Positions 1 to 64,000 of a stretch of 64,000 nt of DNA are shown here, piece after piece. The stretch comes from Methylobacteriaceae bacterium (GTDB taxonomy: Bacteria > Pseudomonadota > Alphaproteobacteria > Rhizobiales > Beijerinckiaceae), in NCBI GenBank assembly GCA_947444195.1, contig CANEZL010000001.1:62001-126000 (forward strand), given 5' to 3'. The translations under genes and the position numbers were made by a program. The notes below the pieces were generated by a model. The model did not search any database, was not told the origin of the DNA, and saw only the letters and a list, made by a program, of their open reading frames with translations. Position 1 is the first letter of the stretch, and each line of letters starts with the position of its first letter.

Positions 1-531
1 ATCGTCTGGGGGGTGATCCTCGGCACGGGGGTCGGCTCCGGCATCGCGATCCGCGGGCGGGCCCTGTCCGGCCGCGACCGGATCGCCGGGGAATGGGGCC
101 ACAACCCGCTGCCCCGCCCCACCGACGCGGAGCGGCCGGGGCCGCCCTGCTATTGCGGCCGCTCCGGCTGCATCGAATCCTGGGTCTCGGGGCCGGGGCT
201 CGCGGCCGACCACCGCCGCCGCAGCGGCGATGACCTCACGGGCGAGGCGGTCGTCGCGCGGATGCGGGCCGGCGACCCAGCGGCGCAGGCGAGCTTTGCC
301 GCCTATCTCGACCGGCTCGGGCGCGGCGTCGCCCACGTGGTGAACCTCATCGACCCGGACGTGATCGTCATCGGCGGCGGCCTCTCGCGCCTGCCGGAAC
401 TCATCGCGGGGCTTCCCGCGAGCGTCGCCCCCCACATCTTCTCGGACGCCTTCGACACGCCGGTGCGCGCGAGCCTGCACGGCGACGCCTCGGGCGTGCG
501 CGGCGCCGCCTGGCTCTGGAACGCGGCCTGA
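1..531 (+). CDS. ROK-family sugar kinase (fructokinase-like), 3' part
   Basis: The gene enters from the left edge, so its N-terminus and phosphate-binding loop are outside the window. The 176 visible residues carry the ROK family core: a glycine-rich GTGVGSGIAI strand, the GEWGHNPL segment and the cysteine cluster CYCGRSGCIES. In ROK kinases the histidine and these cysteines bind a structural zinc. The text most resembles fructokinase/manno(fructo)kinase (Mak type), which phosphorylates fructose to fructose 6-phosphate in the cytoplasm. A glycine-rich DVIVIGGGLS motif near the C-terminus belongs to the ATP site. Substrate is inferred from similarity; glucokinase or N-acetylglucosamine kinase activity cannot be excluded. 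It converges with the leftward ABC transporter, leaving only 7 bp between stop codons. Confidence 0.85.
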   Translation: MVWGVILGTGVGSGIAIRGRALSGRDRIAGEWGHNPLPRPTDAERPGPPCYCGRSGCIESWVSGPGLAADHRRRSGDDLTGEAVVARMRAGDPAAQASFAAYLDRLGRGVAHVVNLIDPDVIVIGGGLSRLPELIAGLPASVAPHIFSDAFDTPVRASLHGDASGVRGAAWLWNAA

Positions 532-538
532 CCGGCAC

Positions 539-1540
539 TCACCCCATCGCGCGCTTCACGAAGCGGTCCTCGAAGGTGGTGGCGAGGTCGATCTTGGCGC
601 CCTGGAGTTCGGGGTCGAGGGTGCGCACGAGTTCGAGCACGCTCGCCATGCCGTCCCGGCTCGGGATGCCGGTGCGGGAATAGGTCGGCATCGAGTTCCG
701 CACCGCCTGCACGTAGAGGGCGCGGTCGCCGAAATGGTAGGCCGGCGGCACGAGGTCGGCGATCTCCTCGGGCTTGGCCGTGGCGAGCCATTTCAGGGAC
801 TTGGCGAAGGCGTTGACCACCTTCTGCATGGCGGCGGCGTGGTGCTCGATCCAGTCCTGCTTGGTGTAGACCACGGCCGCCGGGTTCGGGCCGCCGAAGA
901 GGAGGCGGGTGCCCTCGTCGGTGCGGGTGTCGACCAGGACCTGGATGTCGCCGTCCGCCTCCAGCTTGGCCACCACCGGATCGAGATGGGAGACCGCGTC
1001 GATCTCGCCCTTCTTCATGGCCGCGATGGCGCCGGCACCGCCGCCGATACCGATGAGGGCGGCGTCCGTGGCCTTGAGCCCGGCCTTGATCATCGCGAAC
1101 TGCGCGGCCAGCGCCGTCGAGGAGCCCGGCGCGGTCACGCCGATCTTGCGGCCCTTGAGGTCGGCCACCGACTTCACCGTGCCGGCGAGGTCCTTGCGCA
1201 CGCCGATGACGATGGCCGGGAGCCGCCCGAGTTCGCACACGGCGCGCACGTCCTGCCCCTTGGCCTGCATGCGCAGGGTGTGCTCGTAGGCCCCCGTCAC
1301 CACGTCCACCGAGCCGCCGATGAGGGCCTGGAGGGAGCGGGCGCCGCCGCCGAAATCGTTGATCTCGGCCTCGATGCCCTCCTCCTTGAAGTAGCCCTTC
1401 TTCTCGGCCACCGTCAGCGGCAGGTAGTAGAGCAGCGGCTTGCCGCCGACCCCGATGCGGACCTTCACCGTGTCGGCGCGGGCGGCGCTGCCGGCGGCCA
1501 GCGCCGCGGCGGCGCCGACGAGGAAGCTGCGGCGTTCCAT
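539..1540 (-). CDS. ABC transporter substrate-binding protein, SsuA/TauA/NMT1-like
   Basis: This 333-residue periplasmic binding protein is the last gene of a three-gene leftward transporter operon (ATPase, permease, binding protein). The N-terminus MERRSFLVGAAAALAAG reads as a signal peptide with a twin-arginine-like RRSFL motif, cleaved near SAARA. The mature part has the NMT1/SsuA pattern: a first lobe with YYLPLTVAEKKGYFKEEGI and a DLKGRKIGVTAPGSS segment. Proteins of this family deliver sulfonates, taurine, nitrate or thiamine precursors to the cognate permease. The actual ligand cannot be read from the sequence, and no sulfonatase or nitrate genes lie nearby to suggest one. Confidence 0.88.
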   Translation of the reverse strand: MERRSFLVGAAAALAAGSAARADTVKVRIGVGGKPLLYYLPLTVAEKKGYFKEEGIEAEINDFGGGARSLQALIGGSVDVVTGAYEHTLRMQAKGQDVRAVCELGRLPAIVIGVRKDLAGTVKSVADLKGRKIGVTAPGSSTALAAQFAMIKAGLKATDAALIGIGGGAGAIAAMKKGEIDAVSHLDPVVAKLEADGDIQVLVDTRTDEGTRLLFGGPNPAAVVYTKQDWIEHHAAAMQKVVNAFAKSLKWLATAKPEEIADLVPPAYHFGDRALYVQAVRNSMPTYSRTGIPSRDGMASVLELVRTLDPELQGAKIDLATTFEDRFVKRAMG

Positions 1541-1592
1541 CGTGATCTCCTCCCTGTCGCCGCCGTTCCGGCGGTCGTCGCTTCGAACAATG

Positions 1593-2378
1593 TCAGCGCT
1601 GGTTGCCGGCCTGCGGGCGCCAGACCAGCAGCCGGTTCTCGATCACCGTGACGACCGCGTCGATGACGATCACGAAGACGGTGAGGATCAGCATGCCGGC
1701 GAAGACGCCGGTCACGTCGAACACGCTCTCGGCCTCGTGGATCTTGTAGCCGAGGCCGGCCGAGGAGCCGAGATACTCGCCCACCACCGCGCCCACCAGC
1801 GCGAAGCCCACCGCCGTGTGGAGGGAGGAGAACATCCAGGTGAGCGCGGACGGCCAGTAGACGTGGCGCAGGAGGCCGCGCTCGCTCAGGCCGAGCATGC
1901 GAGCGTTGTTCAGCACCACCGGGCTCACCTCGCGCACGCCCTGGTAGACGTTGAAGAACACGATGAAGAAGACCAGCGTGAAGCCGAGCGCCACCTTCGA
2001 CCAGATGCCGAGGCCGAACCAGAGCGCGAAGATCGGCGCCAGCACAACGCGGGGCAGGGCGTTGGCGGCCTTGATGTAGGGGTCGAACACCGCGGCGAGC
2101 AGGGCGTTTCGCGCGAACAGGAAGCCGAAGGCGATGCCCCCGGCCGCGCCGAACACGAAGGCGAGCACCGTCTCCTGAAGCGTGATCCAGAGATGGCCCC
2201 AGATCTCGGGGGTCATCATCTCCGCCCAGGTCCGGGCCAGGACGGCGCCGGGGGTGGAGAAGAAGAACTGGATCTGCTTGGGGGCGCCGAGGATCGGATA
2301 GACGGTCAGCACGTGCCAGAGCGCGAGGCCGGCGAGCCCGACGAGGATCTGCAGGCCGAGGAGGATGAGGCGGTTCAT
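1593..2378 (-). CDS. ABC transporter permease, SsuC/TauC-like
   Basis: This 261-residue integral membrane protein has about six hydrophobic segments, the first at residues 5-25. The EAA-type loop that contacts the ATPase lies in the second half, near VRAVSPVV-like text reading GVREVSPVVLNNARMLGLS. It has the usual length of the binding-protein-dependent permeases that serve sulfonate, nitrate and taurine systems. It starts 12 bp after the end of the ATPase gene and precedes the binding-protein gene by 52 bp, so all three are probably co-transcribed leftward. Substrate is unknown. Confidence 0.87.
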   Translation of the reverse strand: MNRLILLGLQILVGLAGLALWHVLTVYPILGAPKQIQFFFSTPGAVLARTWAEMMTPEIWGHLWITLQETVLAFVFGAAGGIAFGFLFARNALLAAVFDPYIKAANALPRVVLAPIFALWFGLGIWSKVALGFTLVFFIVFFNVYQGVREVSPVVLNNARMLGLSERGLLRHVYWPSALTWMFSSLHTAVGFALVGAVVGEYLGSSAGLGYKIHEAESVFDVTGVFAGMLILTVFVIVIDAVVTVIENRLLVWRPQAGNQR

Positions 2379-2390
2379 GCGGGAGGCTCC

Positions 2391-3230
2391 TCAGGCCGGT
2401 CCGGCGGCGTAGGCGCGGGTGACCTCGACCCGCAAACATCCCCAGATCTCCTTGTAGAGATCGTGGAATCGCGGCTCCAGGCGGATCTCGCTGATGTCGC
2501 GGGGCCGGGCGAGGGGCACGGGGAAGTCGCCCACCACCCGCGCCGCGGGGCCGGCCGAGAGCACCACCACGCGGTCGGCCAGCGCGATCGCCTCCTCCAG
2601 GTCGTGGGTCACGAAGATCACCGCCTTGCGGTCGGCCGCCCAGAGGTCGAGGAGCAGGTTGCCCATGATCTGCCGGGTCTGCGCGTCCAGCGGCCCGAAG
2701 GGCTCGTCCATCAGCAGGATCTCGGGGTCGCGGATCAGCATCTGGGCGAGCGCCACGCGCTTGCGCTGGCCCCCCGAGAGCATGTGCGGGTAGCGGTCCG
2801 TGAAGTTCGCGAGGCCGACCTTGCCGAGCCAGGCGCGGGCCTGGTCGCGCGCGGCGGCGCGGGCGACGCCCTTCGGCTCCAGGGCCACGGCGACGTTGTC
2901 GAGGGCGGTCTTCCACGGCATCAGGGCGTCGGCCTGGAAGAGGTAGCCGGCGCGCGCGTTGAGGCCGGTGAGCGGCGCGCCGAAGATGCGCACCCGGCCG
3001 CGCGCGGGCTTCAGCAGGCCGGCGGCGGCGTTCAGGATCGTCGACTTGCCCGAGCCGGTGGGGCCGACCACGGCCACGAACTCGCCGGGCCGGATCGCGA
3101 GGTCGATGGCCTCCACGGCGGTGTAGGTCTTGGCCCCCTTCAGGGTGAAGGCGATGGCGACGTCCTCGAGCCGCACCGCATCCGTCCCGCCGGGCCGGTC
3201 GCCTCCGTCCTGCCGGCCGATCTCGCCCAT
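2391..3230 (-). CDS. ABC transporter ATPase, SsuB/TauB-like
   Basis: This 279-residue cytoplasmic nucleotide-binding subunit energises the neighbouring permease. Visible motifs are Walker A GPTGSGKS (residues 56-63), signature LSGGQ (151-155), Walker B ILLMDE (171-176) and the switch region VTHDLEEA. The D-loop PLDAQ follows Walker B. It is the first gene of the leftward operon and likely carries the promoter in the 139-bp gap that separates it from the nitronate monooxygenase-like gene. The spacing and domain content match nitrate/sulfonate/taurine uptake systems. The first about 18 residues are not conserved and a slightly later start is possible. Confidence 0.88.
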   Translation of the reverse strand: MGEIGRQDGGDRPGGTDAVRLEDVAIAFTLKGAKTYTAVEAIDLAIRPGEFVAVVGPTGSGKSTILNAAAGLLKPARGRVRIFGAPLTGLNARAGYLFQADALMPWKTALDNVAVALEPKGVARAAARDQARAWLGKVGLANFTDRYPHMLSGGQRKRVALAQMLIRDPEILLMDEPFGPLDAQTRQIMGNLLLDLWAADRKAVIFVTHDLEEAIALADRVVVLSAGPAARVVGDFPVPLARPRDISEIRLEPRFHDLYKEIWGCLRVEVTRAYAAGPA

Positions 3231-3369
3231 TCACGCCCTCCCGGCGCCGGCTCCCGCGGCGCTGCCCGCGACTCTCTCCGAAGCCGCGGCCCGAGATCAA
3301 CCGGGGCCGGCGCGCCGGGGCGACAGAAGCCGCGCTCCGCGAAGGGTTTATTTTCGGATCGCGCCGGGA

Positions 3370-4431
3370 TTACCGGAGCCGGTCGGCGCCGGCGGCGAGG
3401 CTCCGGGTCAGGTCCGCGGCGGTGCCCGTCCGCGCGAGGGCGCCGGCCTGCCCCGACCAGAGCGGGGAGAAGTCGCCGGAGCCCGCGGCCTCCGCCGCCG
3501 CGCGCAGGGGCTGGAGCGCCGCCGCGGCGCGGGGGAAGGCGGGCGCGTCCGGGCTGATCGGCCCGAGCTCCCGCATCGCCCGGTTGAGGATGCCGCGGGC
3601 GGGCCGGCCCGTGAACACCGTGGTCACGGCGGTGTCAGCATCCCCCGACGTTTCGAGGGCCCGGCGATGCGCCGCCGAGAGGCCGGCCTCCGCGCAGAGG
3701 AGATAGGCGGTGCCGACCTGCACGGCGGCGGCGCCCAGCGCGAAGGCGGCGGCGGCGCCCCGCGCATCGGCGATGCCCCCCGCCGCGATCACCGGCAGCT
3801 CGACGGCGTCGACCACCTGCGGCACCAGGGCCATCGTGCCGACCTGTCGGGCGAGGTCGCGATCGAGGAACATCCCCCGGTGGCCGCCGGCCTCGTAGCC
3901 CTGCGCCACGATGCCGTCGACGCCGCGCTCCGCGAGCCAGCGCGCCTCCGCCACCGTGGTCGCGCAGCCGAGGACGAGGCAGCCGCTCGCCCGCACGCCG
4001 GCCAGTAGGTCCGGATCGGGCAGGCCGAAATGGAAGCTCACCACCGGCGGCCGCAGCGCGGAGACGACCTCGGCCATGGCGGCATCGAAGGGCAGGCGCT
4101 CGGGGCCGGGCGCCGCCGATCCCGGATCGATCCCGAACTCGGCGTAGTAGGGTCCGAGCCGGCGCGCCCAGGCCGTCTCGCGGTCCGCATCGGCCGCGGG
4201 GCGGGTATGGGCGAAGAAGTTCAGGGCGAAGGGGCGGTCGGTTCGCGCCCGCAGGGCCTCCACCTCGGCGCGGACGCCCTCCGGGCTCATGGCGGCGCAG
4301 GCGATGGAGCCCAGCCCGCCGGCCGCACTCACCGCCGCGGCGAGCGCCGGCTTCGGGCCGATCATCGGGGCCTGGACCACCGGATGGTCGAGGCCGAAGG
4401 CCTCGCAGAACGCCGCGCGCGGATTGCCCAT
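3370..4431 (-). CDS. Nitronate monooxygenase / NAD(P)H-dependent flavin oxidoreductase
   Basis: This 353-residue protein has the FMN-binding TIM-barrel pattern of the nitronate monooxygenase (2-nitropropane dioxygenase) family. It opens with GLDHPVVQAPMIGP, followed by AVSAAGGLGSIA. Later come GYEAGGHRG, PVIAAGGIADARG and ALGAAAVQVGTAYL, which line the flavin phosphate site. Such enzymes oxidise nitronates with oxygen; some relatives are enoyl reductases. The start at 4431 was chosen because the family motif begins about 14 residues later; the open frame upstream runs into flgH antisense and is not coding. It is monocistronic, with a dispersed repeat and a hairpin between it and flgH. Confidence 0.85.
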   Translation of the reverse strand: MGNPRAAFCEAFGLDHPVVQAPMIGPKPALAAAVSAAGGLGSIACAAMSPEGVRAEVEALRARTDRPFALNFFAHTRPAADADRETAWARRLGPYYAEFGIDPGSAAPGPERLPFDAAMAEVVSALRPPVVSFHFGLPDPDLLAGVRASGCLVLGCATTVAEARWLAERGVDGIVAQGYEAGGHRGMFLDRDLARQVGTMALVPQVVDAVELPVIAAGGIADARGAAAAFALGAAAVQVGTAYLLCAEAGLSAAHRRALETSGDADTAVTTVFTGRPARGILNRAMRELGPISPDAPAFPRAAAALQPLRAAAEAAGSGDFSPLWSGQAGALARTGTAADLTRSLAAGADRLR

Positions 4432-4450
4432 GATCGCCTCGAATGCCCGG

Positions 4451-4548
4451 AGCGCTCTCCACCGAGGTGGATGCCGGTTCGGCGGGACAGCGCGCGTCGA
4501 GACGCAAGATAGAGCCGTGGAGGACCGCGACGCGATCGGGCACGGCTC
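4451..4548. repeat. Dispersed compound-palindrome repeat, module 2, copy A
   Basis: This 98-bp stretch is about three-quarters identical by eye to 12157-12255 in the same orientation. Both share a gcgctctcc start, a gccggttcggcg core and an outer inverted pair GAGCCGT (4512-4518) and ACGGCTC (4542-4548). It lies in the spacer between flgH and the nitronate monooxygenase-like gene. Antisense reading frames through the copies give similar peptides such as AVPDRVA, which could be mistaken for genes. Confidence 0.7.
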
Positions 4549-4554
4549 CGACCG

Positions 4555-4585
4555 GATGAAGATACATCGAGAATGTATCTTCATC
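4555..4585. repeat. 13-bp perfect inverted repeat, hairpin downstream of flgH
   Basis: GATGAAGATACAT (4555-4567) and its exact reverse complement (4573-4585) flank a 5-nt loop. It lies 17 bp beyond the flgH stop codon, where the leftward flagellar transcript would end. No T-run follows, so it may act as an mRNA 3' stabiliser or Rho-aided stop rather than a classical terminator. It is also directly beside the dispersed repeat, so it may belong to that element. Confidence 0.55.
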
Positions 4586-4601
4586 GCCGGCAGGGCCGCC
4601 G

Positions 4602-5378
4602 TCAGAACGGCAGCAGCACGTCGATCACCTGCTGGCCGTAGCGGGGCTGCTGCACGTCGGTGATCTGGCCGCGGCCGCCATAGGCGATGCGGGCCTGTGC
4701 GATCTTGGCCGAATCGATGGTGTTGTCGGACTCGATGTCCTCGGGCCGGACGACGCCGGCCACGATCAGCTCGCGCACCTCGAAGTTGACGCGGATCTCC
4801 TGCTTGCCCTCGACCACGAGGTTGCCGTTCGGCAGCACCTGCGTGACGACCGCCGCGATGTTGGTGGTCACGGTCTCGGCCCGCTGCACGGAGCCCGCCC
4901 CGTCGGTGGAGGAGTTCGAGCTCGCCGTGATCAGCTTGTCGGGGGAGATGCCGGCGGCCTTCACCGCGGCGCTGCTCTCCAGGCCGAAGGCGTTGGGCAG
5001 GCCGAGCCCCTCGCTGTTGGAGCGCGAGCGCTTCGTCTCGTTGTTGAGGTTCGCCTTGTCGGTGACGTTCACCTTCACGGTGACGAGGTCGCCGATGCGG
5101 GCCGCGCGCTGGTCCTTGAAGAAGGCCCGGGAGCCCGTGCGCCACAGGGAGTTCGGGGCGTAGGAGACCGGCTGCACGTCCGGCATCGGCATGCGCACGG
5201 GCTTGTAGCCGGGCTGGGCGGTGGGATCCTCGATGGCCGAGAGCGCCGGGCGGGCGCCGATCTGCGAGAGCCGGTCGACGGTGTTGCAGGCGCCGAGGCC
5301 GCCGCAGGCGGCGGCGAGGACGGCGAGGCGCAGGACGCGACGGGAGACGGGACGCCGAGGCGGGCGGTGCTGGGACAT
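4602..5378 (-). CDS. flgH: Flagellar L-ring protein FlgH
   Basis: This 258-residue outer-membrane lipoprotein forms the L-ring that bushes the flagellar rod. A signal peptide ends in a lipobox-like LGACN near residues 28-32, so the mature protein should be lipidated on the cysteine. The body has the FlgH signatures SLWRTGSRAFFKDQRAARIGD early, GDLVTVKVNVTDKA, and near the end RPEDIESDNTIDSAKIAQAR and YGGRGQI. It is the last gene of the leftward operon flgF-flgG-flgA-flgH, starting 23 bp after the flgA stop. Length fits the family (220-260 residues). Confidence 0.95.
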   Translation of the reverse strand: MSQHRPPRRPVSRRVLRLAVLAAACGGLGACNTVDRLSQIGARPALSAIEDPTAQPGYKPVRMPMPDVQPVSYAPNSLWRTGSRAFFKDQRAARIGDLVTVKVNVTDKANLNNETKRSRSNSEGLGLPNAFGLESSAAVKAAGISPDKLITASSNSSTDGAGSVQRAETVTTNIAAVVTQVLPNGNLVVEGKQEIRVNFEVRELIVAGVVRPEDIESDNTIDSAKIAQARIAYGGRGQITDVQQPRYGQQVIDVLLPF

Positions 5379-5401
5379 GGGGACCGGGCTTCTCGGCGAT
5401 G

Positions 5402-6469
5402 TCAGCGAAGGGTGGGTGCGGCGGCGCTCGCCTGCCGCTGCGGGCCGGCGGGGCCGACCGCGACGCGGGCCGGCCCGATGACCGTGCCCTGGACGACCTT
5501 CTTCGAGGCCGCGTTGACGACGCTGACCGTGGCGCCGAGGCGGCCGGCCTCGTTGCTGGTGCCGCGCATGGACAGGCTGATGCCGGGCGCCTCGTAGACG
5601 AGGGTCACCATCTCGCCCCGCGCCACGAGTTCCGGCGGGGCCGTGTCGCCGGCCTTCAGGATCGCGCCGACGGCGAGGGCGCGCTGGGCCACCTCGCCCG
5701 CGGCCGGGGCGGCCACGGCGTCGGCGGGCACCGCCTCGCGCGGGCGGCGATCCACGCTCAGGTCGGCCTCGGCCACGCGCTCCCCGCGCCCCACCGCGCG
5801 GGTGAGGACGGCGACCTCGCGCAGCTCGACCACGAGGCCGGCCACGCGCAGGCTGGCCTGGCGCTCGCCGAGGCTGACGAGGGCGGAGACCCGGCGCGTG
5901 CGGGCGTCGTAGGCGAGATCGAGGGCGACCGCCTGCCCGTCGAGGTCGAGGGGGGCGAGGAGGACCGGGGCGTCGCCGTCGAGGCGCAGGGCCACGAGCT
6001 TCGGATCGAGGCCGTAGACCGATTCGAGAGCCCGCTTCAGGGCGGCCTCGATCTCGGGGCCGGCGACCCGGCGGGCGGCGCGCTGCACGTTGATCTGGCT
6101 GCGGCCGCCGGTCTCGACCGGGCCGAGCCCGGCGCCGGCCACCGCCTCGGCGATGCGCCGGGCCTGGATGGTGCCCGCGGCGCCGAGGGCGGGCGCGCGG
6201 AAGAGCGGCCTCGCCTTGGCTGCCTCGGGGGCGTTCTCCACGAGGTCGCCGAGGGTCAGCACGTCGCCGCGGGCGGTGATGTCGCCGCGCAGCCGCATCG
6301 GCGCCTCGGCGCGGGCGGGCAGGGCGACGGCGCCGAGCGCGGCGAGGGTCAGCAGGGCGAGGCCGGCCCGCAGCACGATGACGAGCCGCATCGGCATGGC
6401 GCGGGCGGGGGGGCGCCGCACGATCGGCGTCAGGTCGGCGAGGTCGCGGTCGTCGAGGAAGGCGCTCAT
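5402..6469 (-). CDS. flgA: Flagellar P-ring assembly chaperone FlgA
   Basis: FlgA is a periplasmic chaperone that helps FlgI assemble into the P-ring. This 355-residue version is the long alphaproteobacterial form. It has a hydrophobic signal segment at about residues 29-53, several SAF-like repeats, and a C-terminal SAF/FlgA domain with KAGDTAPPELVARGEMVTL. The start at 6469 lies 13 bp after the flgG stop and is preceded by a weak Shine-Dalgarno. Starts at 6397 or 6391 would place the signal peptide at the very N-terminus and are real alternatives. It sits between flgG and flgH in one operon. Confidence 0.9.
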   Translation of the reverse strand: MSAFLDDRDLADLTPIVRRPPARAMPMRLVIVLRAGLALLTLAALGAVALPARAEAPMRLRGDITARGDVLTLGDLVENAPEAAKARPLFRAPALGAAGTIQARRIAEAVAGAGLGPVETGGRSQINVQRAARRVAGPEIEAALKRALESVYGLDPKLVALRLDGDAPVLLAPLDLDGQAVALDLAYDARTRRVSALVSLGERQASLRVAGLVVELREVAVLTRAVGRGERVAEADLSVDRRPREAVPADAVAAPAAGEVAQRALAVGAILKAGDTAPPELVARGEMVTLVYEAPGISLSMRGTSNEAGRLGATVSVVNAASKKVVQGTVIGPARVAVGPAGPQRQASAAAPTLR

Positions 6470-6482
6470 GGTCGCGTCGGCC

Positions 6483-7274
6483 TCAGCTGCGGAACATCTG
6501 CGAGGTGGTGGAGAGCATCTGGTCGGCGGCGGTGACGACCTTCGAGTTCATCTCGTAGGCGCGCTGCGCGGCGATCAGGGAGGAGATCTCGGTGACGGCG
6601 TTCACGTTCGCCTCCTCGAGATAGGCCTGCTGCAGGTTGCCGAAGCCCTCGGAGCCCGGCAGCCCGCTGATCGCCGGCCCCGAGGCCGCGGTCTCGATGA
6701 AGAGGTTGTCGCCGATCGATTCGAGGCCGACCTTGTTGACGAAGCGCGAGAGCTGGAACTGGCCGAGCGCCTGGGGCGCGGTCTGGCCGGGCAGGGTCGC
6801 CTGCACGGCGCCGGTGGCGCTGATCTGCACCGAGGTCGCGGTGTTGGGGACCGTGACGCCCGGGTCCACGAGGTAGCCGTCGCGGGTGACGAGCTGGCCC
6901 TGCGCCGAGAGGTCGAAGGAGCCGTCGCGGCTGTAGGCGGTGCGCCCGTCCGGCAGCGTCACCCGGAAGAAGCCCTCGCCGCGGATGGCGACGTCGTAGT
7001 CCTTCTCCGTCGAGGTGAGGGTGCCTTGCGACATCACCCGCGCCGTCGAGGTGGTCTTCACGCCCGAGCCGATGGCGAGGCCCGCCGGCAGCTGGGTGTT
7101 CTGCTCGGAGGTCGAGGAGCCGGCCCGGCGCAGGTTCTGGTAGAGCAGGTCCTGGAAATGGCTCTGCTGGCGCTTGTAGCCGGTGGTGCGCAGGTTCGCG
7201 ATGTTGTTCGAGATGACCTGGACGTTGAGTTCCTGGGCCGCCATGCCCGTGGCGGCGGCGTAGAGAGCGCGCAT
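6483..7274 (-). CDS. flgG: Flagellar distal rod protein FlgG
   Basis: FlgG builds the distal rod of the flagellar basal body. The 263-residue protein starts with the rod/hook family signature MRALYAAATGMAAQELNVQV and the adjacent ISNNIANLRTTGYK. It has the internal GFFRVTLPDGRTAYSRDG segment and ends with the conserved coiled C-terminus NVNAVTEISSLIAAQRAYE. The length of about 260 residues is exactly that of FlgG. It lies 25 bp downstream of flgF and 13 bp upstream of flgA on the minus strand. Confidence 0.96.
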   Translation of the reverse strand: MRALYAAATGMAAQELNVQVISNNIANLRTTGYKRQQSHFQDLLYQNLRRAGSSTSEQNTQLPAGLAIGSGVKTTSTARVMSQGTLTSTEKDYDVAIRGEGFFRVTLPDGRTAYSRDGSFDLSAQGQLVTRDGYLVDPGVTVPNTATSVQISATGAVQATLPGQTAPQALGQFQLSRFVNKVGLESIGDNLFIETAASGPAISGLPGSEGFGNLQQAYLEEANVNAVTEISSLIAAQRAYEMNSKVVTAADQMLSTTSQMFRS

Positions 7275-7299
7275 CGGAAGGCTATCCTCGGGTCCGGGA

Positions 7300-8040
7300 T
7301 CAGGCGACGTCGGCGAGGCGGCGGATCGCCGTGCCCCGGATGTCGTCGAGGCGGGAGATCATGCTGGAGACCATTGCGTAGCTGCGGTTCACGTCCATCA
7401 GCCGGGTCATCTCGATGACCGGGCGCACGTTGGAGCGCTCCAGCGCCCCGGATTCGAGGCGCCCCTGCAGGCCCGCGGGCTGGGCGGGATCGGGGGAAGC
7501 GTAGAGGTTCCCCCCGTCGCTGGTGAGCCGCTGCGGGTCGGCGAAGGTGACGAGCCGCAGGCGCCCGCGCACGCCCAGGTTGGTCGAGACCGTGCCGTCC
7601 GCGCCGATGGTGAGGCCGGTCTCCTGCGGGTTGATCTGGATCGGGCCGCCCTCGCCCTGGACGGCGTTGCCGTCGCTGGTGACGAGGGTGCCCTGCGCGT
7701 CGGTCTCCAGGGCGCCGTTGCGGGTGTAGCGCTCCCCCTGGGCGGTCTGCACCGCGAGGTAGGCCGGGCCGCGCAGGGCGACGTGGAGGGGGTTGCCCGT
7801 GCGCTCGATCGGGCCCTGCGCGAGGTCGAGCACGGTGCCCTGGTCGATGACGTAGGACAGGCGCCGGTCCGCACCTTGGAAGGAATCCGCGCTCGCCACC
7901 GGCATCAGGTATTCCTGGAAGCGGATGGCGCGGCCCTTGAAGCCGGTGGTGGCGACGTTGGCCATGTTGTTGGCGATCACGTCGAGTTCGCGCTGGAGCG
8001 CGACCTGGCTCGACACACCGACGAAGAGGGCGTTCTGCAT
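7300..8040 (-). CDS. flgF: Flagellar proximal rod protein FlgF
   Basis: FlgF is a proximal rod subunit. The 246-residue protein has the rod-family N-terminus SQVALQRELDVIANNMANVA followed by TTGFKG, and the C-terminal helix NVRPVIEMTRLMDVNRSYA. It is shorter than FlgG and lies directly upstream of it, the usual alphaproteobacterial order. It is the first gene of the leftward flagellar operon; the promoter should lie in the 266-bp divergent spacer shared with fliL. Confidence 0.94.
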   Translation of the reverse strand: MQNALFVGVSSQVALQRELDVIANNMANVATTGFKGRAIRFQEYLMPVASADSFQGADRRLSYVIDQGTVLDLAQGPIERTGNPLHVALRGPAYLAVQTAQGERYTRNGALETDAQGTLVTSDGNAVQGEGGPIQINPQETGLTIGADGTVSTNLGVRGRLRLVTFADPQRLTSDGGNLYASPDPAQPAGLQGRLESGALERSNVRPVIEMTRLMDVNRSYAMVSSMISRLDDIRGTAIRRLADVA

Positions 8041-8215
8041 CGCTTGGGACCCGGACCGTGCCGCGGAGGCGGCGGGGGAACAGGCGCACGGGCCGTGCCA
8101 GCCGCCGGCGCGAAACTTTATCCAGTTCGGTCAAAGGCTTGTCGGATGCGGCCGCCGGGCGGCCGCCGTGCCGCGGAAGCCCGGCGGCAAAGGCGGCCCG
8201 GCAGGATTTGCCTGC

Positions 8216-8231
8216 TTAACGGCGCGTTAAC
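8216..8231 (+). promoter_or_regulatory. CtrA-type box TTAA-N7-TTAAC upstream of fliL
   Basis: TTAA (8216-8219), seven bases, then TTAAC (8227-8231) is an exact match to the full CtrA recognition pattern of alphaproteobacteria. It lies 75 bp upstream of the fliL start in the divergent flgF-fliL spacer. CtrA is known to activate early flagellar operons in this class. Binding here is inferred, not shown; the TTAA pair is rare in this GC-rich sequence, which raises confidence. Confidence 0.6.
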
Positions 8232-8306
8232 CCTGTTCCACCGATACCGGAGCCACGGCTCCGCATTCCGGATCCGCCTCCCTCACCCGCGCCGGACGCG
8301 ACGCAC

Positions 8307-8813
8307 ATGGCCAAGAAGCCGAAGAAGGCCCCCGCCGCGGAGGGCGAGGCCGGCGAGGCGGAAGCCCCGAAGAGCAAGAAGAAGCTCGTCGTCATCGGCG
8401 CGGTCGCGCTCTTGGCTCTCGGCGGCGGCGGCGCCTTCGTGATGAAGAAGCGCGCGGCCGCCCACGCGGATGCCGACCATGCCCAGGTCGAGGAGAAGAA
8501 GCCCATCGTCTTCCTCGACCTGCGCGAACTCGTGCTCAACCTCAGCCCCGACGGCGCCCAGGACAAGGCGAAGTTCGCCAAGATCCGGATCGCCCTCGAA
8601 CTGAAGGACGCCAAGGTCGAGGGCGAGGTGCGGCCCCTGATGCCGCGCATCGAGGACACCCTCCAGATCTACATGCGTGAATTGCGCGCGAGCGACCTGT
8701 CGGGCTCGGCGAGCCTCTACCGCCTGCGCGAGGAACTGCTGCGGCGCGTCAACATCGCGACCTTCCCCGCCAAGGTCGAGGCGGTCCTCTTCAAGGACGT
8801 GATCGTCCAGTGA
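8307..8813 (+). CDS. fliL: Flagellar basal body-associated protein FliL
   Basis: FliL is a single-pass inner-membrane protein around the stator ring that supports torque and stator function. The 168-residue sequence has a lysine-rich cytoplasmic head (residues 1-28), a transmembrane segment at about 28-48 (VVIGAVALLALGGGG) and a periplasmic stomatin-like domain. That domain has FLDLRELVLNLSPDG and ends VEAVLFKDVIVQ, as in the family. It opens the rightward operon fliL-fliM-DUF6468-motE, with 7 bp to the next start. Confidence 0.93.
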   Translation: MAKKPKKAPAAEGEAGEAEAPKSKKKLVVIGAVALLALGGGGAFVMKKRAAAHADADHAQVEEKKPIVFLDLRELVLNLSPDGAQDKAKFAKIRIALELKDAKVEGEVRPLMPRIEDTLQIYMRELRASDLSGSASLYRLREELLRRVNIATFPAKVEAVLFKDVIVQ

Positions 8814-8820
8814 CCGGGGC

Positions 8821-10041
8821 GTGAGGATGGAACCGGAGGACCAGATCGAGGAGGACGACTGGGCGGCCGCCCTGCTGGAGCAGGGCGGCGGCGGCGGCGA
8901 CGCCTCGCTCGCCGAGGAATGGGGCGCGGCGCTCGCCGAGCAGGGCACCACGCGCGCCGCCAGCGACGTCGCCGCCGAATGGGCGACGATGATCGAGGAC
9001 GGGGAGAGCGACAATCTCCCCGAACTCGCCGGCAACGACCGCGTCCTCAGCCAGGACGAGATCGACGGCGTCCTCGGCTTCTCCATGCGCGAGCTCTCGG
9101 CCTCCGGGGCCGGGGGTGTGCGCGCCATCGTCGATTCGGGCGTCGTCCAGTACGAACGCCTGCCGATGCTGGAGATCGTCTTCGACCGGATGATCCGGTT
9201 GCTGTCGACTTCGCTGCGCAACTTCTTCCAGGACAACGTCGAGGTCACCCTCGACAACATCACCTCGGAGCGCTTCGGCGACTACGTCAACGCCATCCCG
9301 CTGCCGACCCTGCTCGGTGTGTTCAAGGCGGATGCCTGGGAGAATTCCGGCCTCGTCACCGTCGAATCGAACCTCGCCTACTCGACCCTCGACCTCTTGC
9401 TCGGGGGCAAGCGCGGCGGCTCGTCGAGCCGCCTCGACGGCCGGCCGTTCACCGGCATCGAGATGCAGCTCGTGCGCCGGCTCATCGAGATCATCCTCGG
9501 CGATCTGGAACTCTCGTTCCAGCCGCTCTCGCCGGTGCGCTTCGGCATCGACCGGATCGAGACGAACCCGCGCTTCGCCACCATCACCCGGCCCGGCAAC
9601 GCGGCGATCCTGATCGGCCTGCGCCTCGACATGGACGGGCGCGGCGGCCTCCTCCAGATCCTGTTTCCCTACGCGACGATCGAGCCGATCCGTGAACTGC
9701 TCATGCAGAGCTTCATGGGCGAGAAGCTCGGCCGCGACCACATCTGGGAGGGGCATCTCGCCACCGAGATCTGGCAGGCCGACCTCACCATGGAGGCGGT
9801 CCTGCACGAGATGATGCTGCCCCTGAAGCGGGTCATGGCGCTCAAGGTCGGCGACACCCTGATGTTCGACGCCAAGCCCTCCGACCTCATCACCGTGCGC
9901 TGCGGCGACTGGCCCCTGACGCAGGGGCGGATCGGCCGGATCGACGACAACATCGCCGTGCAGGTGACGCGCCCGCTCCGGCGCTCCCGCACCACGCTCC
10001 AGGCCTACGAGGCCTCCATGCAGAACCGGAACGACGGGTAG
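8821..10041 (+). CDS. fliM: Flagellar motor switch protein FliM
   Basis: FliM forms the C-ring of the motor switch and receives CheY-P. The 406-residue sequence has a variable acidic N-terminus (residues 1-75) and then LSQDEIDGVLGF, the conserved segment just before the CheC-like middle domain. YERLPMLEIVFDRMIRLLS follows, and the C-terminal SpoA domain ends VGDTLMFDAKPSDLITVRC. FliM proteins are usually 320-370 residues, so the N-terminal region, with repeated GAALAEQG-type text, is somewhat long. The start is GTG at 8821 or ATG at 8827. Confidence 0.94.
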   Translation: MRMEPEDQIEEDDWAAALLEQGGGGGDASLAEEWGAALAEQGTTRAASDVAAEWATMIEDGESDNLPELAGNDRVLSQDEIDGVLGFSMRELSASGAGGVRAIVDSGVVQYERLPMLEIVFDRMIRLLSTSLRNFFQDNVEVTLDNITSERFGDYVNAIPLPTLLGVFKADAWENSGLVTVESNLAYSTLDLLLGGKRGGSSSRLDGRPFTGIEMQLVRRLIEIILGDLELSFQPLSPVRFGIDRIETNPRFATITRPGNAAILIGLRLDMDGRGGLLQILFPYATIEPIRELLMQSFMGEKLGRDHIWEGHLATEIWQADLTMEAVLHEMMLPLKRVMALKVGDTLMFDAKPSDLITVRCGDWPLTQGRIGRIDDNIAVQVTRPLRRSRTTLQAYEASMQNRNDG

Positions 10042-10048
10042 GGGTGCC

Positions 10049-10519
10049 ATGAGCCTGATGATCACCCTGTTCGCCGACGCGCTCGTGGCCATCCTCCTGG
10101 TCGCCACCATCGCCACCTCGATCCGGCTGTCCCGGCGCATCGCCCAGCTCAAGGGCGACGAGGCGGCCCTGCGCCAGACCATCGGCGACCTGATGGTGGC
10201 CACGGCCTCCGCCGAGCGGGCGATCGCGGGCCTGCGCGCGGCCATCGGCGAGTGCGACCGCACGCTGACGGAACGCATGGAGGCCGCGGGCACCTGCGCC
10301 GCCGAGATCGCCACCCAGGTCCAGGCGGGCGAGGGGGTGCTGGCCCGGATCGGCGCCATCGTCGGGGAGGCGCGTAGCGCCGCCGCCGCGGCGCCGGCCC
10401 CCATCCGCCCGGCCGCCCCGGTGCAGGGCCTGCACGGGGAGCGCCTCGGGGTCGCCGCCGCCGCCACGCTCGCCATGACCGAGCGCGCGCTCCAGCGCGT
10501 GCGGAACCGGGCCGCATGA
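10049..10519 (+). CDS. DUF6468-like flagellar protein
   Basis: This 156-residue protein of unknown mechanism lies between fliM and motE, where alphaproteobacteria commonly encode a DUF6468 protein. It has one N-terminal membrane segment (about residues 5-24, LFADALVAILLVATIATSI). A long charged helix follows, likely coiled coil, with KGDEAALRQTIGDLMVATASA. The C-terminal third is alanine/proline rich and ends in a basic tail. Its stop overlaps the motE start in ATGA, so translation is coupled. A motor or stator role is inferred from position only. Confidence 0.75.
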   Translation: MSLMITLFADALVAILLVATIATSIRLSRRIAQLKGDEAALRQTIGDLMVATASAERAIAGLRAAIGECDRTLTERMEAAGTCAAEIATQVQAGEGVLARIGAIVGEARSAAAAAPAPIRPAAPVQGLHGERLGVAAAATLAMTERALQRVRNRAA

Positions 10520-11346
10520 CGGGACAGAACCCAGAGCGCGCGCGGCCGGCGGCAGGGTCGAGGACCGCCCGCGCGGCGGCCTCGGCCCTGCGCCGCTCGC
10601 GCCTCAAGGCGCCGCGGCCGCTCCGCCTGCGCCTGATCGATGCGGTCACCCTCGCGGCGAGCGGCCTCCTGATCCTGAAGCTCGCCGCCCTCGCCCTGTC
10701 GAGCCCGCCGCCGGGCCCGGAACTGCCGGAATTCGCCCGCGTCCTGGCCGAGGCCCGGAGCGGCTACCAGCCGGCCGACCCGGCCACCACGGGCTCGGTC
10801 GCGGCGAAGCCGAGCGAGAAGCCGAAGGAGCCCGAGCCGCCGCCGCGCGCCCAGCCGTCCGTGCCCGATTCGGTCTCCCCCACGGAGCGGGCGCTCCTGG
10901 AGAAGCTCTCGGCGCGCCGCGACGCCCTGAAACAGAAGACCGAGGAGCTGGAACTGCGCGAGCGGGTGCTCGGTGAGGCGGAGCGCAAGCTCGAGGCCGG
11001 CGTCGGCGACCTGAAGAAGGCCGAGGAGAAGACCGAGACCGGCGGCAAGGGCGAGGACACCGAGAAGCAGGCCCTGCGGAACATCGTCACCATGTACGAG
11101 ACGATGAAGCCGAAGGACGCCGCCCGCGTCTTCGACCGGCTCGGCCACCCGGTGCTCGTGCCCCTCGTCCTCGCCATGAACCCGCGCAAGATGGCCGAGA
11201 TCCTGGCCGTGATGCAGCCGGAGGCGGCCGAGCGCCTGACCGTGGCCCTGGCCAACCGCGCCCGCGGCGTCGAGGGCGCGCAGCCGCAGGCCGCGGCCGG
11301 GCTGCCGCCGAACGAGCTCCCCGCCATCGAGGCCGGCCAGCGCTGA
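10516..11346 (+). CDS. motE: MotE-like flagellar motor chaperone
   Basis: The 276-residue protein has a basic N-terminus and one membrane segment (about residues 37-60). A proline-rich linker, a periplasmic coiled coil (about 120-180, KLSARRDALKQKTEELELRE) and a C-terminal MgtE-N-like domain follow. That domain contains NIVTMYETMKPKDAARVFDR and MNPRKMAEILAVMQPEAAER. This architecture is that of MotE, which in rhizobia folds and stabilises the periplasmic MotC protein. It is the last gene of the fliL operon and overlaps the DUF6468 gene by 4 bp. The motC gene is not in the window. Confidence 0.8.
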   Translation: MTGQNPERARPAAGSRTARAAASALRRSRLKAPRPLRLRLIDAVTLAASGLLILKLAALALSSPPPGPELPEFARVLAEARSGYQPADPATTGSVAAKPSEKPKEPEPPPRAQPSVPDSVSPTERALLEKLSARRDALKQKTEELELRERVLGEAERKLEAGVGDLKKAEEKTETGGKGEDTEKQALRNIVTMYETMKPKDAARVFDRLGHPVLVPLVLAMNPRKMAEILAVMQPEAAERLTVALANRARGVEGAQPQAAAGLPPNELPAIEAGQR

Positions 11347-11472
11347 GGGGCGCGGGCCGGCTCGGCCCTTGACAACGCGGAACAATCTCCCGAAGCCCCG
11401 CCGGGCCCCGAGCGCTGCAGCGCACAGGGTTCGTCGCCGCCGCCGCGCGGACGACACGGAGAGGGGGCTTCC

Positions 11473-12024
11473 ATGGACGTGATCGAGACGCGGATCCCGG
11501 CGGTCAAGCTGATACGGCCGAAGCGCCACGGCGACGCGCGCGGCTGGTTCTCGGAGGTCTACCGGGCCGACGTGCTGGCGCGGGCCGGCCTGGATATCCC
11601 GTTCGTGCAGGACAACCAGTCCTTCTCGGCGCCGAAGGGCACGATCCGCGGTCTTCACTTCCAGCTCGCGCCGCAGGCGCAGACGAAACTCGTCCGTGTC
11701 CTGTCCGGCGCGATCCTCGACGTGGCCGTGGACTTGCGTCGCGATTCTCCCACCTTCGCACAGCACGTGGCCGTGACGCTCGACGCCGAGGCCGGCGAGC
11801 AGTTGCTGATTCCGCACGGCTTCGCCCACGGTTTCTGCACGCTGACATCGGACACGATGGTCGCCTATAAGGTCGATGCCTACTACAGCCCGGCGCACGA
11901 CCGGGCGGTGGCCTGGAACGACCCCGACATCGCCGTCGCCTGGCCCCTGGCCGAGGCGGAGGCGATCCTGTCCGACAAGGACCAACGCGCGCCCCGCCTC
12001 GCCGAGATCGGACCGCAATTCTGA
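11473..12024 (+). CDS. rfbC: dTDP-4-dehydrorhamnose 3,5-epimerase
   Basis: RfbC (RmlC) converts dTDP-4-keto-6-deoxyglucose to dTDP-4-keto-L-rhamnose, the third step of dTDP-L-rhamnose synthesis. The 183-residue cupin has the family motifs RGWFSEVYR, FVQDNQSFS and GTIRGLHFQ (the histidine is the catalytic base). QLLIPHGFAHGF then VAYKVDAYYSP complete the active site. Length matches RmlC. It heads the set rfbC-rfbB-rfbD-rfbA, but a 259-bp spacer full of repeats separates it from rfbB, so it may have its own transcript. Confidence 0.95.
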   Translation: MDVIETRIPAVKLIRPKRHGDARGWFSEVYRADVLARAGLDIPFVQDNQSFSAPKGTIRGLHFQLAPQAQTKLVRVLSGAILDVAVDLRRDSPTFAQHVAVTLDAEAGEQLLIPHGFAHGFCTLTSDTMVAYKVDAYYSPAHDRAVAWNDPDIAVAWPLAEAEAILSDKDQRAPRLAEIGPQF

Positions 12025-12051
12025 CGCAGACGGCCGGCATCGGCCGGCCCG

Positions 12052-12120
12052 CTGGAGCACGATGCGGAAAAGTGGAATTCGGTTTTCCGAAATCATCGTG
12101 CGACCACAAAGAGATGGAGC
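12052..12120. repeat. Dispersed palindromic repeat, module 1, copy B
   Basis: This 69-bp element is nearly identical to the reverse complement of 51592-51660. It is itself a compound palindrome: CACGAT with ATCGTG on the outside and GCGGAAAA with TTTTCCG inside. From memory, GAGCAYGATGCGGAAAAGTG-type elements are widespread extragenic palindromes in Rhizobiales. It lies between rfbC and rfbB. Confidence 0.75.
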
Positions 12121-12153
12121 ATGCTGCTGTTTCCGTGAAAGAGCAGCATGCTC
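12117..12153. repeat. 12-bp inverted repeat linking the two repeat modules
   Basis: GAGCATGCTGCT (12117-12128) pairs exactly with AGCAGCATGCTC (12142-12153) around a 13-nt loop. It joins module 1 and module 2 of the dispersed repeat between rfbC and rfbB. It could fold in RNA and may attenuate read-through into rfbB. Confidence 0.6.
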
Positions 12154-12156
12154 TAG

Positions 12157-12255
12157 GGCGCTCTCCGCCGAAGTGGACGCCGGTTCGGCGTAAGAGAGCG
12201 CGCAAAGACAACAACATGGAGCCGTGAACGATTGCAACGCGATCGGGAACGGCTC
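12157..12255. repeat. Dispersed compound-palindrome repeat, module 2, copy B
   Basis: This is a 99-bp copy of the element at 4451-4548, same orientation. Outer arms GAGCCGT (12219-12225) and ACGGCTC (12249-12255) and an inner GCCGAA/TTCGGC pair are conserved. It ends 28 bp before the rfbB start, so the rfbB ribosome-binding site lies just outside it. Confidence 0.7.
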
Positions 12256-12283
12256 TAGTCAATCCTCAAGGAGACATCGCGCG

Positions 12284-13339
12284 ATGCGTATACTCGTGAC
12301 CGGCGGCTGCGGCTTCATCGGCTCGGCGCTCGTCCTCCACCTCGTGCACGATCTCGGCCACGAGGTGGCTACCGTCGACGCGATGACCTACGCCGCCAAC
12401 CCGGTGTCGCTGGACAGCCTGCGGGGCGATTCGCGCCACCGGCTGATCGAGGCGGACATCTGCGACGCTCCGGCGATCCGGGCCGCCTTCGCGGAGTTCC
12501 GCCCCGAGGCGGTGATGCATCTGGCCGCCGAGAGCCATGTCGACCGCTCGATCACCGATCCCGGCGCCTTCATCCGCACCAACGTCATCGGCACCCAGGT
12601 GATGCTCGACGCCGCGCGCGGCCATTGGGAGAGCCTGTCGGGGCCTGAGCGGGACGCCTTCCGCTTCCTCCACGTCTCCACCGACGAGGTCTACGGCTCC
12701 CTGCCGCCGGACGGCTTCTTCACCGAGGAGAGCCGCTACGACCCGCGCTCGCCCTATTCCGCCTCCAAGGCCGCCTCGGACCACCTCGCGCGGGCTTGGC
12801 ACGAGACCTACGGCCTGCCGGTGCTGGTGACGAACTGCTCCAACAATTACGGGCCGCGCCACTTCCCCGAGAAGCTCATCCCGCTGATGATCCTCAACGC
12901 CCTGGAGGGGAAGAATCTGCCCGTCTACGGCGACGGCATGAACGAGCGCGACTGGATCCACGTGGAGGACCACGCCCGCGGTCTCGTGGCCGTGCTGGAG
13001 CGGGGGCGCCTCGGTGAGACCTACCTTCTCGGCGGCCGCTCCGTGCGCAACAACCTCGCCGTGGTGAAGGCGCTCTGCGCGACCTTCGACCGCCTGCGCC
13101 CGGACAGCGCCCCCCACGATCGGCTGATCACCTACGTCACCGACCGGCCGGGCCACGACCGCCGCTACGCCATCGACCCGACCAAGGCCGAGACCGAGCT
13201 GGGCTGGGCCCCCTCCGCGACCTTCGAGGAGGCCCTGGAGGCCACCATCCGCTGGTACCTCGACAACGAGGCGTGGTGGCGCCCGATCCGCGAGGGCCGC
13301 TATTCCGGCGAGCGCCTCGGCCTCGGCAGGGCGGGCTGA
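12284..13339 (+). CDS. rfbB: dTDP-glucose 4,6-dehydratase
   Basis: RfbB (RmlB) dehydrates dTDP-glucose to dTDP-4-keto-6-deoxyglucose using bound NAD. The 351-residue sequence has the Rossmann motif TGGCGFIGSALV at the N-terminus, HLAAESHVDRS, HVSTDEVYGSL and the catalytic YSASK. NNYGPRHFPEKLIPLMILN lies further on. The start at 12284 was chosen because an AAGGAG ribosome-binding site lies 10 bp upstream and the Rossmann fold begins at residue 2. It is followed 4 bp later by rfbD. Confidence 0.96.
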   Translation: MRILVTGGCGFIGSALVLHLVHDLGHEVATVDAMTYAANPVSLDSLRGDSRHRLIEADICDAPAIRAAFAEFRPEAVMHLAAESHVDRSITDPGAFIRTNVIGTQVMLDAARGHWESLSGPERDAFRFLHVSTDEVYGSLPPDGFFTEESRYDPRSPYSASKAASDHLARAWHETYGLPVLVTNCSNNYGPRHFPEKLIPLMILNALEGKNLPVYGDGMNERDWIHVEDHARGLVAVLERGRLGETYLLGGRSVRNNLAVVKALCATFDRLRPDSAPHDRLITYVTDRPGHDRRYAIDPTKAETELGWAPSATFEEALEATIRWYLDNEAWWRPIREGRYSGERLGLGRAG

Positions 13340-13343
13340 GACG

Positions 13344-14243
13344 ATGGACCTGCTCATCCTCGGCGGTGCCGGCCAGGTCGGCACCGAGCTCCAGGCCCTG
13401 GCCTGGCCCGGCGACGTCCGCATCCACGCCCCGGGCCGCGCCGAGCTCGACATCGCCGATCCCGCCGCGGTGGCGGCGGCCTTCGCCGCCTGCGATTACG
13501 GGGCGGTGATCAACACGGCGGCCTACACCGCCGTCGACAGGGCCGAGGCGGACGTGGTGGAGGCCTGGCGCCTCAACGCGCTCGCCCCCGCCATCCTGGC
13601 CGCCGAGACGGCGCGCCGGGGCATCCCCCTGGTGCACGTCTCCACCGACTACGTCTTCGCGGGCACCGCGGCGGGCGCCTACGCGCCGGACGATCCGATC
13701 GGGCCGACGGGCGTGTACGGGGCCAGCAAGGCGGCTGGCGAACTCGCCGTGCGCACCGCCAATCCGCGCCACGCGATCGTGCGGACCGCCTGGGTGGTGA
13801 GCCCGCACCGGGGCAACTTCGTGAAGACGATGCTGCGGCTCGCGGCCGAGCGCGACAAGCTCACCGTGGTGGACGACCAGCACGGCTGCCCGACCTCGGC
13901 CGCCGACCTCGCCGCCGCCCTGATGACCATCGCCCTCCGCCTCGCCGGGGACGCGGCCGCACCGGGCGGCACCTTCCACTGCGTGAACGCGGGCGCCACC
14001 ACGTGGTGCGGCTTCGCCAGGGCCATCGTGGCCGGCGGTGCCCGTCGGGGCGGGCGCAGCGTGCCGGTCGAAGGTATCCCCACCAGCGCCTATCCGACGC
14101 CGGCCCGGCGGCCCGCCAATTCCGTGCTGTCCACCGAGAGCCTGAGCGCGACCTTCGGGATCGTGCCCCGGCCCTGGGAGGCGGCCCTCGACGACATCCT
14201 CGACCGGCTGGTGGGGCCGGCCGCAGCGGAGACGACACGATGA
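13344..14243 (+). CDS. rfbD: dTDP-4-dehydrorhamnose reductase
   Basis: RfbD (RmlD) reduces dTDP-4-keto-L-rhamnose to dTDP-L-rhamnose, the last step of the pathway. The 299-residue short-chain reductase has the N-terminal LGGAGQVGTEL nucleotide-binding loop, VINTAAYTAVDRAE, HVSTDYVFAG and catalytic YGASKAAGE. RTAWVVSPHRGNFVKTML follows. It starts 4 bp after rfbB, and its stop overlaps the rfbA start in ATGA, indicating translational coupling. Confidence 0.95.
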   Translation: MDLLILGGAGQVGTELQALAWPGDVRIHAPGRAELDIADPAAVAAAFAACDYGAVINTAAYTAVDRAEADVVEAWRLNALAPAILAAETARRGIPLVHVSTDYVFAGTAAGAYAPDDPIGPTGVYGASKAAGELAVRTANPRHAIVRTAWVVSPHRGNFVKTMLRLAAERDKLTVVDDQHGCPTSAADLAAALMTIALRLAGDAAAPGGTFHCVNAGATTWCGFARAIVAGGARRGGRSVPVEGIPTSAYPTPARRPANSVLSTESLSATFGIVPRPWEAALDDILDRLVGPAAAETTR

Positions 14244-15127
14244 AGGGCATTGTGCTCGCCGGCGGATCCGGCACCCGGCTGCATCCGGCGACGCTGTCGA
14301 TCAACAAGCAGCTTCTGCCGGTCTACGACAAGCCGATGATCTACTATCCGGTCTCGGTGCTGATGCTGGCCGGCATCCGCGAGATACTGATCATCTCCAG
14401 CCCCGAGCACCTCGGCAACTACCAGCGCCTGTTCGGCACCGGCGAGCAGTTCGGTCTGTCGTTCAGCTACGCCGTGCAGCCGCGCCCCGAGGGCCTCGCG
14501 CAGGCCTTCGTCATCGGGCGCGACTTCGTCGGCGACGACGACGTAGCCCTGATCCTCGGCGACAACCTGTTCTTCGGCGCCGGCATGAGCGAGTTGCTGG
14601 AGCGGGCGAGCGCGCGCCGGCAGGGGGCGACGGTGTTCGCCTACCACGTGGAGAATCCGCAGGCCTACGGCGTGGTGACCCTCGATGCCTCGGGCCGGCC
14701 GGTCCGCCTCGTCGAGAAGCCGAAGGAGCCCGAATCGACCTGGGCAGTGACGGGCCTGTACTTCTACGACAACCAAGTGCTCGACATCGCCGCCGCGGTG
14801 AAGCCCTCGGCGCGGGGCGAACTCGAGATCACCAGCGTGAACGAGGCCTATCTGGAGCGGGGCCAGCTCTACGTGGAGAAGATGAGCCGCGGCTATGCCT
14901 GGCTCGATACCGGCACCCACGACAGCCTCCTGGAAGCCAGCGAGTTCGTGCGCACGATCCAGCACCGGCAGGGCCTGCAGGTGGCCTGTCTCGAGGAGAT
15001 CGCCTACCTCCAGGGCTTCATCGACAAGGCCCAGCTCGTGGCCCGGGGCGAACTCTTCTCCAAGACCGCCTACGGCCAGAATCTCCTGCGGCTCGCCCGG
15101 GAGCACGACGCCGCCCCGCCCCTCTGA
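14240..15127 (+). CDS. rfbA: Glucose-1-phosphate thymidylyltransferase
   Basis: RfbA (RmlA) makes dTDP-glucose from dTTP and glucose 1-phosphate, the first and feedback-controlled step of the rhamnose pathway. The 295-residue protein begins MKGIVLAGGSGTRLHPAT, the nucleotidyltransferase signature, then KQLLPVYDKPMIYYPVS. It also has LILGDNLFFGAGM and the late motif AWLDTGTHDSLLEAS. The ATG at 14240 overlaps the rfbD stop; the longer open frame upstream is antecedent read-through inside rfbD. Rhamnose is probably destined for surface polysaccharide; no glycosyltransferase genes are nearby. Confidence 0.96.
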   Translation: MKGIVLAGGSGTRLHPATLSINKQLLPVYDKPMIYYPVSVLMLAGIREILIISSPEHLGNYQRLFGTGEQFGLSFSYAVQPRPEGLAQAFVIGRDFVGDDDVALILGDNLFFGAGMSELLERASARRQGATVFAYHVENPQAYGVVTLDASGRPVRLVEKPKEPESTWAVTGLYFYDNQVLDIAAAVKPSARGELEITSVNEAYLERGQLYVEKMSRGYAWLDTGTHDSLLEASEFVRTIQHRQGLQVACLEEIAYLQGFIDKAQLVARGELFSKTAYGQNLLRLAREHDAAPPL

Positions 15128-15133
15128 GGCGCT

Positions 15134-15982
15134 TCAGCCCGGATGGGGGCCCATGCGGCGCCGGTCGTGCTCGACGGCGAAGACGTGGGCGTAGAGGTTG
15201 GCGACCCAGCGCCGGCCCTCGACCGTGAGGTCGAGGGCCCGGATGCCGTCGCCGATCACCGGCTCGACCTTCGACCAGAAGAAGGCGGGGTAGCATTCCG
15301 CCACGTCGGCGGGGGTGGCGTAGCCCAGGGTCTCGTTGAGCCCCACCTCGGCGAATTCCTGGAACAGGGCGTTGAGCTTGCGCGGGTAGAGCGGGTCGCC
15401 GAGCTGGCCGATGAGGTCGGCCGCCCGCATCAGGCCGGCCTCGGTGGCCGTCTCCGCGTGGTCGGCATCGGCCGGCACGGGGAAGCGCGTCAGCTCGATG
15501 GCGCGGGCGAGCCGCTCCGCGTCGAGGATGTCGTGGCCGCCGAAGCGCTCGCGCACGGCGATCTTCGAGCGCTCCACGTGGTAGGGCCCGAGCGCGGCGT
15601 CCGAGGCGCCCCGGCGCAGGGCCGCCGTGTTGCCGGCGGCGTCGACCACGAAGCGGCCGTCGCGGTCCCCCGAGCAGATCCCGCGCACGAAGCCGATGTC
15701 GTGGTAGAGGGCGGCCACGATCATGTGCAGCCAATCCTCCGGCGCCAGCCCCTCGCGGATGAAGCGGCCGCGCAGGATGTCCTGCGAGACCAGCGCCACC
15801 AGCGCCGTGTGATAGGCGTCGTGGTAGAGCGCGTCGCTGCCGACGATGCGCTCGATGGTGAGGCGGGCGGCCTCCTCGATCACCTCGGCGTAGCGCGGCG
15901 CCCGGCGCCCGAAGGTCCGCAGGTAGGTCTGCGCCAGATGCGCCCCGAGGGCATCGGTGAGGACCATCGTCGCGTCGAACAT
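15134..15982 (-). CDS. HD-domain protein, putative metal-dependent phosphohydrolase
   Basis: This is a 282-residue cytoplasmic protein with an HD-like metal site. A histidine-bearing helix reads DALYHDAYHTALV and the HD pair lies in ALYHDIGFVRG, with RERFGGHDILDAERLAR further on. HD proteins cleave phosphomonoesters or phosphodiesters, including nucleotides and cyclic nucleotides, but the substrate here cannot be read. The start at 15982 is preferred because the conserved region begins there; in-frame starts further upstream also exist. It converges with rfbA, with 6 bp between stop codons. Confidence 0.7.
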   Translation of the reverse strand: MFDATMVLTDALGAHLAQTYLRTFGRRAPRYAEVIEEAARLTIERIVGSDALYHDAYHTALVALVSQDILRGRFIREGLAPEDWLHMIVAALYHDIGFVRGICSGDRDGRFVVDAAGNTAALRRGASDAALGPYHVERSKIAVRERFGGHDILDAERLARAIELTRFPVPADADHAETATEAGLMRAADLIGQLGDPLYPRKLNALFQEFAEVGLNETLGYATPADVAECYPAFFWSKVEPVIGDGIRALDLTVEGRRWVANLYAHVFAVEHDRRRMGPHPG

Positions 15983-16138
15983 CGCCTGCGTCGTCTCCTG
16001 CGGTGCCGGCGCCCGTTCGCCGGGAGGGCACGGCCCGGGCATCCCCGGGGCGATGTAGCGTACCCAACGCCGCATTCCCGGAACATCCGCCGCCCGCCGC
16101 CCGTTCGTGCGAATATGCCCACATCTCGGGAGTGAGCC

Positions 16139-16405
16139 ATGAGACAGATCTTCGTTGCAGCCCTGGCCGCCGGTCTCCTGGCGGGCGCCTCCGGCGCGGC
16201 GCTCGCCCGGGGCAACAGCGATTCCGGCAGCGGGCTCTCGCCCTACGCGGCCCTGAACGGGAACGACCGCTCGGCGGGCGTCAACAACGGCAATTACCGC
16301 AGCCCGCAGATCGACCCCTACGTGCAGACCTACGGCTATGAGTACGAGGGCCCCCGCTACCGGCGCCTGCCGCCCCGCCAGCCCTATTACGGCTATCCGT
16401 ACTGA
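16139..16405 (+). CDS. Small secreted protein, Tyr/Pro-rich C-terminus
   Basis: I do not recognise this 88-residue protein. It has a clear signal peptide (residues 1-23, ending SGAALA). The mature part is low-complexity: Gly/Ser/Asn-rich in the middle and Tyr/Arg/Pro-rich at the end (LPPRQPYYGYPY). A good ribosome-binding site, GGGAGTG, precedes the ATG. It is divergent from the HD protein gene and followed by a strong GC hairpin, so it is probably a single-gene transcript. A periplasmic or surface role is a guess. Confidence 0.65.
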   Translation: MRQIFVAALAAGLLAGASGAALARGNSDSGSGLSPYAALNGNDRSAGVNNGNYRSPQIDPYVQTYGYEYEGPRYRRLPPRQPYYGYPY

Positions 16406-16426
16406 GGCCGGGCCTCCGTCGCGTCG

Positions 16427-16453
16427 CGCCCCGGGCACCCCGTGCCCGGGGCG
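16427..16453 (+). terminator. GC-rich hairpin after the small secreted protein gene
   Basis: A 12-bp perfect inverted repeat, CGCCCCGGGCAC (16427-16438) and GTGCCCGGGGCG (16442-16453), with a 3-nt loop, begins 21 bp past the stop. It is followed by TCATTCGTG, a weak U-tract. Confidence 0.6.
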
Positions 16454-16551
16454 TCATTCGTGTGAACACGTTCCAGGCTGCGACTTCATCCCCGTAGGCG
16501 GGGAGCTCGGCCGCGGCTAAGCTGCGCGGCCGCAGCGAGAACACGGGTGCC

Positions 16552-18024
16552 ATGGAGCGCGATCAGGACTTCGACGCGACGGAGAACGAGGTCGCCGCCG
16601 AAGAGGTCGTGCTCGAACCGCTCGCCGACTACCCGCGTATCGACCTGCGCGGCAGCGGCGAACCCTGGGAGAAGCGGCGTGCCGTGGGCAAGCGCCTGCG
16701 CGAGAGCGTGCCGCACGCCGCCCATGCCGTCCTCGACCTGCCGGAGGACCGGCCCGACCCGGTCTCCCTGATCGAGGGCGCCCATCTCGGCCGGCAGGAG
16801 CGCCTGATCCCCCTGCGGGTGGCGCGGATGGCCTCCTCGCCCTTCGCCTTCCTGCGCGGCGCCGCCCACGTCATGGCCTGGGATCTCGCGCAGTCGCCGC
16901 GCAGCGACATCATGGTGGTGATGAACGGGGACGCCCACATCGCCAATTTCGGCCTGTTCGGCACGCCTCAGCGCGATGTGGTGCTCGACCTCAACGACTT
17001 CGACGAGGTCACGGTGGGCCCGTGGGAATGGGACCTCAAGCGCCTCGTGGCGAGCATCGAGGTGGCGGCCCGCGACGACGACGTGTCGGCGGAGGCGCGG
17101 CGCGAGGCGGTGACCGCGGCGGTGAGCGGCTACCAGCACACGATGACGGAACTCGCGCCCCAGGGCTCCCTCGACGTCTGGTATCAGGTGACCCGTGCCG
17201 ACCAGCTCGCGGTCTCGGGCATCGACATCGACGCGCATTCCCAGGAGGTGGTGCACAAGGCGGTCGCCAAGGCGCGCAAGCGCCACAACCGCAGCCTCCT
17301 CGACCGGATCGGCGAGCGCCGGGTCGACGGCGGCTGGCGCTTCCGCGACGAGCCGCCCATCCTGACGCCGGTGGACGACGCGGTGCGCGAGGCGGTGATC
17401 ACCGGGCTCGAGCACTATGCTGAGACCCTGCCGCGGGAGCGGCGCTTCATGCTGAACCGCTATCATGTGATCGACGTGGCCCACCGGGTCGTCGGGGTCG
17501 GCAGCGTCGGCACCCGGGCCTACGTGGCGCTCCTGTGCGGCAATTCCGATCAGGACGCGCTCTTCCTGCAGGTGAAGGAGGCGGTGCGCCCGGCCCACGC
17601 CCCCTACCTCCCCGGCATGCCCGAGCCCTATGCCAGCCACGAGGGCGAGCGGGTGATCTACGGGCAGCGCCTGCTCCAGGCGGTGGGCGACCCCCTGCTC
17701 GGCTGGACCACGATCGACGGCCGGCCCTTCTACGTGCGCCAGATGAAGAACATGAAGGGCGACATCCCGGTCGCCCGCCTGCGCGGCGAGCCCCTGCGCT
17801 ACTTCTGCTGGGCCTACGGCGCGCTGCTGGCCCGGGCCCATGCCCGCACCGGGGACGCCGCCGCGATCGCGGGCTATTGCGGCCGGGACGGCCACGCGGA
17901 CCTGCGCGAGGCCCTGGCGGACTGGGCCCATGCCTACGGCGCGCGGAACGAGGCCGATTTCGAGCGGTTCCGCGCCGCCATCGACCACGGTCGACTGGTC
18001 GCGGCGGACGATCCGTATTTCTGA
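16552..18024 (+). CDS. DUF2252-family protein
   Basis: This 490-residue protein matches the DUF2252 family, proteins with a distant kinase/aminoglycoside phosphotransferase-like fold and no settled role. Typical segments are MASSPFAFLRGAAHVMAWDL, then GDAHIANFGLFG and LDLNDFDEVTVGPWEWDLKR. A KEAVRPAHAPYLP region and YVRQMKNMKGDIPVA lie in the C-terminal half. The GDAHIANFG and LNDFDE pair resemble the HxDxxxxN catalytic loop and DFD motif of kinase-like enzymes, so a phosphotransferase activity is plausible but unproven. No signal peptide. A helicase gene starts 89 bp downstream on the same strand. Confidence 0.8.
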   Translation: MERDQDFDATENEVAAEEVVLEPLADYPRIDLRGSGEPWEKRRAVGKRLRESVPHAAHAVLDLPEDRPDPVSLIEGAHLGRQERLIPLRVARMASSPFAFLRGAAHVMAWDLAQSPRSDIMVVMNGDAHIANFGLFGTPQRDVVLDLNDFDEVTVGPWEWDLKRLVASIEVAARDDDVSAEARREAVTAAVSGYQHTMTELAPQGSLDVWYQVTRADQLAVSGIDIDAHSQEVVHKAVAKARKRHNRSLLDRIGERRVDGGWRFRDEPPILTPVDDAVREAVITGLEHYAETLPRERRFMLNRYHVIDVAHRVVGVGSVGTRAYVALLCGNSDQDALFLQVKEAVRPAHAPYLPGMPEPYASHEGERVIYGQRLLQAVGDPLLGWTTIDGRPFYVRQMKNMKGDIPVARLRGEPLRYFCWAYGALLARAHARTGDAAAIAGYCGRDGHADLREALADWAHAYGARNEADFERFRAAIDHGRLVAADDPYF

Positions 18025-18113
18025 GGCCTGCGGGATTTCGCGGCGTTAAGGATTCACAAAGGGTTCGGCTTCGGCCAGGGTGGCGCGATGAGCCGCCCGC
18101 CGCGCCGCACCCC

Positions 18114-19967
18114 TTGACCGCATCCCGCCCGCTCCGCTCCCACCAGAGCACCCTGCGCACCCTCGTGGCGGCGATGGCGCGCGGCGAGGCCGCCGCCGTG
18201 ACCGACATCCTCGCCGCGGTGACGCCGGGGGGCGGCAAGTCCCTGCTGCCGGTGATCGCCGCCGCGGAGCTGATCGCCGCGGGCCGCGTCGAGCGCGTCG
18301 TCTGGGTGGTGCCGCGCGATTCCCTGCGCCTCCAGGCGGAGGAGGCCTTCGCCGATCCGGCCTGGCGGAGCGCGCTGGGGCACGGTCTCGGCGTGCGGGC
18401 CGCCGACAACGAGCCCGATCCGTGCCGGGGCCTGTCCGGCTACGTCACCACCTATCAGGCCGTGGCGGCCGCCCCCGCCCTGCACCTCGCGGAGGCGCGG
18501 GCGCACGCGACCCTGCTGGTCGTCGACGAGGTCCACCACCTGCCGGTGCCGGGCAGCACCCGGAGCGCGGAGGGCGCCGAGGAGGAGGCCGAGGCCGGCG
18601 CCTGGAGCCGGGCGATGCTGCCCCTCATGCGCGCCGCACGCCTGCGCCTGTTCCTCTCGGGAACCCTGGAGCGGGCCGACGGGCGCCGCATCCTGGGCCT
18701 GCCCTATCACCCGGCGAGCCCCGGACGGGCACCGGAGATCGACATCGACGCGCCGGGCCTCGCCGTGATCGGCTACTCGCGGGCACAGGCCCTGGCCGAG
18801 CGGGCGGTGCTGCCGGTGAGCTTCGGGGCGCTGGATGGGGAGGCGAGCTGGCTCGAGGGCGGACAGGTCGCCGACCGGGCCCGGGTCGGCCCCCACCGCC
18901 TCGCGGGCGGCCTGCGCGTCACCACGCGTCCGGCCCTGTTCACGGCGCTCCGCACGGGATTCGCCCGCGAGCTGCTCTCGGAATCCTTTCACGCCACGCG
19001 CCGCATCCGCGCCCGGCGCCGGGCGGAGTGCGGCCTCCCCGCGGGAGAGCCGGCCCGGGGGCTCGGCAAGCTCCTCGTCGTCGCCCCCGATCAGGCGAGC
19101 GCCCGGCGCTACTGCGAGACCCTTCAGGGCTGGATGCCCGGGGCGCAGGCGGAGCGGGACGTGCGCATGGCCACGTCCTCGATGCAGGACGCGCACGCCG
19201 CCCTCGCCGCCTTCCGGCTGCTGCCCGAACCCGCCGTGCTCGTCACCGTGGCCATGGCCTACGAGGGACTGGACGCCCCCGAGGTCGCCGTGGTGGCGGC
19301 CCTCACCCATATCCGTTCCCGGCCCTGGCTGGAGCAGATGCTCGCCCGCGCCACCCGCGTCGATCCCCATGCCGGCGCCTACGCGGACCAGCAGGCCCTG
19401 GTCTTCCACCCCGACGACCCGCTCTTCGCGCGCTTCCGCGAGGACCTGGAGACCGAGCAGGGCAGCGCCAGCCGGCCCCGCGCCAAGCCCGTCGTCACCG
19501 CCCTGACGCCGGAGCCGGTGCGCTGGCGCGACGAGGCGCCCCCCGGCATCACGCCCCTGGAGAGCAACGCGCTCGGCCTGCGCTACGCCATGCTGCGCCC
19601 GCGCCCGCCCGAGCCGTCCGAGGCGGCGCCCGCCGCCCCGCCGCCGCCGGAGCCCCCCTCGCGCATGGAGCGGATGCTGCGCCAGCGCATCACGGCGCAG
19701 ATCGCGGCCCAGGCGGTGGAGGACGAGGCATCCTGGCGCGCCCCGCGCGGGGGCAACCTCGCCCACCGCTACAACGCGGTCCTGAAGCGGGTGACCGGCA
19801 AGGAGCGCGCGGCGATGACGCTCGCCGAACTCGAAGCGGCCCTGGCCTGGCTCGAGCGCAACCGCCTGTCGGACCATGCCCACCTGCTCGACGGGGACGC
19901 GCGTTACGCGTGGTCGGTGCGCCAGCGGCGCGGGCGCTGGCAGCCAGGCCCGCAGGCGAGCGGGTGA
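18114..19967 (+). CDS. Superfamily 2 DEVH-box helicase
   Basis: This protein of about 617 residues is a cytoplasmic SF2 helicase. Motif I reads TPGGGKS near residue 39, motif II DEVHH, motif III-like LFLSGTLERAD. Motif VI-like text is LEQMLARATRVDP. Its C-terminal about 100 residues hold AHRYNAVLKRVTGKERAAM and a helical tail that I do not recognise. The start is uncertain: no ATG lies upstream of motif Q-like PLRSHQSTLRTLV in frame, so a TTG at 18114 is assumed. The partner nucleic acid and pathway are unknown; recombination, repair or a defence role are all open. Confidence 0.7.
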   Translation: MTASRPLRSHQSTLRTLVAAMARGEAAAVTDILAAVTPGGGKSLLPVIAAAELIAAGRVERVVWVVPRDSLRLQAEEAFADPAWRSALGHGLGVRAADNEPDPCRGLSGYVTTYQAVAAAPALHLAEARAHATLLVVDEVHHLPVPGSTRSAEGAEEEAEAGAWSRAMLPLMRAARLRLFLSGTLERADGRRILGLPYHPASPGRAPEIDIDAPGLAVIGYSRAQALAERAVLPVSFGALDGEASWLEGGQVADRARVGPHRLAGGLRVTTRPALFTALRTGFARELLSESFHATRRIRARRRAECGLPAGEPARGLGKLLVVAPDQASARRYCETLQGWMPGAQAERDVRMATSSMQDAHAALAAFRLLPEPAVLVTVAMAYEGLDAPEVAVVAALTHIRSRPWLEQMLARATRVDPHAGAYADQQALVFHPDDPLFARFREDLETEQGSASRPRAKPVVTALTPEPVRWRDEAPPGITPLESNALGLRYAMLRPRPPEPSEAAPAAPPPPEPPSRMERMLRQRITAQIAAQAVEDEASWRAPRGGNLAHRYNAVLKRVTGKERAAMTLAELEAALAWLERNRLSDHAHLLDGDARYAWSVRQRRGRWQPGPQASG

Positions 19968-20114
19968 GACGCGGCCGGGTCCAAGCTCGGCAGATGCGTT
20001 CACCGGCCCTATATGCTTCTACCGCATGATCATGCAGGGCTGAGCGCCCGGCGCCGCGGCGCCGGGACACCCGCCGGATGCGGCGCGGCGGCCCGTCTGC
20101 CAGAGGAGTGACCC

Positions 20115-20927
20115 GTGACCGACAACAAGGGGCGTGCGAACGGCGCGGCCTGGGCCCGTGCCGCCCTGGCCTGTGCCGCCTTCCTGGGAATCGCGGGCGA
20201 GGTGCGGGCCGCCCAATGCGGCAACACCGCCGCCGGGTTCGAGGCGTGGAAGCGGGACTTCGCCGAGGAGGCGCGGGGCCGGGCGAGCGCCGCGAGCCTC
20301 GCGGCCCTGATGGGCACCAGCTACTCCACGGCGACGATCTCGGCCGATCGCGGCCAGAAGAGCTTCCGGCTGTCCCTCGACCAGTTCATGGCCAAGCGCG
20401 GCGCCAACACCATCGTCTCCCGCGGCCGCGCCCTGAAGGCGCAGCACGCCGCCCTCTTCAATTCCATCGAGCAGCGCTACGGCGTGCCCCCGGGGCCGCT
20501 CCTGGCGATCTGGGGCATGGAGACCGGGTTCGGTGCCGTGAAGGGCAACGTCAACACCCTCTCGGCGGTCGCGACGCTCGCCTACGATTGCCGCCGCTCG
20601 GCCTTCTTCACCGACCAGCTCTACGCCGCCCTGACCCTGGTGGACCGCGGCATCCTCACCGCGAGCACCCGCGGCGCGGCCCACGGCGAGGTCGGCCACA
20701 CCCAGTTCCTGCCCAAGAACGTGCTGACCTACGGCGTCGGCGGCAGCCTGGACAACATGAACACCGCGCTCCTCTCGACGGCGAACTTCCTCAAGGGCCA
20801 CGGCTGGCGCGCGGGTGCCGGCTACCAGCCCGGCCAGCCGAACTTCGTCGCCCTCCAGGGCTGGAACAGCGCCTCCGTCTACCAGCAGGCCATCGCCGTC
20901 ATCGGCCGCCGCATCGACGGCGAGTGA
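20115..20927 (+). CDS. Lytic murein transglycosylase, MltB-like
   Basis: This 270-residue periplasmic enzyme cleaves the peptidoglycan glycan strand with formation of 1,6-anhydro-muramic acid. A signal peptide covers about residues 1-33 (ending EVRA). The SLT-type core has YGVPPGPLLAIWGMETGFG, where the glutamate of GMETGFG is the catalytic acid. GEVGHTQFLPKNVLTYG is the second family motif and GVGGSLDNMNTALLSTANFL the third. It is shorter than E. coli MltB (361 residues) and lacks a lipobox and a peptidoglycan-binding domain, so it is a minimal soluble form. Confidence 0.88.
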   Translation: MTDNKGRANGAAWARAALACAAFLGIAGEVRAAQCGNTAAGFEAWKRDFAEEARGRASAASLAALMGTSYSTATISADRGQKSFRLSLDQFMAKRGANTIVSRGRALKAQHAALFNSIEQRYGVPPGPLLAIWGMETGFGAVKGNVNTLSAVATLAYDCRRSAFFTDQLYAALTLVDRGILTASTRGAAHGEVGHTQFLPKNVLTYGVGGSLDNMNTALLSTANFLKGHGWRAGAGYQPGQPNFVALQGWNSASVYQQAIAVIGRRIDGE

Positions 20928-20986
20928 GGCCGCCCCGGCCCGGGGCTCGCGGGCCGCTCCTCTCCGGCGCGGGGAGGAGCCGGCGA

Positions 20987-21020
20987 CGGCGGACGGACCG
21001 TGGCGCCGCGCCGTCCGCCG
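20987..21020 (+). terminator. Hairpin downstream of the lytic transglycosylase gene
   Basis: CGGCGGACGG (20987-20996) pairs with CCGTCCGCCG (21011-21020), 59 bp past the stop. A second hairpin, CCCTGCCC/GGGCAGGG, follows at 21035-21054. Neither has a U-tract. Confidence 0.4.
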
Positions 21021-21080
21021 GCCCCAGGTCGAATCCCTGCCCGCAGGGGCAGGGTGATCGCCGACGAGACCTGACCGGTC

Positions 21081-21111
21081 ATCCCGGGGCCGCGTGAGCG
21101 GAGCCCGGGAT
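21081..21111. repeat. ATCCCGGG extragenic palindrome
   Basis: ATCCCGGG (21081-21088) and CCCGGGAT (21104-21111) flank a 15-nt spacer. GTCATCCCGGG...CCCGGGATCC elements are common extragenic palindromes in alphaproteobacteria, as I remember them. It lies in a 422-bp stretch (20928-21349) in which I see no gene, only hairpins. Confidence 0.5.
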
Positions 21112-21349
21112 CCCTGCGCACCGAGTTGGTTCATCAGGGCGTGCGGTGTTCGTGGATTGCACACTCCGCACGCGCCCTCGGGTCCGGGCTCGCTCGGCGA
21201 GCGCCCCGGAATCACACCGGACACGGCTTCGATCGCCGAATGCGATCGCCCCGCCGCAAGGGGAAGGGCAAGGGGAGGCGACAGGAGCTCTCCGGGTCGC
21301 CGACCCCGTTAACGCCCCCCGTCCGGCTCCCCGATTCACGCCTGTTCGG

Positions 21350-21868
21350 TCAGGCGTGCACGGCGCGGGCGAGTTCGGCCTTCGACATCTTGGAGCGCCC
21401 GGCCACGCCCTGCTTGCGGGCCTTCTGCATCAGCTCCGCCTTGGTCGGCTCGGAACCCGCCTTCTTTCCGCCGCCCTTGCGGGCGGCGGCGGCCTTGCGG
21501 GCCACGTCCTTCGGCTGCTTGGAGAATTGCTGCCCCTTCCGCGAATCCGCGCGCTTCTTCGCGGTGGTGCGGGCGTACTCGTCGTCGGAGAGGGACTTGC
21601 GCGCCTTCTTGGGCAGGTAGCGCTCGCCGGTCTCGCCGCTCTCGGCCCCGGACTTGGTGCCCCATTCCTCCTCGGTCCACTGCTTCAGGTGGTTGTCGTC
21701 GGATTTCCCGCCGGCATAGCCGCCGCCCTCCTTCTTGTACTCGTGCGTCGCCTGCTGCGCCTTGCGGGCGGACCACTGCCCGGGCTTGCCGCCCTTGGCG
21801 GACGCGGTGACCTTCTTCTTGACCTTCTCCCAGAGCTTGGGATCGGTCTTCTTCGCCGTCTCGGACAT
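21350..21868 (-). CDS. Basic protein, DUF5872-like
   Basis: This 172-residue, lysine-rich soluble protein resembles the DUF5872 family found in bacteria and large viruses. The match is from memory and moderate. Family-type segments are LWEKVKKKVTASAKGGKPGQ then WSARKAQQATHEYKK, WTEEEWGTKSG and RYLPKKARKSLSDDEY. The last 35 residues (KAELMQKARKQGVAGRSKMS) look like a SAP/Rho-N type nucleic-acid-binding motif. Overall charge is strongly positive, suggesting DNA or RNA binding. It stands alone between a gene-free stretch and divergent argC. Confidence 0.6.
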   Translation of the reverse strand: MSETAKKTDPKLWEKVKKKVTASAKGGKPGQWSARKAQQATHEYKKEGGGYAGGKSDDNHLKQWTEEEWGTKSGAESGETGERYLPKKARKSLSDDEYARTTAKKRADSRKGQQFSKQPKDVARKAAAARKGGGKKAGSEPTKAELMQKARKQGVAGRSKMSKAELARAVHA

Positions 21869-22080
21869 TCTCGGCCTCGTCGATGCTGGATTGCCGCCTC
21901 AACCGGTTGGCCGGATCCCGCGTTCCGGCCGCGCCGCGAAGTCTGTGGAGATGTCCGGCCGGGGGGAATTCATGACACCGTCACACGACCTCCATTGACT
22001 CGCGCGCCTGCAGCGGCCACCTGCGCCGCGCACAGGCGGCCCGGCACGGGAGCGTGCCGGCTCAACCGGGATTGCACGAT

Positions 22081-23040
22081 ATGGCGAATGCGAGCGATCC
22101 GTCGGCCCGGCCGACGGTCTTCATCGACGGCGAGGCGGGCACCACGGGCCTCGGTATCCGCGAGCGCCTGGAGCGCGAGGGCCGCGTCGCCCTGCGCAGC
22201 ATCGCGCACGAGAGCCGCAAGGACGTGGCCGCCAAGCGCGCCCTGATGGCGGAGGTCGATCTCGTCGTGCTCTGCCTGCCGGACGACGCCGCGCGGGAGA
22301 CCGTGGCGCTGGCCGACAGCCTGCCGGGCGGCGGCCCCAAGATCCTCGACGCGAGCACCGCGCACCGGGTCGCGCCCGGCTGGGCCTACGGCTTCCCCGA
22401 ACTGAGCGCGGACCAGGGCGGGATCATCGCCGAGGCGCGCCGGGTGGCCAATCCCGGCTGCTATCCCACCGGCGGCATCGCCCTCCTGCGTCCCCTCGTG
22501 GAGGGCGGCCTGATCCCGGCCGACCACCCCATCAGCATCAACGCGGTCAGCGGCTACAGCGGCGGCGGCAAGGGCATGATCGAGCGCTACGAGGCCGGCA
22601 CCGGCACGCCGTTCGAGCTCTACGGGCTCGGCTTCGGCCACAAGCACCTGCCCGAGACGCAGACCTATTCCGGCCTGACCCGCCGCCCGATCTTCATCCC
22701 CTCGGTGGGCAACTTCCGGCAGGGCATGCTCGTGAGCATCCCCCTCCACCTCGACACGCTGCCGGGCCGCCCGTCGGGGGGGGACCTCGAGGCCGCTCTC
22801 GTGGCTTGGTATGCCGGCCGCCCCCTCGTGCAGGTGGTGACCGGCGCCGCGGAGGGCGCTCACCGCGAGCGGATCGAGCCGGAGGCCCTCAACGACACCG
22901 ACCGGCTCGAACTGCGCGTGTTCGGCTCCGACGCGCAGCCGCAGGCGGTGCTGGTCGCCCGCCTCGACAATCTTGGCAAGGGCGCCTCCGGCGCGGCGGT
23001 GCAGAACATCGGCCTGATGCTTGGCCTCGACGGCCGCTGA
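22081..23040 (+). CDS. argC: N-acetyl-gamma-glutamyl-phosphate reductase
   Basis: ArgC reduces N-acetylglutamyl phosphate to the semialdehyde in arginine biosynthesis. The 319-residue protein is of the shorter, type 2 form. It has the NADP-binding [18 protein letters not shown] start and the catalytic cysteine in ANPGCYPTG (Cys127). [14 protein letters not shown] and the late [10 protein letters not shown] histidine motif are also present. The ATG at 22081 directly precedes the Rossmann fold. It is monocistronic here, with a hairpin after it; no other arg gene is in the window. Confidence 0.95.
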
Positions 23041-23067
23041 GCCTGCCCACGACGGGGGCACCGCCCT

Positions 23068-23089
23068 CCGCCCGCATCCGTGCGGGCGG
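23068..23089 (+). terminator. Hairpin downstream of argC
   Basis: CCGCCCGCA (23068-23076) and TGCGGGCGG (23081-23089) form a 9-bp stem with a 4-nt TCCG loop, 28 bp past the argC stop. No T-run follows. Confidence 0.45.
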
Positions 23090-23300
23090 CGCGGCTGCCG
23101 TCCCGCGGCCCGGTCGTCGCCTTCCCTGAAGCCCGCCTGAAGCCCGCCCGGGCGCGATCCGCGCCGGGCGTTTCCCCGCCCGTGCGCCGCGCGGAAGGCC
23201 CCGGCGGACCTGATTCGCTGCCTCGGAACAGGTTGTCCGCAACTCAACCAGGGCGATCAATCCAAAGAAATCACACCTCTAAGGTATGATCGATTTTGCG

Positions 23301-23328
23301 TTCTTTCTCATCGTGCATGAGTAAAGAA
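23301..23328. promoter_or_regulatory. AT-rich inverted repeat upstream of the MucR-like gene
   Basis: TTCTTTCTCAT (23301-23311) and ATGAG-T-AAAGAA (23317-23328) form an inverted repeat with one bulged T. It lies in a markedly AT-rich block (about 23260-23450) of the 474-bp gene-free spacer between argC and the MucR-like gene. Such AT-rich palindromic DNA is a plausible operator or extra terminator; which one is not decidable here. Confidence 0.35.
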
Positions 23329-23362
23329 AGCACAAAAATTATCCATTCGTCCGTTGATGCCA

Positions 23363-23373
23363 GGACAATGTTC
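23363..23373 (+). promoter_or_regulatory. Direct repeat GGACAATGTTC, copy 1
   Basis: The 11-mer GGACAATGTTC occurs exactly here and at 23461-23471, 98 bp apart, flanking the candidate promoter of the MucR-like gene. A role as paired operator sites is inferred. Confidence 0.35.
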
Positions 23374-23414
23374 CGTTTCGACAAGGAACGCCGCCGGAAA
23401 ATTCCAGATCAGGC

Positions 23415-23443
23415 TTGACCTCGTCAAAATCAGTCATTGTAAC
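23415..23443 (+). promoter_or_regulatory. Candidate sigma-70 promoter of the MucR-like gene
   Basis: TTGACC (23415-23420), a 17-bp spacer, and TGTAAC (23438-23443) give a reasonable housekeeping promoter 72 bp upstream of the ATG at 23515. Confidence 0.4.
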
Positions 23444-23460
23444 GATCAGAGCGGATGTGT

Positions 23461-23471
23461 GGACAATGTTC
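23461..23471 (+). promoter_or_regulatory. Direct repeat GGACAATGTTC, copy 2
   Basis: This is the second exact copy of the 11-mer at 23363-23373. It falls just downstream of the candidate -10 box, where a bound repressor would block initiation. Confidence 0.35.
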
Positions 23472-23514
23472 AGTCCGCGTGATCCGGCCTATTTGCAACG
23501 GTGACATCACAGAC

Positions 23515-24036
23515 ATGAGCGAGTTCGAGATCGACAGGGATGCCGTCGTGAGGATCACGGCAGATATCGTCGCGGCCTATGTGAGCAACAACCACGTCCA
23601 GGGCAACGAGCTGCCCAAGCTCCTCGCCGAGGTGCACGAGGCGATCCTGGGCCTGCACGCGCAGGGGGCCGAGCCGGCCGAGACGGGCCCGGCCAAGCCG
23701 ACGCCCCAGGAGATCAAGCGCTCGATCTCCTTCGACCATCTCATCAGCTTCGAGGACGGCAAGCCCTACAAGACCCTGCGCCGGCACCTGACCCTGCGCG
23801 GCCTCACGCCCGAGGCCTACCGCGCCAAGTGGGGCCTGCCGGTGGATTACCCGATGACGGCCAAGAGCTATTCCGAGCAGCGCTCGCAGCTCGCCCGGGC
23901 GCTCGGCCTCGGCCAGCAGCGCTGGGCCAACGGGAGCGCGACGGACGCGGCTCCCGAGCCTGAGGCCGAGGCTACGCCCGAGCCGGCGAGCCCCGAGAAG
24001 GCCCGCCGCCCAACCCGGCGCAAGGCGTCCGCCTGA
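23515..24036 (+). CDS. MucR/Ros-family transcriptional regulator
   Basis: The 173-residue protein belongs to the MucR/Ros family that controls exopolysaccharide, motility and cell-envelope genes in alphaproteobacteria. Residues 8-50 form the N-terminal oligomerisation region (ITADIVAAYVSNN). Residues 70-125 hold the Ros DNA-binding core: TLRRHLTLRGLTPEAYRAKW then GLPVDYPMTAKSYSEQRSQL. Where Ros has zinc-binding cysteines, this protein has Ser78 and Asp81, keeps His91 and lacks the second histidine, so it probably folds without zinc. A Pro/Glu-rich and basic C-terminal tail (138-173) is poorly conserved. It is monocistronic, with an AT-rich upstream region suggesting autoregulation. Confidence 0.87.
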   Translation: MSEFEIDRDAVVRITADIVAAYVSNNHVQGNELPKLLAEVHEAILGLHAQGAEPAETGPAKPTPQEIKRSISFDHLISFEDGKPYKTLRRHLTLRGLTPEAYRAKWGLPVDYPMTAKSYSEQRSQLARALGLGQQRWANGSATDAAPEPEAEATPEPASPEKARRPTRRKASA

Positions 24037-24177
24037 GCCGCGCGCGAGGCCCGCGCCGCCGGACCCGGTCCGGCCGGGGGCGACCTCCGGCGGGGCCGGA
24101 ACGTTCCTCGCCGCGCCGACTTCCCCGATCGCGGGAGGCTCCCCATCGGGCCTCCCACGACCTGGGAGATCGGGACC

Positions 24178-24999
24178 ATGCCCTTCATCGAGACCGGCGA
24201 CGGGACGCGCCTCTTCTACAAGGATTGGGGCAGCGGCCGGCCGGTCGTGCTGATCCACGGCTGGCCCCTCGACGCGGACATGTGGGAGTACCAGCAGCCG
24301 GCGCTGACCGAGGCGGGCTTCCGCACCATCGCCTACGACCGCCGCGGCTTCGGGCGCTCCGACCAGCCCTGGTCCGGCTACGATTACGACACCTTCGCCG
24401 ACGACCTGAAGGCCCTCCTCGACCGGCTCGACCTCGCGGACGTCGCCCTCGTCGGCTTCTCCATGGGCGGCGGCGAGATCGCCCGCTACATGGCCCGGCA
24501 CGGGGGCGCCCGGGTCTCGCGGGCGGTCCTCGTCTCCGCCGTGCCGCCCTTCCTCCTGAAGACCGCGGACAACCCGGACGGCGTCGACCCCGCGGTGTTC
24601 GCGGGGATGATCGAGGGCCTGAAGGCGGATCGCCCGCACTTCCTGGCGAACTTCGCCAAGACCTTCTTCGGCGTCGGCGTGTTCTCCAGCCCGAGTTCCA
24701 GCGAGCTGATCGCCTGGACCGGCGACCTCGCCATGCGGGCCTCGCCCAAGGCCACGGTCGCGTGCGTGCGCGCCTTCGGCGAGACCGATTTTCGCGCGGA
24801 TATGGGCCGGTTCACCGTGCCGACCCTGGTGATCCACGGGGACGACGACCAGACCGTGCCGATCGGGGTCTCCGGGAAGGCCGCGGCGGCGGCGATCCCG
24901 GGGGCGCGCTTCGTGGTCTACGAGGGGGCGCCCCACGCCGTCCCCTTCACCCACGCCGCCCGCCTCAACGAGGATCTCCTGGCCTTCCTCGGCCGTTGA
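24178..24999 (+). CDS. Alpha/beta hydrolase, non-heme chloroperoxidase/esterase type
   Basis: The 273-residue cytoplasmic protein has the complete triad of the arylesterase/non-heme haloperoxidase group. The nucleophile elbow is GFSMGGGE (Ser95), an acid lies in HGDDDQTVP, and the histidine is in APHAVPFTH (His253). The oxyanion region is LIHGWPLDADMW, and YDRRGFGRSDQP is the classic early motif. Members hydrolyse esters, and some catalyse cofactor-free perhydrolysis. The natural substrate is unknown. It stands alone with 116 bp before the protease gene. Confidence 0.88.
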   Translation: MPFIETGDGTRLFYKDWGSGRPVVLIHGWPLDADMWEYQQPALTEAGFRTIAYDRRGFGRSDQPWSGYDYDTFADDLKALLDRLDLADVALVGFSMGGGEIARYMARHGGARVSRAVLVSAVPPFLLKTADNPDGVDPAVFAGMIEGLKADRPHFLANFAKTFFGVGVFSSPSSSELIAWTGDLAMRASPKATVACVRAFGETDFRADMGRFTVPTLVIHGDDDQTVPIGVSGKAAAAAIPGARFVVYEGAPHAVPFTHAARLNEDLLAFLGR

Positions 25000-25115
25000 G
25001 GCCCACTCTCGCCCGCCGCGATCGGACGGGATAGAGAAACGCGACAGACCGGCGCTCCGGCCGCCGCCCCCGCGCAGGGGCGGCCGGGGACGCGGTCGCG
25101 ATCCGGAGCCGAGCC

Positions 25116-26594
<1,479 letters not shown>

Positions 26595-26643
26595 GGGCGC
26601 CTCCGCCCTTGCCGGTCGGCCGCCGGACGGTGTTGATGGCCCG

Positions 26644-27969
<1,326 letters not shown>

Positions 27970-28031
27970 CCGCACCCCGGTATCCCGCGCCCGGCCGGTT
28001 GGCCCCGTTGAGGCAATCCGGAGACGGAAGC

Positions 28032-29096
28032 ATGAGCGGAACGGCACTGATCGCCGGCGTCAGCGGCATCGTCGGCAACAATCTCGCCCGGCACTTGGCG
28101 GATACGGGCTGGGCGGTGCAGGGCCTCGCCCGCCGCCCGCCCGGCGACCTCGCGGGCGTCGAGCCCGTGGCGGCGGACCTCCTCAATCCGGAAAGCCTCC
28201 GGCAGGCGCTGGCGGGGCGGCGGCCCAGCCACGTCTTCATCACCACCTGGCTGCGCCAGGAGACGGAGGCCGAGAACATCCGCGTCAACGCCGCGATGGT
28301 GCGCAACCTCCTCGACGCCCTGAGCCCCGCGGGCAGCGTCCGCCACGTGGCCCTCGTCACCGGGCTCAAACACTATCTCGGGCCGTTCGAGGCCTACGGA
28401 CGCGGCAACCTGCCGGCGACGCCCTTCCGCGAGGATCAGGGCCGGCTCGACGTCGAGAATTTCTACTACGCGCAGGAGGACGAGGTCTTCGCCGCGAGCG
28501 CACGGGACGGGTTCGGCTGGAGCGTGCACCGGCCCCACACCATCATCGGCTACGCGCTCGGCAACGCCATGAACATGGGCGTGACGCTCGCCGCCTACGC
28601 CACGCTCTGCCGGGAGACCGGCCGGCCCTTCCGCTTCCCGGGCTCCATCGTGCAGTGGAACGGGCTGACCGACATGACCGATGCGGGTCTCCTCGCCCGG
28701 CACCTCGCCTGGGCCGCGACGAGCCCGGCGGCGCGCAACGAGGCGTTCAACGTCGTCGACGGCGACGTCTTCCGCTGGGCCTGGATGTGGGGCCGGCTGG
28801 CCGCGTGGTTCGGCCTGGAGCCGGCGCCCTTCGACGGCACGGTCCGCCCCCTCGCGGAGCAGATGGCGGGCGACGCGCCGGTCTGGGCCGAGATCGCGAG
28901 GAGGCACGGCCTGGTGGAGCCCGATCTCGGCCGCCTCGCCTCGGCCTGGCACACGGATGCCGATCTCGGCCGCCCCATCGAGGTGGTCACCGACATGAGC
29001 AAGAGCCGCAGCCTCGGCTTCCTCGATTACCAGCCGACCGACCGGGCCTTCTTCGCGCTGTTCGAGCGTCTGCGGGCGGCGCGCGTCATTCCCTGA
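28032..29096 (+). CDS. SDR family oxidoreductase, PRISE (5-beta-reductase)-like
   Basis: The 354-residue protein is an extended short-chain reductase of the PRISE type (progesterone 5-beta-reductase/iridoid synthase-like). It has GVSGIVGNNLARHLAD, VTGLKHYLGPFEAYG, the FYYAQED motif that holds the family tyrosine, and HRPHTIIGYALGNAMN. Members reduce conjugated C=C bonds of enones with NADPH; the bacterial substrate is unknown. The ATG at 28032 follows a weak ribosome-binding site (GGAGACGG). It stands between rarA and an Hsp70-like gene on the same strand. Confidence 0.82.
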   Translation: MSGTALIAGVSGIVGNNLARHLADTGWAVQGLARRPPGDLAGVEPVAADLLNPESLRQALAGRRPSHVFITTWLRQETEAENIRVNAAMVRNLLDALSPAGSVRHVALVTGLKHYLGPFEAYGRGNLPATPFREDQGRLDVENFYYAQEDEVFAASARDGFGWSVHRPHTIIGYALGNAMNMGVTLAAYATLCRETGRPFRFPGSIVQWNGLTDMTDAGLLARHLAWAATSPAARNEAFNVVDGDVFRWAWMWGRLAAWFGLEPAPFDGTVRPLAEQMAGDAPVWAEIARRHGLVEPDLGRLASAWHTDADLGRPIEVVTDMSKSRSLGFLDYQPTDRAFFALFERLRAARVIP

Positions 29097-29287
29097 GGGC
29101 CGCTCCGGAGGGATGGCCGCCGACGCGCTGCGTGCGGACCGGAGAACCGGCGTGCCGCATCGGTGCGCCGGGCGCATGACTCCACTGCCGAGGCCGCCTG
29201 TCGGCGGTCGGTGAGGCTGGACCCGGCCCGCGCCAGCCTGTAGGGGAGCCGCCCCTTTCCCGGACCATTCCCAAGGACTGACGCCCG

Positions 29288-30535
29288 ATGGCGGCCTGCG
29301 GCCTCGATTTCGGCACCTCGAACACGACCCTCGGCCGCATCCGGGACGGAAGGCCGGAACTCGTGCCTCTCGAGGGCCAGCACCAGACGGTGCCGAGCTC
29401 GATCTTCTTCGCGCCGGGCCGCGAGCCGGTGATCGGCCGGGCGGCGATCGAGGCCTATGTCGAGGGCGTGCCGGGCCGCCTCATGCGCAGCCTCAAATCG
29501 GTGCTCGGCACCGCTCTCATCGAGGAGACCACGCCGCTCGGGCGCGAGCGCCTGCGCTTCCGCGACGTCATCGCCCGCTACCTCGCCGCGGTGAAGGCCC
29601 GGGCGGAAGCGGCGGCGGGGACCGCGTTCGACACCGTGGTCCATGGCCGCCCGGTCCATTTCGTGGACGGCGACGCGGCCGGCGACCGGCGCGCCGAGGA
29701 GACCCTGCGGGCGATCGCCGAGGGTGTCGGCTTCCGGCACGTCTCCTTCCAGTACGAGCCGATCGCGGCAGCCCTCGACTACGAGCAGGGAGTGCGCGGC
29801 GAGGAGGTCGCGCTCATCGCCGATATCGGCGGCGGCACCTCAGACTTCTCCATCGTGCGGCTCTCGGCCGACCGTCATGCCCGCGCCGACCGGTCCGGGG
29901 ACATCCTCGCCAACGACGGCGTGCGCATCGGCGGCACCGATTTCGACCGGCTGCTCAGCCTGGGCACGGTGATGCCGCTGATGGGGCTCGGCAGCCCGAT
30001 GAAGCGCGCGGATCTGGCCGTGCCGAACGCCTATTTCCACGACCTCGCCACCTGGTCGAACATCAACCGGCTCTACAACGCGAAGACCCTGCGCGAGATC
30101 GAGGAGACCCGGCGCGACGCCGCCCGGCCGGAACTGATCGACCGCCTCTACGGCGTGGTCGAGGGCGAGCGCGGGCACGGGCTGGCCCTGGCGGTGGAGG
30201 GCGCCAAGATCGCGGCGTCCGATAGGGGCGCGGCCGAGATCGACCTCGCCTTCGTGGAGCGCGGCCTCGCCGCCCGGATCGACCGGGACAGTCTCGGGGC
30301 GCAGACGGGAACGCTCGCCGCGCGCATCGCCGAGCGGGTGGGGCGCTGCCTGCGCCAGGCCGGTCTCGGGCCCGAGCGGATCGACGCCCTCTTCCTCACC
30401 GGGGGCTCCACCGGCCTGCCCCATGTGCGCGCCGGCCTCACCGCCTGCCTGCCGCAGGCGCGAGTGGTGGACGGCGACACCTTCGGCTCCGTCGGCATCG
30501 GCCTCACGCTGGAGGCCGCGCGCCGGCACGGATAG
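29288..30535 (+). CDS. YegD-like Hsp70-family protein
   Basis: The 415-residue protein keeps the Hsp70/actin ATPase fold but lacks the Hsp70 substrate-binding domain. Visible are the phosphate-1 loop GLDFGTSNT, the phosphate-2 loop ADIGGGTSDFSI, and the adenosine motif LTGGSTGLPHV. An inserted region (about 225-270) with SINRLYN-like text, here NINRLYNAKTLREIEE, is typical of E. coli YegD. The function of YegD-type proteins is not established. A 191-bp gap precedes it. Confidence 0.85.
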   Translation: MAACGLDFGTSNTTLGRIRDGRPELVPLEGQHQTVPSSIFFAPGREPVIGRAAIEAYVEGVPGRLMRSLKSVLGTALIEETTPLGRERLRFRDVIARYLAAVKARAEAAAGTAFDTVVHGRPVHFVDGDAAGDRRAEETLRAIAEGVGFRHVSFQYEPIAAALDYEQGVRGEEVALIADIGGGTSDFSIVRLSADRHARADRSGDILANDGVRIGGTDFDRLLSLGTVMPLMGLGSPMKRADLAVPNAYFHDLATWSNINRLYNAKTLREIEETRRDAARPELIDRLYGVVEGERGHGLALAVEGAKIAASDRGAAEIDLAFVERGLAARIDRDSLGAQTGTLAARIAERVGRCLRQAGLGPERIDALFLTGGSTGLPHVRAGLTACLPQARVVDGDTFGSVGIGLTLEAARRHG

Positions 30536-30537
30536 GG

Positions 30538-31047
30538 CTACGGGTCTCGCGATCCGCCGGCGGTGAAGGTCATCAGGAGGCAGGGTCCCCAATCGGTCGC
30601 GCGCTCGCCGCGGGCCACGAATCCCGCCTTCGCGTAGGCGCGGATCGCGCGGGCGTTGCGGGGATGGGGATCGGTGCCGACGGCCGGCGCGCCGTTTTCC
30701 ATGAGCCGGCGCGCATGGGCTCCGATGAAGGCCGAGCCGTGCCCAAGGCCGATCATGTCGGGCTCGCCGATGAACTGGTCGATCCCGCGCGAGCCCGGGG
30801 GGAGGTGGCCGAAATGGTGCCCCTCCGTCGCGTGCGGATCGTAGTCCTGGATGAAGGCGAAGGGGCGGCTCCCATGCGCCACGATCCACATCGCCACGTC
30901 CTGGGCGTGCAGATCGGCCTCGGCGATGGCGGGGGAGGGCTGGCCGTCCGCGTCGATCCACCATTCCCGGACCGCGGGGGTCGCGATCCAGCCCCGCAGC
31001 ATCGGCAGATCGGCGCCGGTTACCGGGCGGAACGCGTAGGCTTCCAT
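30538..31047 (-). CDS. GNAT acetyltransferase, AAC(6')-like
   Basis: The 169-residue protein resembles the acetyltransferase branch that includes aminoglycoside 6'-N-acetyltransferases and siderophore acylases. It begins FRPVTGADLPMLRGWIATPA and has VREWWIDADGQP. IDQFIGEPDMIGLGHGSAFI is the acetyl-CoA loop region, and a late PHPRNARAIRAYAKAGF helix completes the fold. Aminoglycoside resistance should not be assumed; many chromosomal homologues have other amine substrates. It converges with the YegD-like gene (2 bp between stops) and is divergent from the pseudouridine synthase. Confidence 0.82.
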   Translation of the reverse strand: MEAYAFRPVTGADLPMLRGWIATPAVREWWIDADGQPSPAIAEADLHAQDVAMWIVAHGSRPFAFIQDYDPHATEGHHFGHLPPGSRGIDQFIGEPDMIGLGHGSAFIGAHARRLMENGAPAVGTDPHPRNARAIRAYAKAGFVARGERATDWGPCLLMTFTAGGSRDP

Positions 31048-31135
31048 GCGCGAAGGGTCCCTGGCGGCTCGATCGGCGGCGGGCGCTGCCCGCGCCGAAT
31101 TGTGGTCGGCGTGCCCGGATGATAGCAGCGCTGGC

Positions 31136-32536
31136 ATGACGACGAAGCCCCCCCATCGCGGCGGTCCCGGCAAGGGCGGCCGCGGCGCCTCGCGCGGCCC
31201 CAAGCCGGGCGGTTCCAAGTCCGGTGGTTCGAAACCGGGCGGCCGGCCGGGCAAGCCCGGGTTCGGCCGGCCGGAGCGGGCCCGCACCGGCCCGCGCAGC
31301 TCGGCCCTCGACGCCGCCCAGCGCGCCGCCCGCCAGCGCGGGGAGGAGGGCGGCGCGCGCGCGCCCTGGTCGCCAACCGGCGCGCCCGCCGCCGAGGACA
31401 GGCCGCCCCGCGCCCGGACCGCCACCGCCACCCCTAGGCCGCCCGTGCGACCGAAGGCGCCCGCCAGGAGCGCGCCGCCGTCCGAGGCCGAGCAGCCGAC
31501 CCGGCGCGAGCAGCGCGCGGCGGCCTCCGCCACCCTCGCCTCGGGGGTGCAGACCCTGACGGTCGCCGAGGACGAGGCCGGCATGCGCATCGACCGCTTC
31601 CTCACCGCGCGGTTCCCGCAATTGCCCTTCACCCGCGTCCAGAGCATCGTGCGCAAGGGCGAGTTGCGGGTCGACGGCAAGCGCGCCAAGCCCAACGACC
31701 GGCTGGAGCCCGGCATGAGCGTGCGGGTGCCCCCGCTGAAGCTCGACGCCGAGGGCGAGCGCCCGCGCAACCCCGTGCGCGACCGGGGCGATGCCGAGTT
31801 CCTGCGCTCGCTCGTCCTCTACGAGGATGCCGACATGATGGTGCTGAACAAGCCCTTCGGCCTCGCCGTCCAGGGCGGTTCCGGCACCGTGCGCCACGTG
31901 GACGGCCTGCTGGAGGCGCTGACCGGGCCGGACGGCCAGAAGCCCCGCCTCGTCCACCGCCTCGACAAGGACACCGCCGGCTGCCTTATCGTCGCCAAGA
32001 CGCGGCTCGCGGCGGCCACCCTCGCCAAGAGCTTCCGCTCGCGCGCCGCCCGCAAGATCTACTGGGCGCTCACCGCGGGCGTGCCGAAGGTCCGCCAGGG
32101 CCGGGTCTCCACCTATCTCGCCAAGGAGGAGCCGACCGACGCCGACGCGCGCATGCGCGTGGCCAAGCACGGCGACGAGGGGGCGAGCCACGCGCTCACC
32201 TACTACGCGATGGTCGATCAGGCGGCGCAGAAGCTGTCCTGGCTCTCCTTCAAGCCGGTCACCGGCCGCACCCACCAGCTGCGCGCGCACGCCGCCCATA
32301 TCGGCCACCCCATCGTCGGCGACCCGAAATACTTCGACGTGGAGAACTGGACCCTGCCCGGCGGCATCCAGAACCGCCTCCATCTCCTCGCCCGCCGCAT
32401 CGTGATCCCGCATCCGCGCACCGGGCAGCCCGTGGACGTGAGCGCGCCGCTGCCCGCCCACATGGCGCAGAGCTGGAACCTGCTCGGCTTCGACGCCGCC
32501 CGCTACGACCCCATCGTCGACGCGCCGGAGACCTGA
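31136..32536 (+). CDS. RluA/RluC-family 23S rRNA pseudouridine synthase with long disordered N-terminus
   Basis: The 466-residue protein isomerises uridines in rRNA. About 140 N-terminal residues are Gly/Lys/Pro/Arg-rich and look disordered (GGSKSGGSKPGGRPGKPG). Then come an S4 RNA-binding domain (about 150-195, IDRFLTARFPQLPFTRVQSI) and the catalytic domain. The catalytic aspartate is Asp277 in HRLDKDTAG, followed by KPVTGRTHQLRAHAAHIGHP. Family members are usually 300-350 residues, so the tail is the odd part. The ATG at 31136 is the first plausible start; RluC (955/2504/2580) specificity is likely but not certain. Confidence 0.88.
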   Translation: MTTKPPHRGGPGKGGRGASRGPKPGGSKSGGSKPGGRPGKPGFGRPERARTGPRSSALDAAQRAARQRGEEGGARAPWSPTGAPAAEDRPPRARTATATPRPPVRPKAPARSAPPSEAEQPTRREQRAAASATLASGVQTLTVAEDEAGMRIDRFLTARFPQLPFTRVQSIVRKGELRVDGKRAKPNDRLEPGMSVRVPPLKLDAEGERPRNPVRDRGDAEFLRSLVLYEDADMMVLNKPFGLAVQGGSGTVRHVDGLLEALTGPDGQKPRLVHRLDKDTAGCLIVAKTRLAAATLAKSFRSRAARKIYWALTAGVPKVRQGRVSTYLAKEEPTDADARMRVAKHGDEGASHALTYYAMVDQAAQKLSWLSFKPVTGRTHQLRAHAAHIGHPIVGDPKYFDVENWTLPGGIQNRLHLLARRIVIPHPRTGQPVDVSAPLPAHMAQSWNLLGFDAARYDPIVDAPET

Positions 32537-32582
32537 CGATCCGGCGGGGCCGCCGATCGGCACGGATGTCGCTTCCAGCCTC

Positions 32583-32630
32583 GGCGAGGGCGGACCTTGG
32601 CGAGGGCGGACCTTGGCAAGGGCGGACCGT
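32583..32630. repeat. Three tandem 16-bp repeats
   Basis: GGCGAGGGCGGACCTT occurs twice exactly (32583-32598, 32599-32614), then once with two differences (32615-32630). It lies in the spacer between the pseudouridine synthase and the PsiF-like gene. Unit number may vary between strains. Confidence 0.8.
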
Positions 32631-32702
32631 GACCGATATTCTCGGGGCCACGGCCGCCCGGCCGTCCCGGCGCCCGTCCAGACCGGTTGAGACCCCATCG
32701 AC

Positions 32703-33110
32703 ATGAAGCTCGTGACGCTGGCCTGCTTCTCCGTCCTGGGCCTGCTCGGGGCCGCCGCACCGGCCGCGGCGCAGGCCCCGGCCGCCCAGCCCCCCGCCGT
32801 GCAGGCCCCCGCCGCCCGGACCGGGCCGGCGACCGCCCGCGCCGAGCGGCGGCGTCGCTCCTACGCCGCCTGCAACCGGGCCTCCCACCAGCGCGGCCTG
32901 CGCGGGGGCAAGCGCCGCCGCTTCCTCATCCGCTGCCGCCTCGGCTTCGAGCGCCCGCGCCAGCAGCCGGCGGGGCAGGGCGTGCAGCAGCCGGTGCCGC
33001 CGCCGGCGCAGGGGACGCGCCCGGGCGTCCAGCAATCTTCCCCGCCGCCCGCCCCCCGCCCCGGCGCGCAGCCGCCGGCCGCGCCGCCGAGCCAGGGGCC
33101 GCGCCCGTGA
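32703..33110 (+). CDS. Small secreted protein with a PsiF-like motif
   Basis: The 135-residue protein has a signal peptide (about residues 1-24, ending PAAAQ). A central cysteine motif, YAACNRASHQRGLRGGKRRR followed by FLIRC, resembles the PsiF repeat (C-N-x-A-x4-GL-x-G-x2-R-x-F-x4-C). Pro/Gln-rich low-complexity flanks make up the rest. PsiF is a phosphate-starvation periplasmic protein of unknown role in enterobacteria. Here one motif only is present, with unusually many arginines. It precedes a HAD phosphatase gene by 19 bp. Confidence 0.6.
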   Translation: MKLVTLACFSVLGLLGAAAPAAAQAPAAQPPAVQAPAARTGPATARAERRRRSYAACNRASHQRGLRGGKRRRFLIRCRLGFERPRQQPAGQGVQQPVPPPAQGTRPGVQQSSPPPAPRPGAQPPAAPPSQGPRP

Positions 33111-33129
33111 GCCGGCCCGGCGCCGTGCC

Positions 33130-33783
33130 ATGAAGCTCGTCGTCTTCGACGTCGACGGCACCCTCGTCGACAGCCAGCACCTGATCGTGGCCGCGCAGGG
33201 CATGGCCTTCGCCGAGCACGGGATGGCCGCGCCCGGGCGGACGGAGGCGCTCTCCGTGGTCGGGCTCTCCCTGCCGCAGGCGTTCCGGCGCCTCGTGGGC
33301 GAGGACGGCCCGGTCCTCGCCCTCGCCGAGAGCTACAAGCGCGCCTTCCAGCTCCTGCGCCTGGATCCGAACTACGAGGAGCCGCTGTTCCCGGGCATGG
33401 GCGACCTGCTCGCCCGGCTGCGGACCCGCGAGGACGTGCTCCTCGGCCTCGCCACCGGGAAGTCCCGTCGCGGTGTCGAGCACCTGATCCGGGCCCAGGG
33501 CTGGGACGGCTGGTTCGCCACCACCCAGACCGCGGACGACGCTCCCTCGAAGCCCGATCCCGCCATGCTGCAGCAGGCCATGGCGGAGGCGGGCGTCGAC
33601 CCGGATTCCACGGTGATGATCGGCGACACCACCTACGACATGGCCATGGCGGTGGGCGCCGGCGCCGCGGCGGTGGGCGTGGGCTGGGGCTATCACGAGC
33701 CGGGCGCCCTCTACGCGGCGGGCGCCGTCACGGTGGCGGCGGATGCCGGGGCCCTCGACGCGCTCTTCGCCGATCATGGCTGA
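33130..33783 (+). CDS. HAD-family phosphatase, phosphoglycolate phosphatase-like
   Basis: The 217-residue cytoplasmic hydrolase has the HAD motifs in order: [10 protein letters not shown] (residues 5-14, nucleophile Asp6), [20 protein letters not shown] (Lys of motif III) and [17 protein letters not shown] helical cap lies between motifs I and II. It is similar to Gph and to indigoidine-cluster phosphatases; the substrate is not determinable from sequence. It starts 19 bp after the PsiF-like gene and precedes the ATP12 gene by 24 bp, so it may belong to a small operon. Confidence 0.85.
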
Positions 33784-33807
33784 GAGGCCCTCGCGCCGCG
33801 GCCGGGG

Positions 33808-34665
33808 ATGTCCTATCTCGCCCCCATGAACGACGAGAGCAAGCGCGACGAGACCAAGCGCGAAGACACCCGGCGCGAGGACGGGGGCTGGCTCGGGGAC
33901 GAGCCCGGATCCGCCGACCCGATGCGGGCGGTGCGCAGCCAGACCAAGCCGGCCCTGCCGCGCCGATTCTACGCGCAGGCCGCGCACGCGCCGGAGGCGG
34001 ACGGCTTCCGCCTCACCCTGGACGGCCGTCCGGCCAACACGCCCGCCCGCAATCCCCTGCGCGTGCCCACCGCGGCGCTCGCCGACCTGCTCGCCGCCGA
34101 ATGGGGCGCGCAGGCCGCGTTCATCGATCCGGCCACCATGCCGGTGACCCGCCTCGTCAACACCACCCTCGACGGCGTGGTGCCGCGCCGGGACGCGGTG
34201 GTGGAGGACCTCGCCGCCTATGCCGGCACCGATCTCCTGGCCTACCGGGCGGAGGCTCCCGAGCGCCTCGTCGCCGACCAGACCCGCGCCTGGGATCCGG
34301 TGCTCGACTGGGCCCGCGACGCGCTCGGCGTGCGCCTGATCCTGAGCGCGGGCGTGGTCCACGTGACCCAGCCCCCCGATTCGGTGGCGGCCCTGCGCCG
34401 GGCGGTGGAGGCGGTGGACGATCCCTTCCGGCTCGCGGCCCTGCACACGCTGACGACGCTCACCGGCTCGCTCATCCTCGCGCTCGCGGTGCTCCACGGC
34501 CATCTCGACCCGGACACCGCCTGGGCGGCCGCCCATGTGGACGAGACCTATCAGGCGGCCGTCTGGGGCCACGACGCGGAGGCCGCCGAGCGCCTCGCCA
34601 AGCGCCGCGCCGAGTTCGAGGCCGCCGCGCAGGTCGCCGCCAAGGTCGTCGCGCCCGCGGGCTGA
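33808..34665 (+). CDS. ATP12-family F1-ATPase assembly chaperone
   Basis: The 285-residue protein matches the alphaproteobacterial ATP12 family, homologous to the mitochondrial chaperone that binds the F1 alpha subunit. Visible family text includes [36 protein letters not shown] and [16 protein letters not shown], then [18 protein letters not shown] charged N-terminal stretch ([14 protein letters not shown]) is not conserved. Start is ATG 33808 or ATG 33826. The atp operon is not in the window. Confidence 0.88.
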
Positions 34666-34817
34666 AGCGCAGATCCGCCCGATCCTCGGCCCAAAGGCCC
34701 GTTTTCGCCGGCGAAACCTTCATGCTAAGGGGCGGCGAAGCCAGACTGCCAAGCTCGCCCCGAGAGCGGCCGGCGGTCGAAGGCCCGAACGCCAGCGCAA
34801 CACCCGAGGCTCGACCC

Positions 34818-36350
<1,533 letters not shown>

Positions 36351-36372
36351 CGGGCGGCACCCGTCTCGGCCT

Positions 36373-36414
36373 CCGGGCCCGGTCGACGATCTCGCGATCG
36401 TCGGCCGGGCCCGG
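36373..36414 (+). terminator. 18-bp inverted repeat downstream of pccB
   Basis: Arms 36373-36390 and 36397-36414 pair over 18 bp with a single mismatch around a CTCGCG loop, 23 bp past the pccB stop. It is among the strongest potential stems in the window. There is no T-tail. Confidence 0.55.
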
Positions 36415-36530
36415 CCCCGTCATCGGCGCCGTCCACCCGTATCCGGCGGCCGGTGCGGCCCGTCACGCCGGGCCGTTCGCGGGCGGGTTACCGGTTTCGG
36501 GCAGCCCTTCGCTGCGTCGAGACTACGCCG

Positions 36531-36818
36531 ATGCGCACCCTGCCCCTCCTCACCGCCGTTCTGATCTTCTCCGCCCCGGTCACCGCCGCCCGCGCCGCCG
36601 CGCCGGGCTTCTGCCGGGGCTACGCCGATACCGCCGCCTGGCAGTACAGGATCATGCGCGACACCCCGGGCTGCGCCCGGCCGCCGAGCAATTTCTGGCA
36701 TCCCGATCGGGGGCTGCACTACGGCTGGTGCCTCGGGGCCTCGCCCTACGCGGTGAAGGACCAGACCCGGCGGCGCAACCTCGTCCTCGGCGCCTGCGAT
36801 CCGAGCTACGGCGACTGA
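36531..36818 (+). CDS. Small secreted cysteine-containing protein
   Basis: I do not recognise this 95-residue protein. It has a signal peptide (about residues 1-24, ending AARAA) and a mature part with four cysteines (GFCRGY, PGCARPP, YGWCLGA, GACDPS) that could make two disulfides. Tryptophans and tyrosines are frequent. The start was placed at ATG 36531 because only that gives an N-terminal signal peptide; the longer frame adds 26 unlikely residues. It lies just before coaD. Confidence 0.6.
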
Positions 36819-36882
36819 TCGCGCCCCCTTCGGCCGCCTGCGCGGTTTCGCTCCGGCCCGAAATACCGTAGAGCGCGGTTCG

Positions 36883-37386
36883 ATGATCCGCACCGCGCTC
36901 TACGCCGGCTCCTTCGATCCGGTCACGAACGGCCATCTCGACGTCGTGCGCCAAGCCTGCCGGCTGGTGTCGAAGCTCGTCATCGCCATCGGCGTGCACC
37001 CGGGCAAGACGCCGCTGTTCACCGCCGAGGAGCGGGCGGAGCTGCTGCGCGCCACCTGCGGGCCCCTCGCCGCGGCCGAGGGCGCCGCCCTCGATATCGC
37101 CACCTTCGACGATCTGGCCGTGTCCGCCGCCCGCCGCTTCGGCGCCACCCTGTTCATCCGGGGCCTGCGCGACGGCACCGATCTCGACTACGAGATGCAG
37201 CTCGCCGGCATGAACGGGGCCATGGCCCCCGAGGTCCAGACCGTGTTCCTGCCGGCCTCGATCCACGTGCGGCCGATCACGGCGACCCTCGTCCGGCAGA
37301 TCGCCGCGATGGGCGGCGACGTCGCGCCCTTCGTGCCGGGACCCGTGGCCGAGCGCCTCGCCGCCCGTTTCACGGCCAGGCCCTGA
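36883..37386 (+). CDS. coaD: Pantetheine-phosphate adenylyltransferase
   Basis: CoaD adds AMP to 4'-phosphopantetheine, the fourth step of coenzyme A synthesis. The 167-residue protein has [18 protein letters not shown], where TNGH is the nucleotidyltransferase T/HxGH motif. [20 protein letters not shown] follows, and the C-terminal [18 protein letters not shown] is the usual ISS-type motif with small changes. Length is exact for the family. Confidence 0.96.
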
Positions 37387-37426
37387 TTCTCCCGTTCCCC
37401 CACCCACAGACCGGAGACGTATCCGC

Positions 37427-37975
37427 ATGAACCGCCGCAACGCCCTCTGCGCGCTCGCGCTCACCGCCGCGCTGGGCTTCTCGGGCGCGGCCCGGGCCGC
37501 CGACGACAACACCGTCTACCTCGAGACCAAGGACGGACGCGTCACCATCGAGCTGCGCCCGGATCTGGCGCCCCAGCACGTGAAGCAGATCAAGACGCTG
37601 GTGAACCAGGGCTTCTACAACGGCCTGAAGTTCCACCGCGTCATCGACGGCTTCATGGCCCAGACGGGCGATCCGAAGGGCAACGGCACCGGCGGCTCGA
37701 AGCTGCCGAACATCCCGGCCGAGTTCTCCTCCGCCCAGTTCCGCCGCGGCACGGTGGGCATGGCCCGCTCCGGCGAGCCGAACTCGGCCAACTCGCAGTT
37801 CTTCATCTGCCTGGGCGATGCCGCCTTCCTCAACGGCCAGTACACCGTGGTCGGCCTCGTCTCCGACGGCATGGACGTCGTCGACAAGATCAAGAAGGGC
37901 TCCAAGAGCAACAACGGCGCGGTCCAGGACCCGGACAAGATCGTGAAGATGCAGATGGCCCAGAAGGCCAACTGA
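37427..37975 (+). CDS. Cyclophilin-type peptidyl-prolyl isomerase, exported
   Basis: The 182-residue protein catalyses cis-trans isomerisation of X-Pro bonds, probably in the periplasm. The N-terminus MNRRNALCALALTAALGFSG is a signal peptide ending ARA. The cyclophilin core has FYNGLKFHRVIDGFMAQTGD, then NSQFFICLGDAAFLNGQYTV. It has the short loops of bacterial PpiA/PpiB types. A second, cytoplasmic cyclophilin gene follows 208 bp downstream, and their core sequences are closely alike, so a local duplication is likely. Confidence 0.93.
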   Translation: MNRRNALCALALTAALGFSGAARAADDNTVYLETKDGRVTIELRPDLAPQHVKQIKTLVNQGFYNGLKFHRVIDGFMAQTGDPKGNGTGGSKLPNIPAEFSSAQFRRGTVGMARSGEPNSANSQFFICLGDAAFLNGQYTVVGLVSDGMDVVDKIKKGSKSNNGAVQDPDKIVKMQMAQKAN

Positions 37976-38004
37976 GGCACCGTCTCAGCGGCCCCGGCCT
38001 CCAG

Positions 38005-38031
38005 CCGGCCCCCTGCGCCGCACGGGGCCGG
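38005..38031 (+). terminator. Hairpin between the two cyclophilin genes
   Basis: CCGGCCCC (38005-38012) pairs with GGGGCCGG (38024-38031), 29 bp past the first cyclophilin stop, followed by ATTTGCC. Confidence 0.4.
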
Positions 38032-38183
38032 ATTTGCCGCGGACGGGTGCCTCGGGTTAGGCCCTGCCCGAGCCGCGGCTCGACAGGCCGGGGGCTCGAC
38101 GCGCGCGCCCGCCGGATCGGTCTTCCCCCAGGCGCGCGGGCGCTCCAGCCCCGATAGACCTCACAACCACGGAGTGACGTGAC

Positions 38184-38642
38184 ATGGCAGATACCGAGAC
38201 CATCGTGCTCGAGACCACCAAGGGCCGCGTGGTGATCGCGCTGCGTCCCGACCTCGCCCCGAACCACGTGGAGCGCATCAAGACGCTGGCGGCGCAGGGC
38301 TTCTACGACGGCGTGCCCTTCCACCGGGTCATCGACGGCTTCATGGCGCAGACGGGCGATCCGACCGGCACCGGCTCGGGCGGCTCCGACCTGCCGGACC
38401 TGAACGCCGAGTTCAACGCCGAGCCGCACGTGCGCGGCACCTGCTCGATGGCGCGCACCAACTTCCCGCACTCGGCCAACTCGCAGTTCTTCATCTGCTT
38501 CGCCGATGCCCGCTTCCTCGATCGCCAGTACACGGTCTGGGGTAAGGTCGTGGAAGGCATGGACGTGGTCGACACCATCAACAAGGGCGAGCCCCCGCGC
38601 TCCCCGGACAAGATCGTGAAGGCGACGGTGGGCGCGGCCTGA
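38184..38642 (+). CDS. Cyclophilin-type peptidyl-prolyl isomerase, cytoplasmic
   Basis: The 152-residue protein lacks a signal peptide and should act in the cytoplasm. The core motifs are FYDGVPFHRVIDGFMAQTGD and NSQFFICFADARFLDRQYTV, close to those of the exported neighbour. It fits the PpiB group. A ribosome-binding site (GGAGTGA) precedes the ATG. It converges with mobA; a bidirectional hairpin lies between. Confidence 0.94.
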   Translation: MADTETIVLETTKGRVVIALRPDLAPNHVERIKTLAAQGFYDGVPFHRVIDGFMAQTGDPTGTGSGGSDLPDLNAEFNAEPHVRGTCSMARTNFPHSANSQFFICFADARFLDRQYTVWGKVVEGMDVVDTINKGEPPRSPDKIVKATVGAA

Positions 38643-38671
38643 ACCCCCACGCCGCGACCCTGATCGCCGCG

Positions 38672-38705
38672 AACGGCCCCCGCGCGCATCCGCCCGGGGG
38701 CCGTT
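38672..38705. terminator. Bidirectional hairpin between cyclophilin and mobA
   Basis: AACGGCCCCC (38672-38681) and GGGGGCCGTT (38696-38705) form a 10-bp stem. On the plus strand it is followed by TCCGTTC. It sits between convergent genes, so it can serve both. Confidence 0.55.
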
Positions 38706-38710
38706 TCCGT

Positions 38711-39331
38711 TCAGGGGGCAAGCGCCCGCGCCGCCTCGGCCGAGGCCAGGTCCTCCGGCGTGTTGACGTTGAGGAAGGGATCGACCGGCTGCGCGGGCCA
38801 GGACGCGGCGCGGGCCCCGTGCGGCGCGATGAAGTCGCCGACACGGCGCTCGCCCCCCGCGAGATAGGCTCGCAGCGGACCGCGCAGACGCGCCGGCCAC
38901 AGGGCGATGGTGTAGTGCTCCCGCGAACCGGAGGCCGCGATGGCCACGGGCGCCCCGCCGCGCGCCTCGCGCAGGCGCGCCACCAGATCGTCGGGCAGGA
39001 AGGGCGCGTCCCCCGACACGCTGACGACATCCGCGACCCCGAGGGCTGCCGCGTGTTCGAGGCCCGCGAGGATCCCCGCGAGCGGTCCGGGCTGGCCGGG
39101 GAGGGGGTCCGGCAGCACCGGCCCCGGAAAGGCGCCGAACCGAGCCGGATCGCCGTTCGCGCTGAGCGCGAGCCCCGCGCCGCATTGCGGGGCGAGGCGC
39201 TCCACCACGCGCTCCAGGAGCGTGCGGCCGCCGAGCCGCAGCAGCGGCTTGTCGCCTCCGCCCATCCGCCGCGCCCGGCCCCCGGCCAGGATCAGGCCGA
39301 GCACCGGGGGCGGGGCGGGCGTTCCGCTCAC
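38711..39331 (-). CDS. mobA: Molybdenum cofactor guanylyltransferase
   Basis: MobA attaches GMP to molybdopterin to make the bis-MGD cofactor used by enzymes such as formate dehydrogenase and nitrate reductase. The 206-residue protein has LILAGGRARRMGGGDKPLL (the nucleotide loop) and VSGDAPFLPDDL. FLNVNTPEDLASAE follows near the C-terminus. The GTG start overlaps the stop of mrp by 4 bp (GTGA), so it is likely translated by coupling. Confidence 0.9.
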   Translation of the reverse strand: MSGTPAPPPVLGLILAGGRARRMGGGDKPLLRLGGRTLLERVVERLAPQCGAGLALSANGDPARFGAFPGPVLPDPLPGQPGPLAGILAGLEHAAALGVADVVSVSGDAPFLPDDLVARLREARGGAPVAIAASGSREHYTIALWPARLRGPLRAYLAGGERRVGDFIAPHGARAASWPAQPVDPFLNVNTPEDLASAEAARALAP

Positions 39332-40470
39332 TCGAAGACGATCTTCGGCGCGGCGCGGGTCGCGGGCGCGCCGGAGAGCCCGGCCCAGAGCTTGGCCGCG
39401 ATCTCCCGGTAGGTGACCGCCTGCGGCCCGTCCGGATCGGTGGCCACCACGGGGCGGCCGGCATCGGAGGTCTCGCGGATCGTCATGTTCAGCGGCACCT
39501 CGCCCAGGAAGGGCACGCCGAGGCGCTGCGCCTCGTGGCGCGCGCCGCCATGGCCGAAGATGTGCGAGGCGTGCCCGCAATTCGGGCAGACGAAGGTGGC
39601 CATGTTCTCGATCACGCCGAGGATCGGCACGGCGACCTTCTTGAACATGGTCACGCCCCGGCGCGCGTCGATCAGGGCGAGGTCCTGCGGCGTCGAGACG
39701 ATGACGGCGCCCGAGAGCGGGGTGGCCTGGGCCATGGTGAGCTGCGCGTCGCCGGTGCCGGGCGGCATGTCCACGAGGAGCACGTCGAGTTCGCCCCAGA
39801 GGACGTCGCGCAGCATCTGCGTGATGGCCGACTGCACCATCGGGCCGCGCCAGATCATCGCCGTCTCCGGCTCGATCAGGAAGCCGATGGACATGACCTT
39901 GAGGCCGTAGCCCACCATGGGCTCCATCGCCTTGTTGTCGACGACGTTCGGCTTGCCCGAGAGGCCGAACAGCTTCGGCACGGAGGGGCCGTAGATGTCG
40001 GCATCGAGAAGGCCCACCTTCAGTCCCTGCGCCTGGAGCGCGAGGGCGAGGTTGCACGCGGTGGTCGACTTGCCGACGCCGCCCTTGCCCGAGGCCACCG
40101 CCACGATGTGGCGCACGCCCGGAAGCTGCGGGCCCTGGTTCGGCGGCGCGCCGGGACGCGGCGGCTGCGCCGGCGGCACGGGGCGGGGCGCCGCGTCGCT
40201 CTGGGCCTGATGGCCGGGACCCCGCTCGGAGGTGAGGCTCGCGAACACCCCCGACACGCCGGGCATCGAGAGGACCTTGCCCTCGGCGTTGCGCCGGATC
40301 GCCTCGAACCGCTCGGCCTCGCTCGGATCGATCAGGATCGAGAACATCACCCGGTTGTTCGGATCGACCACCACCTGCGAGAGGCGGCCGGAGCCGGTGA
40401 GCGTGGTGCCGGCGGCATCCACGGTGACGCCGTTCAGCGCCTTCATCACGTCGTCACGGCTGATCGCCAC
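39328..40470 (-). CDS. mrp: Mrp/ApbC-family iron-sulfur cluster carrier ATPase
   Basis: The 380-residue cytoplasmic protein carries Fe-S clusters to target proteins. The N-terminal about 110 residues are a MIP18/DUF59-like domain (DDVMKALNGVTVDAAGT...), followed by a proline-rich linker. The ATPase has the deviant Walker A ASGKGGVGKST and DADIYGPSVPKLFG. LVDMPPGTGD and the CxxC motif VCPNCGH, the site of cluster binding, follow. The start is GTG 40470, preceded by a strong GGGGAGG site 6 bp away; a TTG at 40485 is less likely. It overlaps mobA. Confidence 0.9.
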   Translation of the reverse strand: MAISRDDVMKALNGVTVDAAGTTLTGSGRLSQVVVDPNNRVMFSILIDPSEAERFEAIRRNAEGKVLSMPGVSGVFASLTSERGPGHQAQSDAAPRPVPPAQPPRPGAPPNQGPQLPGVRHIVAVASGKGGVGKSTTACNLALALQAQGLKVGLLDADIYGPSVPKLFGLSGKPNVVDNKAMEPMVGYGLKVMSIGFLIEPETAMIWRGPMVQSAITQMLRDVLWGELDVLLVDMPPGTGDAQLTMAQATPLSGAVIVSTPQDLALIDARRGVTMFKKVAVPILGVIENMATFVCPNCGHASHIFGHGGARHEAQRLGVPFLGEVPLNMTIRETSDAGRPVVATDPDGPQAVTYREIAAKLWAGLSGAPATRAAPKIVFE

Positions 40471-40661
40471 GGTCGGCCTCCCCAAGATCTTCGTTGAGCC
40501 AGGATCGTCGTTGAACCCAGAGCTTCGTTAGGCGTGCCGTCCCGAGCGGCGGCCGGCCCTCGGGCGAGGGCGATGGGCGAGCACGGGCCCCCGCACCCGT
40601 ATCCGGGCTCCTGCATGTACCCGAGCGTTCCCAGAACGCCAGAGCCGCGGTGCCGCAATCC

Positions 40662-40946
40662 TCAGCGCCGCCGCCCGGGCGGGATCGCCACGAGATTGCA
40701 CCGCTCCATCGGGCCGCGAACCACGCTGCCGTCCCCGCGCCGGTAGAATCCGTTCCGGACATGCCGGCAGCCGGGCGGTCCCCGCAGGCGCTGTACCCGC
40801 TCGATATGGACGCTGCGGTAGCGCCGGTTGGAGAAATCGTGGCCGCCGATGCGCACGCCGGGCCCGAAGCGCACCTCGGCGGCGGCGGGCACGGCCCAGA
40901 GCAGGGCGAGGGTCGCGAGGACGGCGGGTGCTGCCTTGGGGATCAT
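40662..40946 (-). CDS. Small secreted basic protein
   Basis: I do not recognise this 94-residue protein. It has a signal peptide (about residues 1-23, ending PAAAE). The mature region is Arg/Gly-rich with two cysteines (PPGCRHV, MERCNLV) and tyrosine-arginine pairs. The ATG at 40946 is chosen because it gives a signal peptide; the longer in-frame extension has none. It lies divergent from the stress FMN protein gene. Confidence 0.55.
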   Translation of the reverse strand: MIPKAAPAVLATLALLWAVPAAAEVRFGPGVRIGGHDFSNRRYRSVHIERVQRLRGPPGCRHVRNGFYRRGDGSVVRGPMERCNLVAIPPGRRR

Positions 40947-41094
40947 GCGATTCACCGTCCTCCCGCGCCGTCCGGTGCTGAACCAAGCCGGAACTCGTCC
41001 GTTGTCGGACCGACGATCCGGCGGGGAGGGGCGTCCTCGAGGGGCGTCCTGCCGCCCGGACACGATCCGCGACCTGCGTAGGAGAGACCGTATC

Positions 41095-41598
41095 ATGCAT
41101 CAGGGCAACCACCGCGACCACGAGGGCGCGAAGAAGCTCTTCGAACTGATCAAGGACGTGAAGATCGCGATGATGACCACCGTCGACAGCGACGGGACGC
41201 TCAACAGCCGGCCGATGTGGAACAACGACGCCGACGAGAACGGCGATCTGTGGTTCTTCACCAAGCTGCACTCGCCCAAGACCGCCGAGATCAGCCGCGA
41301 CAACCAGATCAACCTCGCCTACTCGGATCCATCGAGCCAGACCTACGTCTCGGTGGCCGGCAAGGCCGAGATCGTGCGCGATCAGGCCAAGATCGACGAG
41401 AAGTGGCAGGAGAGCCTGAAGACCTGGTTCCCCAACGGCAAGGACGATCCCGAGGTCGCCCTTATCCGTGTCCATCCCGAGAAGGGCGAGTACTGGGACA
41501 GCCCCAACAGCACCATGGTGCATCTCTACGGCTACCTGAAGGCGACGCTCACCGGCGAGAGCCCGAAGACCGAGGTGAAGAAGGTCGACCTCGCCTGA
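41095..41598 (+). CDS. Pyridoxamine 5'-phosphate oxidase-like / general stress protein 26-like
   Basis: The 167-residue soluble protein belongs to the FMN-binding split-barrel group (general stress protein GS26-like). Typical text is KIAMMTTVDSDGTLNSRPMW then GDLWFFTKLHSPKTAEISRD. NINLAYSDPSSQ-type text, here NQINLAYSDPSSQTYVSVAG, and VHPEKGEYWDSP end the conserved part. An AGGAGAG site lies 9 bp upstream of the ATG. Flavin and heme binding are both known in the family; here neither is certain. A hairpin follows it, so it is probably monocistronic. Confidence 0.85.
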   Translation: MHQGNHRDHEGAKKLFELIKDVKIAMMTTVDSDGTLNSRPMWNNDADENGDLWFFTKLHSPKTAEISRDNQINLAYSDPSSQTYVSVAGKAEIVRDQAKIDEKWQESLKTWFPNGKDDPEVALIRVHPEKGEYWDSPNSTMVHLYGYLKATLTGESPKTEVKKVDLA

Positions 41599-41624
41599 GG
41601 CCAGTCGGGGACCCGAGGTATCAG

Positions 41625-41650
41625 GACCCCGCCGCGCCCGCGGCGGGGTC
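41625..41650 (+). terminator. Hairpin after the stress FMN protein gene
   Basis: GACCCCGCCGC (41625-41635) and GCGGCGGGGTC (41640-41650) form a perfect 11-bp stem with a GCCC loop, followed by TCTCGTATG. Confidence 0.6.
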
Positions 41651-41726
41651 TCTCGTATGCGAGGCTTGGCCGTTGACGGCGGCCCGGCTTTGACGGCACT
41701 CCGGGCCCTCAGAAGGCGGGGTTCCG

Positions 41727-43019
41727 ATGCTCGATCTTGCGACGCGGGTCTACAACCACAACTTCCGCATCGATCCGATCGTCCGGTCGCTGCTCGATAC
41801 GGACTTCTACAAGCTCCTGATGGCGCAGATGATCCTGCGCCGGCACCGGGACGTCTCCGTCACCTTCGGCATCCACAACCGCACCCGCAGCGTCCGGATC
41901 GCCGAGGAGGTCGATATCGGGGCGCTCCGCGAGCAGCTCGACCACGCGCGCTCCCTGCGGCTCAGCCGCGGCGAGGCCACGTGGCTGCGCGGCAACGCCT
42001 TCTACGGCACGCGCCGCATCCTCTCGCCGGAGTTCATCACCTGGTTCGAGGGGTTCCAGCTGCCCGACTACGACCTCGCCGTGCGCGACGGGCAGTACGA
42101 GCTGAGCTTCCACGGCTCGTGGCTCGAGACCACGATGTGGGAGGTGCCCGCGCTCGCCATCCTCAACGAGCTGCGCTCGCGGGCGACCCTGCGCGGCATG
42201 GGCCGCTTCGATCTGCAAGTGCTCTACGCCCGCGCCATGACGCGGGTCTGGGAGAAGATCGAGCGCCTGCGCCGCCTGCCCGACCTCTCCATCGCCGATT
42301 TCGGCACGCGCCGCCGCCACGGCTTCCTCTGGCAGGACTGGTGCGTGCAGGCGATGCAGGAGGGCCTGGGACCCGCCTTCACCGGCACCTCGAACTGCCT
42401 GATCGCGCTGCGCCGCGAGGTCGAGGCGGTGGGCACCAACGCCCACGAACTGCCCATGGTCTACGCGGCCCTGGCAGAGGACGACGCGGCGCTGGCGCAG
42501 GCGCCCTACGCGGTGCTCGGCGACTGGCAACAGGATTACGAGGGCAACCTCCTCATCGTCCTGCCCGACACCTACGGCACCACGGGTTTCCTGGAGAAGG
42601 CGCCGGACTGGATCAGCGCCTGGACCGGCATGCGCATCGACTCGAAGGACCCCATCGAGGGCGGCGAGGAGGTCATCGCCTTCTGGAAATCCAGGGGCTG
42701 CGACCCGCGCGAGAAGCTGGCGATCTTCTCCGACGGGCTCGACATCGATACGATCGAGGGCATCCACGCCCATTTCCACGGGCGCATGCGCATCGGCTAC
42801 GGCTGGGGCACGCTCCTCACCAACGATTTCCGGGGCCTCGTGCCGGGCGGACGGCTCGATCCGATCTCCATCGTCTGCAAGGTCTCCGAGGCGAACGGCC
42901 GCCCGACCGTGAAGCTCTCCGACAATCCCAGCAAGGCGCAGGGACCGGAGGATCTGGTCGCCCGCTACCGGCGCGTGTTCGGCCTCGGCGAGCAGGCGGC
43001 GATGCCCGTGGTCGTGTGA
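41727..43019 (+). CDS. pncB: Nicotinate phosphoribosyltransferase
   Basis: PncB makes nicotinate mononucleotide from nicotinate and PRPP in NAD salvage. The 430-residue protein has [20 protein letters not shown] early and [19 protein letters not shown] in the middle. [12 protein letters not shown] and [14 protein letters not shown] (the histidine phosphorylated in the reaction cycle) follow, then the phosphate-binding [16 protein letters not shown] and [13 protein letters not shown]. Length is normal. Confidence 0.95.
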
Positions 43020-43202
43020 TCCGCGCGCCGGCGGATCGTCCCCAGCTTGCTCCTCCCTTTCCCCGCCTGCGGCGACAGGATTCACACGACGCGTAGGGCC
43101 GTGCGCACGCCCTCCCCCGCAGAGTGGAAAGGGCGCGGGCACGACCGCCCGCGATGTGTGAGTCGGGCAAGCCCGCGAGCGGGGCGCGTCGAGCGCGTCC
43201 CT

Positions 43203-45551
43203 TCAGCCCTCGATCCGCGCGAAGTCGGCGACTTCCCGGGTGGCGGCGCGCAGGGCGTTGAGCAGGGCGAGGCGGTCGGCGCGCACGGCCGGGTCGGCGG
43301 CGTTCACGGTGACCTTCTCGAAGAAGGCGTCGACCGGGGCGCGCAGGCGCGAGAGGGCGCGCATCGCACCCTCGAAATCCTCGCTGGCCACCGCGGCCGA
43401 GGCTTCCGTGCGGGTGGTGGCCAGCGCCTCGGCGAGCGCCCGCTCCTCCGGCTCGCCGTCGGCGGCGATGCGGGCCCCGTCGGGCTCGGCCTCGTAGGCG
43501 CGCCCGTCCCGCTTCTCCTCGATGCGGAGGATGTTGGCCGCGCGCTTGTAGCCGGCGAGCAGGTTCCTGCCGTCGTCGGTCTCGAGGAAGCGGCCGAGCG
43601 CCTCGACGCGGCGGACCACCATCAGGAGGTCGTCCTGGCCGGGCAGGGCGAAGACCGCGTCGATCAGGTCGTGCCGGGCACCCTTGTCGCGGAGATAGAC
43701 TTTCAGGCGGTCTACGATGAATTTTTTTACGTCGTCTGCCCAGTAATCAATTCGGCCGCCGAACAGCGAGTCCGATATATCTAGCCGATTAATGCGAGAA
43801 TTTGTCTGCCGACCTGTACCAAAAGATGATACCCCTTTGGTTCGTTCAGCCGAAAGACCGAGCCAGTGCAGCGCCTCTAAAACAGTAGGTCTATCCTCTT
43901 CGGAAATTTCCTCCTCTTTTTCAATGAAATATATCAGTCTGTCAATTTCACTTTCATTAATTAGCGTGAAGTTTGGTTCATAAAATGAAGATCGTTTTCC
44001 GATTGAATCTGGCGTTTCAATTTCATAGTGCGGGATGTTGCCCAGATTATATCTTCTCTCGTTTTCGAGGAGCAGGCGGATTACGCCGAGCGCAGCTCGC
44101 CGCAATGCATAAGGATCTTTGCTTCCGGTTGGCTTCTCATCAATAGCCCAGAAGCCCAGTAGCATATCAATTTTGTCGGCCAACCCAATGGCGACTGATA
44201 CCGGGTCAGTTGGTACGCGATCATTTGGCCCGAGCGGCTTATAGTGTTCCTCGATCGCCGCAGCGACGCTCGGATGCTCGCCCTGTAGAGTCGCGTATTT
44301 TCGGCCCATCAGCCCCTGAAGCTCAGGGAATTCACCAACCATCTCGGTTACGAGGTCGGCCTTGGCCAGCCGCGCTGCGCGTTCGGCAAGATCTGGGTCG
44401 GCGCCGACCAGCGGTGCAATCTCGCGGGCGAGCGCCGTTATGCGCTGGACGCGTTCACCCTGTGTGCCGAGCTTCTCGTGGAAGACGATGCTGTCGAGCT
44501 TCAAGAGCCGGTCTTCGAGCCGCACCGCCTTGTCGGTCTCCCAGAAGAACTTCGCGTCGGAGAGCCGGGCGCGCACCACGCGCTGGTTGCCGGCGACGAT
44601 CGCCTGCCCGCCGTCGCTGGCCTCCAGGTTCGAGACCAGGATGAAGGCCGGGGCCAGCGCCTCGCCGCCCTTGCGCAGCACGAAGCATTTCTGGTTGGCG
44701 CGGATGGTGGCGCGCACCGCCTCGCCGGGGATGTCGAGGAAGGCCTCGTCGAAGGTGCCGAGCAGCGTCACCGGCCATTCCACCAGGCCGGCCACCTCCT
44801 CGAGCAGGCCCTCGTCCTCGACCAGTTCGAGGCCCTGCGCGAAGGCGAGGTCGCGGGCATCGTGCAGGATGATGTCCTTGCGCCGGTCGGCATCGAGCAC
44901 GACCTTGGCGCGCTCCAGGGCCTGCACGTAATCGTCGAAGCGGCGCACCTCGATGGCGCCGGGGGCCAGGAAGCGGTGGCCGTAGGTGGTGGTGCCGGCC
45001 GCGATTCCCTCCACCTCGAAGGGCACCACGTCCGGCGTCTCGGTCTCGGGGCCGAAGGTGGCCACGATGGATTGCAGGGGGCGCACCCAGCGCAGGGAGC
45101 CCGGCTGCGCGGAGGCCGCGCCCCAGCGCATGGATTTCGGCCAGGGGAAGGTGCGGATGATCTGCGGCAGGATCTCGGCCAGCACGTCCAGGGTCTCGCG
45201 GCCCGCCCGCTCGATCACCGCGAGGTAGAACTCGCCCTTCTTCGGGTCGGTGACGGTGCTCGCCTGATCGATGGAAGCGAGCCCCGCGCTCTTCAGGAAG
45301 CCCTGCACGGCGGCCTCCGGCGCGCCGACGCGCGGCCCCCGGCGCTCCTCGCGGACCGCCTCGCCGCGGGGGGGCAGGCCGGCGATGTGGAGGGCGAGCC
45401 GGCGCGGCGTCGCGAAGGCCTTGGCGCCCTCGTAGAGCAGGCCCCGCTCCACCAGCGCGTCGGTGACGAGCTTCCGCAGATCCTCGGCCGCGCGCCGCTG
45501 CATGCGGGCGGGGATCTCTTCGGAGCGCAGTTCGAGGAGGAGGTCAGGCAT
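43203..45551 (-). CDS. glyS: Glycyl-tRNA synthetase beta subunit, with AT-rich insert
   Basis: GlyS pairs with GlyQ to form the alpha2-beta2 synthetase that charges glycine tRNA. The 782-residue protein begins [20 protein letters not shown], a family start, and has [20 protein letters not shown]. The late motif is [20 protein letters not shown], before an anticodon-binding-like C-terminus. Between these two motifs lie about 115 residues where I would expect about 35; the excess ([14 protein letters not shown] to RIDYWAD) is unfamiliar. DNA from about 43700 to 44480 is far less GC-rich than its flanks (30 % in 43921-43980 by my count). The reading frame is intact. The ATG overlaps the end of fic by 8 bp. 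Confidence 0.93.
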
Positions 45552-46716
45552 GGCGGGCGGGAGTCTCGTTGATGATGTCGCGGATGCCCCGCGCGATGAA
45601 GTATTTCGGGTTCGCGGTCCCGGGCACTTCTTCGAGGATGCCGACACGCAGCAGCGTCTCGACGTTGAGCTGTGCGGAGCGGTACTGGACGTCGAGGTGT
45701 TCCGCGACCTGGGGAATGGTGACGACCTGGCGCTGGAACAGCAGATCGAGGATCACGAACAGGTTGGCCGAGCGGCCGGCATCGCGCAGGCGGGCACGAT
45801 AGTCGGTCTGGAGGGCGAGAAGCGCGTCCGCGGTGGTGATCGTGGCTTCGCATGCCTGGGCCACCACGTCGAGGAAGAACGTTACCCATTCGTGCCAGGC
45901 GCCGTGGCGCGAGACGTCGTACATGCGGTCGATGTACTCGTCCTTGCGCCGCTCGAAGATCGGGCTGAGGTAGAGGATCGGCTGGCGGATCACCTGCCGC
46001 ATGAACAGGTGGAGCGTGATGAGCATGCGCCCGACGCGCCCGTTGCCGTCGGCGAAGGGGTGGATGGCCTCGAACTGGTAGTGGATCAGCGCCGCGTCCA
46101 CGATGTCGGGAATCAATCCGGGCTCGTCGCGCTGGATGTAGAGTTCCAGCCGCTCCAGGGCCGCCCGCGCCTCGGCCGGCGGCGGCGGGATGAAGCGGGC
46201 GTTCTCGATCTCGTAGGCACCGATGAAGTTCTGGCTCTGCTTGAACTCGCCGGCGGCCGCCCGCACGCCCCTGTGGCGCGCGACGCCGTCGAGCAGGCGC
46301 CGATGCGCGTCGCGCAGGGTTCTCAGGGACAGGGGGACTTCGTCGAGGCTGCGGATCGCGGCCGAGAGCGCGCGCCGGTAGTTGCCGACCTCCCGCGTGT
46401 CCGCCGCGCCGCCGCGATCGGGGGCGCCCGCCTCGAGCAGGAGCAGGTCATCGACCGTGGTGTAGGTTCCCTCCATGCTCGACGAGGTCAGAGCCTCGCG
46501 CACCTGCAGAGGGCGGATGAGGAGGTAGGGATCCGGCAGGGTGCGGCCGATCCCGTTGAGTTCGCCCAACAATTGCGAGGCCCGGGCCACCTGTGCGGAG
46601 AGTCGGCCGAGGTCGAGTTCGGGCGGCGGCAGATCGTGCGGAACGAAAGCCCATTGCCCGCGATCTGTCGCGACGAGGCGCCCGCTCGGCGAGCCTGCGA
46701 AATCAGCCTTTTTCAT
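45544..46716 (-). CDS. Fic-family protein (putative AMPylating enzyme) between glyQ and glyS
   Basis: The 390-residue protein has the complete Fic motif [12 protein letters not shown] (residues 219-230), so catalysis is possible; Fic enzymes transfer AMP to protein hydroxyls. An N-terminal inhibitory helix motif, SSSMEG (residues 78-83, S-x3-E-G), marks a class II autoinhibited form. A C-terminal winged-helix part ([20 protein letters not shown]) resembles those of many Fic regulators. The first ATG is 46716, with a TTG at 46725 less likely. An AT-rich upstream patch with a TATAAA (46758-46763, minus) may give it its own promoter. It ends inside the glyS start. Target unknown. Confidence 0.88.
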
Positions 46717-46805
46717 CAGGTGCAATCGCCGCGCGTCGGATTATCAAAAACCCGCCGTTTATAACAATCCATGGCACGGCCGGTGTCAGCTGTGACAATG
46801 GCGGT

Positions 46806-47735
46806 TCAGGCGGCGAGGCCGCCCGCCTCCGTCTTCAGCCACGCGGCGCCGCAGGCCTTGGCGAGTTCGCGCACGCGCAGGATGTAGCTCTGCCGCTCCG
46901 TCACCGAGATCACGCCGCGGGCGTCGAGCAGGTTGAAGACGTGGCTCGCCTTGATGCACTGGTCGTAGGCGGGCTGCACCATGCGGTGGCGGGCGCCGTC
47001 AGTCTCCGGCTCGCCGGCAGCGAGGTAGGTCCGGCAGGCGCGCTCGGCATCCGTGAACTGCCGGAACAGCATCTCCGTGTCGGCGGCCTCGAAATTGTGG
47101 CGGGAATATTCCTGCTCGGCCTGGAGGAAGACATCGCCGTAGCTGACCCGGTCGGCGCCCGCGGCCCCGTTGAAGTTCAGGTCGTACACGTTCTCGACGC
47201 CCTGGACGTACATGGCCAGCCGCTCCAGCCCGTAGGTGAGCTCGCCGGCCACGGGGGCGCACTCGAAGCCGGCCACCTGCTGGAAATAGGTGAACTGGCT
47301 CACCTCCATGCCGTCGCACCAGCACTCCCAGCCGAGCCCCCAGGCCCCGAGGGTCGGGCTCTCCCAGTCGTCCTCCACGAAGCGGATGTCGTGGAGGGCG
47401 AGGTCGACGCCGATGGCGGCGAGCGATTCGAGGTAGAGCTCCTGCAGGTTCGGCGGGTTCGGCTTCAGGATGACCTGGAACTGGTAATAGTGCTGCAGCC
47501 GGTTGGGGTTCTCGCCGTAGCGCCCGTCCTTCGGGCGCCGGGAGGGCTGCACGTAGGCCGCCTTCCAGGGCCTGGGGCCGAGGGCCCGCAGGGTCGTGGC
47601 CGGATGGAACGTCCCCGCGCCCACCTCCATGTCGTAGGGCTGCAGGATGACGCAGCCCTTGGCCGCCCAGAAGCGCTGAAGCGTCAGGATCAGCCCCTGG
47701 AACGAGCGGGTAGGCGCGAGATCGGCGTCGGACAT
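46806..47735 (-). CDS. glyQ: Glycyl-tRNA synthetase alpha subunit
   Basis: GlyQ carries the active site for glycyl-adenylate formation. The 309-residue protein has [20 protein letters not shown], then [39 protein letters not shown] and FNVYDLN-type text, here [20 protein letters not shown], follow. It ends with [18 protein letters not shown]. It precedes the fic gene by 89 bp on the minus strand. In most bacteria glyS follows glyQ directly. Confidence 0.96.
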
Positions 47736-47948
47736 CGTTGCATCGCGGGCGAGGGGAAGAGCCGGCAGCGTTTAAGTGCGCCCCGCGGGGTGTCAAGCGA
47801 GGGGATGCCGGCCGGTCCTGTGCGGACCCACACCGCAGCGTGGCCGAAATAAGGCGAGACCCGGAACTGTCGCGCTCACGGCCACGTTTATTGAGCAATC
47901 AAGGGACAACGGGCCGCCCGAGCCGGCCGAACATTCGGAAATCCAGTC

Positions 47949-48200
47949 ATGCGCAAGGACCTTCCCCTCGTCGCCGCCCTGTTCGCCGCCGCGCTGGCCG
48001 CCACGCCCCTCGTGATGTCCGGCACCAAGGCGCTCGCCACCTCCGAGGAGCCCGTCTCCGTGGCGCTGCCGGCCGCGATCACTCCGGTGGAGGTCGCCCC
48101 CGTCGCCGCGCCCGCCATTCCGGCCGAGAGCTGCACCCGCAAGGTGCGCGTGGTCTACAGCGGCTACGGCACCCCGAACGCGGCCTGCGCCGCCCGCTGA
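47949..48200 (+). CDS. Small secreted Ala/Pro/Val-rich protein
   Basis: I do not recognise this 83-residue protein. It has a signal peptide-like N-terminus (about residues 1-30) and an Ala/Val/Pro-rich middle. The last 23 residues hold two cysteines (ESCTRKVRVVYSGYG, NAACAAR). It is divergent from glyQ and converges with the S49 protease gene, 7 bp apart. Confidence 0.6.
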   Translation: MRKDLPLVAALFAAALAATPLVMSGTKALATSEEPVSVALPAAITPVEVAPVAAPAIPAESCTRKVRVVYSGYGTPNAACAAR

Positions 48201-48207
48201 GCCGTCC

Positions 48208-49062
48208 TCACAGGCCGAGGCGCGCCCAGGCGGCGCGCTCCTCCACGGCCGCGATCGCCTCGCCCGCCACGGCCGAGGCGCCGCCGGGCCCGGCCCGGCG
48301 CAGCAGCCGCGCGAGGAAGGAGCCCCGCGCCTCCGCGATCAGCCGCATGTCGACCCGCTCCCCGTAGCGGGCGCGCAGGGTCGAGCGGATGTCGCCGAGG
48401 GCGTCGACGAGGCCGCGCTCCACGGCCTGCCGGCCCGTCCAGACCGCGCCGGTGAAGAGATCCTCCCCCGCCGCGAGGTTCGGGCGGCGGCGGCGGACGA
48501 GGTCGGTGAAGACCGCCTGCACGTCGGCCTGGATCCCCTTCAGACGCTCCACGTCCGCCGGATCCTCGGGCCGGAACGGATCGAGCATGGCCTTGGCCTC
48601 GCCCTGGGTGTGGACGCGCCGGTCGATGCCGATGCGGGCGATCAGCTTGTCGAAGCCGAACCCCGCCGAGACCACGCCGATCGAGCCGACGATGGAGGTG
48701 GGGTCGGCCACGATCTCGTCGGCCGCGCAGGCGATCATGTAGCCCCCCGAGGCCGCGGCATCCTCCACGAAGGCGAGGACGGGCACCTTCTTCTCCTCGG
48801 CGAGCGCGCGGATGCGCCGGTGGATGAGGTGCGACTGCGCCGGCGAGCCGCCGGGGGAGTTCACCGCGATCGCCACCGCCGCGAGGCCCTTCAGGTCGAA
48901 GGCCCGCTCCAGGCTTCCGGCCACCGCGGCCATCGACAGGCCCTGGCGCAGGGGCGAGACCGCGCCGATCACCCCGTTGAGTCGCACCACCGCGACCCGC
49001 GGGCGCCGCTCGCGGAATCGGCGCGGCAGGAGGGCGAGGAGCGGCGCCGGGAACGCGGGCAT
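48208..49062 (-). CDS. S49-family signal peptide peptidase-like protein
   Basis: The 284-residue protein belongs to the S49 (SppA/SohB) family, which digests leftover signal peptides and other membrane fragments. It has the crotonase-like core: AVAIAVNSPGGSPAQSHLIH, then AFVEDAAASGGYMIACAADE with the nucleophile serine in AASGGY. DPTSIVGSIGVVSAGFGFDK follows. It is a single-domain SppA36A/SohB-sized form. The ATG at 49062 fits; an earlier start at 49125 adds 21 residues of doubtful value. No clear membrane anchor is seen. Confidence 0.87.
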   Translation of the reverse strand: MPAFPAPLLALLPRRFRERRPRVAVVRLNGVIGAVSPLRQGLSMAAVAGSLERAFDLKGLAAVAIAVNSPGGSPAQSHLIHRRIRALAEEKKVPVLAFVEDAAASGGYMIACAADEIVADPTSIVGSIGVVSAGFGFDKLIARIGIDRRVHTQGEAKAMLDPFRPEDPADVERLKGIQADVQAVFTDLVRRRRPNLAAGEDLFTGAVWTGRQAVERGLVDALGDIRSTLRARYGERVDMRLIAEARGSFLARLLRRAGPGGASAVAGEAIAAVEERAAWARLGL

Positions 49063-49422
49063 GCGTGGGACTCGGGACGAGGCGAGGGGTCGTGGCTCAA
49101 GTGGGCCGTCCCACGGCAACGGCAAGGCGGGCCCCGGCCCGTATCGCAGCGTGAACCGCGCAGGCCCCGCGCGGGGCTTCGGCGGGTCCGGGCATGGTCC
49201 GCCCCGGAACCGGCTTCGCGTCGATGTTCCAGGGCCTTGCCGCGTCCCGAGGTACTGCGAAGCGGCCTCGAAGGAGGGTTGCGGAACATGCCGGGCTCCC
49301 CGAAGGCCACGGAGGCTTCGCTTCGGTGCCCTGGGGATCGGGCCGAGGACGGAGCAGGCCGGGTCGATCCTCGAGACGACCGGGACATCGCATCGAAACA
49401 GGCTGTCGGATGCCGGACGCGC
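49063..49422. other. 360-bp stretch without a supported gene
   Basis: The spacer lies between the S49 protease gene and the methyltransferase gene, both on the minus strand. I see no convincing gene, RNA or repeat here. It should contain the promoter of the S49 gene. Confidence 0.4.
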
Positions 49423-50160
49423 TCAGGAAAAGCGCTCGCCGCGGTGATAGGCGTCGGCCTCGGGCGTCGGCGCGCCGTCCCCGGACTGGAGGACGAGGGG
49501 CGGCAGCAGGGCCGCCGGGGCCCGGCTTCCCTTCACGGCGCGGATCAGGACGCGGATGGCCGGGCGGTCCGGGCGGGCATGGACCGGCCGGATCGCTGCC
49601 GCGCCGAAGCGCCCGCGCAGGGCGTCGAGGCAGGCGGGGAGGGCGTCCGCCCTGTGGATCAGGCCGATCTGCCCGCCCGGCCGCAGGAGCCAGGTGCAAC
49701 TGCGGATCCAGGCGTCGAGCCCGTCGGCGGGCAGGCTGTGGGCGAGGGCGCGCAAGGGGTTGGGGGAGGGGCGGTGCCCGGCCCCGAGGAAGGGCGGGTT
49801 GGTGACGACGAGGTCGGCCGCCTCGGCGACGAGGCCGGCCGCCGCGCGCTGGCCGGCCGGCGCCAGCACGTCCGTCTCGATCACCGCGGCGGTGTCGAGC
49901 CCGTTGAGGGCGGCGTTGCGGCGGGCGAGCGCCGCGGTCTCCGCCTCCCGCTCGATCAGCGTTACCCGGGCGCCCGTGCGCCGGGCATAGGCGAGGCCGA
50001 CGACGCCGGTGCCCGCGCCCACGTCGCAGATCCGGGCGTCCGGCCCGGGATCGAGCAGGTGGGCGAGCAGCACCGCGTCCGTGCCGGCCCGGTGGGCGCC
50101 GCGGGCCGGCTGGAACAGGCGCAGCCGGCCGCCGAACAGGCTGTCGGGCTCGGCGCTCAT
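49423..50160 (-). CDS. TrmN6-like N6-adenine methyltransferase
   Basis: The 245-residue protein is a Rossmann-fold SAM methyltransferase. It has DVGAGTGVVGLAYARRTGAR (motif I) and the catalytic TNPPFLG, the N-P-P-F signature of N6-adenine/N5-glutamine enzymes. Overall similarity is to the TrmN6/YfiC group that methylates adenine-37 of tRNA-Val. An N-terminal DSLFGGRLRLFQPARGAHRA is the family start. The substrate is inferred by similarity and could be another RNA or protein. Confidence 0.82.
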   Translation of the reverse strand: MSAEPDSLFGGRLRLFQPARGAHRAGTDAVLLAHLLDPGPDARICDVGAGTGVVGLAYARRTGARVTLIEREAETAALARRNAALNGLDTAAVIETDVLAPAGQRAAAGLVAEAADLVVTNPPFLGAGHRPSPNPLRALAHSLPADGLDAWIRSCTWLLRPGGQIGLIHRADALPACLDALRGRFGAAAIRPVHARPDRPAIRVLIRAVKGSRAPAALLPPLVLQSGDGAPTPEADAYHRGERFS

Positions 50161-50333
50161 GCCGATACCGGGATAGGCGATGCCGGCGCGGGCGCGCGGC
50201 CCAATGGTCGCGGGCGCTTGCGCAGGCGCGGGGCCCGCCTCACGTAGATCCCCGCGTGTTGCGGTGCCGCGAGCCCCGTGCGAATGGGGGCGGAGCCGCC
50301 TGTCGCGGTCGAACGGTCTGGAGGCATCGGACC

Positions 50334-51356
50334 TTGGGTGTCGTGGTTCCCATGGAGAAGGGTCGCTCCGAAGCGGAGGCGGGCCTGAACGATCTCGTGG
50401 CGCTCGTCGCCGACGGGATGGCGCGCGTCAACACCACCATCCTGGCCCGCACGGGCTCGGAGGTGACGATGATCCCCGAGGTGGCGAGCCACCTGATCGC
50501 CTCCGGCGGCAAGCGCCTGCGCCCGATCCTGACGCTGGCCTGCGCCGACCTCTGCGGCTACGCGGGCGGGGACGGGGCCGTGAAGCTCGCCGCCAGCGTC
50601 GAGTTCATGCACACGGCGACCCTCCTGCACGACGACGTGGTCGACGAGAGCGACATGCGCCGGGGCCAGGTGGCCGCCCGCATCAAGTGGGGCAACGAGG
50701 CGAGCGTGCTCGTCGGCGATTTCCTCCTCGGCCAGGCCTTCCGCATGATGGTCGAGGTCGGCTCCCTGCGCGCCCTCGACATCCTCTCGGCCGCCGCCAC
50801 GGTGATTGCCGAGGGCGAGGTGATGCAGCTCACCGCGGCCAAGAACACCGAGACCACCGAGGACGAGTACCTCGCCGTGATCCGCGGCAAGACGGCGGAG
50901 CTGTTCGCCGCCGCCTGCGAGGTCGGCCCGGTGATCGCCGAGCGTCCGCGGCCGGAACAGGCGGCCTGCCGCTCCTACGGCATGAATCTCGGCATCGCCT
51001 TCCAGCTCATCGACGACGCCCTGGATTACGGCGGCACCAGCGCCGAACTCGGCAAGAACGTCGGCGACGATTTCCGCGAGGGCAAGATCACCCTTCCGAT
51101 CGTCCTGGCCTTCCGGCGCGGTACCGAGGAGGAGCGCGCCTTCTGGCGCCGGACCCTGCAGGACGGCGCCATCGCGGAGGGCGACCTGGAGACGGCCCGG
51201 GACATCCTGCGCCGCCACCGCGCCCTGGAGGACACGGTGGAGCGCGCCCGCCACTACGGCGCCATGGCCCGCGACGCCCTCGCCCTCTTCCCCCCGGGCC
51301 CCGTGAAGGCCGCGCTCCTTCAGGCGATCGACTTCTGCATCGCGCGGGCGCGCTGA
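50334..51356 (+). CDS. Polyprenyl (octa/decaprenyl) diphosphate synthase
   Basis: The 340-residue protein condenses isopentenyl diphosphate units to the long tail of ubiquinone. It has the two aspartate-rich motifs, LLHDDVVDESDMRRG and IAFQLIDDALDYGG. GGKRLRPILTLACADLCG and the GNEASVLVGDFLLGQAFRMM stretch lie between. The TTG start at 50334 is chosen because its GVVVP N-terminus is conserved in relatives and a CTGGAGG site lies 9 bp upstream; ATG 50352 is the alternative. Alphaproteobacteria usually make decaprenyl or octaprenyl tails, which one is not readable. It converges with ppsR. Confidence 0.9.
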   Translation: MGVVVPMEKGRSEAEAGLNDLVALVADGMARVNTTILARTGSEVTMIPEVASHLIASGGKRLRPILTLACADLCGYAGGDGAVKLAASVEFMHTATLLHDDVVDESDMRRGQVAARIKWGNEASVLVGDFLLGQAFRMMVEVGSLRALDILSAAATVIAEGEVMQLTAAKNTETTEDEYLAVIRGKTAELFAAACEVGPVIAERPRPEQAACRSYGMNLGIAFQLIDDALDYGGTSAELGKNVGDDFREGKITLPIVLAFRRGTEEERAFWRRTLQDGAIAEGDLETARDILRRHRALEDTVERARHYGAMARDALALFPPGPVKAALLQAIDFCIARAR

Positions 51357-51591
51357 GGGGCAACGGCCTGCCGCTCCCATCGGGAGAGGCGCAGGCATCG
51401 CTCGAGGCCCGTGCGCCGGGCTCTCCCCGGGCGTCGTCGCCCCGGGATGCCGTTTACGCGCGCGGGAGAGCCTCCGGCGACCGCTCCATTGTCAGGAATC
51501 GCCCGGGCGGTTGCCCGGCGCGGGACCGAGGACGCGCCGTGCCCTGGAGCATCGCCCTCTTCGGACAGCCCGCGGCCACCTTTCGCATCGC

Positions 51592-51660
51592 GCTCTATCT
51601 CTTCGTGGTCGCACGATAATTTCGGAAAACCGGATTCCACTTTTCCGCATCGTGCTCCAG
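51592..51660. repeat. Dispersed palindromic repeat, module 1, copy C (inverted)
   Basis: This 69-bp stretch is the reverse complement, nearly base for base, of 12052-12120. It lies between the convergent polyprenyl synthase and ppsR genes, in a 402-bp spacer (51357-51758) with no gene. Confidence 0.75.
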
Positions 51661-51662
51661 CG

Positions 51663-51706
51663 CATCGTCCCGAAAGGTGATTGCCGGCTTTCGGAAAAAG
51701 ACGATG
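51663..51706. repeat. CATCGTC-GACGATG extragenic palindrome
   Basis: CATCGTC (51663-51669) and GACGATG (51700-51706) enclose CCGAAAG...CTTTCGG. This resembles the common Rhizobiales palindromic element and abuts copy C of module 1. Confidence 0.65.
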
Positions 51707-51719
51707 TCAAATCAAAAGC

Positions 51720-51762
51720 CTAGCCCATCGTCCTGGATCCGATTTCCAGGACGATGGGCTAG
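51720..51762 (-). terminator. 18-bp perfect inverted repeat overlapping the ppsR stop codon
   Basis: Arms 51720-51737 and 51745-51762 are perfectly complementary over 18 bp around a 7-nt loop. The ppsR stop codon (51759-51761) lies inside the right arm. On the minus strand the stem is followed by GCTTTTGATTTG, a modest T-rich tail, so it is a good candidate ppsR terminator. Confidence 0.65.
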
Positions 51763-53195
51763 GCCGGATCCTCCGGCGCATCGAGGTCGCCGATGCCGTA
51801 GCGGCGCATCTTGGCATAGAGGCCCTGGCGGCTCAGGCCGAGCATCTCCGCGGCGGAGGCCCGGTTGTCCCGGGTGATGCGCAGGGCCGCCTCGATGCAG
51901 AGGCGTTCGATCAGGTCGGTCGATTCGCGCACGAGGTTCTTCATGGAGACCCGGCCGACGAGTTCCGTCATCTGCTCGACGGAGCGCGGCAGGTCGCGCC
52001 CGCCGGCGACGGCGGCCCGGCGCGGGGTGGCGCGCAGGGTGAAGCCGAGGCAGGGCTGGCCGCCCCCCGAGGCCGAGACGGCCGCGACCTCGATCTCCTC
52101 GACGCTGCCGTAGGCGCCGCGGATATAGGTGGGGAAGTGCCGCACCGATCCGTGCTGGGCCAGGGTGGCGAAGAGGGCGTCGGCCTCCGATTCCTCGCGC
52201 CCGAGCCACTGGTCGAGGCTCCGGCCGCGGACCTGCTCCTCGGTGGCGAGCTGGACGAGGTCGAGGAAGGCCGGGTTGGCGGTGAGGATGCGCCGGCTCG
52301 AATCGGTGACCACGAAACCCTCGGGCAGGCTGCGGATCACGTCGAGGGCGCCGGTCCGCGGCGGTCCGGCCTCCGCCTGCGCCGGATCACCGGCCGCCAG
52401 GCGCAGGAGCACGCTGGTGGCCTCGTCCTGCCGGAACAGGGAGGCGGCGACCCGGACCGGCCCGCGTCCCTGCCCGAGCCTGGCCTGGAGGTCGGCGGCC
52501 TGCCCGGTGACGCGCAGGCCCGCGAACAGGGATTCGAGGTCGCGCAGGCTGGCGTGATCGAACAGATCCACCGCGTCGTGACCGAGGATGCGCTTGTCGG
52601 CCCGCCCGATCAGGCGCGCGGCGGCGGGGTTGACCTCGGTGACCCGACGCGTTCCCGCATCGACCACCAGCACGGGCTCGGAGCCGAGTTGGAAGAGCAG
52701 GCGGTAGCGGGTCTCGGCGCCGCGCATGCGCAGGTAGTCGCGCTCCAGCGCCTGCTGCGTCTCGGCCAGGGTCCGCTGCAGCGAAGCCATGGCGCGCAGG
52801 TTGCGCCCGAGCACGAGGATCTTGCCGTCCTCGGCGAGCCGCATGGCGGCGTAGCGGACCGGGAGGTCGGTGCCGGTGGGCGAGACGTGGTTGACCTGCC
52901 GCCAGCGCGTCACGGCGCCGGGCGCCGCGTCCTTGAGGAGCGCGGTGATCTTCGGCCGGCTCTCGATGGTGACGGTGTCGATCCAGGGGCGGCCGAGCCA
53001 GGTCTCGCAGCCCTCGCCCTCCAGGTCCGAACTGCCGAAGGTGGCGTCCCGAACGATGCCCTCGCCGTCGATCACCAGGGAGAGATCGGTGGCGGCGGCG
53101 ACCAGCAGCCCCGCCGCCTGCGCGTCGAGCGGGCCGAGTGACTTTTGGAGCGCCGCAAGCGCTTGGCTCGCGGCAGGAAGCGCAAGGCTGGTCAC
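51759..53195 (-). CDS. ppsR: PpsR/CrtJ-type repressor of photosynthesis genes
   Basis: PpsR binds TGT-N12-ACA palindromes and represses bacteriochlorophyll, carotenoid and light-harvesting genes under oxygen. The 478-residue protein has an N-terminal domain, PAS-type domains (about 150-240 and 270-370) and a Fis-type helix-turn-helix at the end (ESTDLIERLCIEAALRITRD, then AAEMLGLSRQGLYAKMRRYG). Cys433 in the HTH region matches the redox-active cysteine of CrtJ (Cys420). The start is GTG at 53195. The stop lies in a hairpin. It is on the same strand as aerR, 84 bp downstream, and divergent from bchF. Confidence 0.93.
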   Translation of the reverse strand: MTSLALPAASQALAALQKSLGPLDAQAAGLLVAAATDLSLVIDGEGIVRDATFGSSDLEGEGCETWLGRPWIDTVTIESRPKITALLKDAAPGAVTRWRQVNHVSPTGTDLPVRYAAMRLAEDGKILVLGRNLRAMASLQRTLAETQQALERDYLRMRGAETRYRLLFQLGSEPVLVVDAGTRRVTEVNPAAARLIGRADKRILGHDAVDLFDHASLRDLESLFAGLRVTGQAADLQARLGQGRGPVRVAASLFRQDEATSVLLRLAAGDPAQAEAGPPRTGALDVIRSLPEGFVVTDSSRRILTANPAFLDLVQLATEEQVRGRSLDQWLGREESEADALFATLAQHGSVRHFPTYIRGAYGSVEEIEVAAVSASGGGQPCLGFTLRATPRRAAVAGGRDLPRSVEQMTELVGRVSMKNLVRESTDLIERLCIEAALRITRDNRASAAEMLGLSRQGLYAKMRRYGIGDLDAPEDPA

Positions 53196-53279
53196 GGGTC
53201 GCCACGTTCCGATAGGGTGGGCGGAGAAATCGGTCGGATGAGGCCTTCGGTCTGGCGGATCCTTCGATCGCGTTGTCTT

Positions 53280-54164
53280 TCAGCAGGGTCGGACGGGCAG
53301 ATCAAGCAAACTTTCGGCAATACACAGGACCTGTCGGACATCGGCGGCGGTCGCGTCGGCGCCGACCTCTCGTACGCGTTCGGGATCGGCCGCGAAAGCC
53401 GGGCCGCCGACCATCACGCGTAGGCTGGAATTCCGCGAATAACGGCGAAGTTCCGCGATCATCCGCGTCGCCCGCGGCAGCAGCACATCGCAGGCCAGGG
53501 ACAGGCCGACCACGTCGAACCAGTTGTCCCGGACCCGCGTCAGGACCGCGTCGTCCGGATCGGACACGCTGCAGGTCACGTCCCAGCCGGCCTTCAGGAA
53601 GCAGCGCTCGACGAGCGTCAGGCCGAAGCTGTGGGCCTCGCCGGGGCAGGGCAGCAGCAGGATGCTGCGCTCGACGCGGCCGGCCTCCGGCTCGATGCCG
53701 AAGCGGTGGCTCACCTCCCGCATGATCCGCTGCACGCGGCCCATGGCCCGCGTCACCTCCACGAAATCGCACAGGTCCTCCTCCCAGAGGAGGCCGAGGT
53801 GGCGGGCGGTGGGCACGAGCAGATCGAGGAGGAGGCTGTCGGGGGTGAGGCCGCCCGCCAGGAGATCGTCCAGGCGGGCCTCCACGTCGTCGCCCGCGGG
53901 CGCGAGCATCAGAGCCGTGAACGACGCGATCTGCTCCGCATCTGGAAGTATATTGCAGGTCTGCGGCGCCGGCTCCTGCCGGTGGCTGAGCATCAGGCGC
54001 GGGATGATCTCCGCCTCGACCATGCGCGCGAGGTCGTCCCGCAGGCGCGCGCCGCGCCTGATCTCCGGCAGGCGGGCGCCGAACCCGTCGTCGCAGACAT
54101 CCGACATGTCCCGACTCAGCGGTTCGTATCGCAAGCAATCGCCGAGCCGCCTCACATCATCCAT
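53280..54164 (-). CDS. AerR/PpaA-like cobalamin-binding antirepressor
   Basis: AerR/PpaA proteins bind cobalamin and antagonise or modulate PpsR/CrtJ in response to light. The 294-residue protein has a SCHIC/B12-binding fold: GLLWEEDLCDFVEVTRAMGR, a PCPGEAHSFGLTLVE loop with the histidine that can ligate cobalt, then a Rossmann half (NWFDVVGLSLACD, RVMVGGPAFAADP). Its gene starts with ATG 54164 after a GGGAGG site, and it precedes ppsR. It lies head-to-head with bchF. The classic neighbour order aerR-ppsR supports the call. Light sensing is inferred. Confidence 0.88.
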   Translation of the reverse strand: MDDVRRLGDCLRYEPLSRDMSDVCDDGFGARLPEIRRGARLRDDLARMVEAEIIPRLMLSHRQEPAPQTCNILPDAEQIASFTALMLAPAGDDVEARLDDLLAGGLTPDSLLLDLLVPTARHLGLLWEEDLCDFVEVTRAMGRVQRIMREVSHRFGIEPEAGRVERSILLLPCPGEAHSFGLTLVERCFLKAGWDVTCSVSDPDDAVLTRVRDNWFDVVGLSLACDVLLPRATRMIAELRRYSRNSSLRVMVGGPAFAADPERVREVGADATAADVRQVLCIAESLLDLPVRPC

Positions 54165-54259
54165 TGGTCCCTCCCAATGTCTTCGATGGCGTGCCTTACG
54201 GTTCGATCTTGCGTGTCGAATTCCGGACTTTTCTTGTGCTGCGCCTCACAGGTCCCGGC

Positions 54260-54277
54260 TGTCGCGCGTGCGTGACA
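54260..54277. promoter_or_regulatory. PpsR-type palindrome, perfect TGT-N12-ACA
   Basis: TGTCGCGCGTGCGTGACA is an exact TGT-N12-ACA match with TGTC/GACA arms. It lies in the 388-bp aerR-bchF spacer, 96 bp from the aerR start, so it could control aerR and, at a distance, bchF. Confidence 0.6.
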
Positions 54278-54351
54278 GATGCTGCGCTGCACCGCGCATG
54301 AACTATCGAGCCCTCCCGTAGACCGGGAGCGTCGCGAGATGCACGGGAAGC

Positions 54352-54368
54352 GGTGTCCTCGTGACACC
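54352..54368. repeat. Short inverted repeat GGTGTC/GACACC in the aerR-bchF spacer
   Basis: GGTGTC (54352-54357) and GACACC (54363-54368) flank a CTCGT loop, and CTCCCG/CGGGAG (54313-54318, 54324-54329) lies just before. Function unknown; they may be hairpins of a leader or part of an operator. Confidence 0.35.
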
Positions 54369-54440
54369 GGGATGAGCAGCCACGATAGCCCGGAAAGCGG
54401 GTTTATCAATACCGAAGCTGTAACTATTATGCATTCAGTC

Positions 54441-54458
54441 TGTCAAAGGCTTTTGACG
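54441..54458. promoter_or_regulatory. PpsR-type palindrome, one mismatch (TGT-N12-ACG)
   Basis: TGTCAAAGGCTTTTGACG differs from TGT-N12-ACA by its last base. It ends 10 bp before the -35 box of the candidate bchF promoter and 94 bp before the bchF start, a natural place for repression. Confidence 0.5.
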
Positions 54459-54468
54459 TAAAGCTGAC

Positions 54469-54497
54469 TTGACACTCCGGAGGGGCCTTCCTAACCT
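54469..54497 (+). promoter_or_regulatory. Candidate sigma-70 promoter of the bch operon
   Basis: TTGACA (54469-54474, perfect), a 17-bp spacer and TAACCT (54492-54497) lie 55 bp upstream of bchF. Rhodobacter bch promoters have similar TTGACA boxes next to PpsR sites. Confidence 0.5.
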
Positions 54498-54512
54498 CCC
54501 TCAACGCGCTGA

Positions 54513-56327
<1,815 letters not shown>

Positions 56328-56331
56328 CGCC

Positions 56332-57853
56332 ATGCAGCTGACGCTCTGGACCTACGAGGGACCGCCCCATATCGGCGCCATGCGCGTCGCCACCGCCATG
56401 CGCGGCCTGCACTACGTGCTGCACGCCCCCCAGGGCGACACCTATGCCGATCTGCTCTTCACCATGATCGAGCGGCGGGACGCGCGCCCGCCGGTGACCT
56501 ACACCACCTTCCAGGCCCGCGACCTCGGCGCCGACACCGCCGCGATCTTCCAGTCCGCCGTGGCCGAGGCCCATGCCCGCTTCCAGCCGGAGGCGATGAT
56601 CGTCGGGGCCTCCTGCACTGCCGAGCTGATCCAGGACGATCCGGGCGGCCTCGCCCGCGCCCTCGATCTGCCGATCCCGGTGATCCCCCTCGAACTCCCG
56701 GCCTACCAGAAGAAGGAGAACTGGGGCGCCGCGGAGACCCTCTACCGGCTGGTCCGGGCGCTGGCGGACCCGTCCGCAACGCGCACGCCCCGCACCGACC
56801 GCCGGCCGCTCTGCAACATCCTCGGCCCTACGGCGCTCGGGTTCCGGCACCGCGACGACCTCGTTGAGGTGAGGGGCCTGCTCGCGGCCCTCGGCATCGA
56901 CGTGAACGTGGTGGCGCCGCTGGGCGCGAGCCCCGCCGATCTCGGGCGCCTGGGTGCTGCCGATCTCAACGTGGTGCTCTATCCCGAGATCGCCCGCCCG
57001 GCCGCCCTGCACCTGCAGAAGACGTTCGGCCAGCCGATGATCGAGACGGTGCCGATCGGCATCCAGGCCACCCGGCGCTTCGTGGCGGAGGTGGCGGCCG
57101 CGGCCGGCGTCGATCCGGCCCCCGTCCTCGACGGCCCCGGCTCGCGCCTGCCCTGGTATTCGCGCTCGGTCGATTCGACCTACCTCACCGACAAGCGCGT
57201 CTTCATCTTCGGCGACGCCACCCACGCGCTCGCCGCCGCCCGGGTCGCCGCCGCCGAACTCGGCTTCCGGGTGGTCGGGCTCGGCACCTATACCCGCGAA
57301 TTCGCCCGCGAGGTCCGGGCCGAGGCCGCGCTTCACGGCATCGAGGCCACGATCACCGACGACTACCTCGACGTGGAGGCGGCGATCCAGGCGGCGCAGC
57401 CCGATCTGGTGCTCGGCACGCAGATGGAGCGGCACATCGCCAAGCGCCTCGGCCTGCCCTGCGCGGTGATCTCGGCGCCGATCCACGTGCAGGACTTCCC
57501 CGCCCGCCACGCGCCGCAGATGGGGTTCGAGGGCGCCAACGTCCTGTTCGACACCTGGGTCCATCCCCTGATGATGGGCCTCGAAGAGCATCTGCTCGGC
57601 ATGTTCCGCGAGGATGCCGAGTTCCACGGCGCGGCCGCGCCCTCGCACCTGCCCCGCCACGGCGGCGCGCCGCCGCCGGTCGCCCACGCGGAGCCCGCCG
57701 TCCCAACCGGCGACATCGTCCTCGCCTGGGCCTCCGAGGCCGAGAAGGAGCTGAAGAAGATCCCCTTCTTCGTGCGGGGCAAGGCCCGCGCGAACACCGA
57801 GCGCTTCGCGCGGGAACGCGCCCTGCCGCTCATCACCGTCGAGACCCTGTACG

Positions 57854-57879
<26 letters not shown>
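56332..57879 (+). CDS. bchB: Protochlorophyllide reductase (DPOR) subunit B
   Basis: BchB completes the NB complex and supplies the fourth ligand of the cluster, Asp36 in [13 protein letters not shown], which is present here at exactly residue 36. The 515-residue protein begins [38 protein letters not shown] and [20 protein letters not shown] carry further core motifs. The C-terminal about 60 residues ([20 protein letters not shown]) form the protochlorophyllide-binding tail. Its end overlaps the bchH start by 26 bp. Confidence 0.97.
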
Positions 57880-62454
<4,575 letters not shown>

Positions 62455-62463
62455 GGGCGCGCC

Positions 62464-63165
62464 ATGACCTCGCCCGGCTACGCGGCCCGCCGCTCGCAAC
62501 TCACCACCTATTTCGACCGCACCGCCGTCGAGGCCTGGGCCCGGCTCACCTCGGACGCGCCGGTCTCGAAGATCCGCGCCACGGTCCGGGCCGGGCGCGA
62601 CGCCATGCGGGCGAACCTCCTGTCCTGGCTGCCCGAGGACATGACCGGCCAGCGCCTGCTCGATGCCGGCTGCGGCACCGGCGCGCTCAGCGTCGAGGCG
62701 GCGCGGCGCGGGGCCGAGGTCGTGGCCGTCGACGTCTCGCCGACGCTGGTCGGCCTCGCGCGGGAGCGCACCGCCCTGTCGGGGCCCGGCCGCATCGACT
62801 TCCGGGTCGGCGACATGCTCGATCCGGGCCACGGGCGCTTCGACCACGTCGTGGCGATGGATTCGCTGATCCACTACGCCACGCCGGACATCGTCGCGGC
62901 GCTCGCCGCCCTCGCGCCGCGCGCAGCGGGCTCCATCCTCTTCACCGTGGCGCCGCGCACGCCGCTCCTCACCCTCATGCACATGGCCGGCCGCGCCTTT
63001 CCTCGCGGCGACCGGGCCCCCGCCATCGTGCCGGTGGGCGAGGCGGATCTGCGCCGCCGGGTCGCGCGAGAGCCCGCCCTGTCGGGGGCGCATCTGGCGC
63101 GCGCGCACCGGGTAAACAGCGGGTTCTACCTCTCGCAGGCCTTCGAGCTGAGGTGCCGGCCGTGA
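62464..63165 (+). CDS. bchM: Magnesium-protoporphyrin IX methyltransferase
   Basis: BchM methylates Mg-protoporphyrin IX with SAM, the step after BchH. The 233-residue protein has motif I LLDAGCGTGALSVEAARRGA and VVAVDVSPTLVGLAR. FDHVVAMDSLIHY follows. The opening SQLTTYFDRTAVEAWARLTS is family-typical. Its stop overlaps the GTG start of the next gene. Confidence 0.96.
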   Translation: MTSPGYAARRSQLTTYFDRTAVEAWARLTSDAPVSKIRATVRAGRDAMRANLLSWLPEDMTGQRLLDAGCGTGALSVEAARRGAEVVAVDVSPTLVGLARERTALSGPGRIDFRVGDMLDPGHGRFDHVVAMDSLIHYATPDIVAALAALAPRAAGSILFTVAPRTPLLTLMHMAGRAFPRGDRAPAIVPVGEADLRRRVAREPALSGAHLARAHRVNSGFYLSQAFELRCRP

Positions 63166-64000
63166 CCCGCCTCGGCGCCTCCATGGCCCGGGGCCTGATG
63201 CGCCTCGGCCCCGGCATCCTGCCCTTCGCCGATGCGGCGACGGCGGAACTGCCCATGGGGCGCCTGCTGAGGCTGGCGCTGTTCCAGGTCACGGTGGGCA
63301 TGGCCGCCGTTCTGCTCATCGGCACGCTGAACCGGGTGATGATCGTGGAGCTGGCCGTGCCGGCCTGGATCGTCGCGGTGATGCTGTCGCTGCCCCTGAT
63401 CTTCGCGCCCTTCCGGGCGCTGGTCGGCTTCCGCTCGGACACGCACCGCTCCGTGCTCGGCTGGCGCCGCGTCCCCTACATCTGGTTCGGCACCCTGCTG
63501 CAGTTCGGCGGGCTCGCCATCATGCCCTTCGCCCTGCTGATCCTGTCGGGCGACACCACCGGCCCGGCCTGGCCCGGCCACGTGGCGGCGGCCCTCGCCT
63601 TCGTCATGGTCGGCGCGGGGCTCCACACCACGCAGACGGTGGGCCTCGCCCTGGCCACCGACCTCGCCCCGGCCCATGCCCGTCCGCGGGTGGTGGCCCT
63701 CCTCTGCGCGATGCTGCTCGCGGGGATGGTGGTGAGCGCGGTGATCTTCGGGCTGCTGCTCGCCGACTTCTCGGCGCTGCGCCTGATCAAGGTGATCCAG
63801 GGCGCGGCCCTCGTCACCCTCGTCCTCAACGGCATCGCGCTGTGGAAGCAGGAGCCGCGCAGCCCGGCCCGCACCGCGCGCGACCTGCCGCGGCCCGCCT
63901 TCTCGGAATCCTGGGCGCTCTACGCGGGCCGGGGCCGGGCGCGCCGCCGCCTCGTCGCCACGGGGCTCGGCACCGCCGCCTTCTCGATGCAGGACATCCT
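63162..64000 (+). CDS. lhaA: PucC/LhaA-family light-harvesting assembly protein, 5' part
   Basis: The gene runs off the right edge; only about 279 residues are visible. They form a membrane protein of the PucC/LhaA branch of major facilitators, with at least five hydrophobic segments. LNRVMIVELAVPAWIVAVML, then APFRALVGFRSDTHRSVLGW and RRVPYIWFGTLLQFGG, are typical. LhaA helps assemble the LH1 antenna. The GTG start at 63162 overlaps the bchM stop (GTGA). In known clusters lhaA precedes puhA, which may lie just outside. Confidence 0.9.
   Translation, partial: MTRLGASMARGLMRLGPGILPFADAATAELPMGRLLRLALFQVTVGMAAVLLIGTLNRVMIVELAVPAWIVAVMLSLPLIFAPFRALVGFRSDTHRSVLGWRRVPYIWFGTLLQFGGLAIMPFALLILSGDTTGPAWPGHVAAALAFVMVGAGLHTTQTVGLALATDLAPAHARPRVVALLCAMLLAGMVVSAVIFGLLLADFSALRLIKVIQGAALVTLVLNGIALWKQEPRSPARTARDLPRPAFSESWALYAGRGRARRRLVATGLGTAAFSMQDI

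Follow-up and report, generated by a model that had tools for sequence, protein, structure and literature searches.

A hypervariable module slot in the HD domain of the glycyl-tRNA synthetase β subunit, found from an AT-rich tract in an alphaproteobacterial glyS

In type I restriction specificity (S) subunits and other modular allelic proteins, unrelated modules are swapped between conserved flanks and shared between species, and in Rickettsia palindromic elements are found as in-frame inserts in genes; translation, for its part, is acted upon by HipA-type and Fic-type toxins. The glyS slot described here is like the type I S subunits in module swapping between conserved flanks and in sharing between species, but it lies in a single-copy essential translation enzyme for which no target recognition is known. 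As with the Rickettsia elements, an AT-rich insert lies in frame within a housekeeping gene of an alphaproteobacterium, whereas the GlyS module is not repeated in the genome, shows no shared sequence and keeps a fixed position. Toxins of the HipA and Fic types would be plausible agents of pressure on a synthetase, although none is shown here to act on GlyS. Escherichia coli GlyS (PDB 7YSE, 7EIV) resembles the GlyS encoded in the window (the whole 64-kb stretch of DNA analyzed) over the entire protein outside the module, where its chain leaves 18 residues unaligned against 99 in the window protein. No earlier report of a hypervariable GlyS was found among the matches listed in the open-access literature, subscription papers being outside the scope of the search.

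The glyS gene and its AT-rich tract

The features on which the analysis rests are as follows.

43203..45551, minus strand: glyS, glycyl-tRNA synthetase (GlyRS) β subunit, 782 aa (TIGR00211, E 2e-225; PF02092, E 1.5e-181; DALR_1, E 1.4e-8)
43650..43721, minus strand: downstream conserved anchor, residues 611–634 (columns of 77 GlyS; alignment with the first 29 relatives; 92–98% identity directly past the module in 6 of 7 pairs)
43692..44471, minus strand: AT-rich tract, residues ~361–620, comprising the module and an upstream and a short downstream halo of A/T-ending codons (GC3 and GC profiles)
43722..44078, minus strand: hypervariable module of 119 aa, residues 492–610 (comparison of 106 genus genomes)
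44079..44156, minus strand: upstream conserved anchor, residues 466–491 (invariant or near-invariant columns in 77 GlyS; E. coli tRNA contacts, PMC9908026)
45544..46725, minus strand: gene with a Fic domain, located between glyQ and glyS and sharing 8 bp with the glyS start chosen here (PF13784, E 1.4e-22; PF02661, E 4.4e-19)
46806..47735, minus strand: glyQ, GlyRS α subunit (PF02091, E 1.5e-141)

The glyS start (MPDLLLE) was picked by homology, the mechanical open reading frame extending to 45647. Scoring 750 bits against the TIGR00211 cut-off of 300, the product belongs to the GlyRS β subunits, and it matches E. coli GlyS in sequence (E 1.6e-110) and, by Foldseek, in structure (E 1.4e-41); the predicted model (mean pLDDT 90.2), the Foldseek match to 7yse and the DALR_1 match together identify a GlyS fold with an anticodon-binding domain. 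A genome search found glyS as a single copy in its own genome, with its partner glyQ nearby.

An earlier note on this DNA had described an AT-rich drop of about 780 bp within glyS, with the frame kept open, about 80 extra residues and A/T-ending codons on either side. Its base counts proved exact (GC of 30.0% at 43921–43980, 38.3% at 43981–44040 and 73.3% at 43561–43620), the GC3 profile is low over residues ~361–620 (43692–44471) and reveals the A/T-ending codons flanking the module, and the frame is open through the AT-rich stretch of the glyS reading frame; the figure of ~80 extra residues is also correct, because the shortest congeneric forms have 33–39 aa in place of the 119 aa found here. 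Third-position GC, mostly 0.85–1.0 in glyS, falls to 0.25–0.75 within the tract, whose edge is sharp on the 3′ side and gradual on the 5′ side. No other part of the 64-kb window reaches as low a GC over 360 bp (0.425, against a median of 0.719 and a next lowest value of 0.489 elsewhere, in 10-bp steps); a second AT-rich spot lies at 23171–23640, with a minimum of 48.9% GC over 360 bp. The module, bounded by the anchors RRAALGVI and DRLKV, replaces the usual short segment and is not added beside it.

The HD domain has been assigned to residues 341–540 of the E. coli enzyme (PMC8464048), in which the start of helix H19 binds the tRNA acceptor stem and Arg531 also touches it (PMC9908026). The E. 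coli chain aligns to residue 501 and resumes at 520, and, as this break falls within 341–540, the alignment places the module in the HD domain, between H19 and the stretch with Arg531.

A variable slot in the genus and in other Alphaproteobacteria

The genus was taken as Methylobacterium with Methylorubrum, and glyS was found in 110 of the 111 genomes searched; the one genome lacking a match (G074, 95% complete) perhaps has an assembly gap. Among the matches listed, only one genome (G089) besides the window's own gave an end-to-end match, and in the others most first pieces stop near residue 500 and second pieces begin near 602. In the 106 genomes counted, including the window's and leaving out G025 (interrupted by N), G090 (at a contig edge), G103 (piece with a broken frame) and G037 (a fragment), GlyS is conserved outside the slot, whereas the slot itself ranges from 33 to 159 aa (median 49) and falls into 18 sequence groups, 14 of them single-member. 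(In the G025 assembly, locus L083, the run of N follows glyS residue 470, ~20 codons ahead of the module.) Longer modules are more AT-rich (length versus GC, rho −0.78), and the long AT-rich ones, that of the window included, are mutually unrelated at the sensitivity used; a clade of 20 congeners (L089–L108), unlike the rest of the genus, carries short GC-rich modules only. The result that would have spoken against the earlier note, the same low-GC insert in all close relatives, was not seen: the insert occurs in none of the 105 other congeners analyzed, the nearest of which is 85.1% identical in its flanks. The tract belongs to a slot in the HD domain of GlyRS β that is hypervariable, and represents one of its alleles, not a one-off; the earlier note has nothing on this hypervariability, either within the genus or elsewhere in the Alphaproteobacteria.

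The broader sample comprised 80 named loci (the best 80 of 586, an uneven sample) and further loci at the order and class levels, and the same variable slot is present across the alphaproteobacterial loci sampled, the correlation of length with GC being −0.48 (rho) in 69 named loci, with 11 of the 80 left out as failing the anchor pattern. When trimmed modules were compared all against all at E 1e-3, leaving out cores of <25 aa, 83 groups were obtained among 136 of 200, L215 having been dropped, and 99 groups among 153 in a set that includes a few modules from other classes. In those other classes of the phylum the slot is short, measuring 36–55 aa in 16 of 18 GlyS, the other two being mis-anchored. 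The loci mis-anchored as short are L258, L259 and L265 in the class set and L287 and L297 in the phylum set, their true extent coming from the raw segments; L271, L289 and L296 were left out of the length measurement, and L277 in the class set belongs to the window's own order.

Eleven pairs of loci with a significant module match were ranked by the relatedness of their flanks, ranks that partly reflect the presence of 105 congeners in the set, and seven of them stand at the 120th place or lower of 199. Thus L156 and L161 (a Beijerinckiaceae MAG and a proteobacterial MAG) match in module at E 6e-22 with 157 loci closer by flank, of which one shares the module; L123 and L176 (Pseudovibrio) match at E 1.4e-17 with 53 closer, and L144 and L177 (Aminobacter) at E 2e-10 with 161 closer, none of which shares the module. 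L144/L200 (Bartonella) is also one of the seven flank-distant pairs, and L162/L170, L137/L206 and L077/L160 are flank-distant with module matches of only E 8e-5 to 1e-3. For the other four pairs no transfer is needed, since their flanks rank 1st to 5th (L032/L152, L156/L172, L192/L217) or 19th (L177/L200). Outside the window's order, L264 has the module of L192 (a Phyllobacteriaceae MAG; E 2e-9). For modules other than the window's, therefore, the same module is found in distant lineages, in discord with the flanks.

Block replacement, turnover and constraint

Within the genus, conserved flanks enclose unrelated interiors in close relatives other than the window's host: flanks are 94.9% identical in L027 and L051, with modules of 91 versus 33 aa, and 94.1% identical in L020 and L034, with modules of 125 versus 36 aa, and further pairs with 92.5–94% identical flanks likewise carry unrelated modules. 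In six of seven such pairs, identity is 92–98% immediately downstream of the module (60-column windows), the exception being L017/L030 with 77–83% across 180 columns, and in six of seven the upstream fall lies mainly within the last 180 columns, that of L069/L088 beginning ~420 columns from the module. As a control, 192 kb of the genomes of L027 and L051 was aligned at the DNA level; of the 38 breaks that it showed, five fell within conserved frames, and the glyS break was the largest of these (317 versus 143 bp). One other is comparable (103 versus 205 bp) and lies in a frame that on our reading resembles a DNA ligase linker, and the remaining three are small or one-sided.

On a tree of approximately the first 350 glyS codons (966 columns, 106 rows), with 24 module states in which short forms were lumped as one, a minimum of 39 changes of module state was counted. 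The count is rough and may be too high, since resolution is incomplete (37 of the 103 inner branches are starred and 39 are open) and recombination may have affected the N-terminal part as well. On the same tree, the AT-rich versus GC-rich state changes 16 times, and the same module group recurs in separate branches. No module variation was seen among near-identical glyS in the tiny sample of two pairs examined (two S. meliloti strains; M. bullatum versus L045, 98.3%). Block replacement by recombination is well supported; some of the apparent unrelatedness may reflect rapid divergence of a single ancestral segment.

The modules are coding and maintained as protein. The glyS frame is open in all 67 modules of ≥80 aa, whereas each of the five other frames is stopped in 53–66 of the 67, the extraction procedure having excluded broken-frame loci, of which one piece (G103) was dropped. 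In all eight selected groups, pN/pS is 0.28–0.64 in the modules versus 0.09–0.24 in the flanks, values that, on sequence grounds, place the modules under purifying selection; as pN/pS is below 1, positive selection inside the modules is not shown. The pS of the modules also exceeds that of the flanks in 8 of 8 groups (barely in one), as would be expected if modules are older than, or from outside, the host species.

Competing explanations and possible drivers

The whole is best explained, with a probability that we put at roughly 0.7, by an exchangeable in-frame HD-domain module replaced as a block; GlyRS-binding inhibitors would be the likeliest driver, though at less than even odds. The slot would hold this module just past the helix that, in E. 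coli, contacts the tRNA acceptor stem through its initial part, and recombination between the conserved anchors would produce the block pattern seen in the alignments. Incoming modules would often derive from AT-rich sources outside the species and would thereafter be retained as working protein; gene transfer agents, described as widely distributed in Alphaproteobacteria (PMC9836097), would suit as a candidate carrier. We tentatively propose that the module forms an exposed helical arm deciding the docking of a GlyRS-binding inhibitor of phage, toxin-system or rival origin, so that rare modules would be favored and old ones would recur. It is conceivable, and more speculative, that alphaproteobacterial GlyRS is a battlefield on which the HD module serves as a diversifying shield or bait against phage or rival GlyRS-binding proteins, exchanged across species and orders like an immunity allele. 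No GlyRS inhibitor, module donor or carrier was found in this analysis. Of 109 phage-resistant mutants of avian E. coli, 4 have changes in glyS (PMC8711792); this is a weak lead, coming from one table row, with many other genes changed and a short segment in E. coli. An indel upstream of glyS is described in Vibrio coevolved with phage (PMC8521149) and is likewise a weak lead for phage pressure on glyS. The toxins AtaT2 (PMC7470980) and FaRel2 (PMC11559606) are described in the respective reports as acting on tRNA-Gly, not on GlyS.

The earlier note had read the tract as a piece of glyS imported from a low-GC relative. The appearance of a recombinant patch carrying a foreign module is supported, and the GC3 tract with its open frame and AT-ending halo would suit such an event, but as a full account a one-off import is contradicted and highly improbable: the slot varies throughout the genus, and searches of the family, the order, phages and plasmids produced no low-GC donor. 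Among 397 family genomes there was one weak match, obtained with a query that included the conserved edges, to L032 (G442, another genus; 34%, E 1.2e-4), whose module is shared with Bosea sp. 47.2.35 (L152); kinship of the two modules is tentative, since the window's module, trimmed to its core, stays alone in the all-against-all clustering, with no significant relative. No donor was found in 397 genomes of the order, in phages or in viral contigs searched with the wider segment, and plasmids gave matches at E≥2 only. The matches that the wider segment gave in phages and plasmids turned out to be ordinary GlyS, some apparently in bacterial records, and five end-to-end matches in the order that looked like module relatives were unrelated modules bridged by the aligner. 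Over residues 451–500 the median nucleotide identity of this glyS to the genus is 0.69 versus 0.68 to outsiders, which is weak evidence for an outside donor, because in congeners generally the genus signal in the protein segment beside the module is almost nil (median difference 0.01). The window's own replacement is undatable, as the nearest flanks (L003) are just 85.1% identical. An AT-rich insert within a conserved essential gene could call to mind an in-frame selfish element (intein, intron or palindromic repeat), which we find scarcely credible here. There is no second copy of the module in its own genome (next-best match E 1.7) and no Rfam match, and a search of 70 modules (the window's and 69 others, one per group among 109 loci with modules of ≥58 aa) in Pfam, PHROGs and NCBIfam gave no convincing family, three single matches at E 0.007–0.009 being read as chance; these searches thus yielded neither multiple copies nor a known family. 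When one module group was searched against 297 genomes, its three strong matches were all in glyS, and three at E 0.002–0.007 elsewhere were read as chance.

A strong rival, albeit one we consider unlikely, is that the spot merely tolerates any in-frame sequence, foreign or random AT-rich DNA gathering there without benefit. The slot indeed sits between two helices, AlphaFold confidence in the window protein is low at residues 501–600 (block means 44–78), the 70 modules hold no convincing known domain, and constraint is weaker in the modules than in the flanks; yet pN/pS is below 1 in all eight selected groups, module pS lies above flank pS, distant lineages carry the same module, and GlyS of other classes is without the length variation. 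In addition, the L177 module, the sole module with relatives modelled (four in the alignment), folds confidently into two long helices forming a helical hairpin (block means 67–93). This hairpin would also fit a lineage-specific docking or regulatory arm whose diversity tracks changing partners, as would the top Foldseek match, titled BUK-SYGB integrative model and taken for a GlyS complex by its title only, and the presence of a Fic gene at glyS in some genomes. We regard such an arm as improbable, since changing partners would seem unlikely to produce as many as 18 groups within a single genus, and the Fic gene accompanies long and short modules alike.

Exchange of whole modules is the reading that we prefer, pressure from GlyRS-binding inhibitors being our best guess at its cause. 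Synthetases serve as slow, conserved markers, whereas this slot can be wholly different between species with 95% identical flanks, and its diversity suggests strong, hitherto unrecognized selection on translation in Alphaproteobacteria. The slot gives a direct route to seek the selecting agent, and it warns against the use of whole glyS for phylogeny or typing in this class.

The Fic gene is patchily present: loci with ≥80% identity number six in the 110 genus genomes, the window's included, five being whole (one with an internal stop) and one a fragment. All six adjoin glyS, three at a distance of ~600 bp, whereas six other Fic matches at E 1e-60 (36–39% identity) lie on contigs other than the glyS contig; a Bosea MAG (L160) has a like gene in the same place. 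Occurring with long and short modules alike, the gene is not tied to the module, and its product may possibly be a regulator or toxin of GlyRS. The contents of the glyQ–glyS interval differ between loci and were read as including DUF559-like, PIN-like and Fic genes, the family test having been made on the window's Fic gene only; among the loci in which glyQ was located by motif (87 of 133, within L001–L225), the spacing of the two genes ranges from overlapping to 1.9 kb apart. In Sphingomonas parapaucimobilis YK209 (L302), glyQ and a glyS with a long module lie on a 197-kb plasmid.
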